From the NCBI GenBank assembly GCA_028683835.1, contig JAQUHB010000007.1, positions 1 through 64,000 on the forward strand: a DNA stretch of 64,000 bases. Reading direction: 5' to 3'. The notes under the pieces were generated by a model. It had not been told where the DNA came from. It searched no databases and was given only the letters and a program-made list of their open reading frames with translations. The stretch comes from Sulfurimonadaceae bacterium. GTDB taxonomy: Bacteria; Campylobacterota; Campylobacteria; Campylobacterales; Sulfurimonadaceae. Both the position numbers and the translations under genes were made by a program. This document shows positions 1-64,000 of the stretch, piece after piece; positions within the stretch are counted from its first letter, which is position 1, and each line of letters opens with the position of its first letter.

Positions 1-108
1 GGTGTTGTAGGAAGTTTGAAAACTTTGGCGAAAAAAGGGGAAAAAATCACTATTAAAGAGACAGTGAGTATGAGTGTTACATCATCAAATATATTAGGCA
101 TTTGGTGA
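1..108 (+). CDS. C-terminal end of an unidentified protein (cut by window edge)
   Basis: Frame 1 is open from the first base to a TGA at 106-108 and gives 35 residues ending in SSNILGIW. The reading frame runs into the window edge, so the start and most of the protein are missing. The tail is Lys- and Thr/Ser-rich with alternating hydrophobic residues, like the end of a beta-rich domain, but I do not recognise a family. It overlaps the 3' end of convergent bioB by 15 bases. That the frame is coding is an inference from its openness and its stop close to the neighbouring stop. Confidence 0.4.
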   Translation, partial: GVVGSLKTLAKKGEKITIKETVSMSVTSSNILGIW

Positions 109-942
109 GTCGGCGATCTCTAGATTCAGAGAGCGAAGCATCTCTAAATCTCTATTTTTTTCTCTTCCCAAAGTTGTAAGATAGTTTCCTATAACGATAG
201 AGTTTGCGCCTGCTTCAAATATCTCGGCTTGACGTTCGCCAAACATCATCTCTCGTCCGCCTGCGACCATAATGCGATCTGCGTCACATAAAATCTCTCG
301 TGAAAGGCGGATAAGATCAAGCGCTTCATCAACGCTTAGGGCATTTGGTTTGAGTGGAAGGGCAGGATTGTGGTGATAAAAGTTTATAGGTACAGAGGTC
401 GGGTTTAACTCTTTTAGAGAGTTTAACATACTGATGCGATCCTCCTGTGTTTCACCGAGTCCAAAGATGCCGCCAGTGATTAGCACAAGCCCAGATTTAT
501 TTACATTCTGACAAGTTTCAAATCTCTCATCCCATGGATGGGTTGTACAGATCTGGGGGTAAAACTCTCTTGATGTTTCCAGATTGTGATTGTAAGCTTT
601 TATGCCAGCATCTTTAAGTGCTAAAAGTTGCTCTAAAGATGCTGTTCCATTGCATGCGATGAGTCTAAGTTGAGGGACTTCATGAGTTACCGCACGAGCG
701 ACATTACAAACAAATTTAAGAGTCTTATCGTCTAGTCCTTTGTGTGCTGTTACAAGACAAAATCCAAGAGCGCCACTTGAATAAGCTTCTTTTGCTTCTT
801 CGATGATTTTTTCTACAGGCTTTTGGATGTAGCGTTCGATGTCCGCTTTGTATTTTACACTTTGGGAGCAAAACTTACAGTCTTCATTACATGTACCGCT
901 ATTGATGTTGCTTATCGCACATAAAAATATTTTCTTACTCAT
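94..942 (-). CDS. bioB: Biotin synthase BioB (radical SAM)
   Basis: Inserts sulfur into dethiobiotin to make biotin, the last step of the pathway, in the cytoplasm. The radical-SAM cluster motif CxxxCxxC is seen as Cys18, Cys22, Cys25, followed by a TIM-barrel-like sequence with the family segments NHNLETS, GGIFGLGE and MVAGGRE. At 282 residues it is shorter than the E. coli protein (about 346) but matches the short form usual in Campylobacterota. Its ATG lies 4 bases inside the end of the downstream-strand partner at 939-1457, so it is probably translated together with the phosphodiesterase and topA upstream. No other bio genes are in the window. Confidence 0.95.
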   Translation of the reverse strand: MSKKIFLCAISNINSGTCNEDCKFCSQSVKYKADIERYIQKPVEKIIEEAKEAYSSGALGFCLVTAHKGLDDKTLKFVCNVARAVTHEVPQLRLIACNGTASLEQLLALKDAGIKAYNHNLETSREFYPQICTTHPWDERFETCQNVNKSGLVLITGGIFGLGETQEDRISMLNSLKELNPTSVPINFYHHNPALPLKPNALSVDEALDLIRLSREILCDADRIMVAGGREMMFGERQAEIFEAGANSIVIGNYLTTLGREKNRDLEMLRSLNLEIADSPNA

Positions 943-1457
943 AAATTCCTCTCGAAAAAGAAGTGGGATTCGTTAAACGCATCCTCTTTTGGATCTTTGC
1001 TAAAATAGCTTACTTTATAATTGTTGGTCTCTACCTCAAGCATGGCAAACTCGGTAAGGGCCTTGTTCCTAGCACATGTTTCTCCTGGGTTTAAAAAAAG
1101 TGTATTATTTTTAAAGTCACATTCAAAGATATGTGTATGTCCAAAAATAATCACATCAGCATCTGGATTCATATAAAAAGGGAGATGCATAAGTTTAAAC
1201 TTTGTATTTGCAAGTTTAAAATAGTAAGGCTCTTGAACAAGATTATAGTTGTTGTGCAAACTTGCAAGATGTGCATCATTATTGCCATATACCGCTACAT
1301 ATTTTACACCGCTGTTTTTCAGTAGTTCAAGCACTTCCGGTTCTACGATATCCCCTGCGTGAATCAAAAACTCTGCACCATTTTTTATAAGATGGCTAAT
1401 CGCTTTTTGCGCGAGCTTTATTTTTTTATGCGTGTCAGAGAGAATACCTATCTTCAT
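939..1457 (-). CDS. YfcE/MJ0936-family metallophosphoesterase
   Basis: A 172-residue calcineurin-like phosphodiesterase. The metal-binding blocks are visible in order: SDTH near residue 7, HAGDIVEPE near 37, YGNND near 58 and FGHTH near 106. The family (E. coli YfcE, M. jannaschii MJ0936) hydrolyses phosphodiester bonds in vitro; the natural substrate is not established, so I give no gene symbol. It begins one base after the stop of topA and overlaps bioB by 4 bases, indicating a topA-phosphodiesterase-bioB transcription unit. Confidence 0.88.
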   Translation of the reverse strand: MKIGILSDTHKKIKLAQKAISHLIKNGAEFLIHAGDIVEPEVLELLKNSGVKYVAVYGNNDAHLASLHNNYNLVQEPYYFKLANTKFKLMHLPFYMNPDADVIIFGHTHIFECDFKNNTLFLNPGETCARNKALTEFAMLEVETNNYKVSYFSKDPKEDAFNESHFFFERNL

Positions 1458-3686
1458 CTATGCTTGCTCTTCGCTCTCTCTTGGAGTTTTGTTTTTACAT
1501 TTGATACATTCATAAATATCTTTGTTTCTATATACACGTGCGGCTAAAACACCGTTACAACCCTCTTCTTCACATTTATGTGTTGATGGTTCAAACTTGG
1601 AGATGAACTTACATGTAGGGTAGTTTTCACATCCCCAAAAAGCGCCTCTTCGTGATTGACGGAAAAGCAATTTCCCTCCACATTCAGGACATGGAACAGC
1701 AGATTCTTTTGTAGCCACGGCCTCAAGTGTTTTGGTGTTTTTACATTCAGGGTAGGCGCTACAAGCCAAAAATTGTCCATTACGTCCATTTTTTATGACC
1801 ATATCGCTGCCACATTTTTCACACTTTTCGTCACTTGTTGCTGAAGCTTCTATCGGTGATTTTTCTTCACCCTCTACTTGTTCTGTATATTTACATTTTG
1901 GGAAACCGCTACATGCGATAAAGTTTCCATAACGTCCAGAGCGAAGGAGGAGTTCACTGCCACATTTTGGACAGCTTTTGCCTGTAGGTTGCGCGAGTTT
2001 TGTGCTGACGATGTTCTCTTTTCCCTCTTCGATCTCTTTCATAAACGGGAAGTAAAAATCCTGCAAAGTTTTTTGCCAATCTTTTTGTCCCTCAGCAATT
2101 TCATCAAGAACCTCTTCCATATTTGCCGTAAAAGAGGCATCAACGATCTCTTTGAAGTTTTTTTCCAAGATCTCTGTGACTGTAAAAGCCATCTCTGTTG
2201 GGATTAGCTGTTTTTTTTCTACGTTTATATAAGTACGAACAGTTAAAGTGGAGATAGTCGGGGCATAAGTCGATGGACGTCCGATCCCCTCAGCTTCAAG
2301 TTTTTTGATGATAGAAGCTTCATTATAGCGAGCGGGAGGCTCAGTAAAGTGTTGCAATGGATTGATAGATTTGATATCTATTTGTTCACCCTCTTTAAGA
2401 GCTGGAAGCAATTTATCTTTATCATCAGTTCCAAGAACTTTATAAAAACCATCAAAGAGTAACTTGCGACCTGTGGCTCTATACTCGATGTTATCACTCG
2501 CAAAGGTGATACTTTGTTGCTCAAAGAGTGCATCGTTCATCTGACAAGCCATAAATCTTTCATAGATAAGTTTGTAGAGTTTTAACTCATCGGCTTTAAG
2601 ATATTTTGTGGCAATCTCTGGTGTAAAAGAGAGGATCGTCGGACGGATCGCTTCGTGCGCTTCTTGTGCGCCTTTTGATTTTTTATCGTAAGATTTTGCC
2701 TCTTTTGGAAGATATTTCTCGCCAAATCTTCGTTCAATCTCTTCACGGACTGCATCTACCGCTTCTTTTGCCATATTGAGTGAATCGGTACGCATATAAG
2801 TGATGACACCGCTTGTTCCATCAGGTGTTTTTACACCTTCATAGAGTGTCTGTGCAAGCATCATCGTTTTTTTTGGAGAGTATCCAAGTTTACTTGAAGC
2901 GGTCTGTTGCAAGGTGGAAGTCATAAATGGAGGCGGTGTTGAAGTTTTGCGCTGTTTTGTTTCAAGTGCGGCAACGATAAACTTCTCTTTTTGTATATCA
3001 GCTACGATCTTTTTCGCATCTTTTTCATTGGTGATTGAGAGTTTATCCATCTTCTCGCCAAAGTAAGAGGCAAGATTTGCTTCGATCTCTGGTTTGAAAA
3101 ATGTATCAATCGTCCAATATTCTTGAGGAATAAACGCTTTTATCTCACGTTCACGATCTACGATAATTTTAAGCGTTGATGATTGAACACGTCCTGCTGA
3201 AAGCCCTTTTTGGATTTTTGAACTTAGCAATGGAGAGAGTTTATAACCCACGATACGGTCAAGTAAACGGCGTGTTTGCTGTGCATTGACACGATCCATG
3301 TCGATAGAACGTGCAGTCTCAAGGGCATGAGTGATAGCAGTTTTTGTGATCTCATGAAAGACGATTCTTGGAAGTACTGCAGGATCTTTTTTGATAGCCT
3401 GAGCGATATGCCAACCTATTGCTTCTCCCTCGCGATCCTCATCGGTCGCGATATAGATGTTTTTTGCTTTTTTAGCTAACTCTTGTATCTCTTTGACAGT
3501 GGCGCTATTTTCTTTTGCTACGCTGTATGTCGGAATAAGCTCATTTTTTTCATCTACTGTGATTCCAAAGCGGGATTTAGGAAGGTCACGAATATGCCCT
3601 TTTGAGGCGATAACCTCATACCCCTTTCCCAAAAAGTTTTTAATTGTTCTTGCTTTGGCCGGTGATTCGACGATAATTAGATCCAA
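1458..3686 (-). CDS. topA: DNA topoisomerase I (type IA)
   Basis: Relaxes negative supercoils by single-strand passage. The 742 residues show the Toprim domain with Glu7 (VESPAKA) and the acidic TDEDREGE block at 81-88, then the catalytic Tyr297 in ITYMRTDS. The C-terminus carries three clear Cys4 zinc ribbons (from about residues 575, 620 and 665) and a fourth, looser one (CEEEGC...CIKC) near the end, the usual multi-ribbon tail of epsilonproteobacterial TopA. Length is normal. It is the first gene of the minus-strand unit that continues with the phosphodiesterase and bioB, and it is divergent from the first flagellin gene. Confidence 0.97.
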   Translation of the reverse strand: MDLIIVESPAKARTIKNFLGKGYEVIASKGHIRDLPKSRFGITVDEKNELIPTYSVAKENSATVKEIQELAKKAKNIYIATDEDREGEAIGWHIAQAIKKDPAVLPRIVFHEITKTAITHALETARSIDMDRVNAQQTRRLLDRIVGYKLSPLLSSKIQKGLSAGRVQSSTLKIIVDREREIKAFIPQEYWTIDTFFKPEIEANLASYFGEKMDKLSITNEKDAKKIVADIQKEKFIVAALETKQRKTSTPPPFMTSTLQQTASSKLGYSPKKTMMLAQTLYEGVKTPDGTSGVITYMRTDSLNMAKEAVDAVREEIERRFGEKYLPKEAKSYDKKSKGAQEAHEAIRPTILSFTPEIATKYLKADELKLYKLIYERFMACQMNDALFEQQSITFASDNIEYRATGRKLLFDGFYKVLGTDDKDKLLPALKEGEQIDIKSINPLQHFTEPPARYNEASIIKKLEAEGIGRPSTYAPTISTLTVRTYINVEKKQLIPTEMAFTVTEILEKNFKEIVDASFTANMEEVLDEIAEGQKDWQKTLQDFYFPFMKEIEEGKENIVSTKLAQPTGKSCPKCGSELLLRSGRYGNFIACSGFPKCKYTEQVEGEEKSPIEASATSDEKCEKCGSDMVIKNGRNGQFLACSAYPECKNTKTLEAVATKESAVPCPECGGKLLFRQSRRGAFWGCENYPTCKFISKFEPSTHKCEEEGCNGVLAARVYRNKDIYECIKCKNKTPRESEEQA

Positions 3687-3767
3687 ATTGTTTTCCTATA
3701 TATGTAGTATGCTACTTTTGATTTCGAAAGTGTATCAAAAAAAAATAAAATTATTTGGAATAAAAAT

Positions 3768-3794
3768 TAAAGCTTTTGCGTAGAGCACCGATAT
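3768..3794 (+). promoter_or_regulatory. Sigma-28 (FliA)-type promoter of the first flagellin
   Basis: TAAA at 3768-3771, 15 bases, then ACCGATAT at 3787-3794, against the flagellar class 3 consensus TAAA-N15-GCCGATAA. It lies 68 bases before the ATG, so a 5' leader of roughly 60 bases is expected. The leader contains a GAGAGC-AAAA-GCTCTT hairpin at 3828-3843 and a TTACATGTAA palindrome at 3842-3851 directly before the AAAGGA ribosome-binding site. Confidence 0.8.
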
Positions 3795-3841
3795 AGCTTT
3801 AATCAGCAAGGACGCTGAAAATTTTAAGAGAGCAAAAGCTC

Positions 3842-3851
3842 TTACATGTAA
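3842..3851. repeat. TTACATGTAA palindrome in the flagellin leader
   Basis: One of eight perfect copies of this 10-base palindrome in the window. It immediately precedes the Shine-Dalgarno bases of the first flagellin gene. Function unknown; see findings. Confidence 0.6.
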
Positions 3852-3862
3852 AAGGATTTACA

Positions 3863-6289
3863 ATGGGTTTCAGAATAAATACAAACGTGGGAGCACTAAA
3901 CGCTCATAACGCTGCGGTAATGAACAATAGACAAATCGATTCTTCATTAGCAAAACTGAGTTCAGGTCTTCGTATTAACACTGCTGCAGATGATGCATCA
4001 GGTCTTACGATTGCGGATTCACTTCGTTCACAAGCTTCTTCACTAGGTCAAGCGATCTCAAACGGTAACGATGCTATCGGTCTGATCCAAACAGCTGACG
4101 GTGCTTTAAGCGAATATGGTAACATTCTTGATACTATCAAAACAAAAGCAACTCAAGCTGCGTCTGATACGCAAAATACGGCTTCTCGTCAAGCGATCCA
4201 AAAAGATATCGATGCTCTTATGAAAGAGTTGAACACTATCGCAAACACGACTTCATTCAATGGTCAAAAACTTCTCTCTGGTACATACACAAATAAAGAG
4301 TTCCAGATGGGAGCGAATGCGAATGAATCTGTCAAACTAAATATTGCTTCTGCTCAAACAAGTCAGATTGGGCAAACAACTACTTCTGAGTTAGATATCA
4401 AACAATTGGGAGATAATCAGTTAACGTTGAAAAGTGCAATTACTGGTCAAAGTATTACACTGGCATCTGTAAACATTCAAAATAATAACAATACTGCAAA
4501 TGGCTTGGGCGCGTTGGCTGATGAAATGAATGCTCATAGTGGGGAGACTGGGATAAGTGCAAAAGCTGTTGTTCAAGCGACTACCGGTGCAATCACTGCA
4601 GGTACGACAGGTTCGGATTTTGCTATTAATGGTGTTAATATCGGTGCGATCAATGTATCGGCAAATGACAGCAATGGTACACTTTTAAATGCTATCAACG
4701 CTCAAACTAGTCAAACAGGTGTCACTGCTACAGCTACTACTGATGGTAAGATACAACTTACAACTGATGGTAGAGGTCTTAGTGTTACGGGAGATACGTC
4801 TCTTTTAGGTGCATCAACTCAAGATCTAACTACTATGGGGCATCTAAATGTCACACAAGCGGGTTCTTCTACATTTCAAATCGCAGGAGCTGGTTTAGGT
4901 GCGGCAGTCGGCGCAGATATTACTGTAACTGGCAGTATGACTACAATTCAGGATTCTATACTTGCGATTGGAAGTACTATTTCTTCAGGAAGTACTTTAG
5001 CAGCAGGTAGTACACTCGGTGTTGTCATAACAGCGACAGCTGGAATGGCGATGACGGCTAACTCATCTACAGCAGATTATAATTTGGCTGTCGGTTCTGT
5101 TCTTGCGCAAAGTAGTGTTATCAGTAAAGGTACTACACTGGCTTCGACAATAAACGTGGGTATAAACAGTATAAATGTTTTAAGTTCTGATATGCTTGTA
5201 AAAGCTGGGTCTTTACTTGCTTCTGGAACTGTACTTGATGCTGGTACGACGTTAAATCAAGATATATCTGCTAATGGTGTAAGTTATAAAGCAGGTACTG
5301 TATTAAATAGTGATGTGACTTTAACTTCAGCGGGTGTGACACTTTCTCAAGATATGGTTATGCATACAGATGCGAATACAGCAAATAGAAATGCTTCGAT
5401 AGCAACAGGAAGTAGTTTGCTTGCAGGAAGTATACTTGGTGCGAATATTACAATCACAGGGACATCTACACTTGCAGGGAGTATGGATCTTAAAAGTGGT
5501 AGTATTATCGCAACTGGCTCAACTATGGCTGTTGGAACAGTAGTTGGTCAAGATATAACGGTAACGGGTAGTAATCATACAACAACAGCTGTAACTGACA
5601 TGAAAGTTGGTTCTACATTAGTGTCTGCGTCTGTCGTGAAAGAAGCTTCAACAATAGGTGGTCAGCTAACAACTAATGCGGCTATGACATTAAAAGAAGA
5701 TATGGTCGTTAAAGCAGGGTCAATGCTTGCTACAGGTACTACATTGAAAGCAGGTACTGTACTTAATCAAGATTTGACTGATACACAAGTGGGCGGTGGT
5801 GCCGGTTCAGGGCTAAAAGCGGGAACGGTCTTAGGTACTGATGTTACTACAACGGCATCTATCTATCTCGCTAACGATATGACCCTCAAAAAAGATAGTA
5901 GTATTGCACAATATTCTTACTTTACAGCAAACGGCGGTGATCAAAACAGTGTTCAATTGAGTAATAATAAGTTTAGCAACTTATCTAATATAGATGTTAC
6001 AACACTTGATGGAGCTATGAAAGCGATCGATACGGTGAGTGCGGCTATTACAAACCTAGATACGATTCGTTCAGGTTTAGGTTCTGCACAAAACCAAGTA
6101 ACATCGACTATCAATAACATCTCTACAACGCAAGTAAATGTACAAGCGGCTGAATCAAACATCCGTGATGTTGACTTTGCAGCAGAGAGCGCGAATTTCT
6201 CTAAACATAATATTCTTGCACAATCAGGAAGTTATGCGATGAGTCAAGCGAATGCTGTTCAGCAAAACGTGCTTCGTTTACTACAATAG
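3863..6289 (+). CDS. flaA: Flagellin, sigma-28-type copy (808 aa)
   Basis: Major filament subunit. Residues 1 to about 175 and the last 110 or so are the conserved D0/D1 coiled-coil ends (GFRINTNVGALNAHNAA start; NILAQSGSYAMSQANAVQQ near the end). Between them sits a very long Ser/Thr/Gly-rich variable region: a flagellin-hook-IN-like part (DFAINGVNIGAINVSA, about 250) and then roughly 350 residues with a period-6 pattern, G-S/T-x-L-x-x. Typical flagellins are 270-570 residues, so this one is large. There are no Cys residues. The high Ser/Thr content fits O-glycosylation by the adjacent pseudaminic acid system. The symbol follows the Campylobacter/Helicobacter convention that the sigma-28-dependent copy is flaA; that naming is inferred from the promoter only. 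Confidence 0.95.
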   Translation: MGFRINTNVGALNAHNAAVMNNRQIDSSLAKLSSGLRINTAADDASGLTIADSLRSQASSLGQAISNGNDAIGLIQTADGALSEYGNILDTIKTKATQAASDTQNTASRQAIQKDIDALMKELNTIANTTSFNGQKLLSGTYTNKEFQMGANANESVKLNIASAQTSQIGQTTTSELDIKQLGDNQLTLKSAITGQSITLASVNIQNNNNTANGLGALADEMNAHSGETGISAKAVVQATTGAITAGTTGSDFAINGVNIGAINVSANDSNGTLLNAINAQTSQTGVTATATTDGKIQLTTDGRGLSVTGDTSLLGASTQDLTTMGHLNVTQAGSSTFQIAGAGLGAAVGADITVTGSMTTIQDSILAIGSTISSGSTLAAGSTLGVVITATAGMAMTANSSTADYNLAVGSVLAQSSVISKGTTLASTINVGINSINVLSSDMLVKAGSLLASGTVLDAGTTLNQDISANGVSYKAGTVLNSDVTLTSAGVTLSQDMVMHTDANTANRNASIATGSSLLAGSILGANITITGTSTLAGSMDLKSGSIIATGSTMAVGTVVGQDITVTGSNHTTTAVTDMKVGSTLVSASVVKEASTIGGQLTTNAAMTLKEDMVVKAGSMLATGTTLKAGTVLNQDLTDTQVGGGAGSGLKAGTVLGTDVTTTASIYLANDMTLKKDSSIAQYSYFTANGGDQNSVQLSNNKFSNLSNIDVTTLDGAMKAIDTVSAAITNLDTIRSGLGSAQNQVTSTINNISTTQVNVQAAESNIRDVDFAAESANFSKHNILAQSGSYAMSQANAVQQNVLRLLQ

Positions 6290-6326
6290 TAGTATACGTT
6301 TTTAGAAAATATCTTTTCTATTCTGG

Positions 6327-6355
6327 AAGTACGAGTCTTTTGGCTCGTACTTTTC
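6327..6355 (+). terminator. Rho-independent terminator after the first flagellin
   Basis: AGTACGAGTC, loop TTTT, GGCTCGTACT form a 10-pair stem (one G-T pair), followed by TTTTCTCTCTC. It ends the first flagellin transcript and separates it from the second promoter 60 bases downstream, so the two genes should be transcribed separately. Confidence 0.85.
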
Positions 6356-6416
6356 TCTCTCCCCCTCCTTTATTGCTTCTTTTTGATTGATTGTTTTAGT
6401 TACTTCAATTATTCCT

Positions 6417-6431
6417 TGGCACATTTTTTGC
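6417..6431 (+). promoter_or_regulatory. Sigma-54 (RpoN) promoter of the second flagellin
   Basis: TGGCAC at 6417-6422, 5 bases, TTGC at 6428-6431: an exact match to TGGCAC-N5-TTGC, with GG and GC separated by the required 10 bases. It lies 54 bases before the ATG. In Campylobacter and Helicobacter flaB is the sigma-54-dependent flagellin. Confidence 0.92.
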
Positions 6432-6485
6432 TTTTATGCCCATATTAGAACTACATGGACGTTAAACCATATAAAAGGATAAAAA

Positions 6486-8912
6486 ATGGGTTTCAGAATA
6501 AATACAAACGTGGGAGCACTAAACGCTCATAACGCTGCGGTAATGAACAATAGACAAATCGATTCTTCATTAGCAAAACTGAGTTCAGGTCTTCGTATTA
6601 ACACTGCTGCAGATGATGCATCAGGTCTTACGATTGCGGATTCACTTCGTTCACAAGCTTCTTCACTAGGTCAAGCGATCTCAAACGGTAACGATGCTAT
6701 CGGTCTGATCCAAACAGCTGACGGTGCTTTAAGCGAATATGGTAACATTCTTGATACTATCAAAACAAAAGCAACTCAAGCTGCGTCTGATACGCAAAAT
6801 ACGGCTTCTCGTCAAGCGATCCAAAAAGATATCGATGCTCTTATGAAAGAGTTGAACACTATCGCAAACACGACTTCATTCAATGGTCAAAAACTTCTCT
6901 CTGGTACATACACAAATAAAGAGTTCCAGATGGGAGCGAATGCGAATGAATCTGTCAAACTAAATATTGCTTCTGCTCAAACAAGTCAGATTGGGCAAAC
7001 AACTACTTCTGAGTTAGATATCAAACAATTGGGAGATAATCAGTTAACGTTGAAAAGTGCAATTACTGGTCAAAGTATTACACTGGCATCTGTAAACATT
7101 CAAAATAATAACAATACTGCAAATGGCTTGGGCGCGTTGGCTGATGAAATGAATGCTCATAGTGGGGAGACTGGGATAAGTGCAAAAGCTGTTGTTCAAG
7201 CGACTACCGGTGCAATCACTGCAGGTACGACAGGTTCGGATTTTGCTATTAATGGTGTTAATATCGGTGCGATCAATGTATCGGCAAATGACAGCAATGG
7301 TACACTTTTAAATGCTATCAACGCTCAAACTAGTCAAACAGGTGTCACTGCTACAGCTACTACTGATGGTAAGATACAACTTACAACTGATGGTAGAGGT
7401 CTTAGTGTTACGGGAGATACGTCTCTTTTAGGTGCATCAACTCAAGATCTAACTACTATGGGGCATCTAAATGTCACACAAGCGGGTTCTTCTACATTTC
7501 AAATCGCAGGAGCTGGTTTAGGTGCGGCAGTCGGCGCAGATATTACTGTAACTGGCAGTATGACTACAATTCAGGATTCTATACTTGCGATTGGAAGTAC
7601 TATTTCTTCAGGAAGTACTTTAGCAGCAGGTAGTACACTCGGTGTTGTCATAACAGCGACAGCTGGAATGGCGATGACGGCTAACTCATCTACAGCAGAT
7701 TATAATTTGGCTGTCGGTTCTGTTCTTGCGCAAAGTAGTGTTATCAGTAAAGGTACTACACTGGCTTCGACAATAAACGTGGGTATAAACAGTATAAATG
7801 TTTTAAGTTCTGATATGCTTGTAAAAGCTGGGTCTTTACTTGCTTCTGGAACTGTACTTGATGCTGGTACGACGTTAAATCAAGATATATCTGCTAATGG
7901 TGTAAGTTATAAAGCAGGTACTGTATTAAATAGTGATGTGACTTTAACTTCAGCGGGTGTGACACTTTCTCAAGATATGGTTATGCATACAGATGCGAAT
8001 ACAGCAAATAGAAATGCTTCGATAGCAACAGGAAGTAGTTTGCTTGCAGGAAGTATACTTGGTGCGAATATTACAATCACAGGGACATCTACACTTGCAG
8101 GGAGTATGGATCTTAAAAGTGGTAGTATTATCGCAACTGGCTCAACTATGGCTGTTGGAACAGTAGTTGGTCAAGATATAACGGTAACGGGTAGTAATCA
8201 TACAACAACAGCTGTAACTGACATGAAAGTTGGTTCTACATTAGTGTCTGCGTCTGTCGTGAAAGAAGCTTCAACAATAGGTGGTCAGCTAACAACTAAT
8301 GCGGCTATGACATTAAAAGAAGATATGGTCGTTAAAGCAGGGTCAATGCTTGCTACAGGTACTACATTGAAAGCAGGTACTGTACTTAATCAAGATTTGA
8401 CTGATACACAAGTGGGCGGTGGTGCCGGTTCAGGGCTAAAAGCGGGAACGGTCTTAGGTACTGATGTTACTACAACGGCATCTATCTATCTCGCTAACGA
8501 TATGACCCTCAAAAAAGATAGTAGTATTGCACAATATTCTTACTTTACAGCAAACGGCGGTGATCAAAACAGTGTTCAATTGAGTAATAATAAGTTTAGC
8601 AACTTATCTAATATAGATGTTACAACACTTGATGGAGCTATGAAAGCGATCGATACGGTGAGTGCGGCTATTACAAACCTAGATACGATTCGTTCAGGTT
8701 TAGGTTCTGCACAAAACCAAGTAACATCGACTATCAATAACATCTCTACAACGCAAGTAAATGTACAAGCGGCTGAATCAAACATCCGTGATGTTGACTT
8801 TGCGGCAGAGAGCGCGAATTTCTCTAAACATAATATTCTTGCACAATCAGGAAGTTATGCGATGAGTCAAGCGAATGCTGTTCAGCAAAACGTATTGAAA
8901 TTGCTACAATAG
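6486..8912 (+). CDS. flaB: Flagellin, sigma-54-type copy (808 aa), near-perfect duplicate
   Basis: Same length and architecture as the flagellin at 3863-6289. Reading the two side by side at an offset of 2623, I see identical DNA from the ATG to base 6181/8804, where a synonymous A/G change occurs, and then differences only in the last codons (first copy GTG CTT CGT TTA, second GTA TTG AAA TTG), which change one residue, Arg to Lys, four from the end. The flanks (leader, promoter, terminator) are unrelated, so this is a true second locus rather than a simple repeat of the whole unit. The name flaB is inferred from the sigma-54 promoter. Confidence 0.95.
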   Translation: MGFRINTNVGALNAHNAAVMNNRQIDSSLAKLSSGLRINTAADDASGLTIADSLRSQASSLGQAISNGNDAIGLIQTADGALSEYGNILDTIKTKATQAASDTQNTASRQAIQKDIDALMKELNTIANTTSFNGQKLLSGTYTNKEFQMGANANESVKLNIASAQTSQIGQTTTSELDIKQLGDNQLTLKSAITGQSITLASVNIQNNNNTANGLGALADEMNAHSGETGISAKAVVQATTGAITAGTTGSDFAINGVNIGAINVSANDSNGTLLNAINAQTSQTGVTATATTDGKIQLTTDGRGLSVTGDTSLLGASTQDLTTMGHLNVTQAGSSTFQIAGAGLGAAVGADITVTGSMTTIQDSILAIGSTISSGSTLAAGSTLGVVITATAGMAMTANSSTADYNLAVGSVLAQSSVISKGTTLASTINVGINSINVLSSDMLVKAGSLLASGTVLDAGTTLNQDISANGVSYKAGTVLNSDVTLTSAGVTLSQDMVMHTDANTANRNASIATGSSLLAGSILGANITITGTSTLAGSMDLKSGSIIATGSTMAVGTVVGQDITVTGSNHTTTAVTDMKVGSTLVSASVVKEASTIGGQLTTNAAMTLKEDMVVKAGSMLATGTTLKAGTVLNQDLTDTQVGGGAGSGLKAGTVLGTDVTTTASIYLANDMTLKKDSSIAQYSYFTANGGDQNSVQLSNNKFSNLSNIDVTTLDGAMKAIDTVSAAITNLDTIRSGLGSAQNQVTSTINNISTTQVNVQAAESNIRDVDFAAESANFSKHNILAQSGSYAMSQANAVQQNVLKLLQ

Positions 8913-8923
8913 TAACACTTGTC

Positions 8924-8950
8924 GAAGCTGCTAAAGCCCTTAGTAGCTTC
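8924..8950. terminator. Hairpin after the second flagellin, between convergent genes
   Basis: GAAGCTGCTAA, loop AGCCC, TTAGTAGCTTC: 11 pairs with one G-T. No U-run follows directly on the plus strand; a run of seven T begins about 39 bases later at the end of the convergent maf gene. It starts 12 bases after the flagellin stop and probably protects or terminates that transcript. Confidence 0.6.
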
Positions 8951-8993
8951 ACGCTGCTGAAGGGTAGCTTTCTTGAACTCTGCGGGTATTTTT

Positions 8994-10991
8994 TTACGCT
9001 AAGTAATTTTGTATTTTTGTAATATAAAGCTCTGATATTTTAAGTAGTTGTGTGACAAGGATCCTATGCATTTCACTTATGTGATGTTTTGGATTTATCA
9101 GACTTTGAGTGTTAAAAAGATCGAATATATAATTTTGCACAATGGGAAAATACTCATAGTATACTTGCGCTAGATTGGAATTTGTCTTATAATCCATGTC
9201 GCTTAGATCCCAACTTAATTGTGCTAATGTATTAAGAAACTCCTCTACAGACTTAAATTTATGTTTTTGAAATGTTAAAATAGTTTTCTTTAGTCTTTTT
9301 GCTTCAGAAATCTGATATTCGATCTGCTCTCTATCTTCCTTTGTAAAGATGGAAGAACCGATCTCAATAAAAAAACTTTTTAGCTCAGGGAAGATCTCAA
9401 TTTTGTTAATCTCGTTTAATGTATTCCAATCATAGTTTTCGATTTGTAATGGATTTGCACCCTCTAAATATGCTCCATCGCTTAAATTATAAATATTGTG
9501 ATGATCTTTTTTCAGGACTTCCGTAAAAATCTTAAACTGTTCGATTGATAGTTTGTATCCCGCTTGTGAAGGAACTAGTTCTTTTAAATTTCCAGGGATA
9601 TATTCAACTAATGCATTTGGATCTAGAGATGCTGTTTCTACGTTGATTTGACCCTTTGATTTTGCAAAATGGTCATCTCCATGAGTTTCAAGTGTCTCAC
9701 TATCTAAAGCTAGATCAATACCAAGTAGATATAGGTCTTTCGCTCCAAAAATCAAGGAAAGTGCATAAGCATACTCACCAACGCTGGGTGCAGATAATCT
9801 AGCAAACCCTTTTTTGTATGTAGTACCTTGCTCAATAAAGTGCACCTGTTCTTTTTTAAATCTATTAACCGTATCTTCATTTACGTTAGATGCAAGGATG
9901 GCATGCGTATTTTTAAAGTATACACCGGTGTCAATCCCTTCAAATAGCTTTGAAGTGTTTTCACCTGGATCGATATGTAGGACGATATCGGGTGAAATAT
10001 TGACCTTATTTAATAATCTACATGTAGACAAAGCTGATATGACTATAAATTTTTTATGATTTTGTTTAATCCATTCAATATTTTTTTGGGTTGAAGGGCC
10101 TGAAAATAACAGCAACAAAGGTTTATGGCTGAATATATTGTCTTGATGAACTTTACTTACATTTAAAAAATCAAAATTACGAGCCAAGTATTTAGGAGAA
10201 TCGATATATCTTAGCAGTATGGCACTGTAGCCATAATTAATATAGTCTTGTGAAAGAACGTACTCTTGCAGTTTTCTAAGTTGAGATGAGTAGTCTGTAA
10301 AAAATGGGATGTGTTTAATATGCAGATTATAATTATTTCCGTTATTGAGAAATTTTAAAAAGATCTCTTTTTCATTGTTGTCATCATTTGTTGTTGAAAA
10401 ATAAAAAGTCTTATCTTTAGATAGTTCTACATAATCAGTGACAAATAAGGAGAGTCTCAAGATCTCTAAATTTTGTTCTTTGACAAAAACGATTTGAGCA
10501 TTCAGTTTGTTTATAATTTTTTTGAGATGCAAGCCGAGTCCCAATCCTAAAAAAATAACTTTAGGAACTTTTTTCATGTAGCTTGTAGGCGGTGTGTATT
10601 GAGTGACATAGTTTATGATTTGAACAGTTGCCCAAAGTGAGTTGTGAAATGACAATTCACTCTTATTTATGACCTTCGCCTGCTCATCTGTCGCATATAC
10701 ATATTTCAGAGCTTTAAAAGTCCCTCCGCTTCTTTTGGTATCAACGATATCGGTCATTGCTTGTGCATGTGCAATACTGTTTTCATTATATAGATATTCG
10801 CCGCTTGCAAGTTCTTTAATATCAAAATATTTTTCGTCTTTATATTCTAGTGCATATTTTTCTATATATTGGTGCTCTTCGATCAGTGTAGAGAGAAGAG
10901 TAATTTTTTTATATAACTCCTCTTGATTTTCTTTAAAATATTGTAAATTTTTGTTGAATATATTTATCGCATTGAGTGTTATCTCATCCAT
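8994..10991 (-). CDS. Maf-family (DUF115) motility-associated glycosyltransferase
   Basis: Maf proteins transfer nonulosonic acids such as pseudaminic acid from the CMP-sugar to flagellin. The 665-residue protein has the DUF115 core around residues 285-480: LLLLFSGPSTQ, a Rossmann-like VISALSTCR block, PDIVLHIDPG, then DLYLLGIDLAL and GDDHFAKS. The N-terminal 280 residues hold a second nucleotide-binding-like segment (PKVIFLGLGLGLHL near 155). The end is helical, as in the family. It overlaps the methylase gene upstream by 8 bases and lies convergent to and right beside the second flagellin, its likely substrate. Which sugar it transfers is inferred from the pse genes nearby. Confidence 0.88.
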   Translation of the reverse strand: MDEITLNAINIFNKNLQYFKENQEELYKKITLLSTLIEEHQYIEKYALEYKDEKYFDIKELASGEYLYNENSIAHAQAMTDIVDTKRSGGTFKALKYVYATDEQAKVINKSELSFHNSLWATVQIINYVTQYTPPTSYMKKVPKVIFLGLGLGLHLKKIINKLNAQIVFVKEQNLEILRLSLFVTDYVELSKDKTFYFSTTNDDNNEKEIFLKFLNNGNNYNLHIKHIPFFTDYSSQLRKLQEYVLSQDYINYGYSAILLRYIDSPKYLARNFDFLNVSKVHQDNIFSHKPLLLLFSGPSTQKNIEWIKQNHKKFIVISALSTCRLLNKVNISPDIVLHIDPGENTSKLFEGIDTGVYFKNTHAILASNVNEDTVNRFKKEQVHFIEQGTTYKKGFARLSAPSVGEYAYALSLIFGAKDLYLLGIDLALDSETLETHGDDHFAKSKGQINVETASLDPNALVEYIPGNLKELVPSQAGYKLSIEQFKIFTEVLKKDHHNIYNLSDGAYLEGANPLQIENYDWNTLNEINKIEIFPELKSFFIEIGSSIFTKEDREQIEYQISEAKRLKKTILTFQKHKFKSVEEFLNTLAQLSWDLSDMDYKTNSNLAQVYYEYFPIVQNYIFDLFNTQSLINPKHHISEMHRILVTQLLKISELYITKIQNYLA

Positions 10992-11616
10992 TCTTAACCT
11001 TTTTTTCCATTAAAAACCATGTTAAATCTCCTTGTAAAAACATAGGGTCACGATGGTATACAAAGCCATAATCAACAAGTTCTAAATCTGGATAAGTATC
11101 CAAAATTTCACCTGCAAAATCGCGTTTATACATTTTTTCGCTATGACCTCTATATGAGATCTCCATAGGTGATGGATTGTAATACTCAATGACACATATA
11201 TAACGGCGACTTGCATTATACATGGTTGCATAAACTTGAGGTAGCATGGTTGGCTCAAGATGAATTAAAACACCTTTTGAAAATATGAAGTCACTTTGTG
11301 TATCGGGTATAAAATCTAAAATTGATTGGTGATAGACATTGAGGGTATCTATTTTCTTAAGCTCTTCAACTGCTTTGCTATTGATCTCAATGGCATTTAA
11401 TTCTGCTTCAGGCAACAAGCTTTTAAGAGCATGAATGTTCATCCCGATATTTGCGCCAAATTCTATTACCGAGGTCACATTTTTAGTTCGTTTTAATATT
11501 GCGGAAAAAAGTGCAAGATTAGAAGCTAATAACCAAGAATCCTTATTCCTAGCAATGTATTCATCGCCAAATTCTCCAGCCCAAAACGCTTCTTGCTCAG
11601 TTTTATATTTTTTCAT
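10984..11616 (-). CDS. Pseudaminic-acid-biosynthesis-associated SAM methyltransferase
   Basis: A class I methyltransferase of 210 residues. The SAM-binding motif VIEFGANIGMN is near residue 50, an acidic strand end (LNAIEIN) near 75, and the DFIFSKGVLIH motif near 110. The whole matches the small methylase family that travels with pseudaminic acid genes (TIGR03587-like). The modified position, O- or N-methylation of the nonulosonic acid or a precursor, is unknown. It starts at ATG with GTGGGATGATCT in front and is coupled by an 8-base overlap to maf. Confidence 0.82.
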   Translation of the reverse strand: MKKYKTEQEAFWAGEFGDEYIARNKDSWLLASNLALFSAILKRTKNVTSVIEFGANIGMNIHALKSLLPEAELNAIEINSKAVEELKKIDTLNVYHQSILDFIPDTQSDFIFSKGVLIHLEPTMLPQVYATMYNASRRYICVIEYYNPSPMEISYRGHSEKMYKRDFAGEILDTYPDLELVDYGFVYHRDPMFLQGDLTWFLMEKKVKNG

Positions 11617-11649
11617 AGATCATCCCACTAGCAAATTTAAATTAAATCA

Positions 11650-11664
11650 GCAACAATCATTCCA
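11650..11664 (-). promoter_or_regulatory. Weak sigma-54-like site before the methylase-maf pair
   Basis: On the minus strand TGGAAT-GATTG-TTGC keeps the essential GG and GC with 10 bases between, but matches TGGCAC only in TGG and one A. It lies 34 bases before the methylase ATG. The spacing and flagellar context favour it; the imperfect -24 element is against it. Confidence 0.35.
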
Positions 11665-11724
11665 TCAAAAGAAAATTATGATATTGATTTCCACTCTTGA
11701 TTTTTACTGATAATAATTTGAAAA

Positions 11725-11895
11725 TTATATGGAACACTCATCGTAAGTAGGTATATGTTTTTGTATTAAGTTATATCTATATAATGCTTTTTGCTCATCT
11801 TCCCAATGAACGGCAGCAAGAGTATCAGCACCAAACTTATCTATCGAGAGATTATATATTTCAAGAGCATTTTTATTGATTTCTTTAAATTTCAT
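11725..11895 (-). pseudogene. Truncated N-terminus of a class I methyltransferase (56 aa)
   Basis: A 56-codon frame starts at an ATG that overlaps the end of the acetyltransferase gene by 11 bases (ATG inside the GAACATGAAATTTAA end) and stops with TAA at 11725-11727. The sequence, with DTLAAVHWEDEQKALYRYNLI in its middle part, resembles the segment just before motif I in some SAM methyltransferases, but the glycine-rich motif itself is missing. I read it as the stump of a last operon gene cut short by deletion. It could instead be a genuine small protein. Confidence 0.5.
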
Positions 11896-12946
11896 GTTCA
11901 ACCACTGATTTGAATTTTGCTATTTTCTGAAGAAGTAACTCTTTATCAAAAAATTTTATCCCCTGCATTTGTTGCGTTATTTCCACTCCCATTCCCCTTT
12001 TAAAGTGGGAGATACTTAGTTCTTTTTCATCGGCATAATTGTCAAAGCCATCTATGTTATTGAAGCTGCATGGTTGTCCAAAGCCTAAAGTTTTGAAATT
12101 TTTGGCTTTAAAGTACAGGATCGCGTTCCACAGTAGATAGTGGTTAAGTTGTAAATCTTTGAACTCTTCATGCGTATCGTAAGCACTACTGGCATAGAGT
12201 ACATTTATATCATCATGAAAAAAATAATTTGTTATCAGAATTTTTTCATTATATTTGACAGCAATAATCGAAGCTTTATTATCTACTATAAGATTTAGTT
12301 GTTTGTTGTAAATAGTATCTGATTTTGGTATTTTTCCAGCATTTATCATGTGGATCTTATGGAATAAAACGTATTGTTCATGTAACTCTAAGAAATTGCT
12401 TGTATCGGAATATTCGATCTGTAATAGATGGTTTTTACGAAATGAGTTTATAAGGGCTTTGTAGCTTTTTCTTAAATTCATCCACAGCTGTTCTTGAGTG
12501 TTTTGTAGATCAATGGTACATGTATGATTTGTCGTGTCGACAAAATTATAAGCTAAAAGTATGTTATATCTGTTCTTATCAAAAGGTGATAGTCTAAAGT
12601 AGATTGTTGCAATATTTAACTCTAAAGCCAGCTTATTTATGGTGTCAAAGATAAACTTTTCGTTTTTTGGACTATTTGCCAACGGTGCGACGGTATAGCC
12701 GCCTGTAATTGAGACAGAGAGTTTTTCATCGATTTTTTCAATGGGCAAAAAACAGATCCCGACACATCTGTTATCTTGTTCTAAAACAAAACTCTTGTCT
12801 AAAAAAAGGTTTGTAGTTGTTGATAGATAATATTCCAACAGCGGTAATGAATAATTAAAATCTACGTTATTTTTAAGGACATATTGATCCCATAGGCGTT
12901 TGTAATGGCTTTCATCTTGATCTTTAAATATCAATTTTATTGACAT
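11885..12946 (-). CDS. FemAB/GNAT-like N-acyltransferase
   Basis: 353 residues with the two-lobed layout of FemAB-type GNAT proteins: an N-terminal lobe with SFVLEQDNRCVGICFLPI, a central NLRKSYKALINSFRK segment typical of the family, and a C-terminal lobe with HYLLWNAILYFKAKNFKTLGFG. Relatives add amino-acyl or acyl groups to amino sugars or peptides. Placed after the aminotransferase and oxidoreductase in the pse operon, it plausibly acylates an amino group on the flagellar sugar. Starts one base after the aminotransferase stop; the exact substrate is not shown by sequence. Confidence 0.65.
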   Translation of the reverse strand: MSIKLIFKDQDESHYKRLWDQYVLKNNVDFNYSLPLLEYYLSTTTNLFLDKSFVLEQDNRCVGICFLPIEKIDEKLSVSITGGYTVAPLANSPKNEKFIFDTINKLALELNIATIYFRLSPFDKNRYNILLAYNFVDTTNHTCTIDLQNTQEQLWMNLRKSYKALINSFRKNHLLQIEYSDTSNFLELHEQYVLFHKIHMINAGKIPKSDTIYNKQLNLIVDNKASIIAVKYNEKILITNYFFHDDINVLYASSAYDTHEEFKDLQLNHYLLWNAILYFKAKNFKTLGFGQPCSFNNIDGFDNYADEKELSISHFKRGMGVEITQQMQGIKFFDKELLLQKIAKFKSVVEHEI

Positions 12947-14239
12947 CTATACTAGCTCCGCTCTGTTTTCCCAAACTTTCACGAAAGCGGCCACGACATC
13001 ATCCATATCCGCTTCACTCATCCCCGGCCGCATCAGTTCATGAGTGATGAGCAGGTCATAGTGCAGTCTTTCGCAGACCGGACAGTCTCCTTTTTTATAT
13101 TCTCTATCGCTCAAAGAAAAAGGGTACTCTCCAAAGCAAATTTTTTCTTGATAAAGAGGTTGTAAATAGAGAGGTTTTACATAGCCGTAACTAAGAAGTA
13201 CGGCACTATCATCACGCATAATTGTTGGCGGGAGTTCCGCTTTCACGGCATCCATAAATCTGTTTCTATGGATAGAAGCTACCTCTTCGTTAAAAAGTAA
13301 AGGGTGGATATAGTAAACATGCTCACAGTCTTCTCTAACAGGAGGTATAGTTAAAAAAGGAAGTTCTCTTAACTTCTCCTCTAAATACCTGACATTTTTC
13401 ACTCTCTCTTCTGCTAGATCTTTGAGTTTAGTCAATTGCACACTGGCTATGGCTGCTTCTATCTCAGTCATTCTATAGTTAAAACCCAACATGTTATTGA
13501 GTTCATTTTTATCTTTGTACCCTTTGGCACTGAGCACTGACTCGGCGTGATTACGAATAAGTTGTACTTTGAATGCCAATTCATCATCATCTGTGACGAC
13601 GATTCCACCTTCGCCACTGTGGATATGTTTATGGTAGTTAAGAGAAAAGACCCCTATATCACCAAGTGTTCCTGCAAATTTACCATTATATTTTGCATAC
13701 GGTGCTTGGGCTGTATCTTCGATGATCTTCAAATCATGTCTCTTGGCGATCTCGCGTAAAGCTTTGAAGTCGCTTGCCTGACCAAAGATATCTACAGCCA
13801 TGATCGCTTTTGTCTTGCTTGTGATCTTACTCTCGACGGATTTTGGATCGATGCAAAAATAGTTTTCTTCAATATCTGCAAATACGGGTATCCCTCCATA
13901 GAGAAGTATTGCAGTCGCACTTGCGCTCATGGTATAGGGTGAGACTATCACTTCATCTCCGGGATTGATCCCGATGGCACCGACTGCCGCATAAAGTCCC
14001 GATGTCGCGGAGTTTACGCTGATGGCATGCTTTACGCCAAAGAAATCGGCCCACTCTGCCTCTAAAGCTCTTACCTCGTTTCCTCCGTAAAAATCTGTAT
14101 GCCATGAGCCGATATATGTGGAAAGTTTTCCGCTTCTAAGCACTCTTAGAACGGCTTCCTCTTCTTGTACGCCGATGGTATTATAAGCAGGAAATGGTGT
14201 TTCTCTTAATTTTTTGCCGCCGTTGATCGCGAGTTTCAT
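12947..14239 (-). CDS. DegT/DnrJ/EryC1-family sugar aminotransferase
   Basis: PLP-dependent transaminase of 430 residues, longer than most (about 370-400). The PLP-binding Lys is Lys204 in SLNYHKHIHSGEGG; EDTAQAPYA near 174 and the PYTMSASA block near 101 are the other PLP-site segments. The family converts keto-sugars to amino sugars using glutamate. It differs clearly from PseC in the same window, so it serves another step or another sugar. It overlaps the Gfo/Idh gene by 4 bases; dehydrogenase plus DegT pairs elsewhere make 3-amino sugars, which is a reasonable but unproved guess here. A CPVC pair near residue 383 is unusual for the family. Confidence 0.85.
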   Translation of the reverse strand: MKLAINGGKKLRETPFPAYNTIGVQEEEAVLRVLRSGKLSTYIGSWHTDFYGGNEVRALEAEWADFFGVKHAISVNSATSGLYAAVGAIGINPGDEVIVSPYTMSASATAILLYGGIPVFADIEENYFCIDPKSVESKITSKTKAIMAVDIFGQASDFKALREIAKRHDLKIIEDTAQAPYAKYNGKFAGTLGDIGVFSLNYHKHIHSGEGGIVVTDDDELAFKVQLIRNHAESVLSAKGYKDKNELNNMLGFNYRMTEIEAAIASVQLTKLKDLAEERVKNVRYLEEKLRELPFLTIPPVREDCEHVYYIHPLLFNEEVASIHRNRFMDAVKAELPPTIMRDDSAVLLSYGYVKPLYLQPLYQEKICFGEYPFSLSDREYKKGDCPVCERLHYDLLITHELMRPGMSEADMDDVVAAFVKVWENRAELV

Positions 14240-15189
14240 GATTGTCCTTGTGCTAGGAGTTCTTCTTTGATTTTAAGTAGTTGATAGCTAAGTTTGAGAT
14301 GTTTTTTTTGTTGTTTTGTAGAGTTTTTTTTCAATAAAAAGTCCAAAGAGTTCTTTGCATAATAGATTAAAGTATTAGGATACTCTTTGTAAAGCTCTAA
14401 TTGGGAAGTTCCGCTAACTGTTTGAGAGCTTTTTGTCATATATGCCTTGATATCAAAACCGGAATCATAGATCTTTATTATCCCTTTTTGGCAGATTATC
14501 TCCATTTCAAAGATAGAAAACTCGGTATCGCTAAAATTTGTCAAGACTCCGTTTGCCCTTTTTGCTTCCACTAAAAAATAGCCGTAGAGATCATCATCTA
14601 GAATTTTTAGATTTTCTGCTTTTAAATTTGAAATATTGCCAAAAAGATGCTCTGCAAGGCTTAGCATGTGCGAACCGTTGTGATAAAGCCCTTTGTTAAA
14701 CCTGCCGTTGAATTGTAATACTTTTCCAAATTTTTCTTTTTTGAGGAGTTTTTTTACCCTATTTATAGATGGGTCAAAGCATCGGATATAGTTTATAAGA
14801 AGGTTCGGATTTTTCTCTTCTATGAGTTCATATATCTTGTTGTATTGATCAATATTTGAGACAAAAGGTTTTTCACAAATGATATTTTTTATCTTCGTGT
14901 TTAAAAGTATTTTACGTAAAGTTTCATAATGCACATCGGTATTTGTAGCGATGACGATTATATCGATATCTTCATCTTTAAGCATAACGTCTATATCAAG
15001 ATATGTGCGGATATCACTGCCCCAGATATTTGTAAAGTTTTTTAGGCTTAACTCATTTATGTCACAACAAGCTGTCAGTTTTGTGTCTTTATTTTCTAAA
15101 AAAGCATGTGCATGGGTCAGGATTTGTTTTGTTGAGGGATTGTCATAAAACCCGGCTATATTTCCACATCCGACTATGGCAGCATTCAT
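14236..15189 (-). CDS. Gfo/Idh/MocA-family sugar oxidoreductase
   Basis: NAD(P)-dependent dehydrogenase of 317 residues. The Rossmann motif is VGCGNIAGFYD from residue 7, the family EKPF motif follows near 106, and the C-terminal beta-sheet domain has the substrate-side GSHMLSLAEHLFG. Members oxidise sugar hydroxyls to ketones or act on UDP-sugars. The 4-base overlaps with both neighbours (ATGA) show tight coupling to the aminotransferase and the glycosyltransferase-like gene. Likely creates the keto group that the aminotransferase uses. Confidence 0.82.
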   Translation of the reverse strand: MNAAIVGCGNIAGFYDNPSTKQILTHAHAFLENKDTKLTACCDINELSLKNFTNIWGSDIRTYLDIDVMLKDEDIDIIVIATNTDVHYETLRKILLNTKIKNIICEKPFVSNIDQYNKIYELIEEKNPNLLINYIRCFDPSINRVKKLLKKEKFGKVLQFNGRFNKGLYHNGSHMLSLAEHLFGNISNLKAENLKILDDDLYGYFLVEAKRANGVLTNFSDTEFSIFEMEIICQKGIIKIYDSGFDIKAYMTKSSQTVSGTSQLELYKEYPNTLIYYAKNSLDFLLKKNSTKQQKKHLKLSYQLLKIKEELLAQGQS

Positions 15190-16217
15190 ATGATCCTCTT
15201 TGTAGGGGTTTTTATTCTCTCATCTATCATTGTAGCAAAATCGATTCCAAAAGATTCTGTCTGGTGCGTGCAGTTTCTGTTTTTAAAGTGGTCAAGTTTA
15301 AGATCTTGGGATATCGATTGAATTTTGTTCTGTTCAAAAAGAGGTACGAAGCACTCTCTTTTTGAAGAAGGGATGAGTGAAAGCGATACTTTTCCAAGTA
15401 CCATCGCTTCATAAAGCACAAAACCGTCGATCCCTATGATGATCTTGTTTTCACAAAGAGAATCAATAAGCGCTTTTTCGTAAGGACTCTCAATTTGAAT
15501 ATGTACGTTTGGATATCTGCTGGGCAGATAATCGTATTTTTTTGGCTCATCTGAGGGGTGAAGCCTTATGGTCAAGTTGTCGGTTGCAAATATATCCATA
15601 TTTTTACATATCTCTTCACAGACATCAAACTCATTAAATCCCCAGTAGTTTTCATCGCCAAAAGTCGTCAGAGCTACTTTTTGTGTAGGTTCGCTTATAA
15701 AAAGTACACTGTCATGTTCTTTTATTTTTTTGTTTTGAAACAGTGTTATATCTTCTAAAAGAGCGTAAAATCTCAGTTTTATGATGTTTGGAAAATGAAA
15801 TTTTTTGGCTGTCTTGTATCCATCTTCATCATTAACGGTGATAAAATCAGGAAGATTGTCTTGCCAAGTTTCATGAGGATAGCCAAATCTTTCTCTGTAG
15901 TTTACCCAGTGGTCCATCGCCGCGATCGATCTGATCTGAAGAGTCTTTGCAACTTTGATAAACTCTAAATGGGTGGTGTTCTGCCAGCTTGTTCCCACAT
16001 AGACGACATCGGGATCTCCTTTTGTCAGTTCCTCTTTTATGTCTGCATTCTCTTCTAATTCGATGAGATCGATTCTGTTTGATTGAAAGATTTTCCAAGC
16101 GGGTGAATCTTTATGGACATAAACATACCAAGTATATTTCGCTGCATATTTTTTGAGTATCGGCAAAATATTGTTGCTGACTGCCGCATCATTACAAAAA
16201 ACGGCAATTTTCACCAC
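15186..16217 (-). CDS. Putative GT-B-like glycosyltransferase/UDP-sugar protein of the pse operon
   Basis: 343 residues; begins MVKIAVFCND, a nucleotide-fold start, and has PDVVYVGTSWQ near 70, LRLHPSDEPKKY-type ITIRLHP near 225 and ENKIIIGIDGFVLYEAMVLGK near 280. The second half resembles the C-terminal donor-binding lobe of GT-B or CDP-glycerol/polysialyltransferase-like enzymes, where a conserved E-A follows a G/S loop. I do not recognise a specific family. It sits between pseI and the oxidoreductase with 4- to 7-base overlaps, so a role in the flagellar sugar is likely. It could act as a PseG-like hydrolase on the variant sugar. Confidence 0.55.
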   Translation of the reverse strand: MVKIAVFCNDAAVSNNILPILKKYAAKYTWYVYVHKDSPAWKIFQSNRIDLIELEENADIKEELTKGDPDVVYVGTSWQNTTHLEFIKVAKTLQIRSIAAMDHWVNYRERFGYPHETWQDNLPDFITVNDEDGYKTAKKFHFPNIIKLRFYALLEDITLFQNKKIKEHDSVLFISEPTQKVALTTFGDENYWGFNEFDVCEEICKNMDIFATDNLTIRLHPSDEPKKYDYLPSRYPNVHIQIESPYEKALIDSLCENKIIIGIDGFVLYEAMVLGKVSLSLIPSSKRECFVPLFEQNKIQSISQDLKLDHFKNRNCTHQTESFGIDFATMIDERIKTPTKRII

Positions 16218-17251
16218 GACACACTCTCTTTTTTTAAAGGTTCTGCAAAGGAGATATCATAGTTTGCCGCTTTACCCAGGATCTCTTTTAAATACTTCGG
16301 ATGTAGCCCGTAGCCCGGTCTGACGCTTTTTACATTTTCCTCGCTGAAGAGTTCCCCTTTTTTGATATCGCTGCATGCATACAGACTTCTTGAGAACTGT
16401 CTGTTTTTCTGCTTTTTTTCATTCATGGAATAATCTACTTTACCGAGCAGTTTTTCAGTATCTCTGATGGCTTGTATCATCTCAGAAAACTCTTTTTTAT
16501 CCATAGAAAATTCGGCATCCGCTCCGCCGATGGAGCGGTCTAAAATAAAATGTTTCTCTATCACTTTCGCCCCGAGTGCGACCGCTGCTATGGGGGCGGT
16601 GCTTCCTTGTGTATGATCTGAAAAGCCGGAGATCACTCCAAAAGTCTGAGCAAGGTTTGAAATCGTGAGAAGATTTGCATCTTCAAGCGGTGCGGGGTAT
16701 GCCGAGGTGCATTTAAGCAGTATGATATCGCTGTTTCCTTCAGCTTTGCAGATATCCACAGCATCTTGGATCTCCTCGATGGTCGCTATACCCGTACTTA
16801 TGATGATAGGTCTCATCTTTGAGGCAGTGTAACGGATAAGTTCATAATCTGTAATCTCAAAAGAGGCTATCTTATAAGCGGATGGACTGAATTGCTCCAA
16901 AAAATCAACCGCACTTTTATCAAAAGGAGTTGAAAATATATCGATGCCGATGTTTCTTGCATATTGAAAAAGCTCTTTATGCCACTCCCATGGAGTGTAT
17001 GCTTCTTTGTAAAGGTCATACAGCTTTTTATCATCCCACAAAGTCCCGCCTTTGACGATAAAATCCTCTTTATCGGAGTCAAGAGTCAAGGTGTCGGCGG
17101 TATATGTTTGGAGTTTGATGGCATCTGCACCGATCTCTTTTGCCGCTTTTATCGTGTCAAGCGCATTTTGCAAGGAGCCGTTGTGGTTCGCGCTGAGTTC
17201 AGCGATAATATATGTGCCATCTTTTACAAGATCAAAACTACCTATTTTCAT
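16211..17251 (-). CDS. pseI: Pseudaminic acid synthase
   Basis: Condenses 2,4-diacetamido-2,4,6-trideoxy-L-altrose with phosphoenolpyruvate to give pseudaminic acid. The 346-residue protein has the NeuB-type TIM barrel (IIAELSANHNGS near 14, IKLQTYTADT near 45, FSTPFD near 103, ISTGIA near 150, SGFSDHTQG near 216, IEKHFILDR near 240) and the C-terminal antifreeze-like SAF domain from about residue 290. The Leu-Gln-Thr-Tyr and Gly-Gly-Ala-Asp signatures are those of PseI rather than NeuB. It overlaps pseH by 14 bases. Confidence 0.94.
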   Translation of the reverse strand: MKIGSFDLVKDGTYIIAELSANHNGSLQNALDTIKAAKEIGADAIKLQTYTADTLTLDSDKEDFIVKGGTLWDDKKLYDLYKEAYTPWEWHKELFQYARNIGIDIFSTPFDKSAVDFLEQFSPSAYKIASFEITDYELIRYTASKMRPIIISTGIATIEEIQDAVDICKAEGNSDIILLKCTSAYPAPLEDANLLTISNLAQTFGVISGFSDHTQGSTAPIAAVALGAKVIEKHFILDRSIGGADAEFSMDKKEFSEMIQAIRDTEKLLGKVDYSMNEKKQKNRQFSRSLYACSDIKKGELFSEENVKSVRPGYGLHPKYLKEILGKAANYDISFAEPLKKESVSW

Positions 17252-17720
17252 TTTTCAACTCCATGCATAGAACTTCTTTGCCGTTCATATTTTTTTTATT
17301 TACTTGACTAAATCCATGTTTTTGATACAGATGAGATGCTTTGCTATTTTCACTAAATACCTCTGCAAATATTTTTTTTACGTGTAACTTACCAAAGGAG
17401 TAATCGATAATGACTCTCATGAGAATGTTTCCGACACCTCTTTGTGAGGGATTAGCATAAAGGCCTATCTCCAAATCATCCGAAGTGATGTTCGTAAGAT
17501 CGATCACACCGATATCTTCATCGTTTTGTTGCACCAAAAAATAGCGTTTGTCTACCCTGCTTTTTAAACTTTCGATAAACTCTAAATGTTCTTTGAGAGT
17601 GATATCTTTATCATTGTACATCCACTTTTTTATATCAGGATGATTTCTCCATGATAATACTTTTTCTTTCTCTTTTAAGGTCAAGTCAATAAAATCTATC
17701 AGGACTGCGCTGTCTCTCAT
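17238..17720 (-). CDS. pseH: PseH: amino-altrose N-acetyltransferase
   Basis: GNAT-fold acetyltransferase of 160 residues that acetylates the 4-amino group of the UDP-sugar made by PseC. Seen: DFIDLTLKEKEKVLSWRN at the start, the acetyl-CoA loop QRGVGNILMR near 95, and the final SHLYQKHGFSQVN block. Length is typical. Overlaps pseG by 4 bases and pseI by 14 bases, inside the pseF-G-H-I order. Confidence 0.92.
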   Translation of the reverse strand: MRDSAVLIDFIDLTLKEKEKVLSWRNHPDIKKWMYNDKDITLKEHLEFIESLKSRVDKRYFLVQQNDEDIGVIDLTNITSDDLEIGLYANPSQRGVGNILMRVIIDYSFGKLHVKKIFAEVFSENSKASHLYQKHGFSQVNKKNMNGKEVLCMELKNENR

Positions 17721-18628
17721 TTTTTAACAACTCTCAGCAGTTTATCCGCTTTGCTTGCAAATTTGTTTTTATCAAACTGATCTAACACAGAATATTTTTC
17801 ACGCTTCAAGTATCGATACATATCGTCCTGATTCTCAGCAGTTTTAATAGCGATGAAAGGAAGTTTCATAAAATAGACTTCATTTACAGTGACGCTTGGG
17901 GTGACGACCGCAAAATCGGACTTTTTCATAAGTTTTGCTACTTGGTTCGAGTTTACATGTAACGCTATCCACTTTTTGTTTTTACAATATTTTTTTAGTT
18001 CATTGAGGTTCTTGTTTGCCGTGGTGGTCAGCAGATCGACTTTTATGTTTTTGAACTTTCTTAAAACTTTTAGGATTCGGATATTGAGATTTGCCGTATC
18101 TGCTCCGCCCATCGCTATAAAAACAGTAGTGAATGAAGTTTCTTTTTTTCTTTTTTTCTTTTTTTCTGTGTAAAACTCATCTCGCAAAAGTGTATATCTG
18201 CCTCCGCATCTGAGTTCACAATTCTTTGGCACCAGCTCTTTGTAGCGTTTCTTGTTAGCACTTATGTTGTGGTTGAGAAGTATGTCGCAGTCGTGTCTTT
18301 CGTAGGTATCGTCAAAACTCATGATTTGTAATGTCGGGTAGTTTGTCTTGAGCTCTTTTTCATATCGGTAATCTATACCGTAATGGTCTATAACGATCAT
18401 ATCGATGGAATATAATTTGATAAGGTTTATGACTTCATCGATATTGTTTGAATGTAAGGTCTCTCTCTTGTATCCGGCCTCTTCTATTTTGTGATTTATA
18501 TTTCCGTGTAAATCCTGTGTCGCAAAGATAATGTTCGCATCTTTGTATTGTGTAGCCAAGACTAGATCTCTCATAATGTGGCCGGTACCGATGGTCGATG
18601 ATGAATCGGCACGCAAAAGGATATTCAT
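17717..18628 (-). CDS. pseG: PseG: UDP-sugar hydrolase of pseudaminic acid synthesis
   Basis: Removes UDP from UDP-2,4-diacetamido-2,4,6-trideoxy-L-altrose. The 303-residue GT-B-fold protein begins with the family signature RADSSSTIGTGHIMRDL (residues 7-23, containing the catalytic-loop GTGHIMR), followed by VIDHYGIDYRYE near 80 and IAMGGADTANLN near 170. Starts one base after pseF ends and overlaps pseH by 4 bases. Confidence 0.93.
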   Translation of the reverse strand: MNILLRADSSSTIGTGHIMRDLVLATQYKDANIIFATQDLHGNINHKIEEAGYKRETLHSNNIDEVINLIKLYSIDMIVIDHYGIDYRYEKELKTNYPTLQIMSFDDTYERHDCDILLNHNISANKKRYKELVPKNCELRCGGRYTLLRDEFYTEKKKKRKKETSFTTVFIAMGGADTANLNIRILKVLRKFKNIKVDLLTTTANKNLNELKKYCKNKKWIALHVNSNQVAKLMKKSDFAVVTPSVTVNEVYFMKLPFIAIKTAENQDDMYRYLKREKYSVLDQFDKNKFASKADKLLRVVKK

Positions 18629-19324
18629 CTATTTTTCGACTCTCATGATAGCTTCATACATGTATTCAGCTCTTTGCCAGTCTTCGAGTGTATCTATGTC
18701 CTGAACCAAATAGCGTGGCAGGATGATAGGGATACTGTCTTTACCGAACATGATCTCTTTTGAGCTTTCACCCAGTTTTGTCCAGTAAAACTGTCCTGCG
18801 TCTTGATAGGCTTCCTCAAGGTCTTGACTTCTTGTCAAGTAATGCTCGGGTGTGAACATCTCACACCTGCCATCTTTTGTGAGTTTAAATGTTCGCTGGA
18901 TAGGAAAAGGCATCGATGTCGCGCTAAAGAGATTTACCGCATCGCTGTTTTTGAGTTTTTCAAACCCTTCGATAAGATATTTTGCTTGAATCAATGGCGC
19001 TGTTGCGTAGAGCGTACATAAGTAATCGTAACTTTTGCCTTCTCCTTTGAGATAATTGAGTGCATGATCGATGACATCTTTTGTGACCGTAAAATCATCA
19101 CTTAACTCTTTTGGTCTCAAAAATGGGACTTCGGCTCCATACTTTTGTGCTACTTCCGCTATCTCTTCATCATCTGTCGAAATTATAACTTTGTCAAAAA
19201 GTTTGGATTCAAGAGCAGCTTCTATGGAATAAGCAATCAGCGGTTTTCCAAAAAAGTTTTTAATATTTTTTCTAGGGATTCTTTTACTGCCGCCGCGCGC
19301 TGGAATAATACAAATACTGCTCAT
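18629..19324 (-). CDS. pseF: Pseudaminic acid cytidylyltransferase
   Basis: Activates pseudaminic acid with CTP to CMP-Pse, the donor for Maf. The 231 residues open with IIPARGGSKRIPRKN (CTP-binding loop), then STDDEEIAEVA near 50, TLYATAPL near 104 and QDIDTLEDW near 212, all as in the NeuA/PseF family. First gene of the long minus-strand operon; a minus-strand TATAAT at 19375-19380 about 50 bases upstream is a candidate promoter, nearly superimposed on the divergent ywbE promoter. Confidence 0.94.
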   Translation of the reverse strand: MSSICIIPARGGSKRIPRKNIKNFFGKPLIAYSIEAALESKLFDKVIISTDDEEIAEVAQKYGAEVPFLRPKELSDDFTVTKDVIDHALNYLKGEGKSYDYLCTLYATAPLIQAKYLIEGFEKLKNSDAVNLFSATSMPFPIQRTFKLTKDGRCEMFTPEHYLTRSQDLEEAYQDAGQFYWTKLGESSKEIMFGKDSIPIILPRYLVQDIDTLEDWQRAEYMYEAIMRVEK

Positions 19325-19370
19325 CTGTTCACCATCTCTTCAAAAAATTAAATCATGTATTAACATAGAG

Positions 19371-19376
19371 TATAAT
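19371..19376 (+). promoter_or_regulatory. TATAAT box before ywbE, overlapping a divergent box
   Basis: Plus-strand TATAAT at 19371-19376 is 34 bases before the ywbE ATG. The bases TATAATTATA are such that a minus-strand TATAAT lies at 19375-19380, facing pseF. No convincing -35 on either side, as usual in Campylobacterota. Confidence 0.5.
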
Positions 19377-19409
19377 TATAGCTATATATAGGCAAGATAG
19401 GATAAGCAA

Positions 19410-19604
19410 ATGGACGGAAGAGAACGTAAAAACATACGAAGCGGGTTGCGTGTGGCGATAGTTTTAAAACAAGATCAAGATACAGGGAAATTGACAGACG
19501 GCGTAGTACGCGATATTTTGACAAATTCCGCTTTTCATCCGCATGGCATCAAAGTGCGTTTGATGAGTAAAGAGGTTGGACGAGTCCAAGAGATACACGG
19601 GTAG
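19410..19604 (+). CDS. YwbE-family small protein
   Basis: 64 residues (MDGRERKNIRSG...VGRVQEIHG). The family is widespread, small, basic and of unknown function; it is annotated as YwbE after B. subtilis. The core IRSGLRVAIVLKQDQ and GVVRDILTN pattern looks like a small beta-barrel. Its TAG is immediately followed by the ATG of the next gene, so the two are co-translated. They form a plus-strand island splitting the two pse modules. Confidence 0.82.
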   Translation: MDGRERKNIRSGLRVAIVLKQDQDTGKLTDGVVRDILTNSAFHPHGIKVRLMSKEVGRVQEIHG

Positions 19605-20051
19605 ATGAGAGTTTTTATCGACGGGGATGCTTTTCCAAATCTTTTAAAACCTATCCTTCTTCGGAGTATTGAGCGACTCTCTTTGGAGAGTTTTGTGGTG
19701 GCGAATAAAAAGATAAACATCGGAGATTCTGGGTTTGTAACCTATCTCATTGTGGAGCAGGGCGCGGATGAGGCTGACCACAAAATAGTAGAGATGGTAG
19801 AGGTCGGAGATCTGGTGATTACAGCCGATATCCCTCTTGCAGACCGAGTGATAGCAAAAAATGCCCATGCCATCGATCACAGAGGAGAGCTTTACAGCGT
19901 GGATAATATCAAACAGTATCTGGCGATGAGAAATCTGATGGAATCTATTCGTGAGATGGGAGAAGTGACAAGAGGACCAAAGCCCTTTTCGCAAAAAGAT
20001 GCTCATGAGTTTGCCAATCAGCTGAATGCGTTTTTGGCAAAGAATAGATAG
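19605..20051 (+). CDS. YaiI/YqxD family (DUF188) PIN-like protein
   Basis: 148 residues beginning MRVFIDGDAFPNLLK, with GDLVITADIPLADRVIAKNA at 71-90 and a final FANQLNAFL. These are the hallmarks of DUF188, a PIN-domain-like family with conserved Asp residues (Asp7, Asp9, Asp79) suited to metal binding; no activity is established. Starts on the base after the ywbE stop. Confidence 0.88.
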   Translation: MRVFIDGDAFPNLLKPILLRSIERLSLESFVVANKKINIGDSGFVTYLIVEQGADEADHKIVEMVEVGDLVITADIPLADRVIAKNAHAIDHRGELYSVDNIKQYLAMRNLMESIREMGEVTRGPKPFSQKDAHEFANQLNAFLAKNR

Positions 20052-20083
20052 GGATTTGCTTATTTAAACGTTCAATGGGTGTA

Positions 20084-22242
<2,159 letters not shown>

Positions 22243-22252
22243 TTACGCAACA

Positions 22253-22268
22253 GCAAAAATAGTACCAA
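22253..22268 (-). promoter_or_regulatory. Sigma-54-like promoter of pseB-pseC
   Basis: Minus strand TTGGTAC-TATTT-TTGC: GG and GC are 10 bases apart, and TGGTAC-N5-TTGC differs from the consensus in a single base. It is 38 bases before the ATG. A minus-strand ATTATACT closer to the gene could be an additional sigma-70 -10 box. Confidence 0.65.
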
Positions 22269-22279
22269 AAATTTTCATG

Positions 22280-22534
22280 TTATTGGAAGATATCAAGTTT
22301 TGGAGCCCCATCGGTATTTGTTGATTCTATATAACGGATAGAATCCTTGATTTTTTTCATCGTAGTTGCTGTTTCATCTTTAAGATCGTGTAGAAGCTGA
22401 TATGCCTGCTTGAAAAGATAAAATGCCTCTTGCATCTCATCAATCGTATTAAACTGAGGTATTTGCGAGAGAAGGGAATCTATACTCTCTGCATTTTTTG
22501 TAATAATGGCAACTTTAAACTCACTCAGCCACAT
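22280..22534 (-). CDS. Small helical protein after fliS, possible flagellar chaperone
   Basis: 84 residues, almost entirely predicted helix (MWLSEFKVAIITKNAESIDSLL..., then a heptad-like LFKQAYQLLHDLKDETATTMKK). No membrane segment or Cys. It overlaps fliS by 14 bases and ends the fliD-fliS unit, the position where fliT-like export chaperones are found in other bacteria. I do not recognise a family; a FliT-like role is inferred from position, size and helicity. Confidence 0.6.
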   Translation of the reverse strand: MWLSEFKVAIITKNAESIDSLLSQIPQFNTIDEMQEAFYLFKQAYQLLHDLKDETATTMKKIKDSIRYIESTNTDGAPKLDIFQ

Positions 22535-22904
22535 GTGTCACATCTCTCCACCCTTCGAGAAGTCCTTTTACTACATTGTTCACTTCATCGAGATAACTCT
22601 CTTTGTTTTGCATATTTGCCCTCACGAGCAGTGTGAGTTGATGGGAGTAGAGACCATGTAAATACTTTGCTACTTCTCCACCATTGTTGACATCTAGGAT
22701 ATAGAGCAGTTCTATAAAAACTGCATTCGAACGGTTGATCCAATAGGTACGTTTTTCTATATCTTCATCTCTAATAGCACGTTTTGCTTGTGCATTGAAA
22801 CGTAGTATTCCCTCATAAAGCATCTCTATGAGTTTTTGTGGCGATTCGATTTCAAAGTTGTTTTGTGTATATGTGTTATATGCGTTGTTTTGATACATGA
22901 TCAT
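22521..22904 (-). CDS. fliS: Flagellin export chaperone FliS
   Basis: Binds the disordered C-terminus of flagellin and keeps it from polymerising before export. 127 residues of four-helix-bundle type: the N-terminal NAYNTYTQNNFEIESPQKL is the FliS signature, followed by LIEMLYEGILRFNAQAKRAI and the LLYILDVNNGGEVAKYLHGLY block. It lies 19 bases after fliD. Confidence 0.93.
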   Translation of the reverse strand: MIMYQNNAYNTYTQNNFEIESPQKLIEMLYEGILRFNAQAKRAIRDEDIEKRTYWINRSNAVFIELLYILDVNNGGEVAKYLHGLYSHQLTLLVRANMQNKESYLDEVNNVVKGLLEGWRDVTHVAE

Positions 22905-22923
22905 ATTCCTTATTTTTTATTTA

Positions 22924-24324
22924 TTAACCACTTGTTGTGCCGTTTGTTGCCATCGATATTTGTTGAGAAAGCGATGCAAACGAATTGTTGAGTTTACTTA
23001 TCATCGAATCGTAAGCAATAAATTTACTTGTGAGAGTAGCGTACCTTGCATTAAGTTGATCCGTAGCCTTTGTTTTATTGGCTTGGAGTGTAGCTGCTTG
23101 CGTTGTTAGCCCTGTAGATAGATTGGTAAATGTTCCATTTGTTGAATTTGTAAGGCTATTAAGGTCACTGTATAGAGTGTTGAAAACTCCGACAGATGTT
23201 GTAGATTTACCCTTGGTATCTACCGATGTACCACCACTAAAATAAGAAGCAAGTGTATTTGGATTTACGGCATTTTGAGTATCAAATGCGGTGGAATCAA
23301 AGCTTAGCGTTCCATCTGAATTAATATTGAGACCATATTGTGTTAATCCAAGTCCCGTAGAAGGATCCACAGATGTCAATATATTTTTTATTCCTCTATC
23401 AATCCCATTGATAGTACTATCTCCACTATAATCACCAATTGCACCGTTTGCAGTATTGCTATTTGTTAAAGTTTGAAGCTGTTTAAGCATTGTATTGTAA
23501 CTAGTTGCCATACTTGACATAGCATCTTTAATAGGCTGTGTATTTTGCGTGATGCTGATATTTGCAGCAGTGCCGCTAGAATCGTTTGCCAATAGATTTA
23601 TAGTAACACCGGAACTGAGATCCGTTATAGTGTTTGAACTTCTTGTGATACTGATTCCATTGTATAGAAAAGAAGCGTCCGAAGCAGATTGGATATGAGT
23701 GGCACCGCTAAGAAGATTTGTGTTCATTTGACCGTCTAGATCTGTTAAGGTAATCTGTTGATTTTTGCCCGTAGAGTTCGAATTTAGTACAAGACTATAT
23801 GCGCTGTCTCCGGTTTGTAAAACACTTGCTTTTACATCTGCTCCTGCAGCATCCGTTATTGCCGAACGAAGATCTTGATAGGTTGTAGAAGCCGTATACG
23901 GAATTTTATAGTCTTTACCGTTGATATTGAGATTGAGATTTCCCGATCCAGTTGCTACTGTTGCAGTTGGGTCAGCAAAAGTACTAGATTGTATAACATC
24001 GCTCGTTGCCAGTTTTGTATTGGAAATGGAAAAGTTTTGTATATCTGTACCAGAACTAGCAGTAACACTTACATCAGAGTTCGAACCGCTAACCGTTCTA
24101 TTTTGATAAAGAGAGCCACTACTCAAAGAAGAGACAGAACTACCAAAAGAGGTAGCCAGACTTTGTAAAAGATTGATATCTTGCTGCTTTTGCATATTTG
24201 CCGTGATTTTGTTAGTAATTGGCGTAATGACATTAGCTGTATCAGCAGATTTCAATTGATCAATAACACTAGATGTTAAAACACCAGAACCGATACCAAG
24301 TGAACTCACCGCCCCAGTTGCCAT
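22924..24324 (-). CDS. fliD: Flagellar filament cap FliD (HAP2)
   Basis: 466 residues. The N-terminus GIGSGVLTSSVIDQLKSAD and the following NKITANMQKQQD helix form the conserved HAP2 head; the middle is Ser/Thr/Asn-rich, with SGVTINLLAND typical of the HAP2 family near 235; the C-terminal helix (ATLQANKTKATDQLNARYATL near 410, then ISKLNNSFASLSQQI) is the D0-like coil. Start ATG has AAAGGAGAT at the right distance. First gene of the fliD-fliS-orf84 unit. Confidence 0.94.
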   Translation of the reverse strand: MATGAVSSLGIGSGVLTSSVIDQLKSADTANVITPITNKITANMQKQQDINLLQSLATSFGSSVSSLSSGSLYQNRTVSGSNSDVSVTASSGTDIQNFSISNTKLATSDVIQSSTFADPTATVATGSGNLNLNINGKDYKIPYTASTTYQDLRSAITDAAGADVKASVLQTGDSAYSLVLNSNSTGKNQQITLTDLDGQMNTNLLSGATHIQSASDASFLYNGISITRSSNTITDLSSGVTINLLANDSSGTAANISITQNTQPIKDAMSSMATSYNTMLKQLQTLTNSNTANGAIGDYSGDSTINGIDRGIKNILTSVDPSTGLGLTQYGLNINSDGTLSFDSTAFDTQNAVNPNTLASYFSGGTSVDTKGKSTTSVGVFNTLYSDLNSLTNSTNGTFTNLSTGLTTQAATLQANKTKATDQLNARYATLTSKFIAYDSMISKLNNSFASLSQQISMATNGTTSG

Positions 24325-24363
24325 TGTATCTCCTTTAAAATGTATATTTTTTTTCTGAAGCTA

Positions 24364-24390
24364 GTATCGACAGAGTTTGATTATTGTTTA
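24364..24390 (-). promoter_or_regulatory. Sigma-28-type promoter of fliD-fliS
   Basis: On the minus strand TAAA (24390-24387), 15 bases, GTCGATAC (24371-24364), against TAAA-N15-GCCGATAA. It lies about 40 bases before the fliD ATG in the gap to the SDR gene, so fliD, fliS and the 84-residue gene are probably late flagellar genes with flaA. Confidence 0.78.
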
Positions 24391-24414
24391 ACAAAGCAAA
24401 AAAGATTCCATAGA

Positions 24415-25110
24415 CTATTTTTTCTTCTCTATTCCAAATTTCTGTGGTCGAATTGTGATATCCGTAATGGCAACTCCATTGCGCATTTGTAAAATATTTT
24501 GTATAGTATCAGCGATATCTTCTGCTTCAAGTCTTTTATCAAACTCTTGTGAAGTCTCAAAGCGGAGTTCCTCAAAAAAAGAGCTAGTCGTCATATCGGG
24601 GTTTATACTCACCACATTGACTCCACTTTTTCTTACCTCCTCAAAAAGTGAGAGACTAAAAGCACGAAGACCAGCTTTGGTCGCTGTATAGAGCGCAGAA
24701 AATTTGGAGTGGCGAAGTGCTTCGATGGAAGTTATGTTGAAGATAATTCCTTCGTTGAATTTTAATACTCTTAAAAGTCCATTACTAAGCATCATAGGAG
24801 CTGTGAGATTGAGCGTGACCATTTTTGTGATAGTTTGTGCATTTATCTCTTCATGCGGCTCAAATATTCCAAATCCTGCAACGTTACAAAGAATCGTTAT
24901 AGATGGATCGGTAGCGAGAAGTGTGAGAATGGACGTGGTCATCTTTTCATCACTGAGATCGCATGAAAGGGCTCTAAAGTTTGGATGGTGAATCGAATTT
25001 TCATTGATAGTTCTGCTAATACCGATAACATCATAGCCAAGCTCTAAAAGTCTTTGTGAGATTGCTTCTCCGATCCCTCGACTTGCGCCCGTTACTACTG
25101 CAGTTGCCAT
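24415..25110 (-). CDS. Short-chain dehydrogenase/reductase
   Basis: 231-residue SDR: VVTGASRGIGEA nucleotide loop from residue 5, CNVAGFG near 77, catalytic Ser in NITSIEA near 126 and YTATK (Tyr-x3-Lys) near 140. NAD(P)-dependent oxidoreductase of unknown substrate. It overlaps the radical SAM gene upstream by 16 bases. Confidence 0.9.
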   Translation of the reverse strand: MATAVVTGASRGIGEAISQRLLELGYDVIGISRTINENSIHHPNFRALSCDLSDEKMTTSILTLLATDPSITILCNVAGFGIFEPHEEINAQTITKMVTLNLTAPMMLSNGLLRVLKFNEGIIFNITSIEALRHSKFSALYTATKAGLRAFSLSLFEEVRKSGVNVVSINPDMTTSSFFEELRFETSQEFDKRLEAEDIADTIQNILQMRNGVAITDITIRPQKFGIEKKK

Positions 25111-26111
25111 GTTCTGATCCTCTCTTTTTCTATATATTTTGTAGCGTTTTGTATCATTACGTGCAAGATGTTTTGTTCGATAGTTTTGCCGTAAGAAACG
25201 ATGTTGTCTTTGACCTCGTAAGGGTAAAAAGCGATGTCACTACGACGTAGTTTTTTGATCTTTTTTAGATGGGTAGAACTCATACGAAAACTTCCCAGGG
25301 TGAGTTGAAAAAGTTTTTTTGCGTCGATTGTGCTAAAAAGTTGATCGATGAGCGGCGGATAAAGTTCATTAAAATCTTCATTGTAGATCACAGGATCAAT
25401 GCAGACTCGCACTCGCCAGCCGGCATCGATAGCTTCTCTAATAGAACTCAGTCTTTTTTCAAGCGAGGGTGTTTTATGCTCATACAAATCGATAATCTTT
25501 TGCGGTGAGAGCGTCCATGCAAGTACGATTTGCTCACTGCATGGCAAAGATTTTATTGCTTTAAAATTTGCACTTTTTGTACGGATTTCAAGATGCAGAT
25601 TTGGATGTTTTTGTGCAAACTCTATCCACTCTTTTGTATGTGAAGTGAGAGATTCTATGGCTAAAGTATCGGTATCGTAAGAGATGGCGATAAGTGTCGG
25701 CTTGTTCAGATATGGAAAAACAGCATCAAAAAAATCTCCGGTATTGACAAAAAATACACTGTTTGCGGAGTTATACATTCCGCTGAGGTAACAGTATTCG
25801 CAGTCGTATAAACAGCCTAAAATTGAGGGAGTATAAAAGAAATGTTCATACTCAAAACCGTCGCTGTAGTAAGAACCTTCATATAAAAAAGGGGTTTCTC
25901 TTCGTGCCAAGATAAGATTTTTACTTTTGCTCTGCACACCAAAGTCCTGATTTGGACGATTGAAAACATCTTTATAGTGTTTGATAAAGATGATTTTTGA
26001 ATTTGAAAACTTCTCCATTATTTTCCATGTAAGCGGCTCTTCTTTGACACTCTCTTCGATGTAGAGATGAGAAAAAAAGTCACAGTGTGAGGGTTTTGAT
26101 AAGTGATTCAA
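25095..26111 (-). CDS. SPL-family radical SAM protein (spore photoproduct lyase-like)
   Basis: The radical-SAM triad is in CLYDCEYCYLSG (CxxxCxxC), after YTPSILG; later IRTKSANFKAIK and VRVCIDPVIYNEDF are SPL-family features. Function in non-spore-formers is not established. I place the start at the TTG at 26111 because GAGGAG sits 8 bases before it; the frame is open to a GTG at 26150, but that would overlap the upstream gene by 71 bases. From TTG the protein has 338 residues and overlaps the phosphorylase-like gene by 32. Confidence 0.8.
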   Translation of the reverse strand: MNHLSKPSHCDFFSHLYIEESVKEEPLTWKIMEKFSNSKIIFIKHYKDVFNRPNQDFGVQSKSKNLILARRETPFLYEGSYYSDGFEYEHFFYTPSILGCLYDCEYCYLSGMYNSANSVFFVNTGDFFDAVFPYLNKPTLIAISYDTDTLAIESLTSHTKEWIEFAQKHPNLHLEIRTKSANFKAIKSLPCSEQIVLAWTLSPQKIIDLYEHKTPSLEKRLSSIREAIDAGWRVRVCIDPVIYNEDFNELYPPLIDQLFSTIDAKKLFQLTLGSFRMSSTHLKKIKKLRRSDIAFYPYEVKDNIVSYGKTIEQNILHVMIQNATKYIEKERIRTWQLQ

Positions 26112-26868
26112 GATACTCGCTCCTCTCTTTTTTGGATAGTTTTTCACCACTTGGAATTTTTACAGGCAGAATTTTTTTCTGATGCAGTTTGTAGTAACAA
26201 CAAGCATCATAAAAACTGTCAGACTGGGCTTTTGTTAAGTAACTTGAAATCGTAGTTATAAGCTTTTTTTCCTCTTGTGAGAAAAGGGGTTCCTTGTTTA
26301 TAACATATTTGGCAGAGTGAAGCACTGCGTCAAGATTTTTTAGATTTTTAAAGATGAGTTCGATGGCAAGACCTTTGTTTACATGTAAAGGTTCAAAATG
26401 ATCGGAGACAATTTTAAAAAAAAGGATTTGATGCGTGCTGAAAAACCGTGAAGCCGCTTTATAAACGCCGTAACTTTCCATATCTGCAGGAAGTTTTAGC
26501 ATTTTCCGTGCTGGTTCGTCGACACTGAGGATATCACTCTCTTGTAAAGAATGCTCAAATAAAATATCCGGAAAATAGAACTCATTTTTATAGCAGATCT
26601 TATGTGCGAGAAAAGCCTCTCCTATCTCAAAGTTTTTCGGTGCAGCGCAAATACCAAGATTGACAAGCAAATCGGTTTTAGACGGTGGGGAAAGCCCTAA
26701 AAGAGCGCTTGTTGCCATCATGGCATTATCGATTCCGACTCCTGTGACTATGAGTTTTATCTGTTCATTCTCAAACATCGTGTAGGGTAAAGTATAGGTT
26801 CTTGTGAGTTTAAAATAATCTATAAGCCCTCTGGCTTCGGCACTCAGTGCTACTGTGATATACAACAT
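26080..26868 (-). CDS. Nucleoside phosphorylase-like protein
   Basis: 262 residues. The N-terminal 100 residues have the phosphorylase/MTA-nucleosidase look: ITVALSAEARGLIDYF, VTGVGIDNAMMATSALLG near 42 and DLLVNLGICAAP near 70; the conserved acidic DMESYGVYKAA appears near 130, like the M-E active site of MTAN. The last 60 residues are a Lys-rich helical extension not typical of that family. A nucleosidase role, for example a futalosine-like hydrolase, is possible but not shown. Confidence 0.65.
   Translation of the reverse strand: MLYITVALSAEARGLIDYFKLTRTYTLPYTMFENEQIKLIVTGVGIDNAMMATSALLGLSPPSKTDLLVNLGICAAPKNFEIGEAFLAHKICYKNEFYFPDILFEHSLQESDILSVDEPARKMLKLPADMESYGVYKAASRFFSTHQILFFKIVSDHFEPLHVNKGLAIELIFKNLKNLDAVLHSAKYVINKEPLFSQEEKKLITTISSYLTKAQSDSFYDACCYYKLHQKKILPVKIPSGEKLSKKERSEYLESLIKTLTL
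26379..26388. repeat. TTACATGTAA palindrome inside a coding region
   Basis: Perfect copy, extended to TTTACATGTAAA, coding for Leu-His-Val-Asn on the minus strand within the phosphorylase-like gene. Three other copies fall in coding DNA at 17953, 32310 and 51273. Confidence 0.5.
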
Positions 26869-26914
26869 GTTGGGATTTTATCAGATTATTCTTTTAAAAT
26901 AAATTTTTTTTTGC

Positions 26915-26920
26915 TATACT
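26915..26920 (+). promoter_or_regulatory. -10 box of the SRP RNA gene
   Basis: TATACT preceded by TTTTTTTTGC. A start about 7 bases on, near 26927, would place the leader hairpin at 26933-26968 inside the primary transcript. Confidence 0.55.
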
Positions 26921-26932
26921 TCTCCTCTCAAA

Positions 26933-26968
26933 AGCGCTCAGAACATATAAATCTGTGTTTTGAACGCT
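26933..26968 (+). other. Hairpin directly upstream of the SRP RNA
   Basis: AGCGCTCAGAACATA (26933-26947) pairs with TGTGTTTTGAACGCT (26954-26968): 14 of 15 positions pair, counting two G-T, around a 6-base loop. The last three bases of the right arm coincide with the proposed 5' end of the SRP helix, so folding of the two must alternate or the RNA must be processed here. Confidence 0.6.
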
Positions 26969-27071
26969 CTCCTTTAGACCTGTGCAATGGCATTGCGGGG
27001 TAATGTGTCAGGGTAGGAATACAGCAGCACACTCCGTCTTGTTATGTGCCGCAGGTATCTGGAGGGGAGTA
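26966..27071 (+). ncRNA. ffs: Signal recognition particle RNA (4.5S, small bacterial type)
   Basis: RNA scaffold of the SRP that binds Ffh and targets membrane proteins. The diagnostic apical region is GTGTCAGG...GGAA...CAGCAGCACAC at 27005-27032. Outer pairs: CTCTCC (26967-26972) with GGAGGG (27061-27066) and ACCTGT (26978-26983) with GCAGGT (27051-27056). About 105 bases, the 4.5S class without an Alu domain. Ends are approximate. Confidence 0.85.
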
Positions 27072-27121
27072 CTTCATTTAAAAATCACACACAATCTTCA
27101 TACAAAAATAACTCTAGAAAA

Positions 27122-27349
27122 TTAATCTTCTCTATATTTTGAAATTCCACACGGTTGATCTGGTGTTGGCGGATGCTCTTTAAGATAGGTCAAATCTTCC
27201 AATGTTTGCTTCAAAACTTTTTTTTGTAATAACATGGGAAGCATGACATTGTCTTTCTCTTTTAAAGAAAGCTTGATATTTAGAAGCGTTGCTTCAACCT
27301 CTTTGTCTAGTTCTGCGAGCGCCTGCTCTATATATGTTATCGATTTCAT
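27122..27349 (-). CDS. Small conserved-looking helical protein (75 aa)
   Basis: 75 residues: an acidic/basic helical hairpin (MKSITYIEQALAELDKEVEATLL, then LQKKVLKQTLEDLTYLKEH) and a Pro-rich tail with PPTPDQPCGISKYRED. No membrane segment. Start ATG is preceded by GAAAGGATT-like purines inverted on the minus strand only weakly. It lies 30 bases from rnhB upstream on the same strand and could be its operon partner. No family recognised. Confidence 0.55.
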   Translation of the reverse strand: MKSITYIEQALAELDKEVEATLLNIKLSLKEKDNVMLPMLLQKKVLKQTLEDLTYLKEHPPTPDQPCGISKYRED

Positions 27350-27379
27350 AGAAAGGATTATACCTTATATGTATACGTT

Positions 27380-27925
27380 TTAAAACAGAGTAGCTTCGAG
27401 TGCTTTGATCTTGTAGGTTCGTCTGTGCACATTGCTGTAACCATGTTGTTTTATCATCTCCACGTGTAAGGCGGTTCCATACCCTTTGTGTGAGGCAAAC
27501 TTATATTCTGGATAGAGATGGTCTAATTCCATCATATCTCTGTCGTGCATAACTTTTGCAAGAATAGATGCTGCACTGACTTCAGGGACAGTTGCATCGG
27601 CTTTAATAAGAGTTTGTAGTCCCTTGACGCCAAAGTTTGTGTTGCCATCAAAAAGATAGTTTGTTGCTTTTATATTTTGCATTATCTCCTCGAGTCCGGC
27701 TTTGAGACATTTGGATATTCCAATTTCATCTATGGTTGAAGCGCTGAATTTGACTATATGAAAAGTGCTTGAAAGTATGATCTTTTCATAGAGCATCTCA
27801 CGTTTTTTTGGTGTGAGTTTTTTGGAGTCGTTTAGACCATCAATATATGTGTGTAAGATACATCCAGCCATAACAAGATCACCTGCTAATGGCCCGCGTC
27901 CAGCTTCATCTATACCGCAGAGCAT
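27380..27925 (-). CDS. rnhB: Ribonuclease HII
   Basis: Cuts the RNA strand of RNA-DNA hybrids and single ribonucleotides in DNA. 181 residues with the RNase HII signature GIDEAGRGPLAG (Asp6, Glu7), ASILAKVMHDRDM containing the later catalytic Asp, and HKGYGTALH near the end. Slightly short compared with 190-210 usual. It starts one base before the end-to-start junction with the kinase gene upstream. Confidence 0.95.
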   Translation of the reverse strand: MLCGIDEAGRGPLAGDLVMAGCILHTYIDGLNDSKKLTPKKREMLYEKIILSSTFHIVKFSASTIDEIGISKCLKAGLEEIMQNIKATNYLFDGNTNFGVKGLQTLIKADATVPEVSAASILAKVMHDRDMMELDHLYPEYKFASHKGYGTALHVEMIKQHGYSNVHRRTYKIKALEATLF

Positions 27926-29506
27926 TTAGTTGCATCCGAATTGATCTGTTTTTGGGATATAAACTTCAAATAAAGCTCCCTCTTGTGTATTGGATGGAAT
28001 AATTTTTCCTTTATGATCGTTGATGATTCGTTTGGCGACATTAAGGCCAATACCTATGCCTCCTTCCTCTTTTGTGCTTTGAAAAGGGTCAAATATTTTT
28101 TGGAGCATATCGGGATCAATACCGCCTCCATTATCATAAAACTTTATAACGATACAGAGTTCTTGTTCTTCAAAAGTTATCCTAAGATGTCTCGAATCAA
28201 AATCCTTTGTAAGTTTGAGCTGATCCATTGCATTATTTACGATAATGACAAAGACTTGTTCAATTCTTTGTTTTTGTATAAAAGCTTGAAATTGGTACTT
28301 TTCTTTGTCGATATCAAGGGTAAATAGTTGATTTTGGATATAAATGTTTGAAATTTGTTTTGCTTTATTATGAGCAAGTGTAAGAGCTGTAATGAGGCAG
28401 TTGTAGATATTTTCTACCTTTGGAATCTCCTTTGTCTGATAAGACATCTCTCGCATAGATTCAATGATAGTTGATATTCTGTTAATGCCGTTTAAGATAG
28501 TTTTACCGTCCTCTTGCAAGTAGCTTTTTTGTTTAATATTATCATCCAAAGCATTAATATCATTTATCATCAGTTCCAAATTACCTTTGACGTAGGTAAG
28601 AGGAGTATTGATTTCATGAGTGATACCTGCTGCCATTTTTCCAATCGTAGAAAATTTTTCTTGAAGCAGATTTTCTTTCTCTTGTTCTTCATGAAGTTCA
28701 TTATTTTTGTCGATTTCTCGCTTAATACGGTTTTTTAGGTATTCTTTATGAGTATAAAGTTCTGTTAAGTCTTGTCTAAAAGAGATATATTCAACAACAT
28801 TCTCATGTTCATCCAAGATGGGAATAATGGTAGAATATTCATAGCTTGTCTCACCATTTTTTTTTCTATTTTTTATTCGTCCTCGCCAGATCTCTTTATT
28901 TTTGATTGTTTTCCACATATTTGTATAAACAAGTTTACTTGTATTGGGGTGTCTTACAATATTGTGTTGTTTACCGATAAGTTCCCCTTTGTTGTATCCG
29001 ATAAGGTTACAAAATGAGTCATTTACATATGTAATCACTCCTGTTGGATCAGTTTTTGTCACGGAAGATCCTGCATCTATGGCACGTTTATACTCTTCTA
29101 AGAGTTTTGTTGCCTTTTCTTTGTCTTGTTGGATTCGGATCTGTTTTATGAATTTATTGAGGGTGCCGAGTAGTCTGCTCGGGTTGAGTGGTTTAAAAAT
29201 ATACCCCTCAACCCCTATCTCTATCGCTTCTAGAAAAATATTGACACTATTTGGATAAGTAATCAAGACAGTTGGGATATCTTGATCTCTTTTTTTTATC
29301 TCTTCTAAAAACTTGATGCCATTCATATCTATAAGTACAGAGTCTGAGAGTAGGATATGTGGACGCCATTCAAGATAGAGTTTCATCCCCTCATGAGCAC
29401 TATTTGCAATGAATACATTTGTGTATCCACTTGACCTTACTACTCTGCTGATCTCTTCACAAAGACTTTTATCTACAGTAACGAGTAGGATTTTAATGGT
29501 ATCCAT
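27926..29506 (-). CDS. Receiver-PAS-histidine kinase
   Basis: 526 residues, soluble. Residues 1-120 are a receiver domain with phospho-acceptor Asp in LLSDSVLIDMNG, Thr in VLITYPN and Lys in IFKPLN; the usual Asp pair near the N-terminus is reduced (VTVDK), so the receiver may be weakly phosphorylated. About 150-260 is an Aer-like PAS domain (VNDSFCNLIGY, HNIVRHPN, EYISFRQDL). Then a coiled coil, the H-box ITHEINTPLTYVKGN, an N-box around NNAMDQL and G-boxes DNGGGIDPDML and GIGIGLNVAKRI. Two bases separate it from the CheY-like gene upstream: likely a dedicated signalling pair. Confidence 0.9.
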   Translation of the reverse strand: MDTIKILLVTVDKSLCEEISRVVRSSGYTNVFIANSAHEGMKLYLEWRPHILLSDSVLIDMNGIKFLEEIKKRDQDIPTVLITYPNSVNIFLEAIEIGVEGYIFKPLNPSRLLGTLNKFIKQIRIQQDKEKATKLLEEYKRAIDAGSSVTKTDPTGVITYVNDSFCNLIGYNKGELIGKQHNIVRHPNTSKLVYTNMWKTIKNKEIWRGRIKNRKKNGETSYEYSTIIPILDEHENVVEYISFRQDLTELYTHKEYLKNRIKREIDKNNELHEEQEKENLLQEKFSTIGKMAAGITHEINTPLTYVKGNLELMINDINALDDNIKQKSYLQEDGKTILNGINRISTIIESMREMSYQTKEIPKVENIYNCLITALTLAHNKAKQISNIYIQNQLFTLDIDKEKYQFQAFIQKQRIEQVFVIIVNNAMDQLKLTKDFDSRHLRITFEEQELCIVIKFYDNGGGIDPDMLQKIFDPFQSTKEEGGIGIGLNVAKRIINDHKGKIIPSNTQEGALFEVYIPKTDQFGCN

Positions 29507-29508
29507 AC

Positions 29509-29880
29509 TTATGCTTTGAGTATATCTTCTATCTTCTTACTTAGAGCATTTAACGAGGAGAAAGGTTTCATAATATAATCGCTAGCTCCATATCTATGTG
29601 CATTAAGAACTTTATCTAAAGTTGAATAAGCAGTCATCATGAGGACTTTGACGCTAGGTACTTTTTCCAATATTTTTGGAAGTGCATCAAGTCCATTCAT
29701 CTGAGGCATCATAATATCAAGTAAAACAAGATCTGTATCTTGTGAAAGTGAAGAGATCGCATTGAGAGGGTTAGTGTAGGTTGTGACTTTATACCCTCCT
29801 TCGCGTGAAAGATGTTTTTCAAGCATTGCTAGTATCTCTGTCTCATCATCGATGATTACGATATTAATATTTTTGTTCAT
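29509..29880 (-). CDS. CheY-like single-domain response regulator
   Basis: 123-residue receiver with all key residues: IIDDETEIL (acidic pair at 11-12), LVLLDIMMPQMNGLDALP with the phospho-Asp near 57, MMTAYST near 85 and IMKPFSS near 108. No output domain, so it must act by protein contact, perhaps on the adjacent kinase receiver relay or on chemotaxis proteins. Lies between the kinase (2 bases) and the chemoreceptor (9 bases). Confidence 0.92.
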   Translation of the reverse strand: MNKNINIVIIDDETEILAMLEKHLSREGGYKVTTYTNPLNAISSLSQDTDLVLLDIMMPQMNGLDALPKILEKVPSVKVLMMTAYSTLDKVLNAHRYGASDYIMKPFSSLNALSKKIEDILKA

Positions 29881-29889
29881 AAAACTCTC

Positions 29890-31203
29890 CTAGTTCTTAA
29901 ATAAATTATCTTTAGCTTCATGCATAACTTTCTGAGATTTTTCTTCAACGACTTCATCAAGATACTTGAAGACATCTCTACTCGCACTTTCAATCGCTTT
30001 TATTCTCTCTTCGATAATCTCTTTTGAACAGAGTACTTTTCCAGATCCACATTCATTTGCCAAAAGATTTGCCTGATCATGTACGATAGCGTGTGGTTTT
30101 TCAAGTTTTGCATATGCAGGCATATCAGAAAAACTCTCTTTACCAATACCTGTGGTGTACCATTTTCCAAGACGGCAGTTATGATGAGAGACTGCTGTAA
30201 AATTATTCTCTTCGCCAAAGATAAGTGCGTATACATTGTGTTTGTAGATAACGTGATCGATTTTTGCCAATGATGTAAATATCTTATCACTTATATAGCC
30301 GACTTCATACTGTGCTCTAGAAGCATTTTTTTCAAAAGACTTGATTTTAACACTAAGATCTTGGATTTTATCTTGTGTGCTGATGAGAATATCATTTACT
30401 TCACTGGTATTCGTCTCAGCTTGGCTTGTCTCTTGTTGCATCGCTTTGACAACGATAGAGATATCTTTTGTAGCAGTTTGAGTTTTCTCTGCAAGTTTTC
30501 TTACTTCATCGGCAACGACGGCAAATCCGCGTCCGTGTTCTCCCGCGCGAGCGGCTTCTATGGCAGCATTAAGCGCAAGAAGATTAGTTTGATCGGCAAT
30601 ATCTTGAATGAGCGTTACCACAGTAGATATCTCTCTACTTCGCTCATTTAAAGAATGCATACCATGAACATTTTCTTGCATGTTTTCATTAAGTATATCC
30701 ATCGCTTTTGATGAGTCGCGGATGAGTACCAATCCCTCCCTGGATTCAATCGCGATTTGAGAAGACTCATCTTTCATAGTTTTAAGTTCGTCAAGAAGTT
30801 TTGAAAATGTTGTTTGGGTATCTGTGAGAGCATCTGTAATAGCGTGTTGGTGCATACCCAATATACTGCTATCTCTGGTATCTCTCATATCTGTTTTAAT
30901 GATACTATATACCGTTGCGCCGTTTTGTATTTTACGAGAGGTTATTTTTCCAGTACAACCATTTAATTCTATATGGTTTTTTGTTTTTGGAAGTTCTCTT
31001 GCCAAAGCTTGTGGATCTTGGATTATTTGGCCTGCCTGTTCATTTTGAAAGAGATAGTTGTTATTGTCATCAAGTACGACAATCATTTCCTCTTGCGCAA
31101 AGCCTGCAAACCCTTTATAAAAATCAAGCTCTTTTTGAAGAGATGATATTTGATCTTCAAGAGCCGCTATCTTTTTTTCCTCATTTTTTCTTGAAAAAAA
31201 CAT
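29890..31203 (-). CDS. Soluble methyl-accepting chemotaxis protein with CZB zinc domain
   Basis: Cytoplasmic chemoreceptor, like Helicobacter TlpD. The N-terminus is a coiled coil ([19 protein letters not shown]) and a PAS-like segment ([19 protein letters not shown]); no membrane helices. The MCP hairpin tip is [33 protein letters not shown] in pieces around residues 210-240. The C-terminus is a CZB domain with His in [12 protein letters not shown], the Cys in [10 protein letters not shown] and the final His in [12 protein letters not shown] take the ATG at 31203 rather than the GTG four codons earlier. A minus-strand TACAAT at 31234-31239 may be its -10. Confidence 0.9.
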
Positions 31204-31291
31204 GAAATCCACCACTTATGAAATTTTGAAACTATTGTAGCAAAACTTATATGATTATTGGTTGTATGATATTAAATTTTTTGTATAAGAT

Positions 31292-32356
31292 TTAGTCACC
31301 AAGGGCCCACTGTGAAAAGGGAAGTATCTCGACTTTGCTGATAGGATGGCTAATCTCTCCCTCTTTGCTCATGGTCACACATGTGATCTTTTGAATCTGA
31401 TTTGAGAAGATAAATGCTTCGATAGATTCGAGCTTTTTAAAGAGCATTCTTTCCTCGGCAAAGGGCATACATAAGATGATTTCGCTATTTTTCGGAATAT
31501 AAAACTCAATCCCCTCTTCATAAAAAAACTCTGTATCATTTTTAAGTATCTCTAAAAAAACGATATTTTCGAAAACTCTCGCAAAGTTTTTTTGAATTGT
31601 TAGGGTACTTTTGAAGATGATATCGCAGAGGTAGATTTTTTTTGTAGCATTTGGGTAACCTACTTTTGAGAGTTGAAAAAGATAGCCATCGGTAATCATA
31701 GATTCAAAGTTTTTATAAAGCATATCTTTGGAGATCTTTCTTTTGAGTTTAAGCTTTTCATAGATATTAAAAGCGGAAAGTTTTTGCCCTACCGATTTTG
31801 TAGCCGTAATTAAAATATCAAATTCTAAAGCGGAAAGCGCATAACGGAACTTCTCTTGGATATATTTGGCACGGTTATCAGCAGAAACTCTTTGAAGCGC
31901 TGCAAACCCGCCAAGCTGCAGATAATGCGAGATAGCAGTGGAATCATAACGACTTTCAAACGCTAAGAACTCTTCAAAATCAAGCGGAGTCAATCTTTTT
32001 GTGATGAGAAAATCAAGTTTATAATGTTTACGAGAGGAGATGATGAGCTGTGAGACATTGACGATTTTTACCTCAGGAGTGTAATTATCCAAAACAAGGA
32101 TACTTATTTTATTTTTCGTACAAAAATCTTGAAGAAAAAGATTGAGTTCATCTATCTCGATTCTTATGTCATCAAGATCAATATATAGATAGCTGTTTTT
32201 TTTACATGTTAGCAGATAAGCTTTGAGAAGTTCTGTCTTTCCGCTTTGTGCAATGCCATTGATCTGATAGCTTTTTTCGTCAAGTTGAAGTTTTCTCTCA
32301 ACATAATGATTACATGTAAGATCGATTTTATAAAGCTCATCGAGTAGGATTTCCAT
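31292..32356 (-). CDS. AAA-type ATPase with DUF4143-like tail
   Basis: 354 residues. P-loop GIAQSGKTELLKA near 34, Walker B-like SYLYIDLDDI near 54 and ISILVLDNY near 83, sensor-like QLIISSRKH near 105. The C-terminal half resembles the winged-helix and nuclease-like part of DUF4143 ATPases (TATKSVGQKLSAFNIYEKL; FENIVFLEIL with a conserved Glu), though the final nuclease motif is incomplete. Such proteins are common in archaea and bacteria without known function. Single gene, divergent from the ribosomal operon. Confidence 0.7.
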   Translation of the reverse strand: MEILLDELYKIDLTCNHYVERKLQLDEKSYQINGIAQSGKTELLKAYLLTCKKNSYLYIDLDDIRIEIDELNLFLQDFCTKNKISILVLDNYTPEVKIVNVSQLIISSRKHYKLDFLITKRLTPLDFEEFLAFESRYDSTAISHYLQLGGFAALQRVSADNRAKYIQEKFRYALSALEFDILITATKSVGQKLSAFNIYEKLKLKRKISKDMLYKNFESMITDGYLFQLSKVGYPNATKKIYLCDIIFKSTLTIQKNFARVFENIVFLEILKNDTEFFYEEGIEFYIPKNSEIILCMPFAEERMLFKKLESIEAFIFSNQIQKITCVTMSKEGEISHPISKVEILPFSQWALGD

Positions 32357-32390
32357 AAAGTTCCAATTTTTTAGATTTTAAAATTATATC

Positions 32391-32411
32391 ATTTCCTTTT
32401 TAAAAGGAAAT
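32391..32411. repeat. Perfect 21-base inverted repeat between divergent ATPase and rpsJ
   Basis: ATTTCCTTTT-T-AAAAGGAAAT. A minus-strand TATAAT (32389-32384) for the ATPase gene lies right beside it, so a regulator bound here would cover the -35 region of that promoter. It is 60 bases upstream of the rpsJ -10 box. No U-run supports a terminator role for any gene, since both genes point away. Confidence 0.5.
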
Positions 32412-32471
32412 AAATTTTAGAATAAATCAATTTTTATCCCCTAAAACCTTGAATATTCGTAGGTACTTGGC

Positions 32472-32477
32472 TATAAT
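32472..32477 (+). promoter_or_regulatory. -10 box of the S10/spc ribosomal operon
   Basis: TATAAT preceded by TTGGC; 55 bases before the rpsJ ATG. There is no good -35 hexamer, as typical in Campylobacterota. The leader of about 48 bases is too short for the long L4-binding S10 leader of E. coli. Confidence 0.7.
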
Positions 32478-32532
32478 TCCGTTCCCTTAATATAGTTAGG
32501 CTTGACCTGATGAGTTCTTTAGAAGGAAAAAC

Positions 32533-32844
32533 ATGGAAAAAATTCGTTTGAAATTGAAAGCTTATGATCATCGTGTACTCGATCGTTCTGTAGCGTCAAT
32601 CGTAGAGGCTGTAAAGCGTACTGGTGCACATATTCGTGGACCGATCCCTTTGCCAACAAAGATTCGTAAATATACAGTATTGAAATCTGTTCACATCAAT
32701 AAAGATTCACGTGAACAATTCGAGATCCGTATGCATGCACGTTTGATCGATATCGTTTCTGCTACGCCTGAAACTGTTGATTCACTCATGAAACTTGATC
32801 TTGCACCAGAAGTAGACGTAGAAGTACGTTCTATGGACAAGTAA
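32533..32844 (+). CDS. rpsJ: Ribosomal protein uS10
   Basis: 103 residues, full length, starting [17 protein letters not shown], with the conserved [14 protein letters not shown] loop. 30S head protein, also the NusB/NusG partner in antitermination. AGAAGGA precedes the ATG. First gene of the operon that runs to infA at 43238. Confidence 0.98.
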
Positions 32845-32854
32845 GGAGTAGGGT

Positions 32855-33430
32855 ATGGAATTTATTGTTGAAAAAATCGGCATGAGCCGTACTATCACTG
32901 TACCTAGTACACCTGTTACTTTATTAAAAGTAAAAGAAGCTAAAGTATGTGAAGTTAATAATGGGGTTGCTATTGTTGCTTACAACAATGGTAAAAAAAT
33001 GAATAAAGCGGTAGAAGGGCAACAAAAGAAATATTCTTTGTCTGCTGAATTCAACCGTTTTGTAACAATGAGTGTTGCAAATGTTGAAGCTGGTGACTTA
33101 GATATGAGTCCACTTGCAGAAGCTAAAGTAGTAAAATCATCTTTTAACACAAAAGGTCGTGGTTTTTCTGGTGCGATGAAACGTTGGAATTTTGCTGGTG
33201 GTCCAGGTGGTCACGGTTCACGTTTTCATAGACTAGTTGGTTCAATCGGTAATGCTGAGTGGCCAGGTCGTGTACAACCAGGTAAAAAAATGCCAGGTCA
33301 ATATGGTAATACAAAAGTTACTGTTAAAAATGAAATTATCTCTTATGACGCTGAAAACGGTGTACTAGTTGTTGCTGGATCTATTCCAGGTGCTAACGGT
33401 GCATTAGGTCGTGTAAAGGTTAGTAAATAA
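32855..33430 (+). CDS. rplC: Ribosomal protein uL3
   Basis: 191 residues, with the tentacle motif [12 protein letters not shown] near 110 that reaches towards the peptidyl transferase centre and carries the glutamine-methylation loop region ([11 protein letters not shown]). Slightly shorter than E. coli L3 (209). Its last base overlaps the first base of the rplD start (TAATG). Confidence 0.98.
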
Positions 33431-34044
33431 TGAGCGCTATAGTACTTAATGAAAAATTTGAAAAAGCATCTGAGTTAGCATTACCAGCAAGCTTTAGTGG
33501 GATTCACTCACACAACTTATATCTTTATGTAAAGTCTTACCAAGCAGGATTACGTGCTAATACTGCTGTAACTAAGACTCGTGCAGAAGTAAGCGGTGGT
33601 GGTAAAAAACCATGGGCTCAAAAAGGTAAAGGTGGAGCACGTGCTGGTTCACGTCGTTCACCATTATTTGTTGGTGGGGGTCAAGCTTTCGGTTCGAAAA
33701 ATAACCGTAACTACGATCTTAAAATCAACAAAAAGCAAAAGAAACTTGCTCTTAAATTTGCTTTAGACGAGTTAGCTAACAACGGGAAACTATTTATTAT
33801 AGATACTCTTGAAGTTGCTTCTGGTAAAACAAAAGACGCAATGGCGATATTTAACGCTCTTGGTCAACGTGATGCATTGTTTGTAAAATCTATTTTAGAT
33901 GAAAAAACATTCTTAGCATTCCGTAACGTTCAAGCTGCTTATGTAGTTGAAGAAAATGAGTTAAACGCATTCTTAGCTGCGACTTATCGTTCAGTAGTGA
34001 TCGAAAAAGCGGTTTGGGAAAATCTTGTAAGAGAGGCTGAATAA
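33430..34044 (+). CDS. rplD: Ribosomal protein uL4
   Basis: 204 residues. The long exit-tunnel loop is seen as [21 protein letters not shown] and the following [10 protein letters not shown]. In gammaproteobacteria L4 represses the S10 operon; the short leader here gives no sign of that. One-base overlaps with both neighbours. Confidence 0.98.
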
Positions 34045-34325
34045 TGGCAGATATTACAGATATCAAATCTATTATATATACAGAAAAGACTCTTGGTCTT
34101 CAAGAAGATGGTGTAATTGTAGTACAAACATCTCCTCGTATGACTAAAACAGGTCTTAAAGAGGTGTTTAGAGAGTATTTTGGAATCGTTCCAACTCGTA
34201 TAAACTCATTAAACCAAGCGGGAAAAGTAAAACGTTTCCGTGGTATCGCTGGTAAACAAAACAACTTCAAAAAGTTCTATGTTACATTGCCAGAGGGTGC
34301 ACAAATAGAAAGTTTGGCGGTATAA
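34044..34325 (+). CDS. rplW: Ribosomal protein uL23
   Basis: 93 residues, with TEKTLGL near the N-terminus and the loop [17 protein letters not shown]. Sits at the exit tunnel where SRP and trigger factor dock. Overlaps rplD by one base. Confidence 0.97.
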
Positions 34326-34326
34326 G

Positions 34327-35166
34327 ATGGCTATTAAAACTTATAAACCAGTAACACCAAGCCGTCGTTTTTATACAAATGTTGACAACGGTGATATCAC
34401 TGCAAAAGCGAGTGTTCGTTCATTACTTGTAAAACTTCCTTCACATGCTGGACGTAACAATAATGGTCGTATCACTTCTCGTCATAAACAAGCGGGTGCA
34501 AAAAAACTATACCGTATAATTGATTTTAAACGTGATAAGTTAAATGTACCTGGAACAGTAGCAGCTATCGAGTATGATCCATACCGTAACTGTCGTATTG
34601 CTCTAATCAACTATGCTGATGGTGAAAAACGTTATATTCTTCAACCAAAAGGTCTTAATGTAGGAGATGTTATCTCATCTGCTGAATCTGGTCTTGACGT
34701 TAAAGTTGGTAATGCAATGAAACTCATGAGCATCCCAGTTGGTACAACTGTACACAATATCGAACTTAAACCTGGTAAAGGTGGTCAAATGGTTCGTTCA
34801 GCTGGAACAAGTGCACAAATCATGGGACGTGATGGGAAATATGTTTCTCTTCGTATGCCATCTTCTGAAATGCGTTTAGTTTTAGGTGAGTGTTATGCTA
34901 CTGTTGGTGTTGTCGGTAACGAAGAATATATCAATATTGTAATAGCGAAAGCTGGTCGTTCTCGTCATATGGGTATCCGTCCTCAAACTCGTGGTTCTGC
35001 AATGAACCCTGTTGATCACCCGCATGGTGGTGGTGAAGGTAAAACGAATTCAGGACGTCATCCGGTTACTCCATGGGGTAAACCAACGAAGGGTGCTAAA
35101 ACTCGTCGTAAAAAAGCTAGTGATAAACTTATTATTACTCGCCGTAAATCTAATCCGAAGAGGTAG
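34327..35166 (+). CDS. rplB: Ribosomal protein uL2
   Basis: 279 residues; the near-universal [14 protein letters not shown] segment near 225 is present, and the C-terminal tail is Arg/Lys-rich. Needed for 30S-50S association and peptidyl transfer. One base after rplW. Confidence 0.98.
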
Positions 35167-35170
35167 TTAA

Positions 35171-35449
35171 ATGGCAAGAAGTGTAAAAAAAGGTCCATTT
35201 GTAGATGATCATTTAATGAAGAAAGTTGTTGCTGCAAAAGCTGCAAAAGACAACAAACCTATCAAAACTTGGTCACGTCGTAGTATGGTTCTTCCAGAGA
35301 TGGTTGGTTTGACATTCAATGTTCACAACGGACGTCAATTCGTACCAGTATTTGTATCTGAGAATCATATTGGTTATAAACTTGGAGAATTCGCTCCAAC
35401 TCGTACGTTCAAGGGCCATAAAGGTTCTGTACAGAAAAAGGTAGGTTAA
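35171..35449 (+). CDS. rpsS: Ribosomal protein uS19
   Basis: 92 residues, start [19 protein letters not shown] and core [17 protein letters not shown]; 30S head, contacts the A-site finger. Four bases after rplB. Confidence 0.98.
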
Positions 35450-35451
35450 TT

Positions 35452-35769
35452 ATGGCTAGAGCATTATTAAAATTTATCCGTGTTTCACCTATCAAATCAC
35501 GTCTTGTTGCACGTGAAATTCAAGGTATGAATGCTGAACTTGCACTTGCAGCTTTAGAATTCACTCCGAACAAAGCAGCAAAAATCATTGCTAAAGTTGT
35601 TGCATCTGCAGTAGCTAACAGCGGTAACGAAGCAGCAGATTGTGTTATCACATCTTGCCGTGTTGATAATGGTCCAGTACTAAAACGTTTCCGTCCACGT
35701 GCTCGTGGTATGGCATCAGGTATTCGTAAACCGACAGCACATATTTTAGTAGAAGTAGAGGGTAAATAA
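35452..35769 (+). CDS. rplV: Ribosomal protein uL22
   Basis: 105 residues, close to the E. coli length (110). [16 protein letters not shown] and the tunnel loop [17 protein letters not shown] are present; this loop lines the exit tunnel beside L4. Confidence 0.98.
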
Positions 35770-35771
35770 TT

Positions 35772-36494
35772 ATGGGACAAAAAGTTAATCCTATTGGCCT
35801 TCGCCTTGGTATCAACCGTAACTGGGAAAGCCGTTGGTTTCCTAATTTCAAAACTGCTGCGGGTAACATTGGTGAAGATCATAAAATCCGTACATATTTG
35901 AAAAAAGAGCTTTACTATTCTGGTGTTTCTAACATCGTTATAGAGCGTACAGTAAAACGTCTTCGCGTTACTATCATTGCAGCTCGTCCTGGTATCATCA
36001 TCGGTAAAAAAGGTTCAGATATCGAGAAATTGAAATCTACTCTTGAAAAACTAATTGGTAAACCAGTTTCTGTAAACATTAAAGAAGAGAAAAAAGCTCA
36101 GGCTTCTGCTCAACTTGTTGCAGAAAATGTTGCTACTCAACTTGAACGTCGTGTTGCTTTCCGCCGTGCGATGAAAAAAGTTATGCAGGGTGCACAACGT
36201 TCTGGTGCAAAAGGTATTAAAGTATCTGTTTCTGGTCGTCTTGGTGGTGCTGAAATGGCACGTACTGAGTGGTATTTAGAGGGACGTGTTCCACTTCATA
36301 CTTTACGTGCGAAAATAGATTACGGTTTTGCTGAAGCACACACAACTTATGGTTGTATCGGTGTTAAAGTTTGGATATTCAAAGGTGAAGTACTTACAAA
36401 AGGTATTCCTGCTGAAGTAAAAGAAGAAAAACAAGAGTCACGTCGCCCAGCTAAACGTGCTCCAAGACGCGAAAATAGCGGAAAGGCTGAATAA
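35772..36494 (+). CDS. rpsC: Ribosomal protein uS3
   Basis: 240 residues. N-terminal KH domain with the GxxG-type loop [14 protein letters not shown] near 75, C-terminal domain with [13 protein letters not shown]; the tail is extended by an Arg/Lys/Glu-rich stretch ([13 protein letters not shown]). Part of the mRNA entry channel helicase. Confidence 0.98.
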
Positions 36495-36496
36495 TT

Positions 36497-36922
36497 ATGT
36501 TGCTGCCTAAGAGAACTAAATATCGTAAAGTAATGAAGGGTCGTAACCGTGGTTACGCTCGTAGCGGATATACACTAACTTTTGGAACGATTGGATTTAA
36601 AGCTGTTGAAGCTGGACGTATTAACTCTCGTCAAATTGAATCAGCTCGTATTTCTGCGACACGTCATATTAAACGTAGTGGTAAAATCTGGATCAGAGTA
36701 TTCCCAGCGAAACCGTTAACTGCAAAACCTCTAGAAACTCGTATGGGTAAAGGTAAGGGTTCAGTTGATCAATGGGTAATGAACATCAAACCGGGTCGTA
36801 TCATATTTGAAATGGGTGGTGTTAACCATGACTTAGCACGTGAAGCGCTAACTCTTGCGATGCACAAACTACCATTTAAAACTAAAATAATAACTGCGGA
36901 GATGAGCAATGAAATATTCTGA
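36497..36922 (+). CDS. rplP: Ribosomal protein uL16
   Basis: 141 residues: [19 protein letters not shown] start, [16 protein letters not shown] with the Arg that is hydroxylated in some species. Overlaps the rpmC start by 14 bases. Confidence 0.97.
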
Positions 36923-37094
36923 TTTAGCAGGAAAAAGTGCAGCTGAGCTTCAAGCAATGCTTAAAGCGAAAAAAACTGAGCTGTTTACTTTGAAAATAAA
37001 ACAAAAAATGATGCAATTAACAAATAACAGCGAGCTACGTTTCGCTAAAAAAGATATTGCACGTATCAACACTGCGCTTAGCGCAATGAAGTAA
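36909..37094 (+). CDS. rpmC: Ribosomal protein uL29
   Basis: 61 residues, helical hairpin with [20 protein letters not shown] and a KKDIARINT motif. Starts inside the end of rplP, implying coupled translation. Confidence 0.96.
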
Positions 37095-37103
37095 GGGTTG
37101 GTA

Positions 37104-37358
37104 ATGACACACAAACGTGAAATTCAAGGTAATGTAATTAAGATATCTGGTGATAAAACTGTATCTATTGTAGTAGAACGCCGTGTAATGCACCCAAAAT
37201 ATCATAAAGTTGTTAAACGTTTCAAAAAGTACCTAGTACATGATGAGCGTAATGAACTAAAAGTAGGTGACGAGATCGTTGCTTCAGAATGTCGTCCTTT
37301 ATCTAAAAGTAAATCTTATAGATTGAAAAGCATCGTATTAGCAGGAGCAGAAGCATGA
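37104..37358 (+). CDS. rpsQ: Ribosomal protein uS17
   Basis: 84 residues from the ATG at 37104, with AAGGG 9 bases upstream; a TTG two codons before is open but unneeded. OB fold: [37 protein letters not shown]. 16S assembly initiator protein. Confidence 0.96.
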
Positions 37359-37723
37359 TTCAAAGTTTCACTCGCCTAAACGTTGCGGATAATACTGGTG
37401 CAAAAGAGATTATGTGTATCAAAGTACTTGGCGGATCTAAAAAACGCTATGCTACTGTTGGTGATGTTATCGTTGCTTCAGTAAAAAAAGCTATACCAAC
37501 TGCAAAAGTCAAAAAAGGCGCAGTTGTTAAAGCGGTAGTTGTTAGAACTAAAAAAGAGGTACAACGTGAAAACGGTTCATTGATTCGTTTCGATGACAAT
37601 GCAGCTGTAATCTTGGATTCAAAACGTGAACCAATTGGTACTCGTATATTTGGACCGATCAGCCGTGAAGTTCGTTATTCAGGTTTCATGAAAATCGTAT
37701 CTCTCGCGCCGGAGGTTGTATAA
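37355..37723 (+). CDS. rplN: Ribosomal protein uL14
   Basis: 122 residues, exactly the usual length. [19 protein letters not shown] near the start, [11 protein letters not shown] near 83 and the [13 protein letters not shown] end. 4-base overlap with rpsQ. Confidence 0.98.
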
Positions 37724-37953
37724 TGGCAAAATTTAATTTCAAAAAAGGTGATACTGTAGAGATCATCGCTGGTGACGATAGAGGCACTAAAGCGGAAGTT
37801 TTAGCTGTAATGCCAAAGAAAAACAAAGTAATCGTACAGGGTTGTAAAATAGCTAAGAAAACTGTTAAACCAACTGAAGAGAATCCAAAAGGCGGCTTTA
37901 TTAATAAAGAGATGCCAATTGATGCTTCAAACGTACGTAAAGTGGAGGCATAA
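37723..37953 (+). CDS. rplX: Ribosomal protein uL24
   Basis: 76 residues, shorter than E. coli L24 (104) because the C-terminal part is lacking, as often in Campylobacterota. KOW motif KKGDTVEIIAGDDRGTKAEV. One-base overlap with rplN. Confidence 0.96.
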   Translation: MAKFNFKKGDTVEIIAGDDRGTKAEVLAVMPKKNKVIVQGCKIAKKTVKPTEENPKGGFINKEMPIDASNVRKVEA

Positions 37954-37956
37954 TTC

Positions 37957-38502
37957 ATGGCACGTTTAAAAGATAAATATCTTGCAATGAAACCTGAACT
38001 ACAAAAAGAGCTTGCAATCGCAAACATCATGGATGTTCCTGCTGTTGATAAGATCATGATAAGTGTTGGTGCTGGTTTTGCTATGAAAGATAACAAACTA
38101 ATCCAAAACATAGAAGACACGATAACTGCAATCGCAGGACAACGTGCTACTACTGTTATCGCAAAGAAATCTGTTGCAGGTTTTAAAGTGCGTGAAGGTA
38201 TGCCTGTAGGTGTTAAAGTTACATTACGTGGCGAAAACATGTACAACTTCCTTGACCGTTTGATTGCTATCGCACTTCCACGTGTGAAGGATTTCCGTGG
38301 TGTTGCTCGTAACGGTTTTGATGGTCGTGGTAACTACAACTTTGGTTTGCAAGAACAACTAATCTTCCCAGAAGTTAGTTATGATTCAATTATGCAGATT
38401 CACGGTATGAATATTACTATCGTAACTACTGGTTCAGACGATAAACAAGCGTTTACTTTGTTGGAAAAACTTGGTATGCCGTTTGCAAAAGGAAGAGAAT
38501 AA
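37957..38502 (+). CDS. rplE: Ribosomal protein uL5
   Basis: 181 residues; [19 protein letters not shown]-type start, [14 protein letters not shown] and [10 protein letters not shown]. Binds 5S rRNA. One-base overlap with rpsN. Confidence 0.97.
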
Positions 38503-38687
38503 TGGCTAAGAAGTCAATGATCGCGAAAGCGAATAGAACTCCTAAATTCAAAGTTCGTGGTTACACACGTTGTCAGATCTGTGGTCGTCCACACTCTGTA
38601 CTACGTGATTTCGGTATCTGTCGCGTTTGCTTTAGAAAAATGGCAAATGAAGGGTTAATCCCAGGCGTTAGAAAGTCTTCTTGGTAA
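38502..38687 (+). CDS. rpsN: Ribosomal protein uS14, zinc-binding (C+) form
   Basis: 61 residues, the short form with a Cys4 zinc site: CQIC then CRVC, framing [12 protein letters not shown]. The zinc-independent longer form is not in the window. After this gene the operon has its longest gap, 122 bases. Confidence 0.97.
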
Positions 38688-38809
38688 GAAACACTATGTT
38701 TTTTGCTTCCCTCTGAGGGAAACAAGGCATTAGTCTAGTGAAAAGGAGTTGTTCTTTTCGCGTACCAATGTTGAAACTACTGACTGCTTAATAGCAACAA
38801 GGAAAATAA
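38688..38809 (+). other. Long spacer with hairpin between rpsN and rpsH
   Basis: The other junctions of this operon have 0-13 bases or overlaps; this one has 122. It contains TTCCCT-CTG-AGGGAA (38707-38721), a 6-pair hairpin without a T-run, and ends with CAAGGAAAATAA before the rpsH ATG. I see no -10 box of good quality. It may be an S8 autoregulation site, an attenuator or a processing site. Confidence 0.45.
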
Positions 38810-39205
38810 ATGATTAATGATTTAATTGCAGATGCGTTAACACGCGTTCGTAATGCTGCTATGCGTAGACTTGATGTGACTACTTTAGTTCACAACAAAT
38901 CTGTTGAAGCAATAGCAAACATATTAGTAGAAAAAGGTTATATTGAAAGTTGTAACGTTGTTGAAGATGGCGTTAAGAAAACTATCAATGTTGTTTTAAA
39001 GTATGATGAAAATGGTAAAACTGTAATCAATGAATTGAAACGTATATCTAAGCCAGGTCGCCGTGTTTATAAACAAGCATCTGAAATCAAGCGTTTCAAA
39101 AACGGTTATGGAACAATCATAGTAAGTACATCAAAGGGCGTAATCACTAACGATAAAGCACATGAGCTTAACGTTGGCGGCGAAGTTCTTTGTACAGTAT
39201 GGTAG
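38810..39205 (+). CDS. rpsH: Ribosomal protein uS8
   Basis: 131 residues: [18 protein letters not shown] start and the conserved [23 protein letters not shown] end. Binds 16S central domain and, in E. coli, represses its own operon. Confidence 0.97.
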
Positions 39206-39215
39206 GGGGTAGAAG

Positions 39216-39752
39216 ATGAGTCGTATTGGAAAACTTCCTATAGTAGTTACTTCAGATATTAAAGTTACAGTTGATGGTTCTATCATTACTTTTGCAAAAG
39301 GTTCAAACAGTGTCAATTTAGATACTAAAGGAAATGTTGGTATCGCTCTTGAAGATAACACTTTAACTTTTAGCACAAAATCAGATGCACGTGCAGATCG
39401 CGCATTTTGGGGAACTTACCGTGCTTTAGCTGCAAATATTGTAACTGGTTTGACAACTGGATATACAAAGCAATTAGAGATCAATGGTGTTGGTTACCGT
39501 GCTGCAGTAAATGGCAGTGTACTTAATCTTCAACTTGGTTTTTCTCATGATATTAACTTTGAAATTCCTGCTGGCGTTGAAGTTTCTGTAGATAAAAACG
39601 TTATTACTGTTAAAGGTATAAACAAACAAGAGATTGGTCAAATTTGTGCTGAGATCCGCGCATTCCGTCCACCAGAGCCTTACAAGGGTAAAGGTGTTAA
39701 ATATGTTGGTGAAGTTATCGTGCGTAAAGCCGGTAAAACATCTAAGAAATAA
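39216..39752 (+). CDS. rplF: Ribosomal protein uL6
   Basis: 178 residues, two duplicated alpha/beta domains; MSRIGKLPI start and the 23S-binding end [13 protein letters not shown]. Ten bases after rpsH. Confidence 0.97.
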
Positions 39753-39766
39753 GGGGAGGTAGTTAA

Positions 39767-40123
39767 ATGAATGTTAAAGTAATGAAACAAAAACTAGCTA
39801 AGCGTATTAAACGTAAGCGTAGTATTCGTTCAAAAATTTCTGGTTGCGCTACACTTCCTCGTGTTTCTGTATTCCGTTCAAACAGATATTTGAGTGCACA
39901 AGCGATTGATGATACTGCTTCAGTAACATTAGCGGCTATCCATTCAAAAGCAAATGGTCTTCGTGCAAACAAAGACGGTGCTGCTGCATTAGGTGCTGCA
40001 TTCGCTGCAACATTAAAAGCTGCTGGTATAACTGCAATCGTTTTTGATCGTAATGGTTACCAATATCACGGCGTTATCGCTGCGTTTGGTGAAGCTCTTC
40101 GTGCAAACGAAATTAAGTTCTAG
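39767..40123 (+). CDS. rplR: Ribosomal protein uL18
   Basis: 118 residues; basic N-terminus for 5S rRNA binding, [19 protein letters not shown], and the end [20 protein letters not shown]. Confidence 0.97.
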
Positions 40124-40128
40124 GGGTC

Positions 40129-40572
40129 ATGATGCAAATCAATAGAGAAGATTTTGAAGAATCAATCGTAAATATTGGTCGTGTGACCAAAGTTGTAAAA
40201 GGTGGTAGACGCTTCCGTTTTACTGCACTTATAGTTGTCGGTAACAAAAATGGTACTGTCGGTTATGGTGTTGGTAAAGCTAAAGAGGTACCAGACGCTA
40301 TTCGTAAAGCAGTTGATAATGCATTTAAAAACTTAACTACTGTTAAGATTAAAGGTACAACAATCGCTCATGATATAGAGTGCAAATATAACGCAAGCCG
40401 TGTTCTTTTGAAGCCAGCTTCAGAAGGTACGGGTGTTATCGCCGGTGGAGCTGCTCGTCCAGTTCTAGAATTAGCAGGTATCAAAGATGTCTTGACTAAA
40501 TCAATCGGTTCTAACAATCCAAATACTTTGGTACGTGCTACTATCGATGCACTATCAAAAATTAAAGGATAA
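40129..40572 (+). CDS. rpsE: Ribosomal protein uS5
   Basis: 147 residues; the [23 protein letters not shown] core is the S5 signature. There are two ATG codons in a row (40129 and 40132); either can serve, with AGGGG in front. In most bacteria rpmD (L30) would follow; here rplO follows directly. Confidence 0.97.
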
Positions 40573-40575
40573 TTT

Positions 40576-40974
40576 ATGGCATTAGAAAACTTAACTCCTG
40601 CTCCTGGTTCTGTTGCAAACAGAAAAAGAATTGGCCGTGGTCACGCAAGTGGTACTGGTAAAACTTCAGGAAAAGGCCATAAAGGTCAAAAAGCTCGTTC
40701 AGGTTACAATGCAAAACGTAACTTCGAGGGTGGACAACAGCCTTTGGCTCGCCGTTTACCAAAAATCGGGTTTACTGTGCTAAATAATAAACCATATGTA
40801 ATCAATGTTGAGCGTATTACAGCTGTTGCTGAGCTTGCAGAGATCACTATGGAAACAATCCGTTCAGTGCACAAACTTGGAAAATCTGTTGTTAGAGTGA
40901 AACTTGTTGGTTCAACTGCTAAAGATTTAGCATCTAAAATCAAAGACGAAAACGTTTTAACTACAGGTAAATAA
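40576..40974 (+). CDS. rplO: Ribosomal protein uL15
   Basis: 132 residues: [23 protein letters not shown] and the basic [22 protein letters not shown] loop; ends after [15 protein letters not shown]. Confidence 0.97.
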
Positions 40975-40976
40975 CT

Positions 40977-42239
40977 GTGAACAAAAATCTCGTAAATAAG
41001 ATACTTATTACGGTTGGTTTTTTGTTCATCTACCGCTTACTGGCATATGTGCCGGTACCCGGTGTTGATGCTTCTGTCATCGCTTCTTTCTTCAATACCC
41101 ACAACAATGATGCTTTAGGACTTATGAATATGTTCAGTGGTAACGCTGTACAACGTATGTCTATTATCTCACTTGGAATTATGCCTTATATCACTGCTTC
41201 GATTATTATGGAGCTTTTAGCGGCTACTTTTCCTACTCTTGCTCAAATGAAAAAAGAGCGTGATGGTATGGTGAAATATATGCAAATCATTCGTTATGCG
41301 ACTATTGTTATTACAATTGTTCAGGCTATTGGTGTGAGTATCGGTTTACAAAGTATGACAGGACCGACAGGTAATAGTGCTATCTTGATAGATCACAATA
41401 CTTTTATTTTATTGTCTGCAGTTTCAATGCTTGCTGGAACTATGCTTCTTATGTGGATTGGAGAACAGATAACACAAGGTGGAATCGGAAACGGGATCTC
41501 TTTGATTATCTTTGCCGGTATCGTATCTGGCATTCCGACAGCAATCGGGCATACGTTTACAATGATCAATACAGGTGAGATGAACTTCTTTACTCTTCTT
41601 GCAGTAATTGCTCTTATTCTTGGAACTATCGGTGTTATCATCTATGTCGAACTTGGTGAACGTCGTATTCCTGTGACATACGCGAAAAAAACTATGATGC
41701 AAAATCAGAATAAACGCGTTATGAACTATATCCCTATTAAAGTGAATCTTGCTGGTGTTATTCCGGTTATCTTTGCTAGTGCAATTTTGATGTTCCCTAT
41801 GACAGTGCTTTCAAGCTCTCATAATCCAACAATTCAAGCAGTAGCAGATTACCTACATCCAGGTGGATACTTTTTTAACTTTTTAACTTTTGTATTTGTT
41901 GTGTTTTTTGCGTTCTTTTACTCATCAATCACTTTCAATGCAAAAGATATCTCTGAAAATTTAAAACGTCAAGGCGGCTTTATTCCTGGTATTCGTACGG
42001 GAGAAGCTACTAAAAACTTTTTAAATTTAACTGCCGGTAATCTTACTTTTACGGGTGCTCTTTACCTTGGTCTGGTTGCTACTTTACCTTTTATGATTAT
42101 AAAAGGTATGGGTGTGCCATTTTACTTTGGTGGAACTGCAGTTTTGATCGTTGTCCAGGTTGCGCTTGATACAATGAGAAAAATTGAAGCTCAGATCTAT
42201 ATGAGTAAGTATCAAACACTAAGTGCGGTTGGTTTGTAA
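40977..42239 (+). CDS. secY: Protein translocase subunit SecY
   Basis: Inner-membrane channel of the Sec system. 420 residues with ten membrane helices, the FIYRLLAYVPVPGVD start, MPYITASIIMELLA plug/TM2 region and the GGTAVLIVVQVALDTMRKIEAQ end. Starts with GTG two bases after the rplO stop. Confidence 0.98.
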   Translation: MNKNLVNKILITVGFLFIYRLLAYVPVPGVDASVIASFFNTHNNDALGLMNMFSGNAVQRMSIISLGIMPYITASIIMELLAATFPTLAQMKKERDGMVKYMQIIRYATIVITIVQAIGVSIGLQSMTGPTGNSAILIDHNTFILLSAVSMLAGTMLLMWIGEQITQGGIGNGISLIIFAGIVSGIPTAIGHTFTMINTGEMNFFTLLAVIALILGTIGVIIYVELGERRIPVTYAKKTMMQNQNKRVMNYIPIKVNLAGVIPVIFASAILMFPMTVLSSSHNPTIQAVADYLHPGGYFFNFLTFVFVVFFAFFYSSITFNAKDISENLKRQGGFIPGIRTGEATKNFLNLTAGNLTFTGALYLGLVATLPFMIIKGMGVPFYFGGTAVLIVVQVALDTMRKIEAQIYMSKYQTLSAVGL

Positions 42240-42241
42240 AA

Positions 42242-43009
42242 ATGGCAATTGCTATTAGAAAACCACAAGAGATTGAAAAACTTCGCGCTGCTAACAAAAT
42301 TGTTGGCGGCGCTCTGCAACTTCTGAGAGAAAATACAAAAGTAGGCATTTCATTAAAAGAGCTTGATAGAATGGCAGAGGATTATATCCGTTCACATGGC
42401 GCAAAACCATCTTTTAAAGGTTTGTACGGTTTTCCAAATGCTGTTTGCACTTCGCTTAATGAGGTTATCATTCACGGTATCCCGACTGATTATAAGCTCC
42501 AAGAGGGTGATGTGATCGGTTTTGATATTGGGACTGAACTTGATGGTTATTTTGGAGATGCAGCTATATCTGTAGGAGTTGGTAAGATAAATCCAGAGGA
42601 TGAAGCATTGATCGCCTGTGCGAAAGATACGCTCTATCATGCGATTGAAAATATCAAAGATGGGATGCGCTTTAAAGAGCTCTCCTATTTAATGGAACAG
42701 TTTATATTATCTAGAGGTTTTGTACCTTTGAAAAATTTTTGTGGTCATGGCATAGGTAAAAAACCTCATGAAGAACCTGAAATTCCAAACTATCTTGATG
42801 GAGCGAATCCTAAAGCTGGTCCAAAGATCAAAAATGGGATGGTTTTTTGTTTAGAGCCTATGATTTGTCAAAAAGAAACTAAGCCTATTATTAGAGCTAA
42901 TGGTTGGGATGTAGTTAGTACCGATGGTTTACGCGGTTCACATTATGAGCATACTGTCGCTATAGTTGACGGCAGAGCTGAAATATTATCTCTACAACAA
43001 GAGAAATAA
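42242..43009 (+). CDS. map: Methionine aminopeptidase, type I
   Basis: Removes the initiator Met. 255 residues; metal ligands seen in [17 protein letters not shown] (two Asp), [16 protein letters not shown] (His), FCLEPM (Glu) and YEHTVAI (Glu). Two bases after secY; the usual secY-map-infA order. Confidence 0.98.
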
Positions 43010-43019
43010 GGATTTAAAG

Positions 43020-43238
43020 ATGGCAAAATCAGACGTTATCGAAGTTGATGGCAAGATTATTGAAGCTTTACCAAATGCAACGTTTCGTGTAGAGCTGGAT
43101 AATGGTCACATCATATTGTGTCATATCGCTGGAAAAATGCGTATGCACTATATAAAGATATTACCGGGTGACCGTGTAAAACTCGAACTTACTCCATACT
43201 CACTTGACAAAGGTCGCATTACTTATAGATATAAGTAA
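43020..43238 (+). CDS. infA: Translation initiation factor IF-1
   Basis: 72 residues, OB fold: [20 protein letters not shown] and [23 protein letters not shown] at 43020, preceded by AAGGATTTAAAG. An open frame extends upstream into map but lacks support. Last gene of the operon in this window; rpmJ, rpsM, rpsK, rpsD, rpoA and rplQ do not follow. Confidence 0.97.
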
Positions 43239-43250
43239 GCAGTTTCACTT

Positions 43251-43260
43251 TTACATGTAA
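43251..43260. repeat. TTACATGTAA palindrome after infA
   Basis: Perfect intergenic copy, 12 bases after the infA stop and just before a terminator-like hairpin. Confidence 0.55.
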
Positions 43261-43265
43261 GATTT

Positions 43266-43285
43266 ATCTCTTTCATGTAAGAGAT
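43266..43285. terminator. Hairpin between convergent infA and the rhodanese gene
   Basis: ATCTCTT-TCATGT-AAGAGAT, 7 perfect pairs, AT-rich and followed by TATTTA rather than a T-run. It overlaps the last base of the rhodanese stop. It may end the ribosomal operon, possibly bidirectionally. Confidence 0.45.
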
Positions 43286-44169
43286 TATTTAGAAAACATT
43301 TCCCATTTAAAACGCTCCATAGGAGTATCTTCACGATTTCCCCATTCACGCATAGACGCATCATAAAGTTTTGTATTTTTGAGCCCGAGATAGCTATATA
43401 AGATATACCAGTTCATAGAAGCTTCCATCCCGCCTGTGCAGTAAGCGATCACTTCATCATCTTTTTTAAGATCATACCCTTTTAAAAATATAGCTTTTAT
43501 CTCATCATCTTTTCTTAAAGTTTCATCTGTTAAAAACTTATCCTTCCAGAAACTAGACATGGCACCTTTGATATGTCCTATGCGCTTGACATCCTTTGAA
43601 GCTGATGTTCCATAGTAGATTTCAGGTGAACGTGCATCAACCATAGGAACCTTGCCTAAAGAGTTTTTCACATAGTTAAGATCAACAAGAATATTTGGAT
43701 TATAGACAGAGGTGAAGTTTCCATCTTTTGGAGAGCTAGAAGATGTCGAAGAGAGGATATTACTTTCAAATGTCCACGCGAGGTAACCGCCATTGAGAAT
43801 AGAAACATTTTTTGCACCATTGACGATGAGAGTAAGTGCCATATAGCTCTCTTTGAGAAGATCTTTTGGATTTCCATGACCATAGATAACAATATGAGAA
43901 TTATCATTTATGCCCAAATCTCGAGCCAACTTTTGTACTTCGGCAGGTTTTTTCATGATGGCATACGAACTAACTTTATAGCGAAACTTTTCAATATCAG
44001 TCAAAACAGCATTTTTGATATGTCCGTGTATATAAGTCTGTGAATCCGAGATATCTAGGATAATAGTATCTTTATTATTCATCTCATTTTTAAGGGTATC
44101 TACAGAGATAAAAGCATCATTTGCAAAAAGAGCAGTTCCAAGAACTACGGAAAGTAAAATAATTTTCAT
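43285..44169 (-). CDS. Exported two-domain rhodanese (sulfurtransferase)
   Basis: 294 residues. Signal peptide MKIILLSVVLGTALFANDA; a first rhodanese domain (DISDSQTYIHGHIKNAVL; IVIYGHGNPK with no Cys in the active loop) and a second with the catalytic Cys in VIAYCTGGMEASMN. Two-domain layout with one active loop is the thiosulfate/3-mercaptopyruvate type. Likely moves sulfane sulfur in the periplasm, plausible in a sulfur-oxidising organism. Directly follows the chorismate mutase gene (one base overlap). Confidence 0.88.
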   Translation of the reverse strand: MKIILLSVVLGTALFANDAFISVDTLKNEMNNKDTIILDISDSQTYIHGHIKNAVLTDIEKFRYKVSSYAIMKKPAEVQKLARDLGINDNSHIVIYGHGNPKDLLKESYMALTLIVNGAKNVSILNGGYLAWTFESNILSSTSSSSPKDGNFTSVYNPNILVDLNYVKNSLGKVPMVDARSPEIYYGTSASKDVKRIGHIKGAMSSFWKDKFLTDETLRKDDEIKAIFLKGYDLKKDDEVIAYCTGGMEASMNWYILYSYLGLKNTKLYDASMREWGNREDTPMERFKWEMFSK

Positions 44170-44468
44170 TAAAAATTGCCGCCGTTTCTGAATTCTGAGA
44201 TTTCAGACTCTACCATGGCATCAATCATAATCGTATAAAGTTTAGAAATAAGGTTTGGAGAAAGATTTAAAGAGAGCGCTTTATGTCGTACGCGTTGCAT
44301 AACTGCATCCATGCGTTCAGGAGCTTTTACCTCTTCAATACTTTCCTTAAATGCTGCAGCCTGTTTGACATAACTGTTTCTTTTTGCGATGAGCTCAACG
44401 ATCTCATCATCTAACTTATCAACTTCGCTTCTGACTTCGTTTAATGACGTACATTGTTTAATATCCAT
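44169..44468 (-). CDS. AroQ-type chorismate mutase domain protein
   Basis: 99 residues, all-helical: NEVRSEVDKLDDEIVELIAKRNSYVKQAA is the chorismate mutase helix 1 signature (Arg13-like, Asp/Glu pairs, Arg near 26) and the later APERMDAVMQRVRHKA and LYTIMIDAMVESE match helices 2-3. Converts chorismate to prephenate, or may be an isochorismate-pyruvate lyase, a close relative. Standalone, not fused to prephenate dehydratase. Confidence 0.85.
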   Translation of the reverse strand: MDIKQCTSLNEVRSEVDKLDDEIVELIAKRNSYVKQAAAFKESIEEVKAPERMDAVMQRVRHKALSLNLSPNLISKLYTIMIDAMVESEISEFRNGGNF

Positions 44469-44628
44469 TAATTATCCTTTATATGGGGTGTTATTGAAAA
44501 TTATCCACTTCTAATATTATCTGATAAACTCTAAAAAATAGTGTAAGAATAAAAAATAGATTTTCCATTAACACTTTTGTAACTATTATAATATATAATA
44601 CTTTCACTCCTTAAAGTCAAAGCTTGAT

Positions 44629-44664
44629 TTCCAAGTGATAACCCCTTATCACTTGGAATCTTTT
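44629..44664. terminator. 13-pair perfect hairpin in the chorismate mutase-hemerythrin gap
   Basis: TTCCAAGTGATAA, CCCC, TTATCACTTGGAA, then TCTTTTCG on the plus strand. It lies 60 bases beyond the hemerythrin stop on the minus strand, where no T-run follows it. The T-run is on the plus side, where no nearby gene enters. Terminator, or an operator for a factor of the region. Confidence 0.5.
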
Positions 44665-44717
44665 CGTTTATCTCCACCCCGATGACACTTCAGTGGTAGT
44701 TTATTTTTTTTCTTAGC

Positions 44718-45170
44718 TTATATTTCTAAAGTTATAATCGGCCCATCTATGGTATCAATTTTATTTTTTTTCAAACTAAAATAGTAGCGCTGATAGTTCA
44801 TGTCTTCTATTAAAATATGATCGATTAAAGCTTGTTTGGCAATCACTCTCATTTTCGTTTGAATAATATCAAGACGTGATGGGTCAAGTAAGATGGTAGA
44901 AACGGATTTGACAAGTTGGTCATGAAGTTCGAGGTGATATGCCAAGTCAGGATAGTTGATACTTTTCATAAACTCTTCTTCATCTTTGAAATGTACTTTG
45001 ATATATTCAAACAGTTCATGTAAAATCGTTCGAATATTTCCTTTTACGTCTTTACTCTCTTGAAGAGAGAATATTTTATCAACAATATCAAAGAGTTTTT
45101 TATGTTGATCATCTATATTTTTAATGCCAAGGGAATATGCATCATCCCATTTTATTTTTTGTGATGTCAT
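44718..45170 (-). CDS. Bacteriohemerythrin
   Basis: Non-haem di-iron O2-binding protein, 150 residues. Iron ligands: His in GIKNIDDQHKKLF near 22, His in HELFEYIKVHFKDEEEF (56-ish region, with Glu), His pair in YHLELHDQL near 80, and a final HILIEDMNYQRYY near 117. Length is normal plus a short tail. The gene upstream on the same strand is a small membrane protein 29 bases away. Confidence 0.93.
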   Translation of the reverse strand: MTSQKIKWDDAYSLGIKNIDDQHKKLFDIVDKIFSLQESKDVKGNIRTILHELFEYIKVHFKDEEEFMKSINYPDLAYHLELHDQLVKSVSTILLDPSRLDIIQTKMRVIAKQALIDHILIEDMNYQRYYFSLKKNKIDTIDGPIITLEI

Positions 45171-45199
45171 TTGTTTTCACTTTATTTTTAGGTTCATGA

Positions 45200-45511
45200 T
45201 TAAAAAAAGAGCCAGATGAGTAGAGCAAACCCTATGATAAGATTTAACCAACTCACACCATCTTCAAACATCATCTCTAAAGCTTTGTAGTAATAGTGCA
45301 TTTCAAAACTATTTGGGAGTAAAAGTTGCGTTTTTGCAAAGGAGGTGAGATCAGCTCCATAGAAAAAAGCTATCACTTCTGGAACTATAAAAAAGAAGAT
45401 TACACCTAAAAATCCCCAGATACTTTTTTGCGGTTTCATGGAGGTGAGCGCCTTTTGTGTTACAGGATTTTGGGCGATTTGTTTTGCTTTTTCTTGTAGT
45501 TTTTGTTTCAT
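45200..45511 (-). CDS. Small membrane protein, two TM helices
   Basis: 103 residues. Basic, helical N-terminal 28 residues (MKQKLQEKAKQIAQNPVTQ), then a membrane helix at about 31-53 (IWGFLGVIFFFIVPEVIAFF), a soluble link with YYYKALEMMFEDG, and a second helix at the C-terminus (LNLIIGFALLIWLFF). No family recognised. The close hemerythrin gene hints at a shared response. Confidence 0.65.
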   Translation of the reverse strand: MKQKLQEKAKQIAQNPVTQKALTSMKPQKSIWGFLGVIFFFIVPEVIAFFYGADLTSFAKTQLLLPNSFEMHYYYKALEMMFEDGVSWLNLIIGFALLIWLFF

Positions 45512-45541
45512 TTTATAGCTGACTAGAACCTCTTATAGATT

Positions 45542-45551
45542 TTACATGTAA
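45542..45551. repeat. TTACATGTAA palindrome upstream of the small membrane protein
   Basis: Perfect copy 30 bases upstream of that gene's start, within an AT-rich spacer. Confidence 0.55.
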
Positions 45552-45677
45552 AGATACCAAAGATATGCTTTAACTATAGAAATTTATGAGAAAAAAACAC
45601 TCTTACACAAATTTTTCTTAAGGTGATAAGAAAATTTTATTGCACAATTTTTAGAAATATAAATCTATATATGAAGG

Positions 45678-46571
45678 TTAATACCCTCTGTAATAGTTAT
45701 TCATTTTTCTTTTGAATTTTCCTATGAAACTATTATCGTCACTATTGCTTGTATTTTGGCGATTTTCATATGAGTGGCGACCTTTATTGGAAGGTTTTGG
45801 CTGCGGTAATCTTGTAGCATATGATTTCGCAGCTTGGCTCATTTGTGGGAAAATATTGATACCAGAAATTTTTTCAAGCTCTGCAATACTGATCACTTTA
45901 TAATCGCGTCCTGGTGCATTTGCTGTTATATATGCAGCTCCTTCACCGCTAGATGGTATGTAGATCGCTTTAAATATATTTGTTGGTACAAAGACTCTGT
46001 TACCAATACGGCGAGGGTGGCTACTAAGATATAGAGGTCCAGTTACAACATAAATATCACCCTTTTTTTTAGCGAGGTAACGGGTAGAACTCTCTATATC
46101 TGCCCAGATCCCACTGTTATTATCATGATCTTGGGGAACCATGTTTGCCAAGCTAAAGCACTCTTCATTACTTTGTCTTTTATCAAAGTCTCCGCTGGGG
46201 CTCATGTGACCTCTGTCATATCCTGAATGTAAATAATCTGTGAGTTCGGCTCTCTCATTAGGTCGAAGATGAACATCTTCATGAAAGTGATCTCCACGTT
46301 TAGCTTTTTTTGTTAGCATATTTCTTGTAAGGTGTTCCGCACTCCAAAGAGGAGTTTTTGTAAGCCCTGAGTGCATAATGGCAAATTGTTCATAACAAAT
46401 TTCTGTCGTTTTTGGTAAAAGTTGAGCCTTGAGAATATCTGAAGCCGTGTTGCCATAATAGATACCCTCACATGATGTTGGTGCTGCAGATAAAGAGAGT
46501 GTAGTTAAAAGTAAAATAATAAAAAAAAGAAGTTTTTTCAAAAGTTTTCCTGAATTAAAGTAATATCCCAA
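45678..46571 (-). CDS. Exported DNA/RNA non-specific endonuclease (NucA/EndA family)
   Basis: 297 residues. Hydrophobic signal segment near residues 11-30 (KKLLFFIILLLTTLSLSA). The His-Asn-His core is YDRGHMSPSGDF near 120 (catalytic His of DRGH) and FSLANMVPQDHDNNSGIWAD with the Asn metal ligand. The Arg-rich, Asn-rich tail is low-complexity. It likely degrades extracellular or periplasmic nucleic acids. A start at an internal codon closer to the signal sequence is possible. Confidence 0.88.
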   Translation of the reverse strand: MGYYFNSGKLLKKLLFFIILLLTTLSLSAAPTSCEGIYYGNTASDILKAQLLPKTTEICYEQFAIMHSGLTKTPLWSAEHLTRNMLTKKAKRGDHFHEDVHLRPNERAELTDYLHSGYDRGHMSPSGDFDKRQSNEECFSLANMVPQDHDNNSGIWADIESSTRYLAKKKGDIYVVTGPLYLSSHPRRIGNRVFVPTNIFKAIYIPSSGEGAAYITANAPGRDYKVISIAELEKISGINIFPQMSQAAKSYATRLPQPKPSNKGRHSYENRQNTSNSDDNSFIGKFKRKMNNYYRGY

Positions 46572-46702
46572 TGATACATTATGCTTCTTAAAGTTCCAAT
46601 ATTTTGATGATAATTGAGCACCAATTCTAAAATCTTAGGGATAATTTTTGGAAAAGAGTAGTAGAGAAAGTAAGTGTAAATTATAGAACTATTTAGCAAA
46701 CA

Positions 46703-46864
46703 AGGCACACATTTTGTTCAATTAATTTACAAAATGGTGAAGACTTGATTTAGGTGTCCAGAATGTTAGGACATAAAAATCTGAAAATCACTTTGGAGAA
46801 ATATTCAAAATATATACCTACAACATCAATCAAAGGTACAATATTTGATAAGTTGGCTTCTTAG
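46703..46864 (+). pseudogene. Tyrosine-integrase C-terminal remnant
   Basis: The frame from 46703 reads RHTFCSINLQNGEDLI, an in-frame TAG, then VSRMLGHKNLKITLEKYSKYI and ends at TAG 46862-46864. This is the Arg-His box and the MLGHK...TLE.Y catalytic-Tyr segment of phage/ICE integrases. A TGG to TAG change would explain the inner stop (LIWVSRMLGH). Upstream another TAG closes the frame; the catalytic core N-terminal to it is gone. It abuts the 3' end of the tRNA-Leu gene, the usual integration site. The rest of the 46572-46949 gap holds nothing else I can name. Confidence 0.82.
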
Positions 46865-46949
46865 TGTTGGAACATTTTTGGCGTAGTTTTGGAACAATGT
46901 GGTTTTTGAAAGCTTTGAAGTATCGTAATTTTAGGGAGTTTTAACTAAG

Positions 46950-47034
46950 TGGTGCGGACAAGAGGACTTGAACCTCCACACCTTGCGGCACCAGATCCTA
47001 AGTCTGGCGTGTCTGCCAATTTCACCATGTCCGC
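46950..47034 (-). tRNA. tRNA-Leu (UAG anticodon)
   Basis: Anticodon loop CTTAGGA in stem CCAGA/TCTGG reads TAG. Acceptor GCGGACA pairs with TGTCCGC, discriminator A and encoded CCA at 46952-46950. Last gene of the five-tRNA cluster, and the one next to the integrase remnant. Confidence 0.95.
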
Positions 47035-47103
47035 ATGGAATTTGGAATTGTATCCAAAATTTTCTTTTCTAATTCTTAAACTTTAAAAGTTTTAAGCTTT
47101 CAG

Positions 47104-47180
<77 letters not shown>

Positions 47181-47197
47181 ATGCTATCGACGAATTT

Positions 47198-47274
47198 TGG
47201 TGCGCCCGATAGGATTCGAACCTATAACCGCCGGATTCGAAGTCCGATACTCTATCCAGTTGAGCCACGAGCGC
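47198..47274 (-). tRNA. tRNA-Arg (UCG anticodon)
   Basis: Loop CTTCGAA gives TCG. Acceptor GCGCTCG/CGGGCGC with encoded CCA. It differs clearly from the neighbouring Arg gene, so it is not a recent copy. Confidence 0.93.
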
Positions 47275-47324
47275 GCACTGTTTAAATATCTGTTTGGTAT
47301 ATAAAGTTTTTATATCTAATGTTA

Positions 47325-47402
47325 TGGGGTGGGATGCGGGGCTCGAACCCGTGACCCCCGGCACCACAAACCAGTGCTCTAACCAACTGAGCTAATCCCA
47401 CC
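47325..47402 (-). tRNA. tRNA-His (GUG anticodon)
   Basis: Loop TTGTGGT gives GTG. The extra 5' G at position -1 faces C73, as in tRNA-His; acceptor GTGGGAT/ATCCCAC, encoded CCA. Confidence 0.95.
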
Positions 47403-47428
47403 ATAATTGTAATAATAAATATAAAAAG

Positions 47429-47506
47429 TGGTCGGGGTGAAAGGACTCGAACCTTCGGCCCCTTGGTCCCAAACCAAGTACTCTAACCATACTGAGCTAC
47501 ACCCCG
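47429..47506 (-). tRNA. tRNA-Pro (UGG anticodon)
   Basis: Loop TTTGGGA in stem CTTGG/CCAAG gives TGG. Acceptor CGGGGTG/CACCCCG, encoded CCA. First gene of the cluster on the minus strand. Confidence 0.95.
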
Positions 47507-47555
47507 ACCTATTCAGCTAAACTTCGATTGTTGTATCGTTTATTAGTGAGGCGAA

Positions 47556-47584
47556 ATTATAGTTTATTTTATCCCTTTTGTCAA
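47556..47584 (-). promoter_or_regulatory. Consensus sigma-70 promoter of the tRNA cluster
   Basis: Minus strand TTGACA (47584-47579), 17 bases, TATAAT (47561-47556): a perfect match to both hexamers with optimal spacing, about 50 bases before tRNA-Pro. Most other promoters in the window have only a -10 box. Confidence 0.88.
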
Positions 47585-47641
47585 TACATTTTTTGCATTT
47601 TTTTCTAAAAGGGTGTAATTTGGCAAAATGGGAGAGAAAAA

Positions 47642-48674
47642 TGGAATACGAAAGTAGCACGTTTAAACCGTATTAGTTTTATTTTAGTAGTTTCTATGAG
47701 TGCAATCGGACTTGGTAATATTTAGAAGTTTCCGTACATTACAGGAAAATTCGGCGGAGGGGCTTTGGTTTTAATTTTTCTCATCACCGTAGTGCTTATC
47801 GGCCTTGCAATTATGATAGCTGAGATGTTTATAGGTTATCTTGGACGTGCTGATACGGTCGCTAGTTTTGAAAAGTTAGCACCAAAGCATAAAGAATTTT
47901 GGAAATACTATGGTTTTCAATCACGTGCTGGCTTATTTATTATGATTTTTTACTCAGTGGTTATAGGTTGGATAAAAGGAAGAGTTTAGAAATTCAACTT
48001 AGGCTAATGCCTATGCTTTTTATCATTATTGGAGGGATGTTTTTATATGCTACGACTTTGGACAGCTTCCATAAAGGAGTCGAATTTATGTTCATGTCTG
48101 ATTTTTCAAGATCAATTCTACAGCTTTTGCAACAGCAGTCGGACATACATCTTTTACGCTTTCTGTGGAGAGCCATCTTTTGGGCCTAGACTTGTACTTA
48201 TCTCTTTGCCTACTATTTTTTTAGCAAATGGACGTTTTGGGCAATCTCTTTGCTGTCCTGTTTTTTATTTTATTGCATTTACGGGTCTTACTTCTGCAGT
48301 TTCTCTTGTTGAACCGATGATACAGTATTATAGATAGATTTTCATGGAACAGAATTAAAGCTTCCATTATGATGGGACTTTTCTTTTATCTCGTTGGTCT
48401 CGTGGCTATTTTTTCTTAGATGAATGGCTTTTCGACTTGTCTTATTGAAGGAAGCAGAAACTTTTTTGACTGGGTTGATTTTTTTACAGCGGCCTTTGTG
48501 TCGCCTGTGGGCGGATTTAGTATCTCTATTTTTGTAGGACATATCATGCTAAAATCTCAAGTTGAAAAGGTATTACGTCCTCAAGTAGGGCATGCTTTTT
48601 ATATATGGTATTTTGATATCGTATCTGTTTCACTTGTCATTGTTATGCTAAATCTTGTTGGAGTTATTGGATGA
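47642..48674 (+). pseudogene. Decayed sodium:neurotransmitter symporter (SNF/NSS family)
   Basis: The protein text of an NSS transporter appears in pieces in different frames: FILVVSMSAIGLGNI then an in-frame TAG (in place of Trp) and KFPYITGKFGGGA from about 47695; LIFLITVVLIGLAIMIAEMFIG at 47770; LMPMLFIIIGG near 48006; FIAFTGLTSAVSLVEPMIQYY near 48272; and a final frame with FDWVDFFTAAFVSPVGG near 48466 to a stop at 48674. At least one nonsense codon and several frameshifts separate them, and the total length (about 1030 bases) is short of the usual 1350, so pieces are also deleted. It accounts for the whole gap between the tRNA cluster and the next gene. Confidence 0.85.
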
Positions 48675-48943
48675 ATATTAAAGAGGAATGTTTAGAAATT
48701 TTAAAAGAGAAAGGGGTCAATCCTATCTCTGCAATCGATTTTGATGTCAACGGAGAGCTTCATTCACTAACTTTTGAGTGGATTATCGATACTTATACAC
48801 GAGCTTCTCCAGAGTCAACGCTCGTATTTTTGAGTGCTTTAAAAAAGGCAGTAAGCGTTGATAATATGGGAATAGAAAAGTTTTTTGAAGGGATGGGGAA
48901 GCTTTTACTTATGACCCATCTCTCAAAGAATATAGAAGTTTAG
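48671..48943 (+). CDS. Small protein after the broken transporter (90 aa)
   Basis: 90 residues starting [15 protein letters not shown], with [19 protein letters not shown] in the middle and [18 protein letters not shown] later; alpha/beta, acidic, soluble. The ATG overlaps the transporter stop by 4 bases, so it was the second gene of that operon and has stayed intact. No family recognised. It overlaps the end of convergent thiG by 4 bases. Confidence 0.6.
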
Positions 48944-49716
48944 AACTGAATTAATCCGTCTATCGGTGAAGAAGCCGTCGCATATGGGCGTTTAGGGATA
49001 CGTCCCGCTAAGTAACTCATGCGCCCTGCAATAACAGCATGTTTCATAGCTTCAGCCATGATCATAGGATCATTTGCCTGAGCGATAGCTGTGTTTGTTA
49101 AAACTCCATCAGCTCCAAGCTCCATCGCATACGCCGCGTCACTTGCACATCCGATTCCCGCATCTACAATAACGGGCACTTTGATTGCATCGCGGATAAA
49201 AACGATGTTGTACGGGTTTTGAATTCCAAGTCCACTTCCAATAGGGGCGGCTAGAGGCATCACAGCAGCTGCTCCTGCATCTTCAAGGCGTTTTGCCATA
49301 ATCGGATCATCTGACGTGTAAGCCATGATAGTAAAACCCTCACGAGCAAGTACCTCACATGCTTTTATCGTTTCTATTACATCGGGATAAAGTGTTTTTT
49401 GTGTATCGCCGATCACTTCGAGTTTAATAAGATCGATTCCTGTCGCTTCACGAGTCAAACGAAAAGTTGTTATCGCCTCCTCGGCAGTCGTACATCCTGC
49501 AGAGTTTGGCAAAAATTTGACATTTGTACCTCTAAAAGTATCACGAAGGTTCTCTTTTGCCGGATCTGTAATGTTCAAGCGTCTAACAGCCACGGTAATG
49601 AGTTCACTTCCCGAAGCCAAAGTAGCAAGTTTAGTTGTTTCAAAATCTGTATATTTTCCGCTTCCAACGATCAAGCGGCTGTCTAGTTCATATTTTCCGA
49701 TCTTTAATTTGTGCAT
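48940..49716 (-). CDS. thiG: Thiazole synthase
   Basis: Makes the thiazole phosphate of thiamine from DXP, ThiS-thiocarboxylate and dehydroglycine. 258 residues, TIM barrel: [14 protein letters not shown] near 14, catalytic Lys in IKLEVIGD near 98, [13 protein letters not shown] near 155, [16 protein letters not shown] near 180. thiS and thiH are not adjacent. Confidence 0.96.
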
Positions 49717-49777
49717 CTATGCATTTCCTTCAATAGTTATTTTCTTTTAAATGGCTTGATTTATAACATAAGCTATC

Positions 49778-50344
49778 TTATAATTTATATAAAATTTTTG
49801 TAATAGTCTCTGGCAGCAGTTCATATTCAAGCTCTTTGATCTTACGTGTAAAGCTTTCCAATGTTTCATCTTCACTTTTTAAAAAACTTTTTTGGCTGAT
49901 TACCTCGCCACCATCGAGTTCTTCGCTGACCCAGTGGACGCTGATTCCGCCCATAGTATCGCTACTTCCAAAGGATTCTTCTATCGCCTTTGCCCCTTTA
50001 TGTTTTGGCAAGAGTGCGGGATGAAGATTGATAGCTTTGATATTTTGAGTAAAAACAGATGTGAGTATTCTCATAAATCCTGCAAGTACAACAAGATCTG
50101 GTTCATAACTTTGTATGAGTTTGACAAGTTCTGTGTCGTACGCTTCGCGTGAGGAAAAGCTCGTATGTTCTAAAACTTCGCTCTTTATAGCTTGTAGGCT
50201 TTTTGTTTGTAAGCCATTTAATCCTTTTGCATCAGCTTTATTTGTGATGGCACAGACCACTTCGCATACATTTGGATGTAGTTTTTCTATGATATTGTGG
50301 AGATTTTTACCCTCTCCGCTAAAAAGTATTACGATTTTTTTCAA
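49778..50344 (-). CDS. purN: Phosphoribosylglycinamide formyltransferase
   Basis: Third step of purine synthesis using 10-formyl-THF. 188 residues, with ILFSGEGKNLHNII at the start (usually SGxGSN), LAGFMRIL near 90, NLHPALLPKHKGAKAIE containing catalytic Asn and His, and GGISVHWVSEELDGGEVI. Overlaps nnr by 4 bases. Confidence 0.94.
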   Translation of the reverse strand: MKKIVILFSGEGKNLHNIIEKLHPNVCEVVCAITNKADAKGLNGLQTKSLQAIKSEVLEHTSFSSREAYDTELVKLIQSYEPDLVVLAGFMRILTSVFTQNIKAINLHPALLPKHKGAKAIEESFGSSDTMGGISVHWVSEELDGGEVISQKSFLKSEDETLESFTRKIKELEYELLPETITKILYKL

Positions 50345-51732
50345 AGATTTTTTATTCCATTTATTAAGTCATTTGGGATGAGAGAAAAGTTTGCGCCCTT
50401 AAATTCGAGAGCGAGTTTTGTATGAGCCAAGGAACCTGTGATAGCGGCGTTAAGTGGAGTATAGCCTTGCGCTAGAAGCGAAGAGATAAGGCCGCTAAGC
50501 ACATCTCCGCTGCCACCTTTTGCAAGCACATTTGTGCCATGCGGATTAACAAAGAGTTCATCATCTTTTGCGATGAAGACGTTTGCACCTTTTAGGACTA
50601 AGACAGCATTTTTATATTTTTGTGTAAAAATTTCTGTGTAATGAAAACGATTATTCTGAAGTTCATCGACAGAGATATCCGCGATACCGCTAACATATAA
50701 GAGTTGAGTGAACTCTTTTGGATGGGGAGTTAGTACGATATTTTCACGTTTTAAAAGTTGAGTGATAAAAGGATGATAGAAAATATCTGCATCAAGCAGA
50801 AGCGGCAAATCATTGTCCAAAAATGTCTGGAGTTCATTTTGGCTAAATTCTATGCCAAGTCCCATTCCAAGAGCGATAGCAGTAGCATTGTTTGGAAGCT
50901 GATGAGAGAGCATTAGTTCTGTTGGAATCATAGGATTTTCATTACTTAAAAGTGTGACAAGAGCTGTTCCAAAGCGAAGTGCTGCTGAGGCACAAAGCAC
51001 ACTTGCACCAAGTTTTTCACCACTTACAATAGCCAAATGACCAAAACTGCCTTTATGGGAGTTTTGAATCTTTCGAAAAGGAAGATTTATATCTTCAAGA
51101 TCCAAAAGCTTTGTTTTTGAAGATGTTTCGTACACTGCGCGACTGATGCCTAAGTCTAAAACTTGGACAATTCCCACTTTATCTTTAGCGCAGTCATTAA
51201 ACAGGGATCTTTTAAGTGCACCCATCGTTAAGGTGTAATCGGCAACAAATGAATCTTTTTCACATTCTCCATTTACATGTAAACCTGTTGGAATATCACA
51301 AGCTATTTTTATTCCATGAAGTTGATTTAAAAGGCTTATATGCAAGGCAGTGTTTGGCTCAAGTGTACGACTAAGTCCGCTTCCAAAAAGAGCATCGACG
51401 ATGATATCGCACTCACATATCACATCGGTTACAGTAAGATTTAAACGCTTGATTCGTTCGTATTGAAGTTTTGCCATTGGTGACGTCGGATTTTTAAAAA
51501 GATGCAGCTTCACATCAAAATTTCTGTGAAGCAAGCGAGCGAGTGCAATCCCATCAGCTCCATTGTTGCCTGAGCCACAGCTGATCAAAATAGTTTTCGA
51601 TTGCGGAAAGTTTTGTTTGATAAAGTCAGCCATCCCATCAGCTGCATGTTCCATTAAAATATCTTCGCTCAGAAGCAGTTCATCATAGCAACGCTGGTCT
51701 AAACTAGCAACTTCCTTGAAAATATTTTGCAT
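50341..51732 (-). CDS. nnr: Bifunctional NAD(P)HX epimerase/dehydratase
   Basis: Repairs hydrated NAD(P)H. 463 residues: N-terminal YjeF/epimerase domain (SCGSGNNGADGIALARLL near 50, VDALFGSGLSR near 111) and C-terminal ribokinase-like ADP-dependent dehydratase domain (NSHKGSFGHLAIVSG near 223, LTPHPKEF near 335, KGGSGDVLSGLISSLLAQG near 420). Standard fused form. Two bases after the ATPase gene. Confidence 0.95.
   Translation of the reverse strand: MQNIFKEVASLDQRCYDELLLSEDILMEHAADGMADFIKQNFPQSKTILISCGSGNNGADGIALARLLHRNFDVKLHLFKNPTSPMAKLQYERIKRLNLTVTDVICECDIIVDALFGSGLSRTLEPNTALHISLLNQLHGIKIACDIPTGLHVNGECEKDSFVADYTLTMGALKRSLFNDCAKDKVGIVQVLDLGISRAVYETSSKTKLLDLEDINLPFRKIQNSHKGSFGHLAIVSGEKLGASVLCASAALRFGTALVTLLSNENPMIPTELMLSHQLPNNATAIALGMGLGIEFSQNELQTFLDNDLPLLLDADIFYHPFITQLLKRENIVLTPHPKEFTQLLYVSGIADISVDELQNNRFHYTEIFTQKYKNAVLVLKGANVFIAKDDELFVNPHGTNVLAKGGSGDVLSGLISSLLAQGYTPLNAAITGSLAHTKLALEFKGANFSLIPNDLINGIKNL
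51273..51282. repeat. TTACATGTAA palindrome inside nnr
   Basis: Perfect copy, extended to TTTACATGTAAA, encoding Leu-His-Val-Asn on the minus strand. Confidence 0.5.
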
Positions 51733-51734
51733 GG

Positions 51735-52469
51735 TTACTCTTCCATAAGATATTCGTTAACTAGCACCATACTTGTTTTTATATCATTGAAAAGAAGTGT
51801 TCTGTTGGCAGTTCTTTGCTGAAAAAGGAAATGATTTTTTTGCAATGTTTTTAAAACGGCCGTATTGTAATAGTCGAGATTTGAGCATTTTCCAACATAA
51901 AGGAAAGTAAAAAGAAGTTTGAGCTGTGCATTTTCAAAAATTGTATGAGGTTGTGTTAAAAATGTAATTCCATATTTTTTAAGATTGAAAAGGCTCAACA
52001 TATAGAGTAAAAAATCTTCAAATCGTGTGTAAAAACCGTTGAGATTTGCAATGTCATGGAAAAAATAGTAATAGTTTTCAAGAAGTTCCGGCATTTGCAG
52101 TGTTTGTGTCAATTTACTTTTGATATCTTTTTTTGTAGCAAAAAAGTTTGGATTTACAGCCATATAAATATGTTTTCTTTGTGCTACGAGTAATTGAAGT
52201 TTATGCATAAACACTTCTGTTTCATCATACTGAATATAATGAAAGTGCTCATCTTTATATCTAAGTTCAACTTCCTCTTGATGAGAGTTCGAAAAATCAA
52301 GATAGAGTGTCGGGACATCGTTATCTATAACAAAATTTCTGATTCTACAGGCCAAATTTGTTTTTCCAGAGCCTTCTTCACCCAAAATAAGGGTATTGGT
52401 TGTGAGTACTCTCGGTTTTAATCTTAGTGAATCTATACTGTTTTCATATGTTCCTATTAAATCTCTCAT
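51735..52469 (-). CDS. Small P-loop ATPase of unknown role
   Basis: From the ATG at 52469 (GGAG 7 bases before; an earlier TTG is not needed), 244 residues. P-loop LILGEEGSGKTNLACR near 27, Walker-B-like TLYLDFSNSHQEE near 56 and YMAVNPNFF near 98. The rest is aromatic- and Leu-rich helix, with FFHDIANLNGFYTRFEDFLLYML near 140. It looks like a truncated HerA/FtsK- or TrwB-type ATPase domain, but I do not recognise a family. Adjacent to nnr by 2 bases. Confidence 0.65.
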   Translation of the reverse strand: MRDLIGTYENSIDSLRLKPRVLTTNTLILGEEGSGKTNLACRIRNFVIDNDVPTLYLDFSNSHQEEVELRYKDEHFHYIQYDETEVFMHKLQLLVAQRKHIYMAVNPNFFATKKDIKSKLTQTLQMPELLENYYYFFHDIANLNGFYTRFEDFLLYMLSLFNLKKYGITFLTQPHTIFENAQLKLLFTFLYVGKCSNLDYYNTAVLKTLQKNHFLFQQRTANRTLLFNDIKTSMVLVNEYLMEE

Positions 52470-52502
52470 AAGGTTTCTCCACAAATTTTATTTATTAGTG
52501 CA

Positions 52503-52508
52503 TTATAC
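52503..52508 (-). promoter_or_regulatory. -10 box of the ATPase-nnr unit, back-to-back with kdsD
   Basis: Minus-strand TATAAT in the arm ATTATACC of an 8-base inverted repeat whose other arm, GGTATAAT at 52526-52533, is the kdsD -10. It is about 33 bases before the ATPase ATG. Confidence 0.6.
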
Positions 52509-52527
52509 CAAATGCAGATAAAAAAGG

Positions 52528-52533
52528 TATAAT
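52528..52533 (+). promoter_or_regulatory. -10 box of kdsD, placed for a leaderless mRNA
   Basis: TATAAT ends 6 bases before the kdsD ATG at 52540, so a usual start point falls on the A of the ATG. No Shine-Dalgarno lies at the right distance. Confidence 0.6.
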
Positions 52534-52539
52534 CACATT

Positions 52540-53502
52540 ATGAATTATAAAGAGATTGCGCAACAAACTTTAAAGATCGAAGCTGCAACACTGCTCGACG
52601 CGGCAAAGAATATAGACGGTGAGTTTGACAAGGCTGTTGAAACTATTTTGGCATGTCGAGGCAAGCTTGTAGTTACTGGCGTCGGTAAATCTGGGCTGAT
52701 TGGCGCAAAAATGGCTGCAACCTTTGCTTCTACTGGGACACCCAGCTTCTTTTTACACCCTACCGAAGCACTGCATGGTGATCTTGGAATGATAGGCAAA
52801 GATGATGTTGTCATTGCTATCAGTTACAGTGGAGAGAGCGAAGAATTAGGGGCAATTTTACCGCATGTAAAACGTTTCAATGTGCCTCTTATCGGTATGA
52901 CAAAAAATGCTCTATCAACGCTTGGTAGATATAGCGATTTGCTTATTCCTGTGATCGTTGAAAAGGAAGCATGTCCTTTGGATATCGCACCTACGAGTTC
53001 TACTACTTTGACCCTTGCCCTTGGTGACGCACTTGCTGTTTGTCTCATGAGAGCGAGAAACTTTCAAAAAAGTGACTTTGCTTCTTTTCATCCAGGTGGA
53101 GCACTTGGCAAAAAACTGTTTGTCAAAGTGGGTGATCTTATGCAAAAAGAGAATCTCCCTTTTGCAAGCATTGATACACCCATCAAAGATGCTATCGTAA
53201 AAATCAGCGAGGGACGTCTTGGCACGGTCTTACTTGTGGACGATACCCAAAGATTGATCGGTATTTTGAGTGATGGCGATGTTCGTCGTGCACTTATGAG
53301 AGATGATTTTTCTCTTGAAACACCTGTTGGCAAATACGCTACCTTGCATCCCTTTGTGATTGATGACAAGGCGATATTGGCAAGCGATGCTTTAGGGATG
53401 ATAGAAGAGAGAAAAATCCAGCTGGCAGTCGTAACAGACAAAGCGGCAAAAGTAGAGGGTGTATTGCACATACATACTCTCGTAGAAAAGGGTATATCTT
53501 GA
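52540..53502 (+). CDS. kdsD: Arabinose-5-phosphate isomerase
   Basis: Isomerises ribulose-5-P to arabinose-5-P for KDO and LPS synthesis. 320 residues: SIS domain (VVTGVGKSGLIGAKMAATFASTG in two parts near 45-60; AISYSGESEELG near 93; catalytic His in HPGGALGKKL near 185) and two CBS motifs from about 200. Overlaps rluB by one base (TGATG). Confidence 0.94.
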   Translation: MNYKEIAQQTLKIEAATLLDAAKNIDGEFDKAVETILACRGKLVVTGVGKSGLIGAKMAATFASTGTPSFFLHPTEALHGDLGMIGKDDVVIAISYSGESEELGAILPHVKRFNVPLIGMTKNALSTLGRYSDLLIPVIVEKEACPLDIAPTSSTTLTLALGDALAVCLMRARNFQKSDFASFHPGGALGKKLFVKVGDLMQKENLPFASIDTPIKDAIVKISEGRLGTVLLVDDTQRLIGILSDGDVRRALMRDDFSLETPVGKYATLHPFVIDDKAILASDALGMIEERKIQLAVVTDKAAKVEGVLHIHTLVEKGIS

Positions 53503-54500
53503 TGAGATTAAACAAATTTATAGCGCATTATTCTAGTTATTCTAGACGTGAAGCCGATAAAGCAATAGAAGCCGGTTATGTAAAAGTTGATGGGGAAGTT
53601 CAAATAAATCCTGCGACTTCAGTGGATGAAAAATATTCAAAAGTAATTATTAGCGGAAAGAAAGTGACACCGACTGAGCAGTACACAGTTATCGCTTACA
53701 ACAAAGAAAAAGGGGAACTTGTCACAAAGAGTGATCCAAAGGGAAGAAAAACAATTTATGACACGCTTCCGAGCAAATATAAGCATTATATTCCCATTGG
53801 CAGACTTGACTATGCTACGGAAGGGTTACTCTTGATGACAGATGCATCGCGCGTTGCGACAGCTTTGATGACATCAAGTATGGAACGTGTTTATCGTGTA
53901 AAAGTTAAAGGTGAGATCACAGAAGCGATTGAGACTGCCATGAAAAATGGTCTTGAACTTGAAGATGCTTCCCTTGGTGCACATGAACTCAGTGATATTG
54001 GTTCGATGAATTTCGCACCATTTTATGCTTATAAAATTATCAAAAATTCACCTATGTACTCAATCCTTAAAATCGCTATCGGTGAGGGGCAAAACCGTGA
54101 AGTTAGACGCTTCTTCGGCCACTTTGAGCGAGAAGTCGTGGATTTGAAACGTTTGAGTTTTGGCGGCATTGAGCTGAACAATCTTCCAAATGGAAAAGTA
54201 AGATTTTTAACTCGAGCTGAGTATGGGCATCTTTATGAGTTTATGAAACATCATGAAAGAGAAGAAAAAGAGAAAGCACCAAAGCCTCAAAGTAAGGCTC
54301 CTAAGTTTGATAAAAAAGAATCAAAAAGTGATGAAAAAGAACCAAAAGCTTATGCAAAAGCCCCTAAAAATGCTAGTAAAGAGCATAAAAGTTATATTAA
54401 AGAGTTGAAAAATAAAGACTCAAAAAGCAAAGAAACAAATGCAAAAGACAAATACGGCAAAAAAGAGCTAAAAAATCCAAAAAAAGGAGCTAGAAAATGA
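53502..54500 (+). CDS. rluB: 23S rRNA pseudouridine synthase, RluB/RsuA family
   Basis: S4 domain (LNKFIAHYSSYSRREADKAIEAG at the start), then the catalytic GRLDYATEGLLLMTD motif with the nucleophilic Asp near 107, and GQNREVRRFF. After residue 248 comes an 85-residue Lys/Glu/Ser-rich low-complexity tail (KAPKPQSKAPKFDKKESKS...) that probably binds rRNA. ATG at 53502 is preferred to a TTG one codon earlier. Overlaps yjbQ by 4 bases. RluB versus RluE/F is inferred from domain order. Confidence 0.85.
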   Translation: MRLNKFIAHYSSYSRREADKAIEAGYVKVDGEVQINPATSVDEKYSKVIISGKKVTPTEQYTVIAYNKEKGELVTKSDPKGRKTIYDTLPSKYKHYIPIGRLDYATEGLLLMTDASRVATALMTSSMERVYRVKVKGEITEAIETAMKNGLELEDASLGAHELSDIGSMNFAPFYAYKIIKNSPMYSILKIAIGEGQNREVRRFFGHFEREVVDLKRLSFGGIELNNLPNGKVRFLTRAEYGHLYEFMKHHEREEKEKAPKPQSKAPKFDKKESKSDEKEPKAYAKAPKNASKEHKSYIKELKNKDSKSKETNAKDKYGKKELKNPKKGARK

Positions 54501-54895
54501 TTAAAATGAAATTTCCGACAAGTCACAAAACACAACTCATGGACATAAGCAAAGAGGTAAGTGAGGAAGTAATTAAATCGGGTGTCAAAGATGGAATCTG
54601 CGTCGTTTTTACTCCGCATACAACAGCAAGTATCTTTATGTTTGAAAATCAAGATCCTGCACTGCGCCGTGATCTTTTAAATGGGCTGAGCCGTGTTGCG
54701 CCAAGTGATGTTCAGTATCAGCATACGGGAGAAAATGCCGCAGCACACCTTAAAAGTTCACGTATGGGCAACTCTGTGACGATTCCGATTGTGAATGCAA
54801 AGCTTACATTCGGCAAATGGCAAGGTGTGTTTTTTGGAGAGTTTGACGGTCCTCGTCAAGCACGTGAAGTCTATATCAAGATTATCGCCGGATAA
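54497..54895 (+). CDS. YjbQ/UPF0047 family protein
   Basis: 132 residues with GICVVFTPHTTASIFM near 35 and the His-rich QYQHTGENAAAHLKSSRMG near 85; the three conserved His form a metal-like site. Family proteins show weak thiamine-phosphate synthase activity in vitro, the true role is uncertain. The fourth of four coupled genes, ending in TAATGG with rarA. Confidence 0.9.
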   Translation: MIKMKFPTSHKTQLMDISKEVSEEVIKSGVKDGICVVFTPHTTASIFMFENQDPALRRDLLNGLSRVAPSDVQYQHTGENAAAHLKSSRMGNSVTIPIVNAKLTFGKWQGVFFGEFDGPRQAREVYIKIIAG

Positions 54896-56070
54896 TGGAT
54901 TTTACTCATCATTTTCGACCTAAAAGTTTTGATGAGATTATCGGACAAACTCACTTAGTTTCAAAAGATGCTCCGCTTCGCCGTCTGTGCGAAAATGGTG
55001 CTTTGGGACATAGCTTCTTTTATGGAACTCCAGGAAGCGGAAAAACCTCTCTTGCTCGTGTTATTGCTAATGTCATGCAACTCCCCTTCTATGAATTTAA
55101 TGCCACCTCGCTTAAAGTAGAAAGCTTAAGAAAAATATTTGACCAATATGAAAATGCTCTGCAGCGTCCACTTATCTTTATCGATGAGGTACATCGTTTG
55201 GCGAAAAATCAGCAGGAAGTTCTTTTGCCTGTGATGGAAAAAAACTCCATTTTACTTATCGGGGCTTCGACTGAAAATCCCTTCTTTTCATTGACTTCGG
55301 CTATGCGTTCAAGATCTATGCTTTTTGAATTGAGACGTATTTCAAAAGATGAACTCAATTTACTCTTGGATAAGGCTCTTTTATATGGAAAGCTCTCATG
55401 TAAAGATGATGCAAGAGAATATCTTAGTGTGAGTTCAAACGGTGATGCAAGAGCGATGCTCAAGCTTTTAGAATTTGCTTCTGCATTAAACAATGAAATC
55501 ACGTTGGAACTTTTAAAATCGCTTCGTCCAACGGCTCAAAATGATGGAAGCAGTGACGCAACAGTCCATTATGACCTTATCAGCGCGCTTATAAAATCGA
55601 TTCGCGGCAGTGACGCGGATGCTGCGATATATTATCTCGCACGTCTTATCAAAGCCGGAGAATCGGCTGATTTTATCGCTCGTCGTTTAGTGATACTAGC
55701 AAGTGAAGATGTTGGTAATGCAAATCCTCAAGCATTGACCCTTACAACTTCATGTATGAGCTCAGTAGCGAAGATAGGTTATCCTGAGGCACGTATTATT
55801 CTCGCTCAAGCAGTTGTCTACCTTTGTGCTTCTCCCAAATCAAATAGCGCATATCTTGCGATAAATAGGGCTTTGCAAATGATAGAAGATGGCGTACTTT
55901 TAGAAATACCAAAAAATATACAGCAGAACAATAAAGGATATTTATATCCGCATGATTTTGGCGGTTATGTAAAACAAAAATATTTAAGTAAAGAATTGAA
56001 GTTCGTAGAGTTAAAAGATAGTGGTTACGAGAAAAAGATGAAAGAGTGGATGACGATCATAAAAAGTTAA
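54895..56070 (+). CDS. rarA: Replication-associated recombination protein RarA (MgsA)
   Basis: AAA+ clamp-loader-like ATPase acting at stalled forks. 391 residues: P-loop FYGTPGSGKTSLAR near 41, Walker B FIDEVHRL near 96, sensor TENPFFSLTSAMRSRS near 130, and the C-terminal RarA-specific block ASEDVGNANPQAL near 266 and YLYPHDFGGYVKQKYL near 350. ATG directly after the yjbQ stop. Confidence 0.95.
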   Translation: MDFTHHFRPKSFDEIIGQTHLVSKDAPLRRLCENGALGHSFFYGTPGSGKTSLARVIANVMQLPFYEFNATSLKVESLRKIFDQYENALQRPLIFIDEVHRLAKNQQEVLLPVMEKNSILLIGASTENPFFSLTSAMRSRSMLFELRRISKDELNLLLDKALLYGKLSCKDDAREYLSVSSNGDARAMLKLLEFASALNNEITLELLKSLRPTAQNDGSSDATVHYDLISALIKSIRGSDADAAIYYLARLIKAGESADFIARRLVILASEDVGNANPQALTLTTSCMSSVAKIGYPEARIILAQAVVYLCASPKSNSAYLAINRALQMIEDGVLLEIPKNIQQNNKGYLYPHDFGGYVKQKYLSKELKFVELKDSGYEKKMKEWMTIIKS

Positions 56071-56093
56071 AAACTTTTTATGATTTTATAAAT

Positions 56094-56447
56094 TTATAAT
56101 GCTGCTTTAGCAGATGCTACAACTGCGCTGAACGCTGCTGCATCATTCATAGCCATATCAGCAAGAATTTTACGGTCAAGTTCGATACCAGATTTGTGTA
56201 GACCATTGATGAAAGATGAATAGTTGATGTCATTTAAACGACATGCTGCATTGATACGAACGATCCATAAACGACGGAATTCGCGTTTGTTTTGTTTACG
56301 GTCACGGAAACCATAGTACAATGAACGTTCTACTTGCTCTTTTGCTTTACGGTAGTGTTTACGACGACCACTGTAGAAACCTTTTGCAAGTTTTAATATC
56401 TTTTTGTGACGTGCTCTACGCACAGTACCAGTTTTTACTCTTGGCAT
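56094..56447 (-). CDS. rplT: Ribosomal protein bL20
   Basis: 117 residues, full length, long basic helix [33 protein letters not shown] at the start (quoted in part) and [24 protein letters not shown] later. AAGGAAAATAAT is its ribosome-binding region. Confidence 0.97.
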
Positions 56448-56485
56448 ATTATTTTCCTTTTCTTTACCCGATCAGCATTTTGCGA

Positions 56486-56517
56486 TGGGTGCCACTCTTT
56501 GTTGGTGGACTTACCCA
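56486..56517 (-). other. Hairpin in the rpmI-rplT spacer
   Basis: On the minus strand TGGGT-AAGT-CCAC, loop CAACAAAGA, GTGG-C-ACCCA: two paired segments of 5 and 4 pairs with a bulge. It is about 40 bases before the rplT ATG. Bacterial L20 often binds its own mRNA; this could be such a site. Confidence 0.4.
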
Positions 56518-56550
56518 CATTTTATAGTGGAGATGTAAGAACGCTTAGAA

Positions 56551-56742
56551 TTAAGCGATCATTGCCTTAATATTTTTTTCGTCAACTTTTGCTACAACTT
56601 TTGGTGCATTTTGTTTACGACGAGTACCTGCATCTTGTTTTGTCAAGATATGGCTACGAAACGCTGTTCCACGTTTTACAGTTCCATTTTTCTTGAATTT
56701 AAAACGCTTAACAGCGCCTTTTACCGATTTCATCTTTGGCAT
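56551..56742 (-). CDS. rpmI: Ribosomal protein bL35
   Basis: 63 residues from [20 protein letters not shown], with [14 protein letters not shown] later. The frame is open for 33 more codons upstream, but this ATG has GGAGAGCC just before it and gives the standard protein. infC, usually upstream, is not here. Confidence 0.96.
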
Positions 56743-56894
56743 CTGGCTCTCCTTTTGTAAAATTCTAAAGCTATCATCAAGACAGACTTTAAGGGCGAAA
56801 GTATATCGAAAAAAAGTCAATTTGCAAAGAAGGTTTACCATGTTTTTATAAAGAAGGGTGTAGAATAATCAAAACAACTAGAATAAGAGATTCA

Positions 56895-58235
56895 ATGGAA
56901 AATATCAATATTATGGAAATAGCGACTAAAAAAGTCTTGACAATAAGAGATGACGAGAGTGTTGCTCAAGCTATAGATAAAATGTATGCACATAATCATA
57001 GAGATATTGTTGTTATGTCTGAGGGACACAAAAAATTTGGATTATTAAGTGCCGTGGATCTAATAAAGCTGAAAAAAGAAAACTTGGACTTTGACACGAA
57101 AATATCTTCAATCTTGTATCATAATATTGAAATGTTATCACCCAACAACAGCTTAAAAGATGGTTTTAATGCCGTAAAAAATTCAAACTCTCCTATTTGT
57201 ATTGTAGATGAAAACGGTGTTCTTGTCGGGTTTGTGACATATTATGATCTTATTTCGGCGATTGACCCCTCTGTTATGATCGAACGCAGAATGATAGGAG
57301 AACTTTTTATAGGTACACAGATTAAAAAACTTCCACAGGAAAGCTCTCTCAATCAAGTGATCTATCAACTTGATAATACGATTTATGATTGCGTGATTTT
57401 GACAGATGAGCAATTTGCACCAGTGGGCATTATAACTACAAAAGATGTGATTCGATTGTTTAAAGAGAATATAAATTTAGATGAACAAGCCAAAAAGTAT
57501 ATGGTCTTTCCTCTCGTGACGGTTTCTTATGATATTTCTATCAAAAAAGCGCTTGTAGTCACGAATGAAAAACATTTTAAACGCTTAATTGTTACAGATC
57601 ATAATGGTGAAATTATCGGACAGGTTACAAGAGAAGAATTATTATCAAAAGTGCTCTCTCGTTGGGCCGAGCTCATGAAGCAAGATAAAAATGATCTTGA
57701 AGAAGTCAATCGATTGTTAGTGAAAAAAACTTCTGATTATGAGATGATTCTCGTTGTCGATCAACTCACAAGAATTTATAATAGAGGAAAGTTTGAACAT
57801 GAACTTTTCAGAGAAATCGAACGGATCAAACGTTATAACTCAGAGCCTTTTTCACTTGTCTTCCTTGATATTGATAACTTTAAAAATGTGAATGACATGT
57901 ATGGACATCTTGTAGGTGATCATGTTTTAGTAACAGTTGCTCAAATATTTAAAGGACTGCTCCGCACAACCGATATGATCGCTAGATGGGGCGGTGAAGA
58001 GTTTGTTATCATTATGTATAACACAGATTTGGAGCATGCACTTTTAGGCGCTGAAAAACTTCGTACAGCAATTGAAAATAAGCATATTAGAGATGTAGGA
58101 TATATCACATGTAGTTTTGGAGTTACGGACTATATAAAAGGGGATAATGTCCAATCAATCTTATTACGAGCCGATAGCCTGATGTATGAAGCTAAAAAAC
58201 AAGGAAAAAATAGAGTAGTTACATCACTTTTATAA
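56895..58235 (+). CDS. Diguanylate cyclase with tandem CBS domains
   Basis: 446 residues, soluble. Four CBS-like repeats to about 265 (for example RDIVVMSEGHKKFGLLSAVDL, ICIVDENGVLVGFVTYYDL, PVGIITTKDVIRLF, IVTDHNGEIIGQVTREELL), a short coiled coil, then GGDEF: FSLVFLDIDNFKNVNDMYGH near 316 and the active-site WGGEEFVI near 364. GGEEF is a catalytically competent variant. Adenine nucleotides bound by the CBS pairs may control c-di-GMP synthesis; no I-site RxxD was clear. Confidence 0.9.
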   Translation: MENINIMEIATKKVLTIRDDESVAQAIDKMYAHNHRDIVVMSEGHKKFGLLSAVDLIKLKKENLDFDTKISSILYHNIEMLSPNNSLKDGFNAVKNSNSPICIVDENGVLVGFVTYYDLISAIDPSVMIERRMIGELFIGTQIKKLPQESSLNQVIYQLDNTIYDCVILTDEQFAPVGIITTKDVIRLFKENINLDEQAKKYMVFPLVTVSYDISIKKALVVTNEKHFKRLIVTDHNGEIIGQVTREELLSKVLSRWAELMKQDKNDLEEVNRLLVKKTSDYEMILVVDQLTRIYNRGKFEHELFREIERIKRYNSEPFSLVFLDIDNFKNVNDMYGHLVGDHVLVTVAQIFKGLLRTTDMIARWGGEEFVIIMYNTDLEHALLGAEKLRTAIENKHIRDVGYITCSFGVTDYIKGDNVQSILLRADSLMYEAKKQGKNRVVTSLL

Positions 58236-58312
58236 TAGCTTATATTTATCCAATATAGTGAATATTAATATAGATTTAACTATCATTAAAAGAAAATTAG
58301 GGAATAACAGCT

Positions 58313-58753
58313 ATGGAATTGAAAATTACAGATGGAGAACTAGGCGTACGTCCTCCAGTTACAAAGCCGCATCCTGGATTCTTCGCTCAAGTAGGTGAAG
58401 AGAGATTTAGAAAGCTCGTGGATGACCATTATGAAATGATTCGCAACAGCGATATTGCATTTTTGTTTCCTATATTTGATGAAGAAGAGTTTGAACAAGC
58501 AAAGAAAAATGCATGCGACTTTTTTATTCAGATCTGTGGAGGACATCCTTACTTTGCCGAAAATCGTGGTGAACCTAGAATGGTTGGTCGTCATGCACCG
58601 TTTCGTATCGATGAAAAAGCGAGAAGAAGATGGTTAGAGTTTTATGCAGAGCTTTTGCCGCCGCTTGAGGGCGAGGGTGTAAGTCCTGAGTATATTCAAT
58701 CTTTCTGGGATTATATTGATATCTTTTCCACATGGATGATAAATACAAAATAG
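58313..58753 (+). CDS. Truncated globin, group II-like
   Basis: 146 residues. The MVGRHAPFRIDEKARRRWLEFYAELLPPL segment (shown in parts) contains the proximal His in RHAPF and the Trp-Leu helix of group II truncated haemoglobins; CGGHPYFAENRGEPRM precedes it. N-terminal extension of about 15 residues is longer than usual. Likely handles NO or O2; may assist in microaerobic life as Campylobacter Ctb/Cgb do. Single-gene unit ended by a strong terminator. Confidence 0.85.
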   Translation: MELKITDGELGVRPPVTKPHPGFFAQVGEERFRKLVDDHYEMIRNSDIAFLFPIFDEEEFEQAKKNACDFFIQICGGHPYFAENRGEPRMVGRHAPFRIDEKARRRWLEFYAELLPPLEGEGVSPEYIQSFWDYIDIFSTWMINTK

Positions 58754-58760
58754 TTTTAAA

Positions 58761-58796
58761 ATCGCCTGTATGTAGATTTACATGCAAGTGATTTTT
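58761..58796. terminator. Bidirectional terminator between the globin gene and hisJ
   Basis: ATCGCCTGTATGTA pairs with TACATGCAAGTGAT: 13 of 14 positions (two G-T), then TTTTT on the plus strand and, on the other side, an A-run that reads TTTT on the minus strand. It serves two convergent genes. The loop side contains TTTACATGCAA, one base off the repeated palindrome. Confidence 0.8.
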
Positions 58797-58808
58797 ATGT
58801 GTAAGCTT

Positions 58809-59588
58809 TTAAAACCCCACAAAACTTCTATTTCTTTTGTGAAAAACCGCACATTGTTTATAACCAATCTCCCGTGCCAGATCTACAACTTTGGTGTCAT
58901 ATAGTCCCACTTGTTCAGGTTTATGAGCATCTGAGCCAAAAGTGATAGGAATATCCAAAGAAAAGGCCATTTCAAGCAACTCTTTTGATGGATAAGTTTC
59001 TTCGATGGGTTTGCGCAAACCTGACATATTGATCTCTAAAACCATATCTGCATTTTTGATCGCTTTTAGAGCATTTTGCGCAATGAGTCTGATATCACGT
59101 TTGGGCATAAATTTAAAAACTTTTATCAGATCAAGGTGCCCTACAATATCAAATTTTTTGGAGTTTGCCATCTCTTCGATTGCATCAAAATATTTTTGCC
59201 AGATTTTGTCAATATCTTCATGCTCATATCTGCCAATAAATTCAGGATTGTCAAATCCCCACTCATCGATGAAATGTACAGAGCCTATGAGATAATCGAC
59301 ATCCGCATTTAAAACTCTCTCATCCATATGATTTTTAAGATAGTCCACTTCATATCCTAGTAAAACGTCTATTTTGTCCTGATATTTGATTTTTGCATCA
59401 TTGACCCTTGTTTCATAGAGTTTCATCTCTTCAAAATTCATACGATATGAGGGATCAAAATCCATGGGAGCATGGTCGGAAAATCCGAAATATTTGATCC
59501 CCTTTTGGATTGCGGCTTCTACATACTCATCGACTTCTCCCTCTGCATGATTGCAAAGTGGCGTATGATTGTGCAAATCTACTAACAT
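58809..59588 (-). CDS. hisJ: Histidinol-phosphatase, PHP family
   Basis: Dephosphorylates histidinol phosphate in His synthesis. 259 residues with MLVDLHNHTPLCNHAEG (PHP motif 1), YFGFSDHAPMDF near 33, LLGYEVDYL near 75, LIGSVHFID near 100, IVGHLDLIKVF near 148 and FGSDAHKPEQVG near 230. Length is typical. Confidence 0.92.
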   Translation of the reverse strand: MLVDLHNHTPLCNHAEGEVDEYVEAAIQKGIKYFGFSDHAPMDFDPSYRMNFEEMKLYETRVNDAKIKYQDKIDVLLGYEVDYLKNHMDERVLNADVDYLIGSVHFIDEWGFDNPEFIGRYEHEDIDKIWQKYFDAIEEMANSKKFDIVGHLDLIKVFKFMPKRDIRLIAQNALKAIKNADMVLEINMSGLRKPIEETYPSKELLEMAFSLDIPITFGSDAHKPEQVGLYDTKVVDLAREIGYKQCAVFHKRNRSFVGF

Positions 59589-59657
59589 TTTGTGAATTCT
59601 CTTTTTTTTTAAAGTTTATCTTGCTATTATAGTACAAATAAGTTTTGGAGCAGTTTT

Positions 59658-60368
59658 ATGACGCAAGAAGAATTAGATGCTTTGATGAATGGTGATTTTG
59701 ACGCTGTTGAAGATGAAGTTGCAGAGCTTGACAATCTTGAAGATGAAGAGCCTACACTGGAAGTTGTAAAAGAGATCAATGGACAAGCAGCAGAATCTAC
59801 ATACAGAGCGAGTAGTTCAGGAAGCTGGCCTCCACCTCCGCCGGATGATGACCATAAAGTCGTGCATCAGCTTGATGATGTGACTAAAGAGAGCGAAGAA
59901 AAAGCATCAGAAATATTCGATATTATTGAGGCTATCGGTAATGATTTGATGGAGAAAGAGGAATCTGTAAACTTTTGTATCGAAACTTTTGAAAATAATG
60001 TAAAACTTTTTACGAATTTAAGTGAAAAATTTCCTCATATTAAGAGTTTTGTGAGTGCTAAAGAGCAAAATGAAGAGGCGCAAGAGAAGATACGAGAAGT
60101 GTTGAACTCGCTTCAAGAGAGCGGAAACTCTTTGATGAATGTTATGGATATCATGCAGTATCAAGATATTCACCGTCAAAAAATTGAGCGTGTTATCAAT
60201 GTCATGCGCGCACTTTCCAACTATATGAATGAGCTTTTTGCAGGAAAAATAGATGATGAGAAGCGTGTAGGTTCAGCTGTTCATATACATGGTGATAATA
60301 CGACTGAAGATGTTGTCAATGCCGATGATATTGAGGCACTTCTTGCACAATTTGGCGCAAACGGATAG
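59658..60368 (+). CDS. cheZ: CheZ-type chemotaxis phosphatase
   Basis: 236 residues. Long helical core with the conserved QYQDIHRQKIERVINVM (Asp and Gln acting on CheY-P) around residue 172. N-terminus MTQEELDALMNGD resembles the CheY-binding start of FliM; a Pro-rich linker (SSGSWPPPPPDDDH) near 55; C-terminus NADDIEALLAQFG like the CheY-binding tail of CheZ. Epsilonproteobacterial CheZ is remote from the enterobacterial one; the match is to the HP0170 type. Confidence 0.88.
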   Translation: MTQEELDALMNGDFDAVEDEVAELDNLEDEEPTLEVVKEINGQAAESTYRASSSGSWPPPPPDDDHKVVHQLDDVTKESEEKASEIFDIIEAIGNDLMEKEESVNFCIETFENNVKLFTNLSEKFPHIKSFVSAKEQNEEAQEKIREVLNSLQESGNSLMNVMDIMQYQDIHRQKIERVINVMRALSNYMNELFAGKIDDEKRVGSAVHIHGDNTTEDVVNADDIEALLAQFGANG

Positions 60369-60423
60369 AATTCGAAAAAAATCAGAGGCTTCTATAAAAG
60401 AAGCTTTACAAAATAGAGAAAAT

Positions 60424-61719
60424 ATGCAAAAAAAAGTAGAATTACTCTCCCCCGCAGGGAACTTAGAAAAACTTCGTATAGCCATCGACTTTGGTGCTGA
60501 TGCCGTTTATGGCGGTGTGAGTCACTTTTCGCTTCGCATTCGTTCGGGCAAAGAGTTTACATTTGAAGAGTTTAAAGAGGGGATAGACTATGCTCACTCT
60601 AAGGGCAAAAAAGTCTATGCGACTATAAACGGTTTTCCATTTAACTCTCAGCTCTCCTTACTTAAAAAACATATCTTAAATATGGCAGCACTTGGGCCCG
60701 ATGCTATCATTGTCGCAACTCCTGGAGTTTTGAAATTATGCAATGAACTTGCACCACACATTCCTTTACATCTTTCAACACAAGCAAACGTGCTTAATGT
60801 CCTTGATGCAAAAGTTTACTATGACATGGGAGCAAGACGTATTATTGCCGCTCGTGAGATATCTTTAAAAGATCTGTGCGAGATTAAAAAAGAGCTTCCG
60901 GATCTGGAAGTGGAAGTTTTTGTTCATGGTTCCATGTGTTTTGCCTACAGTGGTAGATGTCTTATCTCTACTCTTCAAAGCGGACGCGTTCCAAATCGTG
61001 GAAGCTGTGCGAATGATTGCCGTTTTCCTTATGAACTTTATGCTGCAAATCCTGAAACAGGAACTCTTTTTAGACTTGAAGAAGATCCCGGGATCGGGAC
61101 TTATATCATGAACTCAAAAGATCTCAACCTTGCTTCTCATATCAAAGAGATTTTAGATTCTGGCTGTGTGGATTCGCTCAAAATCGAGGGGCGTACCAAG
61201 ACATCTTACTATGCCGCAACTACGGCGCGAGCTTATAGAATGGCTATTGATGATTATTACGCAGGTTGTTATGAGCCAAGTAAATACCAATACGAACTTG
61301 AATCTCTTCAAAATCGAGGATACACAGATGCTTATCTTGTAAGCCGTCCTTTTGAAAAACATGATGGACAGAGTCTTGATTTTACGATGCAGCTCGGTAC
61401 ACATCAAGTCAATGCCATGGCAACAGAAGAGGGCACACATTTTCTTTGTAAATATAAAACTTTGCCAAATGAAGAGCTTGAGATTGTTGCTCCCCTTGAT
61501 GCGGATATAAAAGAAGTAGATAATGAAATTGGTACAATTTACCAAAGAGATGGAAAATGGTATATGAGTTTGAAGAAACTTGTTGCAGAAAATAAAAAAA
61601 TCTGGGATGAGGTACATAGTGGAAACCTTAATCCGATAGAACTTCCAATAAAATTACCGGCATATACTTTCTTAAGAATACCAGCCAACGAAGAGATGGG
61701 CACAAACCCAAAAATTTAA
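60424..61719 (+). CDS. Peptidase U32 family protein (YegQ/TrhP-like)
   Basis: From the ATG at 60424 (KKVELLSPAGNLEKLR), 431 residues; an earlier ATG at 60289 in the same frame overlaps cheZ and is not needed. GADAVYGGVSHFSLR near 23, LHLSTQANVLN near 118, EVFVHGSMCFAYSGRCL near 165 and the Cys-rich NRGSCANDCRFPYEL near 195 mark the U32 fold; relatives hydroxylate tRNA U34 (TrhP) or ubiquinone. C-terminal domain with LEIVAPLDADIKEV follows. Confidence 0.88.
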   Translation: MQKKVELLSPAGNLEKLRIAIDFGADAVYGGVSHFSLRIRSGKEFTFEEFKEGIDYAHSKGKKVYATINGFPFNSQLSLLKKHILNMAALGPDAIIVATPGVLKLCNELAPHIPLHLSTQANVLNVLDAKVYYDMGARRIIAAREISLKDLCEIKKELPDLEVEVFVHGSMCFAYSGRCLISTLQSGRVPNRGSCANDCRFPYELYAANPETGTLFRLEEDPGIGTYIMNSKDLNLASHIKEILDSGCVDSLKIEGRTKTSYYAATTARAYRMAIDDYYAGCYEPSKYQYELESLQNRGYTDAYLVSRPFEKHDGQSLDFTMQLGTHQVNAMATEEGTHFLCKYKTLPNEELEIVAPLDADIKEVDNEIGTIYQRDGKWYMSLKKLVAENKKIWDEVHSGNLNPIELPIKLPAYTFLRIPANEEMGTNPKI

Positions 61720-61721
61720 CT

Positions 61722-61731
61722 TTACATGTAA
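61722..61731. repeat. TTACATGTAA palindrome before purE
   Basis: Perfect copy with the AAGG of the ribosome-binding site partly overlapping its end, the same arrangement as before the first flagellin gene. Confidence 0.55.
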
Positions 61732-61742
61732 GGAAAAAAGAT

Positions 61743-62237
61743 ATGAAATTTGTTTCGATAATAATCGGTAGTAAGAGTGATTTTGATGTCATGAAGTCGT
61801 GTGCAGATACACTTGAAGCGTTTGGTGTAAGTTATGAACTTATCATCTCTTCAGCTCACCGTTCTCCTGAACGTACAGCGGAGTATGTTGCAAATGCAGA
61901 AAAAAAAGGTGCACAAGTGTTTATCGCAGCAGCTGGTATGGCAGCACACTTAGCGGGTGTTTTAGCTTCTAAAACGGTCAAACCTATTATCGGTGTCCCG
62001 ATGAGTGCTTCTGCATTAAGTGGAATTGATGCACTTCTTTCAACTGTTCAGATGCCAGCTGGAATGCCAGTTGCTACTGTGGCAATAGGTAAAGCCGGTG
62101 CGATTAATTCTGCATACCTGGCAATGCAGATTTTGGCTCTTGATAATGAAGATTTAAGAGTAAAACTCAAAGAAGATCGTATAGCAAAAGCGAAAAATGT
62201 TGAGATGGATTCTATGGAGATAGAAACAATACTCTAA
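61743..62237 (+). CDS. purE: N5-carboxyaminoimidazole ribonucleotide mutase
   Basis: 164 residues, class I PurE: IIGSKSDFDVMKSC start, SAHRSPERTAEYV near 38, AAGMAAHLAGVLASKT near 66 and GVPMSASALSGIDALLSTVQMPAG near 88. Rearranges N5-CAIR to CAIR in purine synthesis; a PurK partner is not in the window. Confidence 0.97.
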   Translation: MKFVSIIIGSKSDFDVMKSCADTLEAFGVSYELIISSAHRSPERTAEYVANAEKKGAQVFIAAAGMAAHLAGVLASKTVKPIIGVPMSASALSGIDALLSTVQMPAGMPVATVAIGKAGAINSAYLAMQILALDNEDLRVKLKEDRIAKAKNVEMDSMEIETIL

Positions 62238-62255
62238 TAGAGTAAAAGGATTGTT

Positions 62256-62744
62256 ATGAATTTAAACTGGATGAATATTGAAGAGTATGCTCAGCTGACT
62301 GGGCTTGAACTCTCAGCTATTGAAAATCTGATAGAAAGAGGTAAGCTCATCAGTATGATCGAAAGTGGGATAACCTATATTGACCCGTCTAAAGGCACAA
62401 GTTCGATAATCCCTGCGCATCTTCAAAATATTTCCAAATCTGTGCAACAAGATATGATCGTTCCTGCACAATTCGTCGAAAAGACAATAGGTACGATTAT
62501 CAATCTTCATGAAAAAGTCCTTGATGCTAAAGATGAGACTATCGTTTCTATAAAAAATGAAAACCTCTTTTTAAAAGAGGCTTTAGCATCTCTTCAAGAG
62601 TTATATGAAGAAGATAGAAAAACCATAGCAACACTCACAACTCAGTTGAAGCTCTCGCAGCAAGAGGTAGAGTTCATGAGAAGAAAGTACAAATTAATGT
62701 GGGGAAAAGTAGTTGACAACTACTCGACAGCTGACAAAGAATGA
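62256..62744 (+). CDS. DUF3972-type protein
   Basis: 162 residues. N-terminal helix-turn-helix-like LNWMNIEEYAQLTGLELSAIENLIERGK, Ser-rich centre, then a 65-residue heptad coiled coil (KDETIVSIKNENLFLKEALASLQELYEED, in parts). Belongs to a family known mainly from Campylobacterota; function unknown. Overlaps the next gene by 4 bases. Confidence 0.78.
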   Translation: MNLNWMNIEEYAQLTGLELSAIENLIERGKLISMIESGITYIDPSKGTSSIIPAHLQNISKSVQQDMIVPAQFVEKTIGTIINLHEKVLDAKDETIVSIKNENLFLKEALASLQELYEEDRKTIATLTTQLKLSQQEVEFMRRKYKLMWGKVVDNYSTADKE

Positions 62745-63598
62745 AAATAGATGAAGCCTGTATAAGCTGTATAATAAACCAAAGTTCTAAAGTTGCCTCT
62801 GCTATCAAAGCAGATGAGGCTTTAAAAGAAAAGCTCATACTTGCTGTGACTCAAAGTTCTAAAGATTTTTCTTTTTCTCTCACACCGCCAGAAGTTGCCA
62901 CAGATGTTTATGAACTAATGTCTATTCTCGCAGATAAAGCAGATCTTTATGAAGAGATCAAAAACTATTCTACACAAAATGCTCTTTCTTATATTCCTTT
63001 TTTAGAGGATAAAATCTCAAAGTCTCAAGACAAACTCTTAACAGCTACAAAAATAGCAGTTGCAGGCAACGTGATCGATCTTGCCGCAGAAGTTGAGTTT
63101 GATCTTGCAGATGAGATCGAGAAGATTTTTGAGACAGATTTTGGACATGACGATTTTGAAAAACTCAAAGAGATGTTAGCAGACGCAAAAACTCTGCTTG
63201 TTATCGGTGACAATGCAGGAGAACATATCTTTGATTATCTCTTTATCCAGACTTTGCAACAACTTTATCCTCTTCTTTATATCTCTTATATGGTCAGAGG
63301 TAATCCTATCATCAATGATGTGACGATGAAAGAAGCAAAAGAAGCGGGATTTGAGAAGCTTTGCAATCTTGTCGATAGTGGTGTCAATACACCGGGATTC
63401 GTTTACAACCGTGCAAATGAAGAATCACAACAACTTTTTGATGAAGTGGATGTCGTTGTTACCAAGGGAATGGGAAATTATGAATGTCTTTCACCCTCTC
63501 CTAGAAAAAATCTCTGTTATCTTTTAAAAGTAAAATGTAGCGTAGTCGCTTCATCATTACAAAGAAATATCGGCGATATCGTTTGTAAGACAGTTTAG
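62741..63598 (+). CDS. DUF89/ARMT1-like metal-dependent phosphatase
   Basis: 285 residues of the damage-control phosphatase family: Cys-x-x-Cys CISCIINQ at 8-15, VAGNVIDLAAEVEFDL near 107, the family core LLVIGDNAGEHIFDYL near 150 and DVVVTKGMGNYECL near 244. Hydrolyses off-path sugar phosphates in other species. Coupled to DUF3972 by a 4-base overlap. Confidence 0.88.
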   Translation: MKIDEACISCIINQSSKVASAIKADEALKEKLILAVTQSSKDFSFSLTPPEVATDVYELMSILADKADLYEEIKNYSTQNALSYIPFLEDKISKSQDKLLTATKIAVAGNVIDLAAEVEFDLADEIEKIFETDFGHDDFEKLKEMLADAKTLLVIGDNAGEHIFDYLFIQTLQQLYPLLYISYMVRGNPIINDVTMKEAKEAGFEKLCNLVDSGVNTPGFVYNRANEESQQLFDEVDVVVTKGMGNYECLSPSPRKNLCYLLKVKCSVVASSLQRNIGDIVCKTV

Positions 63599-63671
63599 GA
63601 GTTTTTTCTAAAGCATTATGGTTAAGTTCTGACATATAAAGCCAGTTGCGTTTGGTATAAGCCTTTTTGGT

Positions 63672-63677
63672 TATAAT
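63672..63677 (+). promoter_or_regulatory. -10 box of glyQ
   Basis: TATAAT in TTGGTTATAATTTC, 26 bases before the ATG. Typical Campylobacterota promoter without a clear -35. Confidence 0.65.
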
Positions 63678-63702
63678 TTCGTACTTTATTACCGAGGCAG
63701 AT

Positions 63703-64000
63703 ATGATTACTTTTAGCGAAATGTTACTAAAACTACAAGAATTTTGGATGAAACAGGGTTGTAATATCGTCCAACCTTACGATATCCCTGCAGGTGCTGG
63801 AACATTTCATCCGGCTACTTTTTTACGCTCACTTGATTCTACTCCGTGGTCTGTTGCGTATGTCGCACCCTCACGCCGCCCTACTGATGGACGTTATGGA
63901 GAAAATCCAAACCGTCTTGGAAGCTACTATCAGTTTCAAGCGCTTATCAAACCAAGCCCGAAAAATATTCAAGAACTTTACCTTAAAAGTTTAGAGTTTT
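63703..64000 (+). CDS. glyQ: Glycyl-tRNA synthetase alpha subunit (cut by window edge)
   Basis: The frame from ATG 63703 is open to the window end: 99 residues from [15 protein letters not shown], then [21 protein letters not shown] and [19 protein letters not shown], diagnostic for the GlyQ class II catalytic subunit of the alpha2-beta2 type. GAGG lies 6 bases before the ATG. About 190 residues remain outside the window. Confidence 0.95.

Follow-up and report, generated by a model that had tools for sequence, protein, structure and literature searches.

Many bacteria keep two flagellins for reasons described as mostly unknown (PMC6299084), and in Campylobacter jejuni the benefit of regulating the two separately is described as yet to be unravelled (PMC5126078). 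The same question is raised by two neighboring flagellin genes in the 64-kb stretch of DNA analysed here (the window), whose proteins differ at one position and amount to a natural experiment. Because the copies differ at a single residue, any division of labor between them must stem from the promoter, the 5′ leader, or that residue. Taken as a whole, the locus is very probably best explained as a flaA–flaB pair with early supply from a sigma-54 promoter, late supply from a sigma-28 promoter, a brake in one leader, and repeated gene conversion.

The tandem pair and its promoters

The two genes are adjacent and co-oriented, and each encodes a protein with Flagellin_N and Flagellin_C domains (Table 1). 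They are mismatched at 8 of 2427 nt (99.67% nucleotide identity), a count from which a few differences could be masked by assembly, as the source genome is a draft (88 contigs, 2.51 Mb) and the copies share a 2.3-kb perfect repeat. The mismatches fall at ORF positions 2319, 2409, 2410, 2412–2415, and 2418, seven of the eight within the final 19 nt. The sole amino-acid change is R805K, leaving the proteins 99.9% identical, in agreement with the original prediction of a single differing residue. With FliA, FlgM, and two RpoN genes in the same genome, the pair is a standard Campylobacterota flaA–flaB early/late tandem pair, a known kind that follows a Campylobacter-like logic. The rpoN genes of the source genome (G000) lie at C66:45298-45759 and C5:25673-26125.

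Table 1. Features of the flagellin locus, numbered along the window.
Feature	Positions	Strand	Basis or remark
Sigma-28-type promoter TAAA-N15-ACCGATAT of copy 1 (flaA type)	3768-3794	+	Read directly; same element before the first copies of tandem pairs
Leader hairpin SL1, UCAGC-AAGGAC-GCUGA, ANGGA in loop (CsrA-type site)	3803-3818	+	Predicted fold; covariation
Second leader hairpin, GAGAGC-AAAA-GCUCUU	3828-3843	+	Predicted fold; similar inverted repeats there in many sigma-28 leaders
Hairpin UGUAAAAGGAUUUACA holding the copy 1 Shine-Dalgarno	3847-3862	+	Predicted fold; stem letters change in step between lineages
Flagellin copy 1 (flaA type, likely late)	3863-6289	+	808 aa, C-terminal end VLRLLQ
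Codon 805 of copy 1, CGT = Arg, paralog mark	6275-6277	+	
9-bp perfect stem AAGTACGAG/CTCGTACTT then TTCTCTC, candidate terminator between the two units	6327-6352	+	Read directly
Sigma-54 −24/−12 promoter TGGCAC-N5-TTGC of copy 2 (flaB type)	6417-6431	+	Exact match; kept before the second copy in 49 pairs
Flagellin copy 2 (flaB type, likely early)	6486-8912	+	808 aa, C-terminal end VLKLLQ
Codon 805 of copy 2, AAA = Lys, paralog mark	8898-8900	+	
Maf-type (Maf_flag10_N / MptE-like) flagellin glycosyltransferase, convergent neighbor	8994-10991	-	Pfam PF20157 and PF01973

Copy 1 is preceded by a sigma-28-type element, with TAAA at 3768–3771 and, after 15 nt, ACCGATAT at 3787–3794. Copy 2 is preceded by an exact sigma-54 element with GG-N10-GC spacing. 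The latter is the only exact match to TGGCAC-N5-TTGC in the window, with both strands scanned, and one of 8 in the 2.51-Mb genome; at that genome-wide rate, the probability of a match within the 196-nt spacer is about 3 × 10−4, so a chance occurrence is unlikely. The stem that follows copy 1 is a possible terminator separating the two units, and was not called by a terminator scan.

Related loci were collected from 151 genomes of the same family, searched with the first 170 residues of the flagellin, and from 298 genomes of the class, searched with the N-terminus of C. jejuni FlaA; the pairs were then extracted from both. A contig scan with the full 808-aa protein as query returned no match, and one with an alignment as query returned 80 loci, mostly from Helicobacter and Sulfuricurvum. 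In 49 tandem pairs from Sulfurimonadaceae, Campylobacter-like, and other Campylobacterota genomes, the sigma-28-type copy comes first and the sigma-54-type copy second. As sequence matches, both promoter types of the original prediction are real, and each keeps its placing across the class. Whether related pairs differ in their proteins or only in their promoters, which the prediction had left to comparison, has a divided answer: the promoters of these pairs are always split, whereas protein identity within them varies from about 70 to 99.9%. Since the same promoter split accompanies this whole range, the promoter division is old, and the near-identity of the proteins is variable and derived. 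Two loci, L067 and L068, break the order and have sigma-28-type elements before all copies.

Leaders and the probable order of supply

The original prediction traced any distinct role of the copies to timing and dose. This is too narrow, as the two transcripts also carry distinct 5′ leaders, which likely adds a translational layer. The copy 1 leader is predicted to form three hairpins (−17.2 kcal/mol, z = −3.7), and the copy 2 leader is unremarkable on folding (z = −0.9). Two of the copy 1 hairpins are of the CsrA-type, with ANGGA in the loops and one covering the ribosome-binding site, and the predicted folds of copy 2 largely lack them. Among 32 leaders, SL1 covaries with 12 double-change cells compared to 5.3 in shuffles, a value reached by 0 of 500 shuffles. 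A single search for the middle hairpin across sigma-28 leaders is confounded by the Shine-Dalgarno hairpin, so the Shine-Dalgarno and upstream GGA hairpins were counted separately. Sigma-28 leaders contain the former (stem of at least 5 bp) in 68% of cases and flank shuffles in 3.6%; for the latter (at least 4 bp) the values are 76% and 5% of shuffles. In sigma-54 leaders, the two hairpins occur in 6% and 33%, respectively. Rfam matches over 3600–6600 were all below threshold.

The arrangement resembles that of C. jejuni flaA, whose two-site leader binds CsrA with a Kd of ~50 nM, compared to >350 nM for flaB, or about seven-fold weaker (PMC4894983). The source genome carries csrA and two fliW genes. 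The copy 1 leader is most likely a translational brake, with CsrA as its putative effector, that copy 2 would largely escape. The fliW genes are found on contigs C47 and C52. Within the genus of eight genomes, those with two flagellin matches (G000, G016, G030, and G046) each have two fliW genes and G038, with one match, has one; G052 and G058, where a contig end or an open frame truncates the single flagellin match, have two each. That fliW number tracks flagellin number is only suggestive with so few genomes.

Early and late expression of the two copies is likely from their promoters. If the pair works like those of C. jejuni (PMC7332011) and Shewanella putrefaciens (PMC6299084), synthesis from the sigma-54 copy is expected to precede completion of the hook, and synthesis from the sigma-28 copy to follow the export of FlgM. 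Copy 2 would most likely fill an early flagellin pool that builds the hook-proximal filament. Export of FlgM would then free sigma-28, and copy 1, its translation subject to an additional CsrA/FliW-type brake in the leader, would supply most of the filament.

Of the known systems, C. jejuni is similar in its tandem order, with sigma-28 first and sigma-54 second, in its CsrA-type flaA leader, and in its near-identical proteins (PMC7332011, PMC5126078, PMC4894983). The contrast that had been drawn with Campylobacter on the last point is misplaced, as C. jejuni FlaA and FlaB are themselves 95% identical. The present pair differs in its 99.9% identity, its 808-aa length and longer outer domain, the extra leader hairpin between the two GGA hairpins, and the second fliW gene. 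In C. jejuni, FlaB is basal and forms stiffer filaments than FlaA, and the differences between the two are mostly in D0 and D1 (PMC7332011). Helicobacter pylori likewise has a late major FlaA and a basal minor FlaB, but their D2/D3 regions are only 43% identical (PMC12880188). In S. putrefaciens, a FliA-independent early flagellin is at the base and a FliA-dependent late one follows, with separate promoters setting the order; however, naming and order are reversed and the proteins are 86% identical (PMC6299084), from what is considered a separate duplication (PMC7332011).

Probable gene conversion and the likeness of the copies

In a tree built on the conserved flagellin ends, with the last five codons left out, both copies from a genome group together as sisters in 34 of the 49 genomes, and the promoter class has to switch 41 times along the flagellin gene tree. 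Because the copies are so often sisters, repeated gene conversion appears to be the best and simplest explanation of within-pair identity, although independent duplications may have taken its place in some lineages. Conversion would keep both coding regions near-identical while sparing three things: the promoter, the 5′ leader, and the last ~20 nt with the R (late) or K (early) residue. Among fifteen equal-length pairs that are >95% identical, the last 33 nt hold 100 of the 467 differences, where about 9 are expected. Perfect tracts begin at or near the start codon in several near-identical pairs, and in L042, L045, L052, L055, and L070 they extend for 1.4 to 2.4 kb and stop 14–20 nt before the gene end.

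The high identity could instead reflect youth, with a very recent tandem duplication in this lineage having landed the second copy behind a sigma-54 promoter. The 99.67% nucleotide identity and the sister placement are what such an event would leave, but it is very unlikely given that the order and both promoter types are found in 49 pairs of several families, some only 70–80% identical. These pairs also share the R/K mark and the types of leader, and independent duplications would have to arrive at this whole set of features each time. Furthermore, pairs of the same genus (L054, L056, and L061) are 85–90% identical, which points to the pair being older than its identity.

It is highly improbable that the likeness is an assembly artefact, in which the assembler used one repeat consensus twice and the true copies in the cell are less similar. 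An 88-contig draft with a 2.3-kb perfect repeat is open to this error, and the most identical pairs are mainly in draft genomes. However, the flanks differ, the differences are cleanly clustered at one end, and the pairs L043, L047, L071, and L072 reach 94–99% within-pair nucleotide identity on long contigs. For C. jejuni, flaA–flaB recombination has been put forward (discussed in PMC5126078), and the pair could be a recombination reserve for antigenic or phage-receptor variation in place of an early/late supply. This is very improbable, since conversion here erases difference and does not spread it, and the promoters, leaders, and R/K tail remain distinct in most lineages.

The residue that separates the copies

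Each alignment column was scored in bits for its power to tell sigma-28 copies from sigma-54 copies. Position 805, the fourth residue from the C-terminus (−4), scores 0.88 bits over the 49 pairs, with 0.19 for the next best column; the values within the family are 0.82 and 0.15 (31 pairs). Sigma-28 copies have R in 49 of 49 and sigma-54 copies have K in 44, S in 3, and R in 2, counts that are not independent as the pairs come from related genomes. The mark thus holds in 47 of the 49 pairs (44 R/K and 3 R/S), and the partition extends to the Campylobacter-like pairs, a further f3 genus, and one f5 genome. The codons vary within each residue class, with AGA, CGT, or CGA for R and AAA or AAG for K, so it is the amino acid that is conserved.

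Arginine and lysine are chemically close, and the original prediction had ruled structure out of any distinct role. That is unsafe, as the lone differing residue is a class-wide early/late mark adjoining the FliS-bound C-terminal tail. C. jejuni FlaA without its last ten residues no longer binds FliS (PMC5466977). In the crystal structure of H. pylori FliS–FlaB, residues of FliS bond to FlaB Leu512 and Leu513 (PMC7248283), which by the numbering used here are the two residues directly after the R/K-equivalent position. A role in chaperone hand-over or core packing, perhaps at the FliS-bound tail, is plausible from the position of the residue, and it may weakly be suggested that the residue tunes chaperone and export steps or early filament packing.

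Selection probably acts on the amino acid itself to maintain the residue. A fuller reading, offered tentatively, is that it is a selected early/late address tag, acting through FliS, the export gate, or packing at the hook–filament junction, and held apart while gene conversion erases other paralog differences. Somewhat less likely is that R and K differ as a side effect of the point at which conversion stops, the last 15–20 nt being too near the end of homology. Conversion often stops near such ends, and the differences concentrated in the final 33 nt of near-identical pairs include synonymous ones, so retention may be partly mechanical. On the other hand, there has been turnover at neighboring synonymous sites and within the R/K codons, with the residue class unchanged (49/49 R, 44/49 K), and R, K, and S are each tolerated somewhere, so that drift would have mixed the classes.

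Helicobacter FlaB copies are an exception to the partition: they mostly have R, often differing in the last residue instead (T/S vs. Q), and K is therefore not required everywhere. Further exceptions are the L042 and L077 pairs, where R is present in both members, and L068, with a third copy that combines K with a sigma-28-type element upstream. L068 (G014:C23:286800-293800) holds three tandem flagellins, all behind sigma-28-type elements, the second and third with the same upstream sequence; its sigma-54 promoter seems to have been replaced. In L042 (G144:C105:5600-12500), a pair that is 99.6% identical, the second copy has R in place of K and follows a degenerate sigma-54 element (TGGAACAATAGATGC) and a leader similar to that of copy 1; the pair is possibly losing its division of labor.

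The R/K partition is not reported in the parts of the open-access papers searched, and it appears to be new, together with the contrast between the two leaders, both being features seen at the level of sequence. That a single remaining residue separates early from late copies across a class is surprising, and it makes the vague question of why two flagellins are kept testable by a single-residue swap.

The outer domain of both flagellins (aa 330–700, window 4850–5962) has a six-residue periodicity, with an autocorrelation peak at 6 and recurring AGTVL/AGSTL motifs. It matches a left-handed beta-helix family weakly (PF25084, 23.8 bits, below the family cut-off), and a single-sequence fold of the central domain is poor (pLDDT 41). 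The long outer domain may be a beta-solenoid. Downstream of the pair, a convergent block on the minus strand (8994–14239) encodes the Maf-type glycosyltransferase, a methyltransferase, and a DegT-type aminotransferase, and is likely a flagellin glycosylation region.
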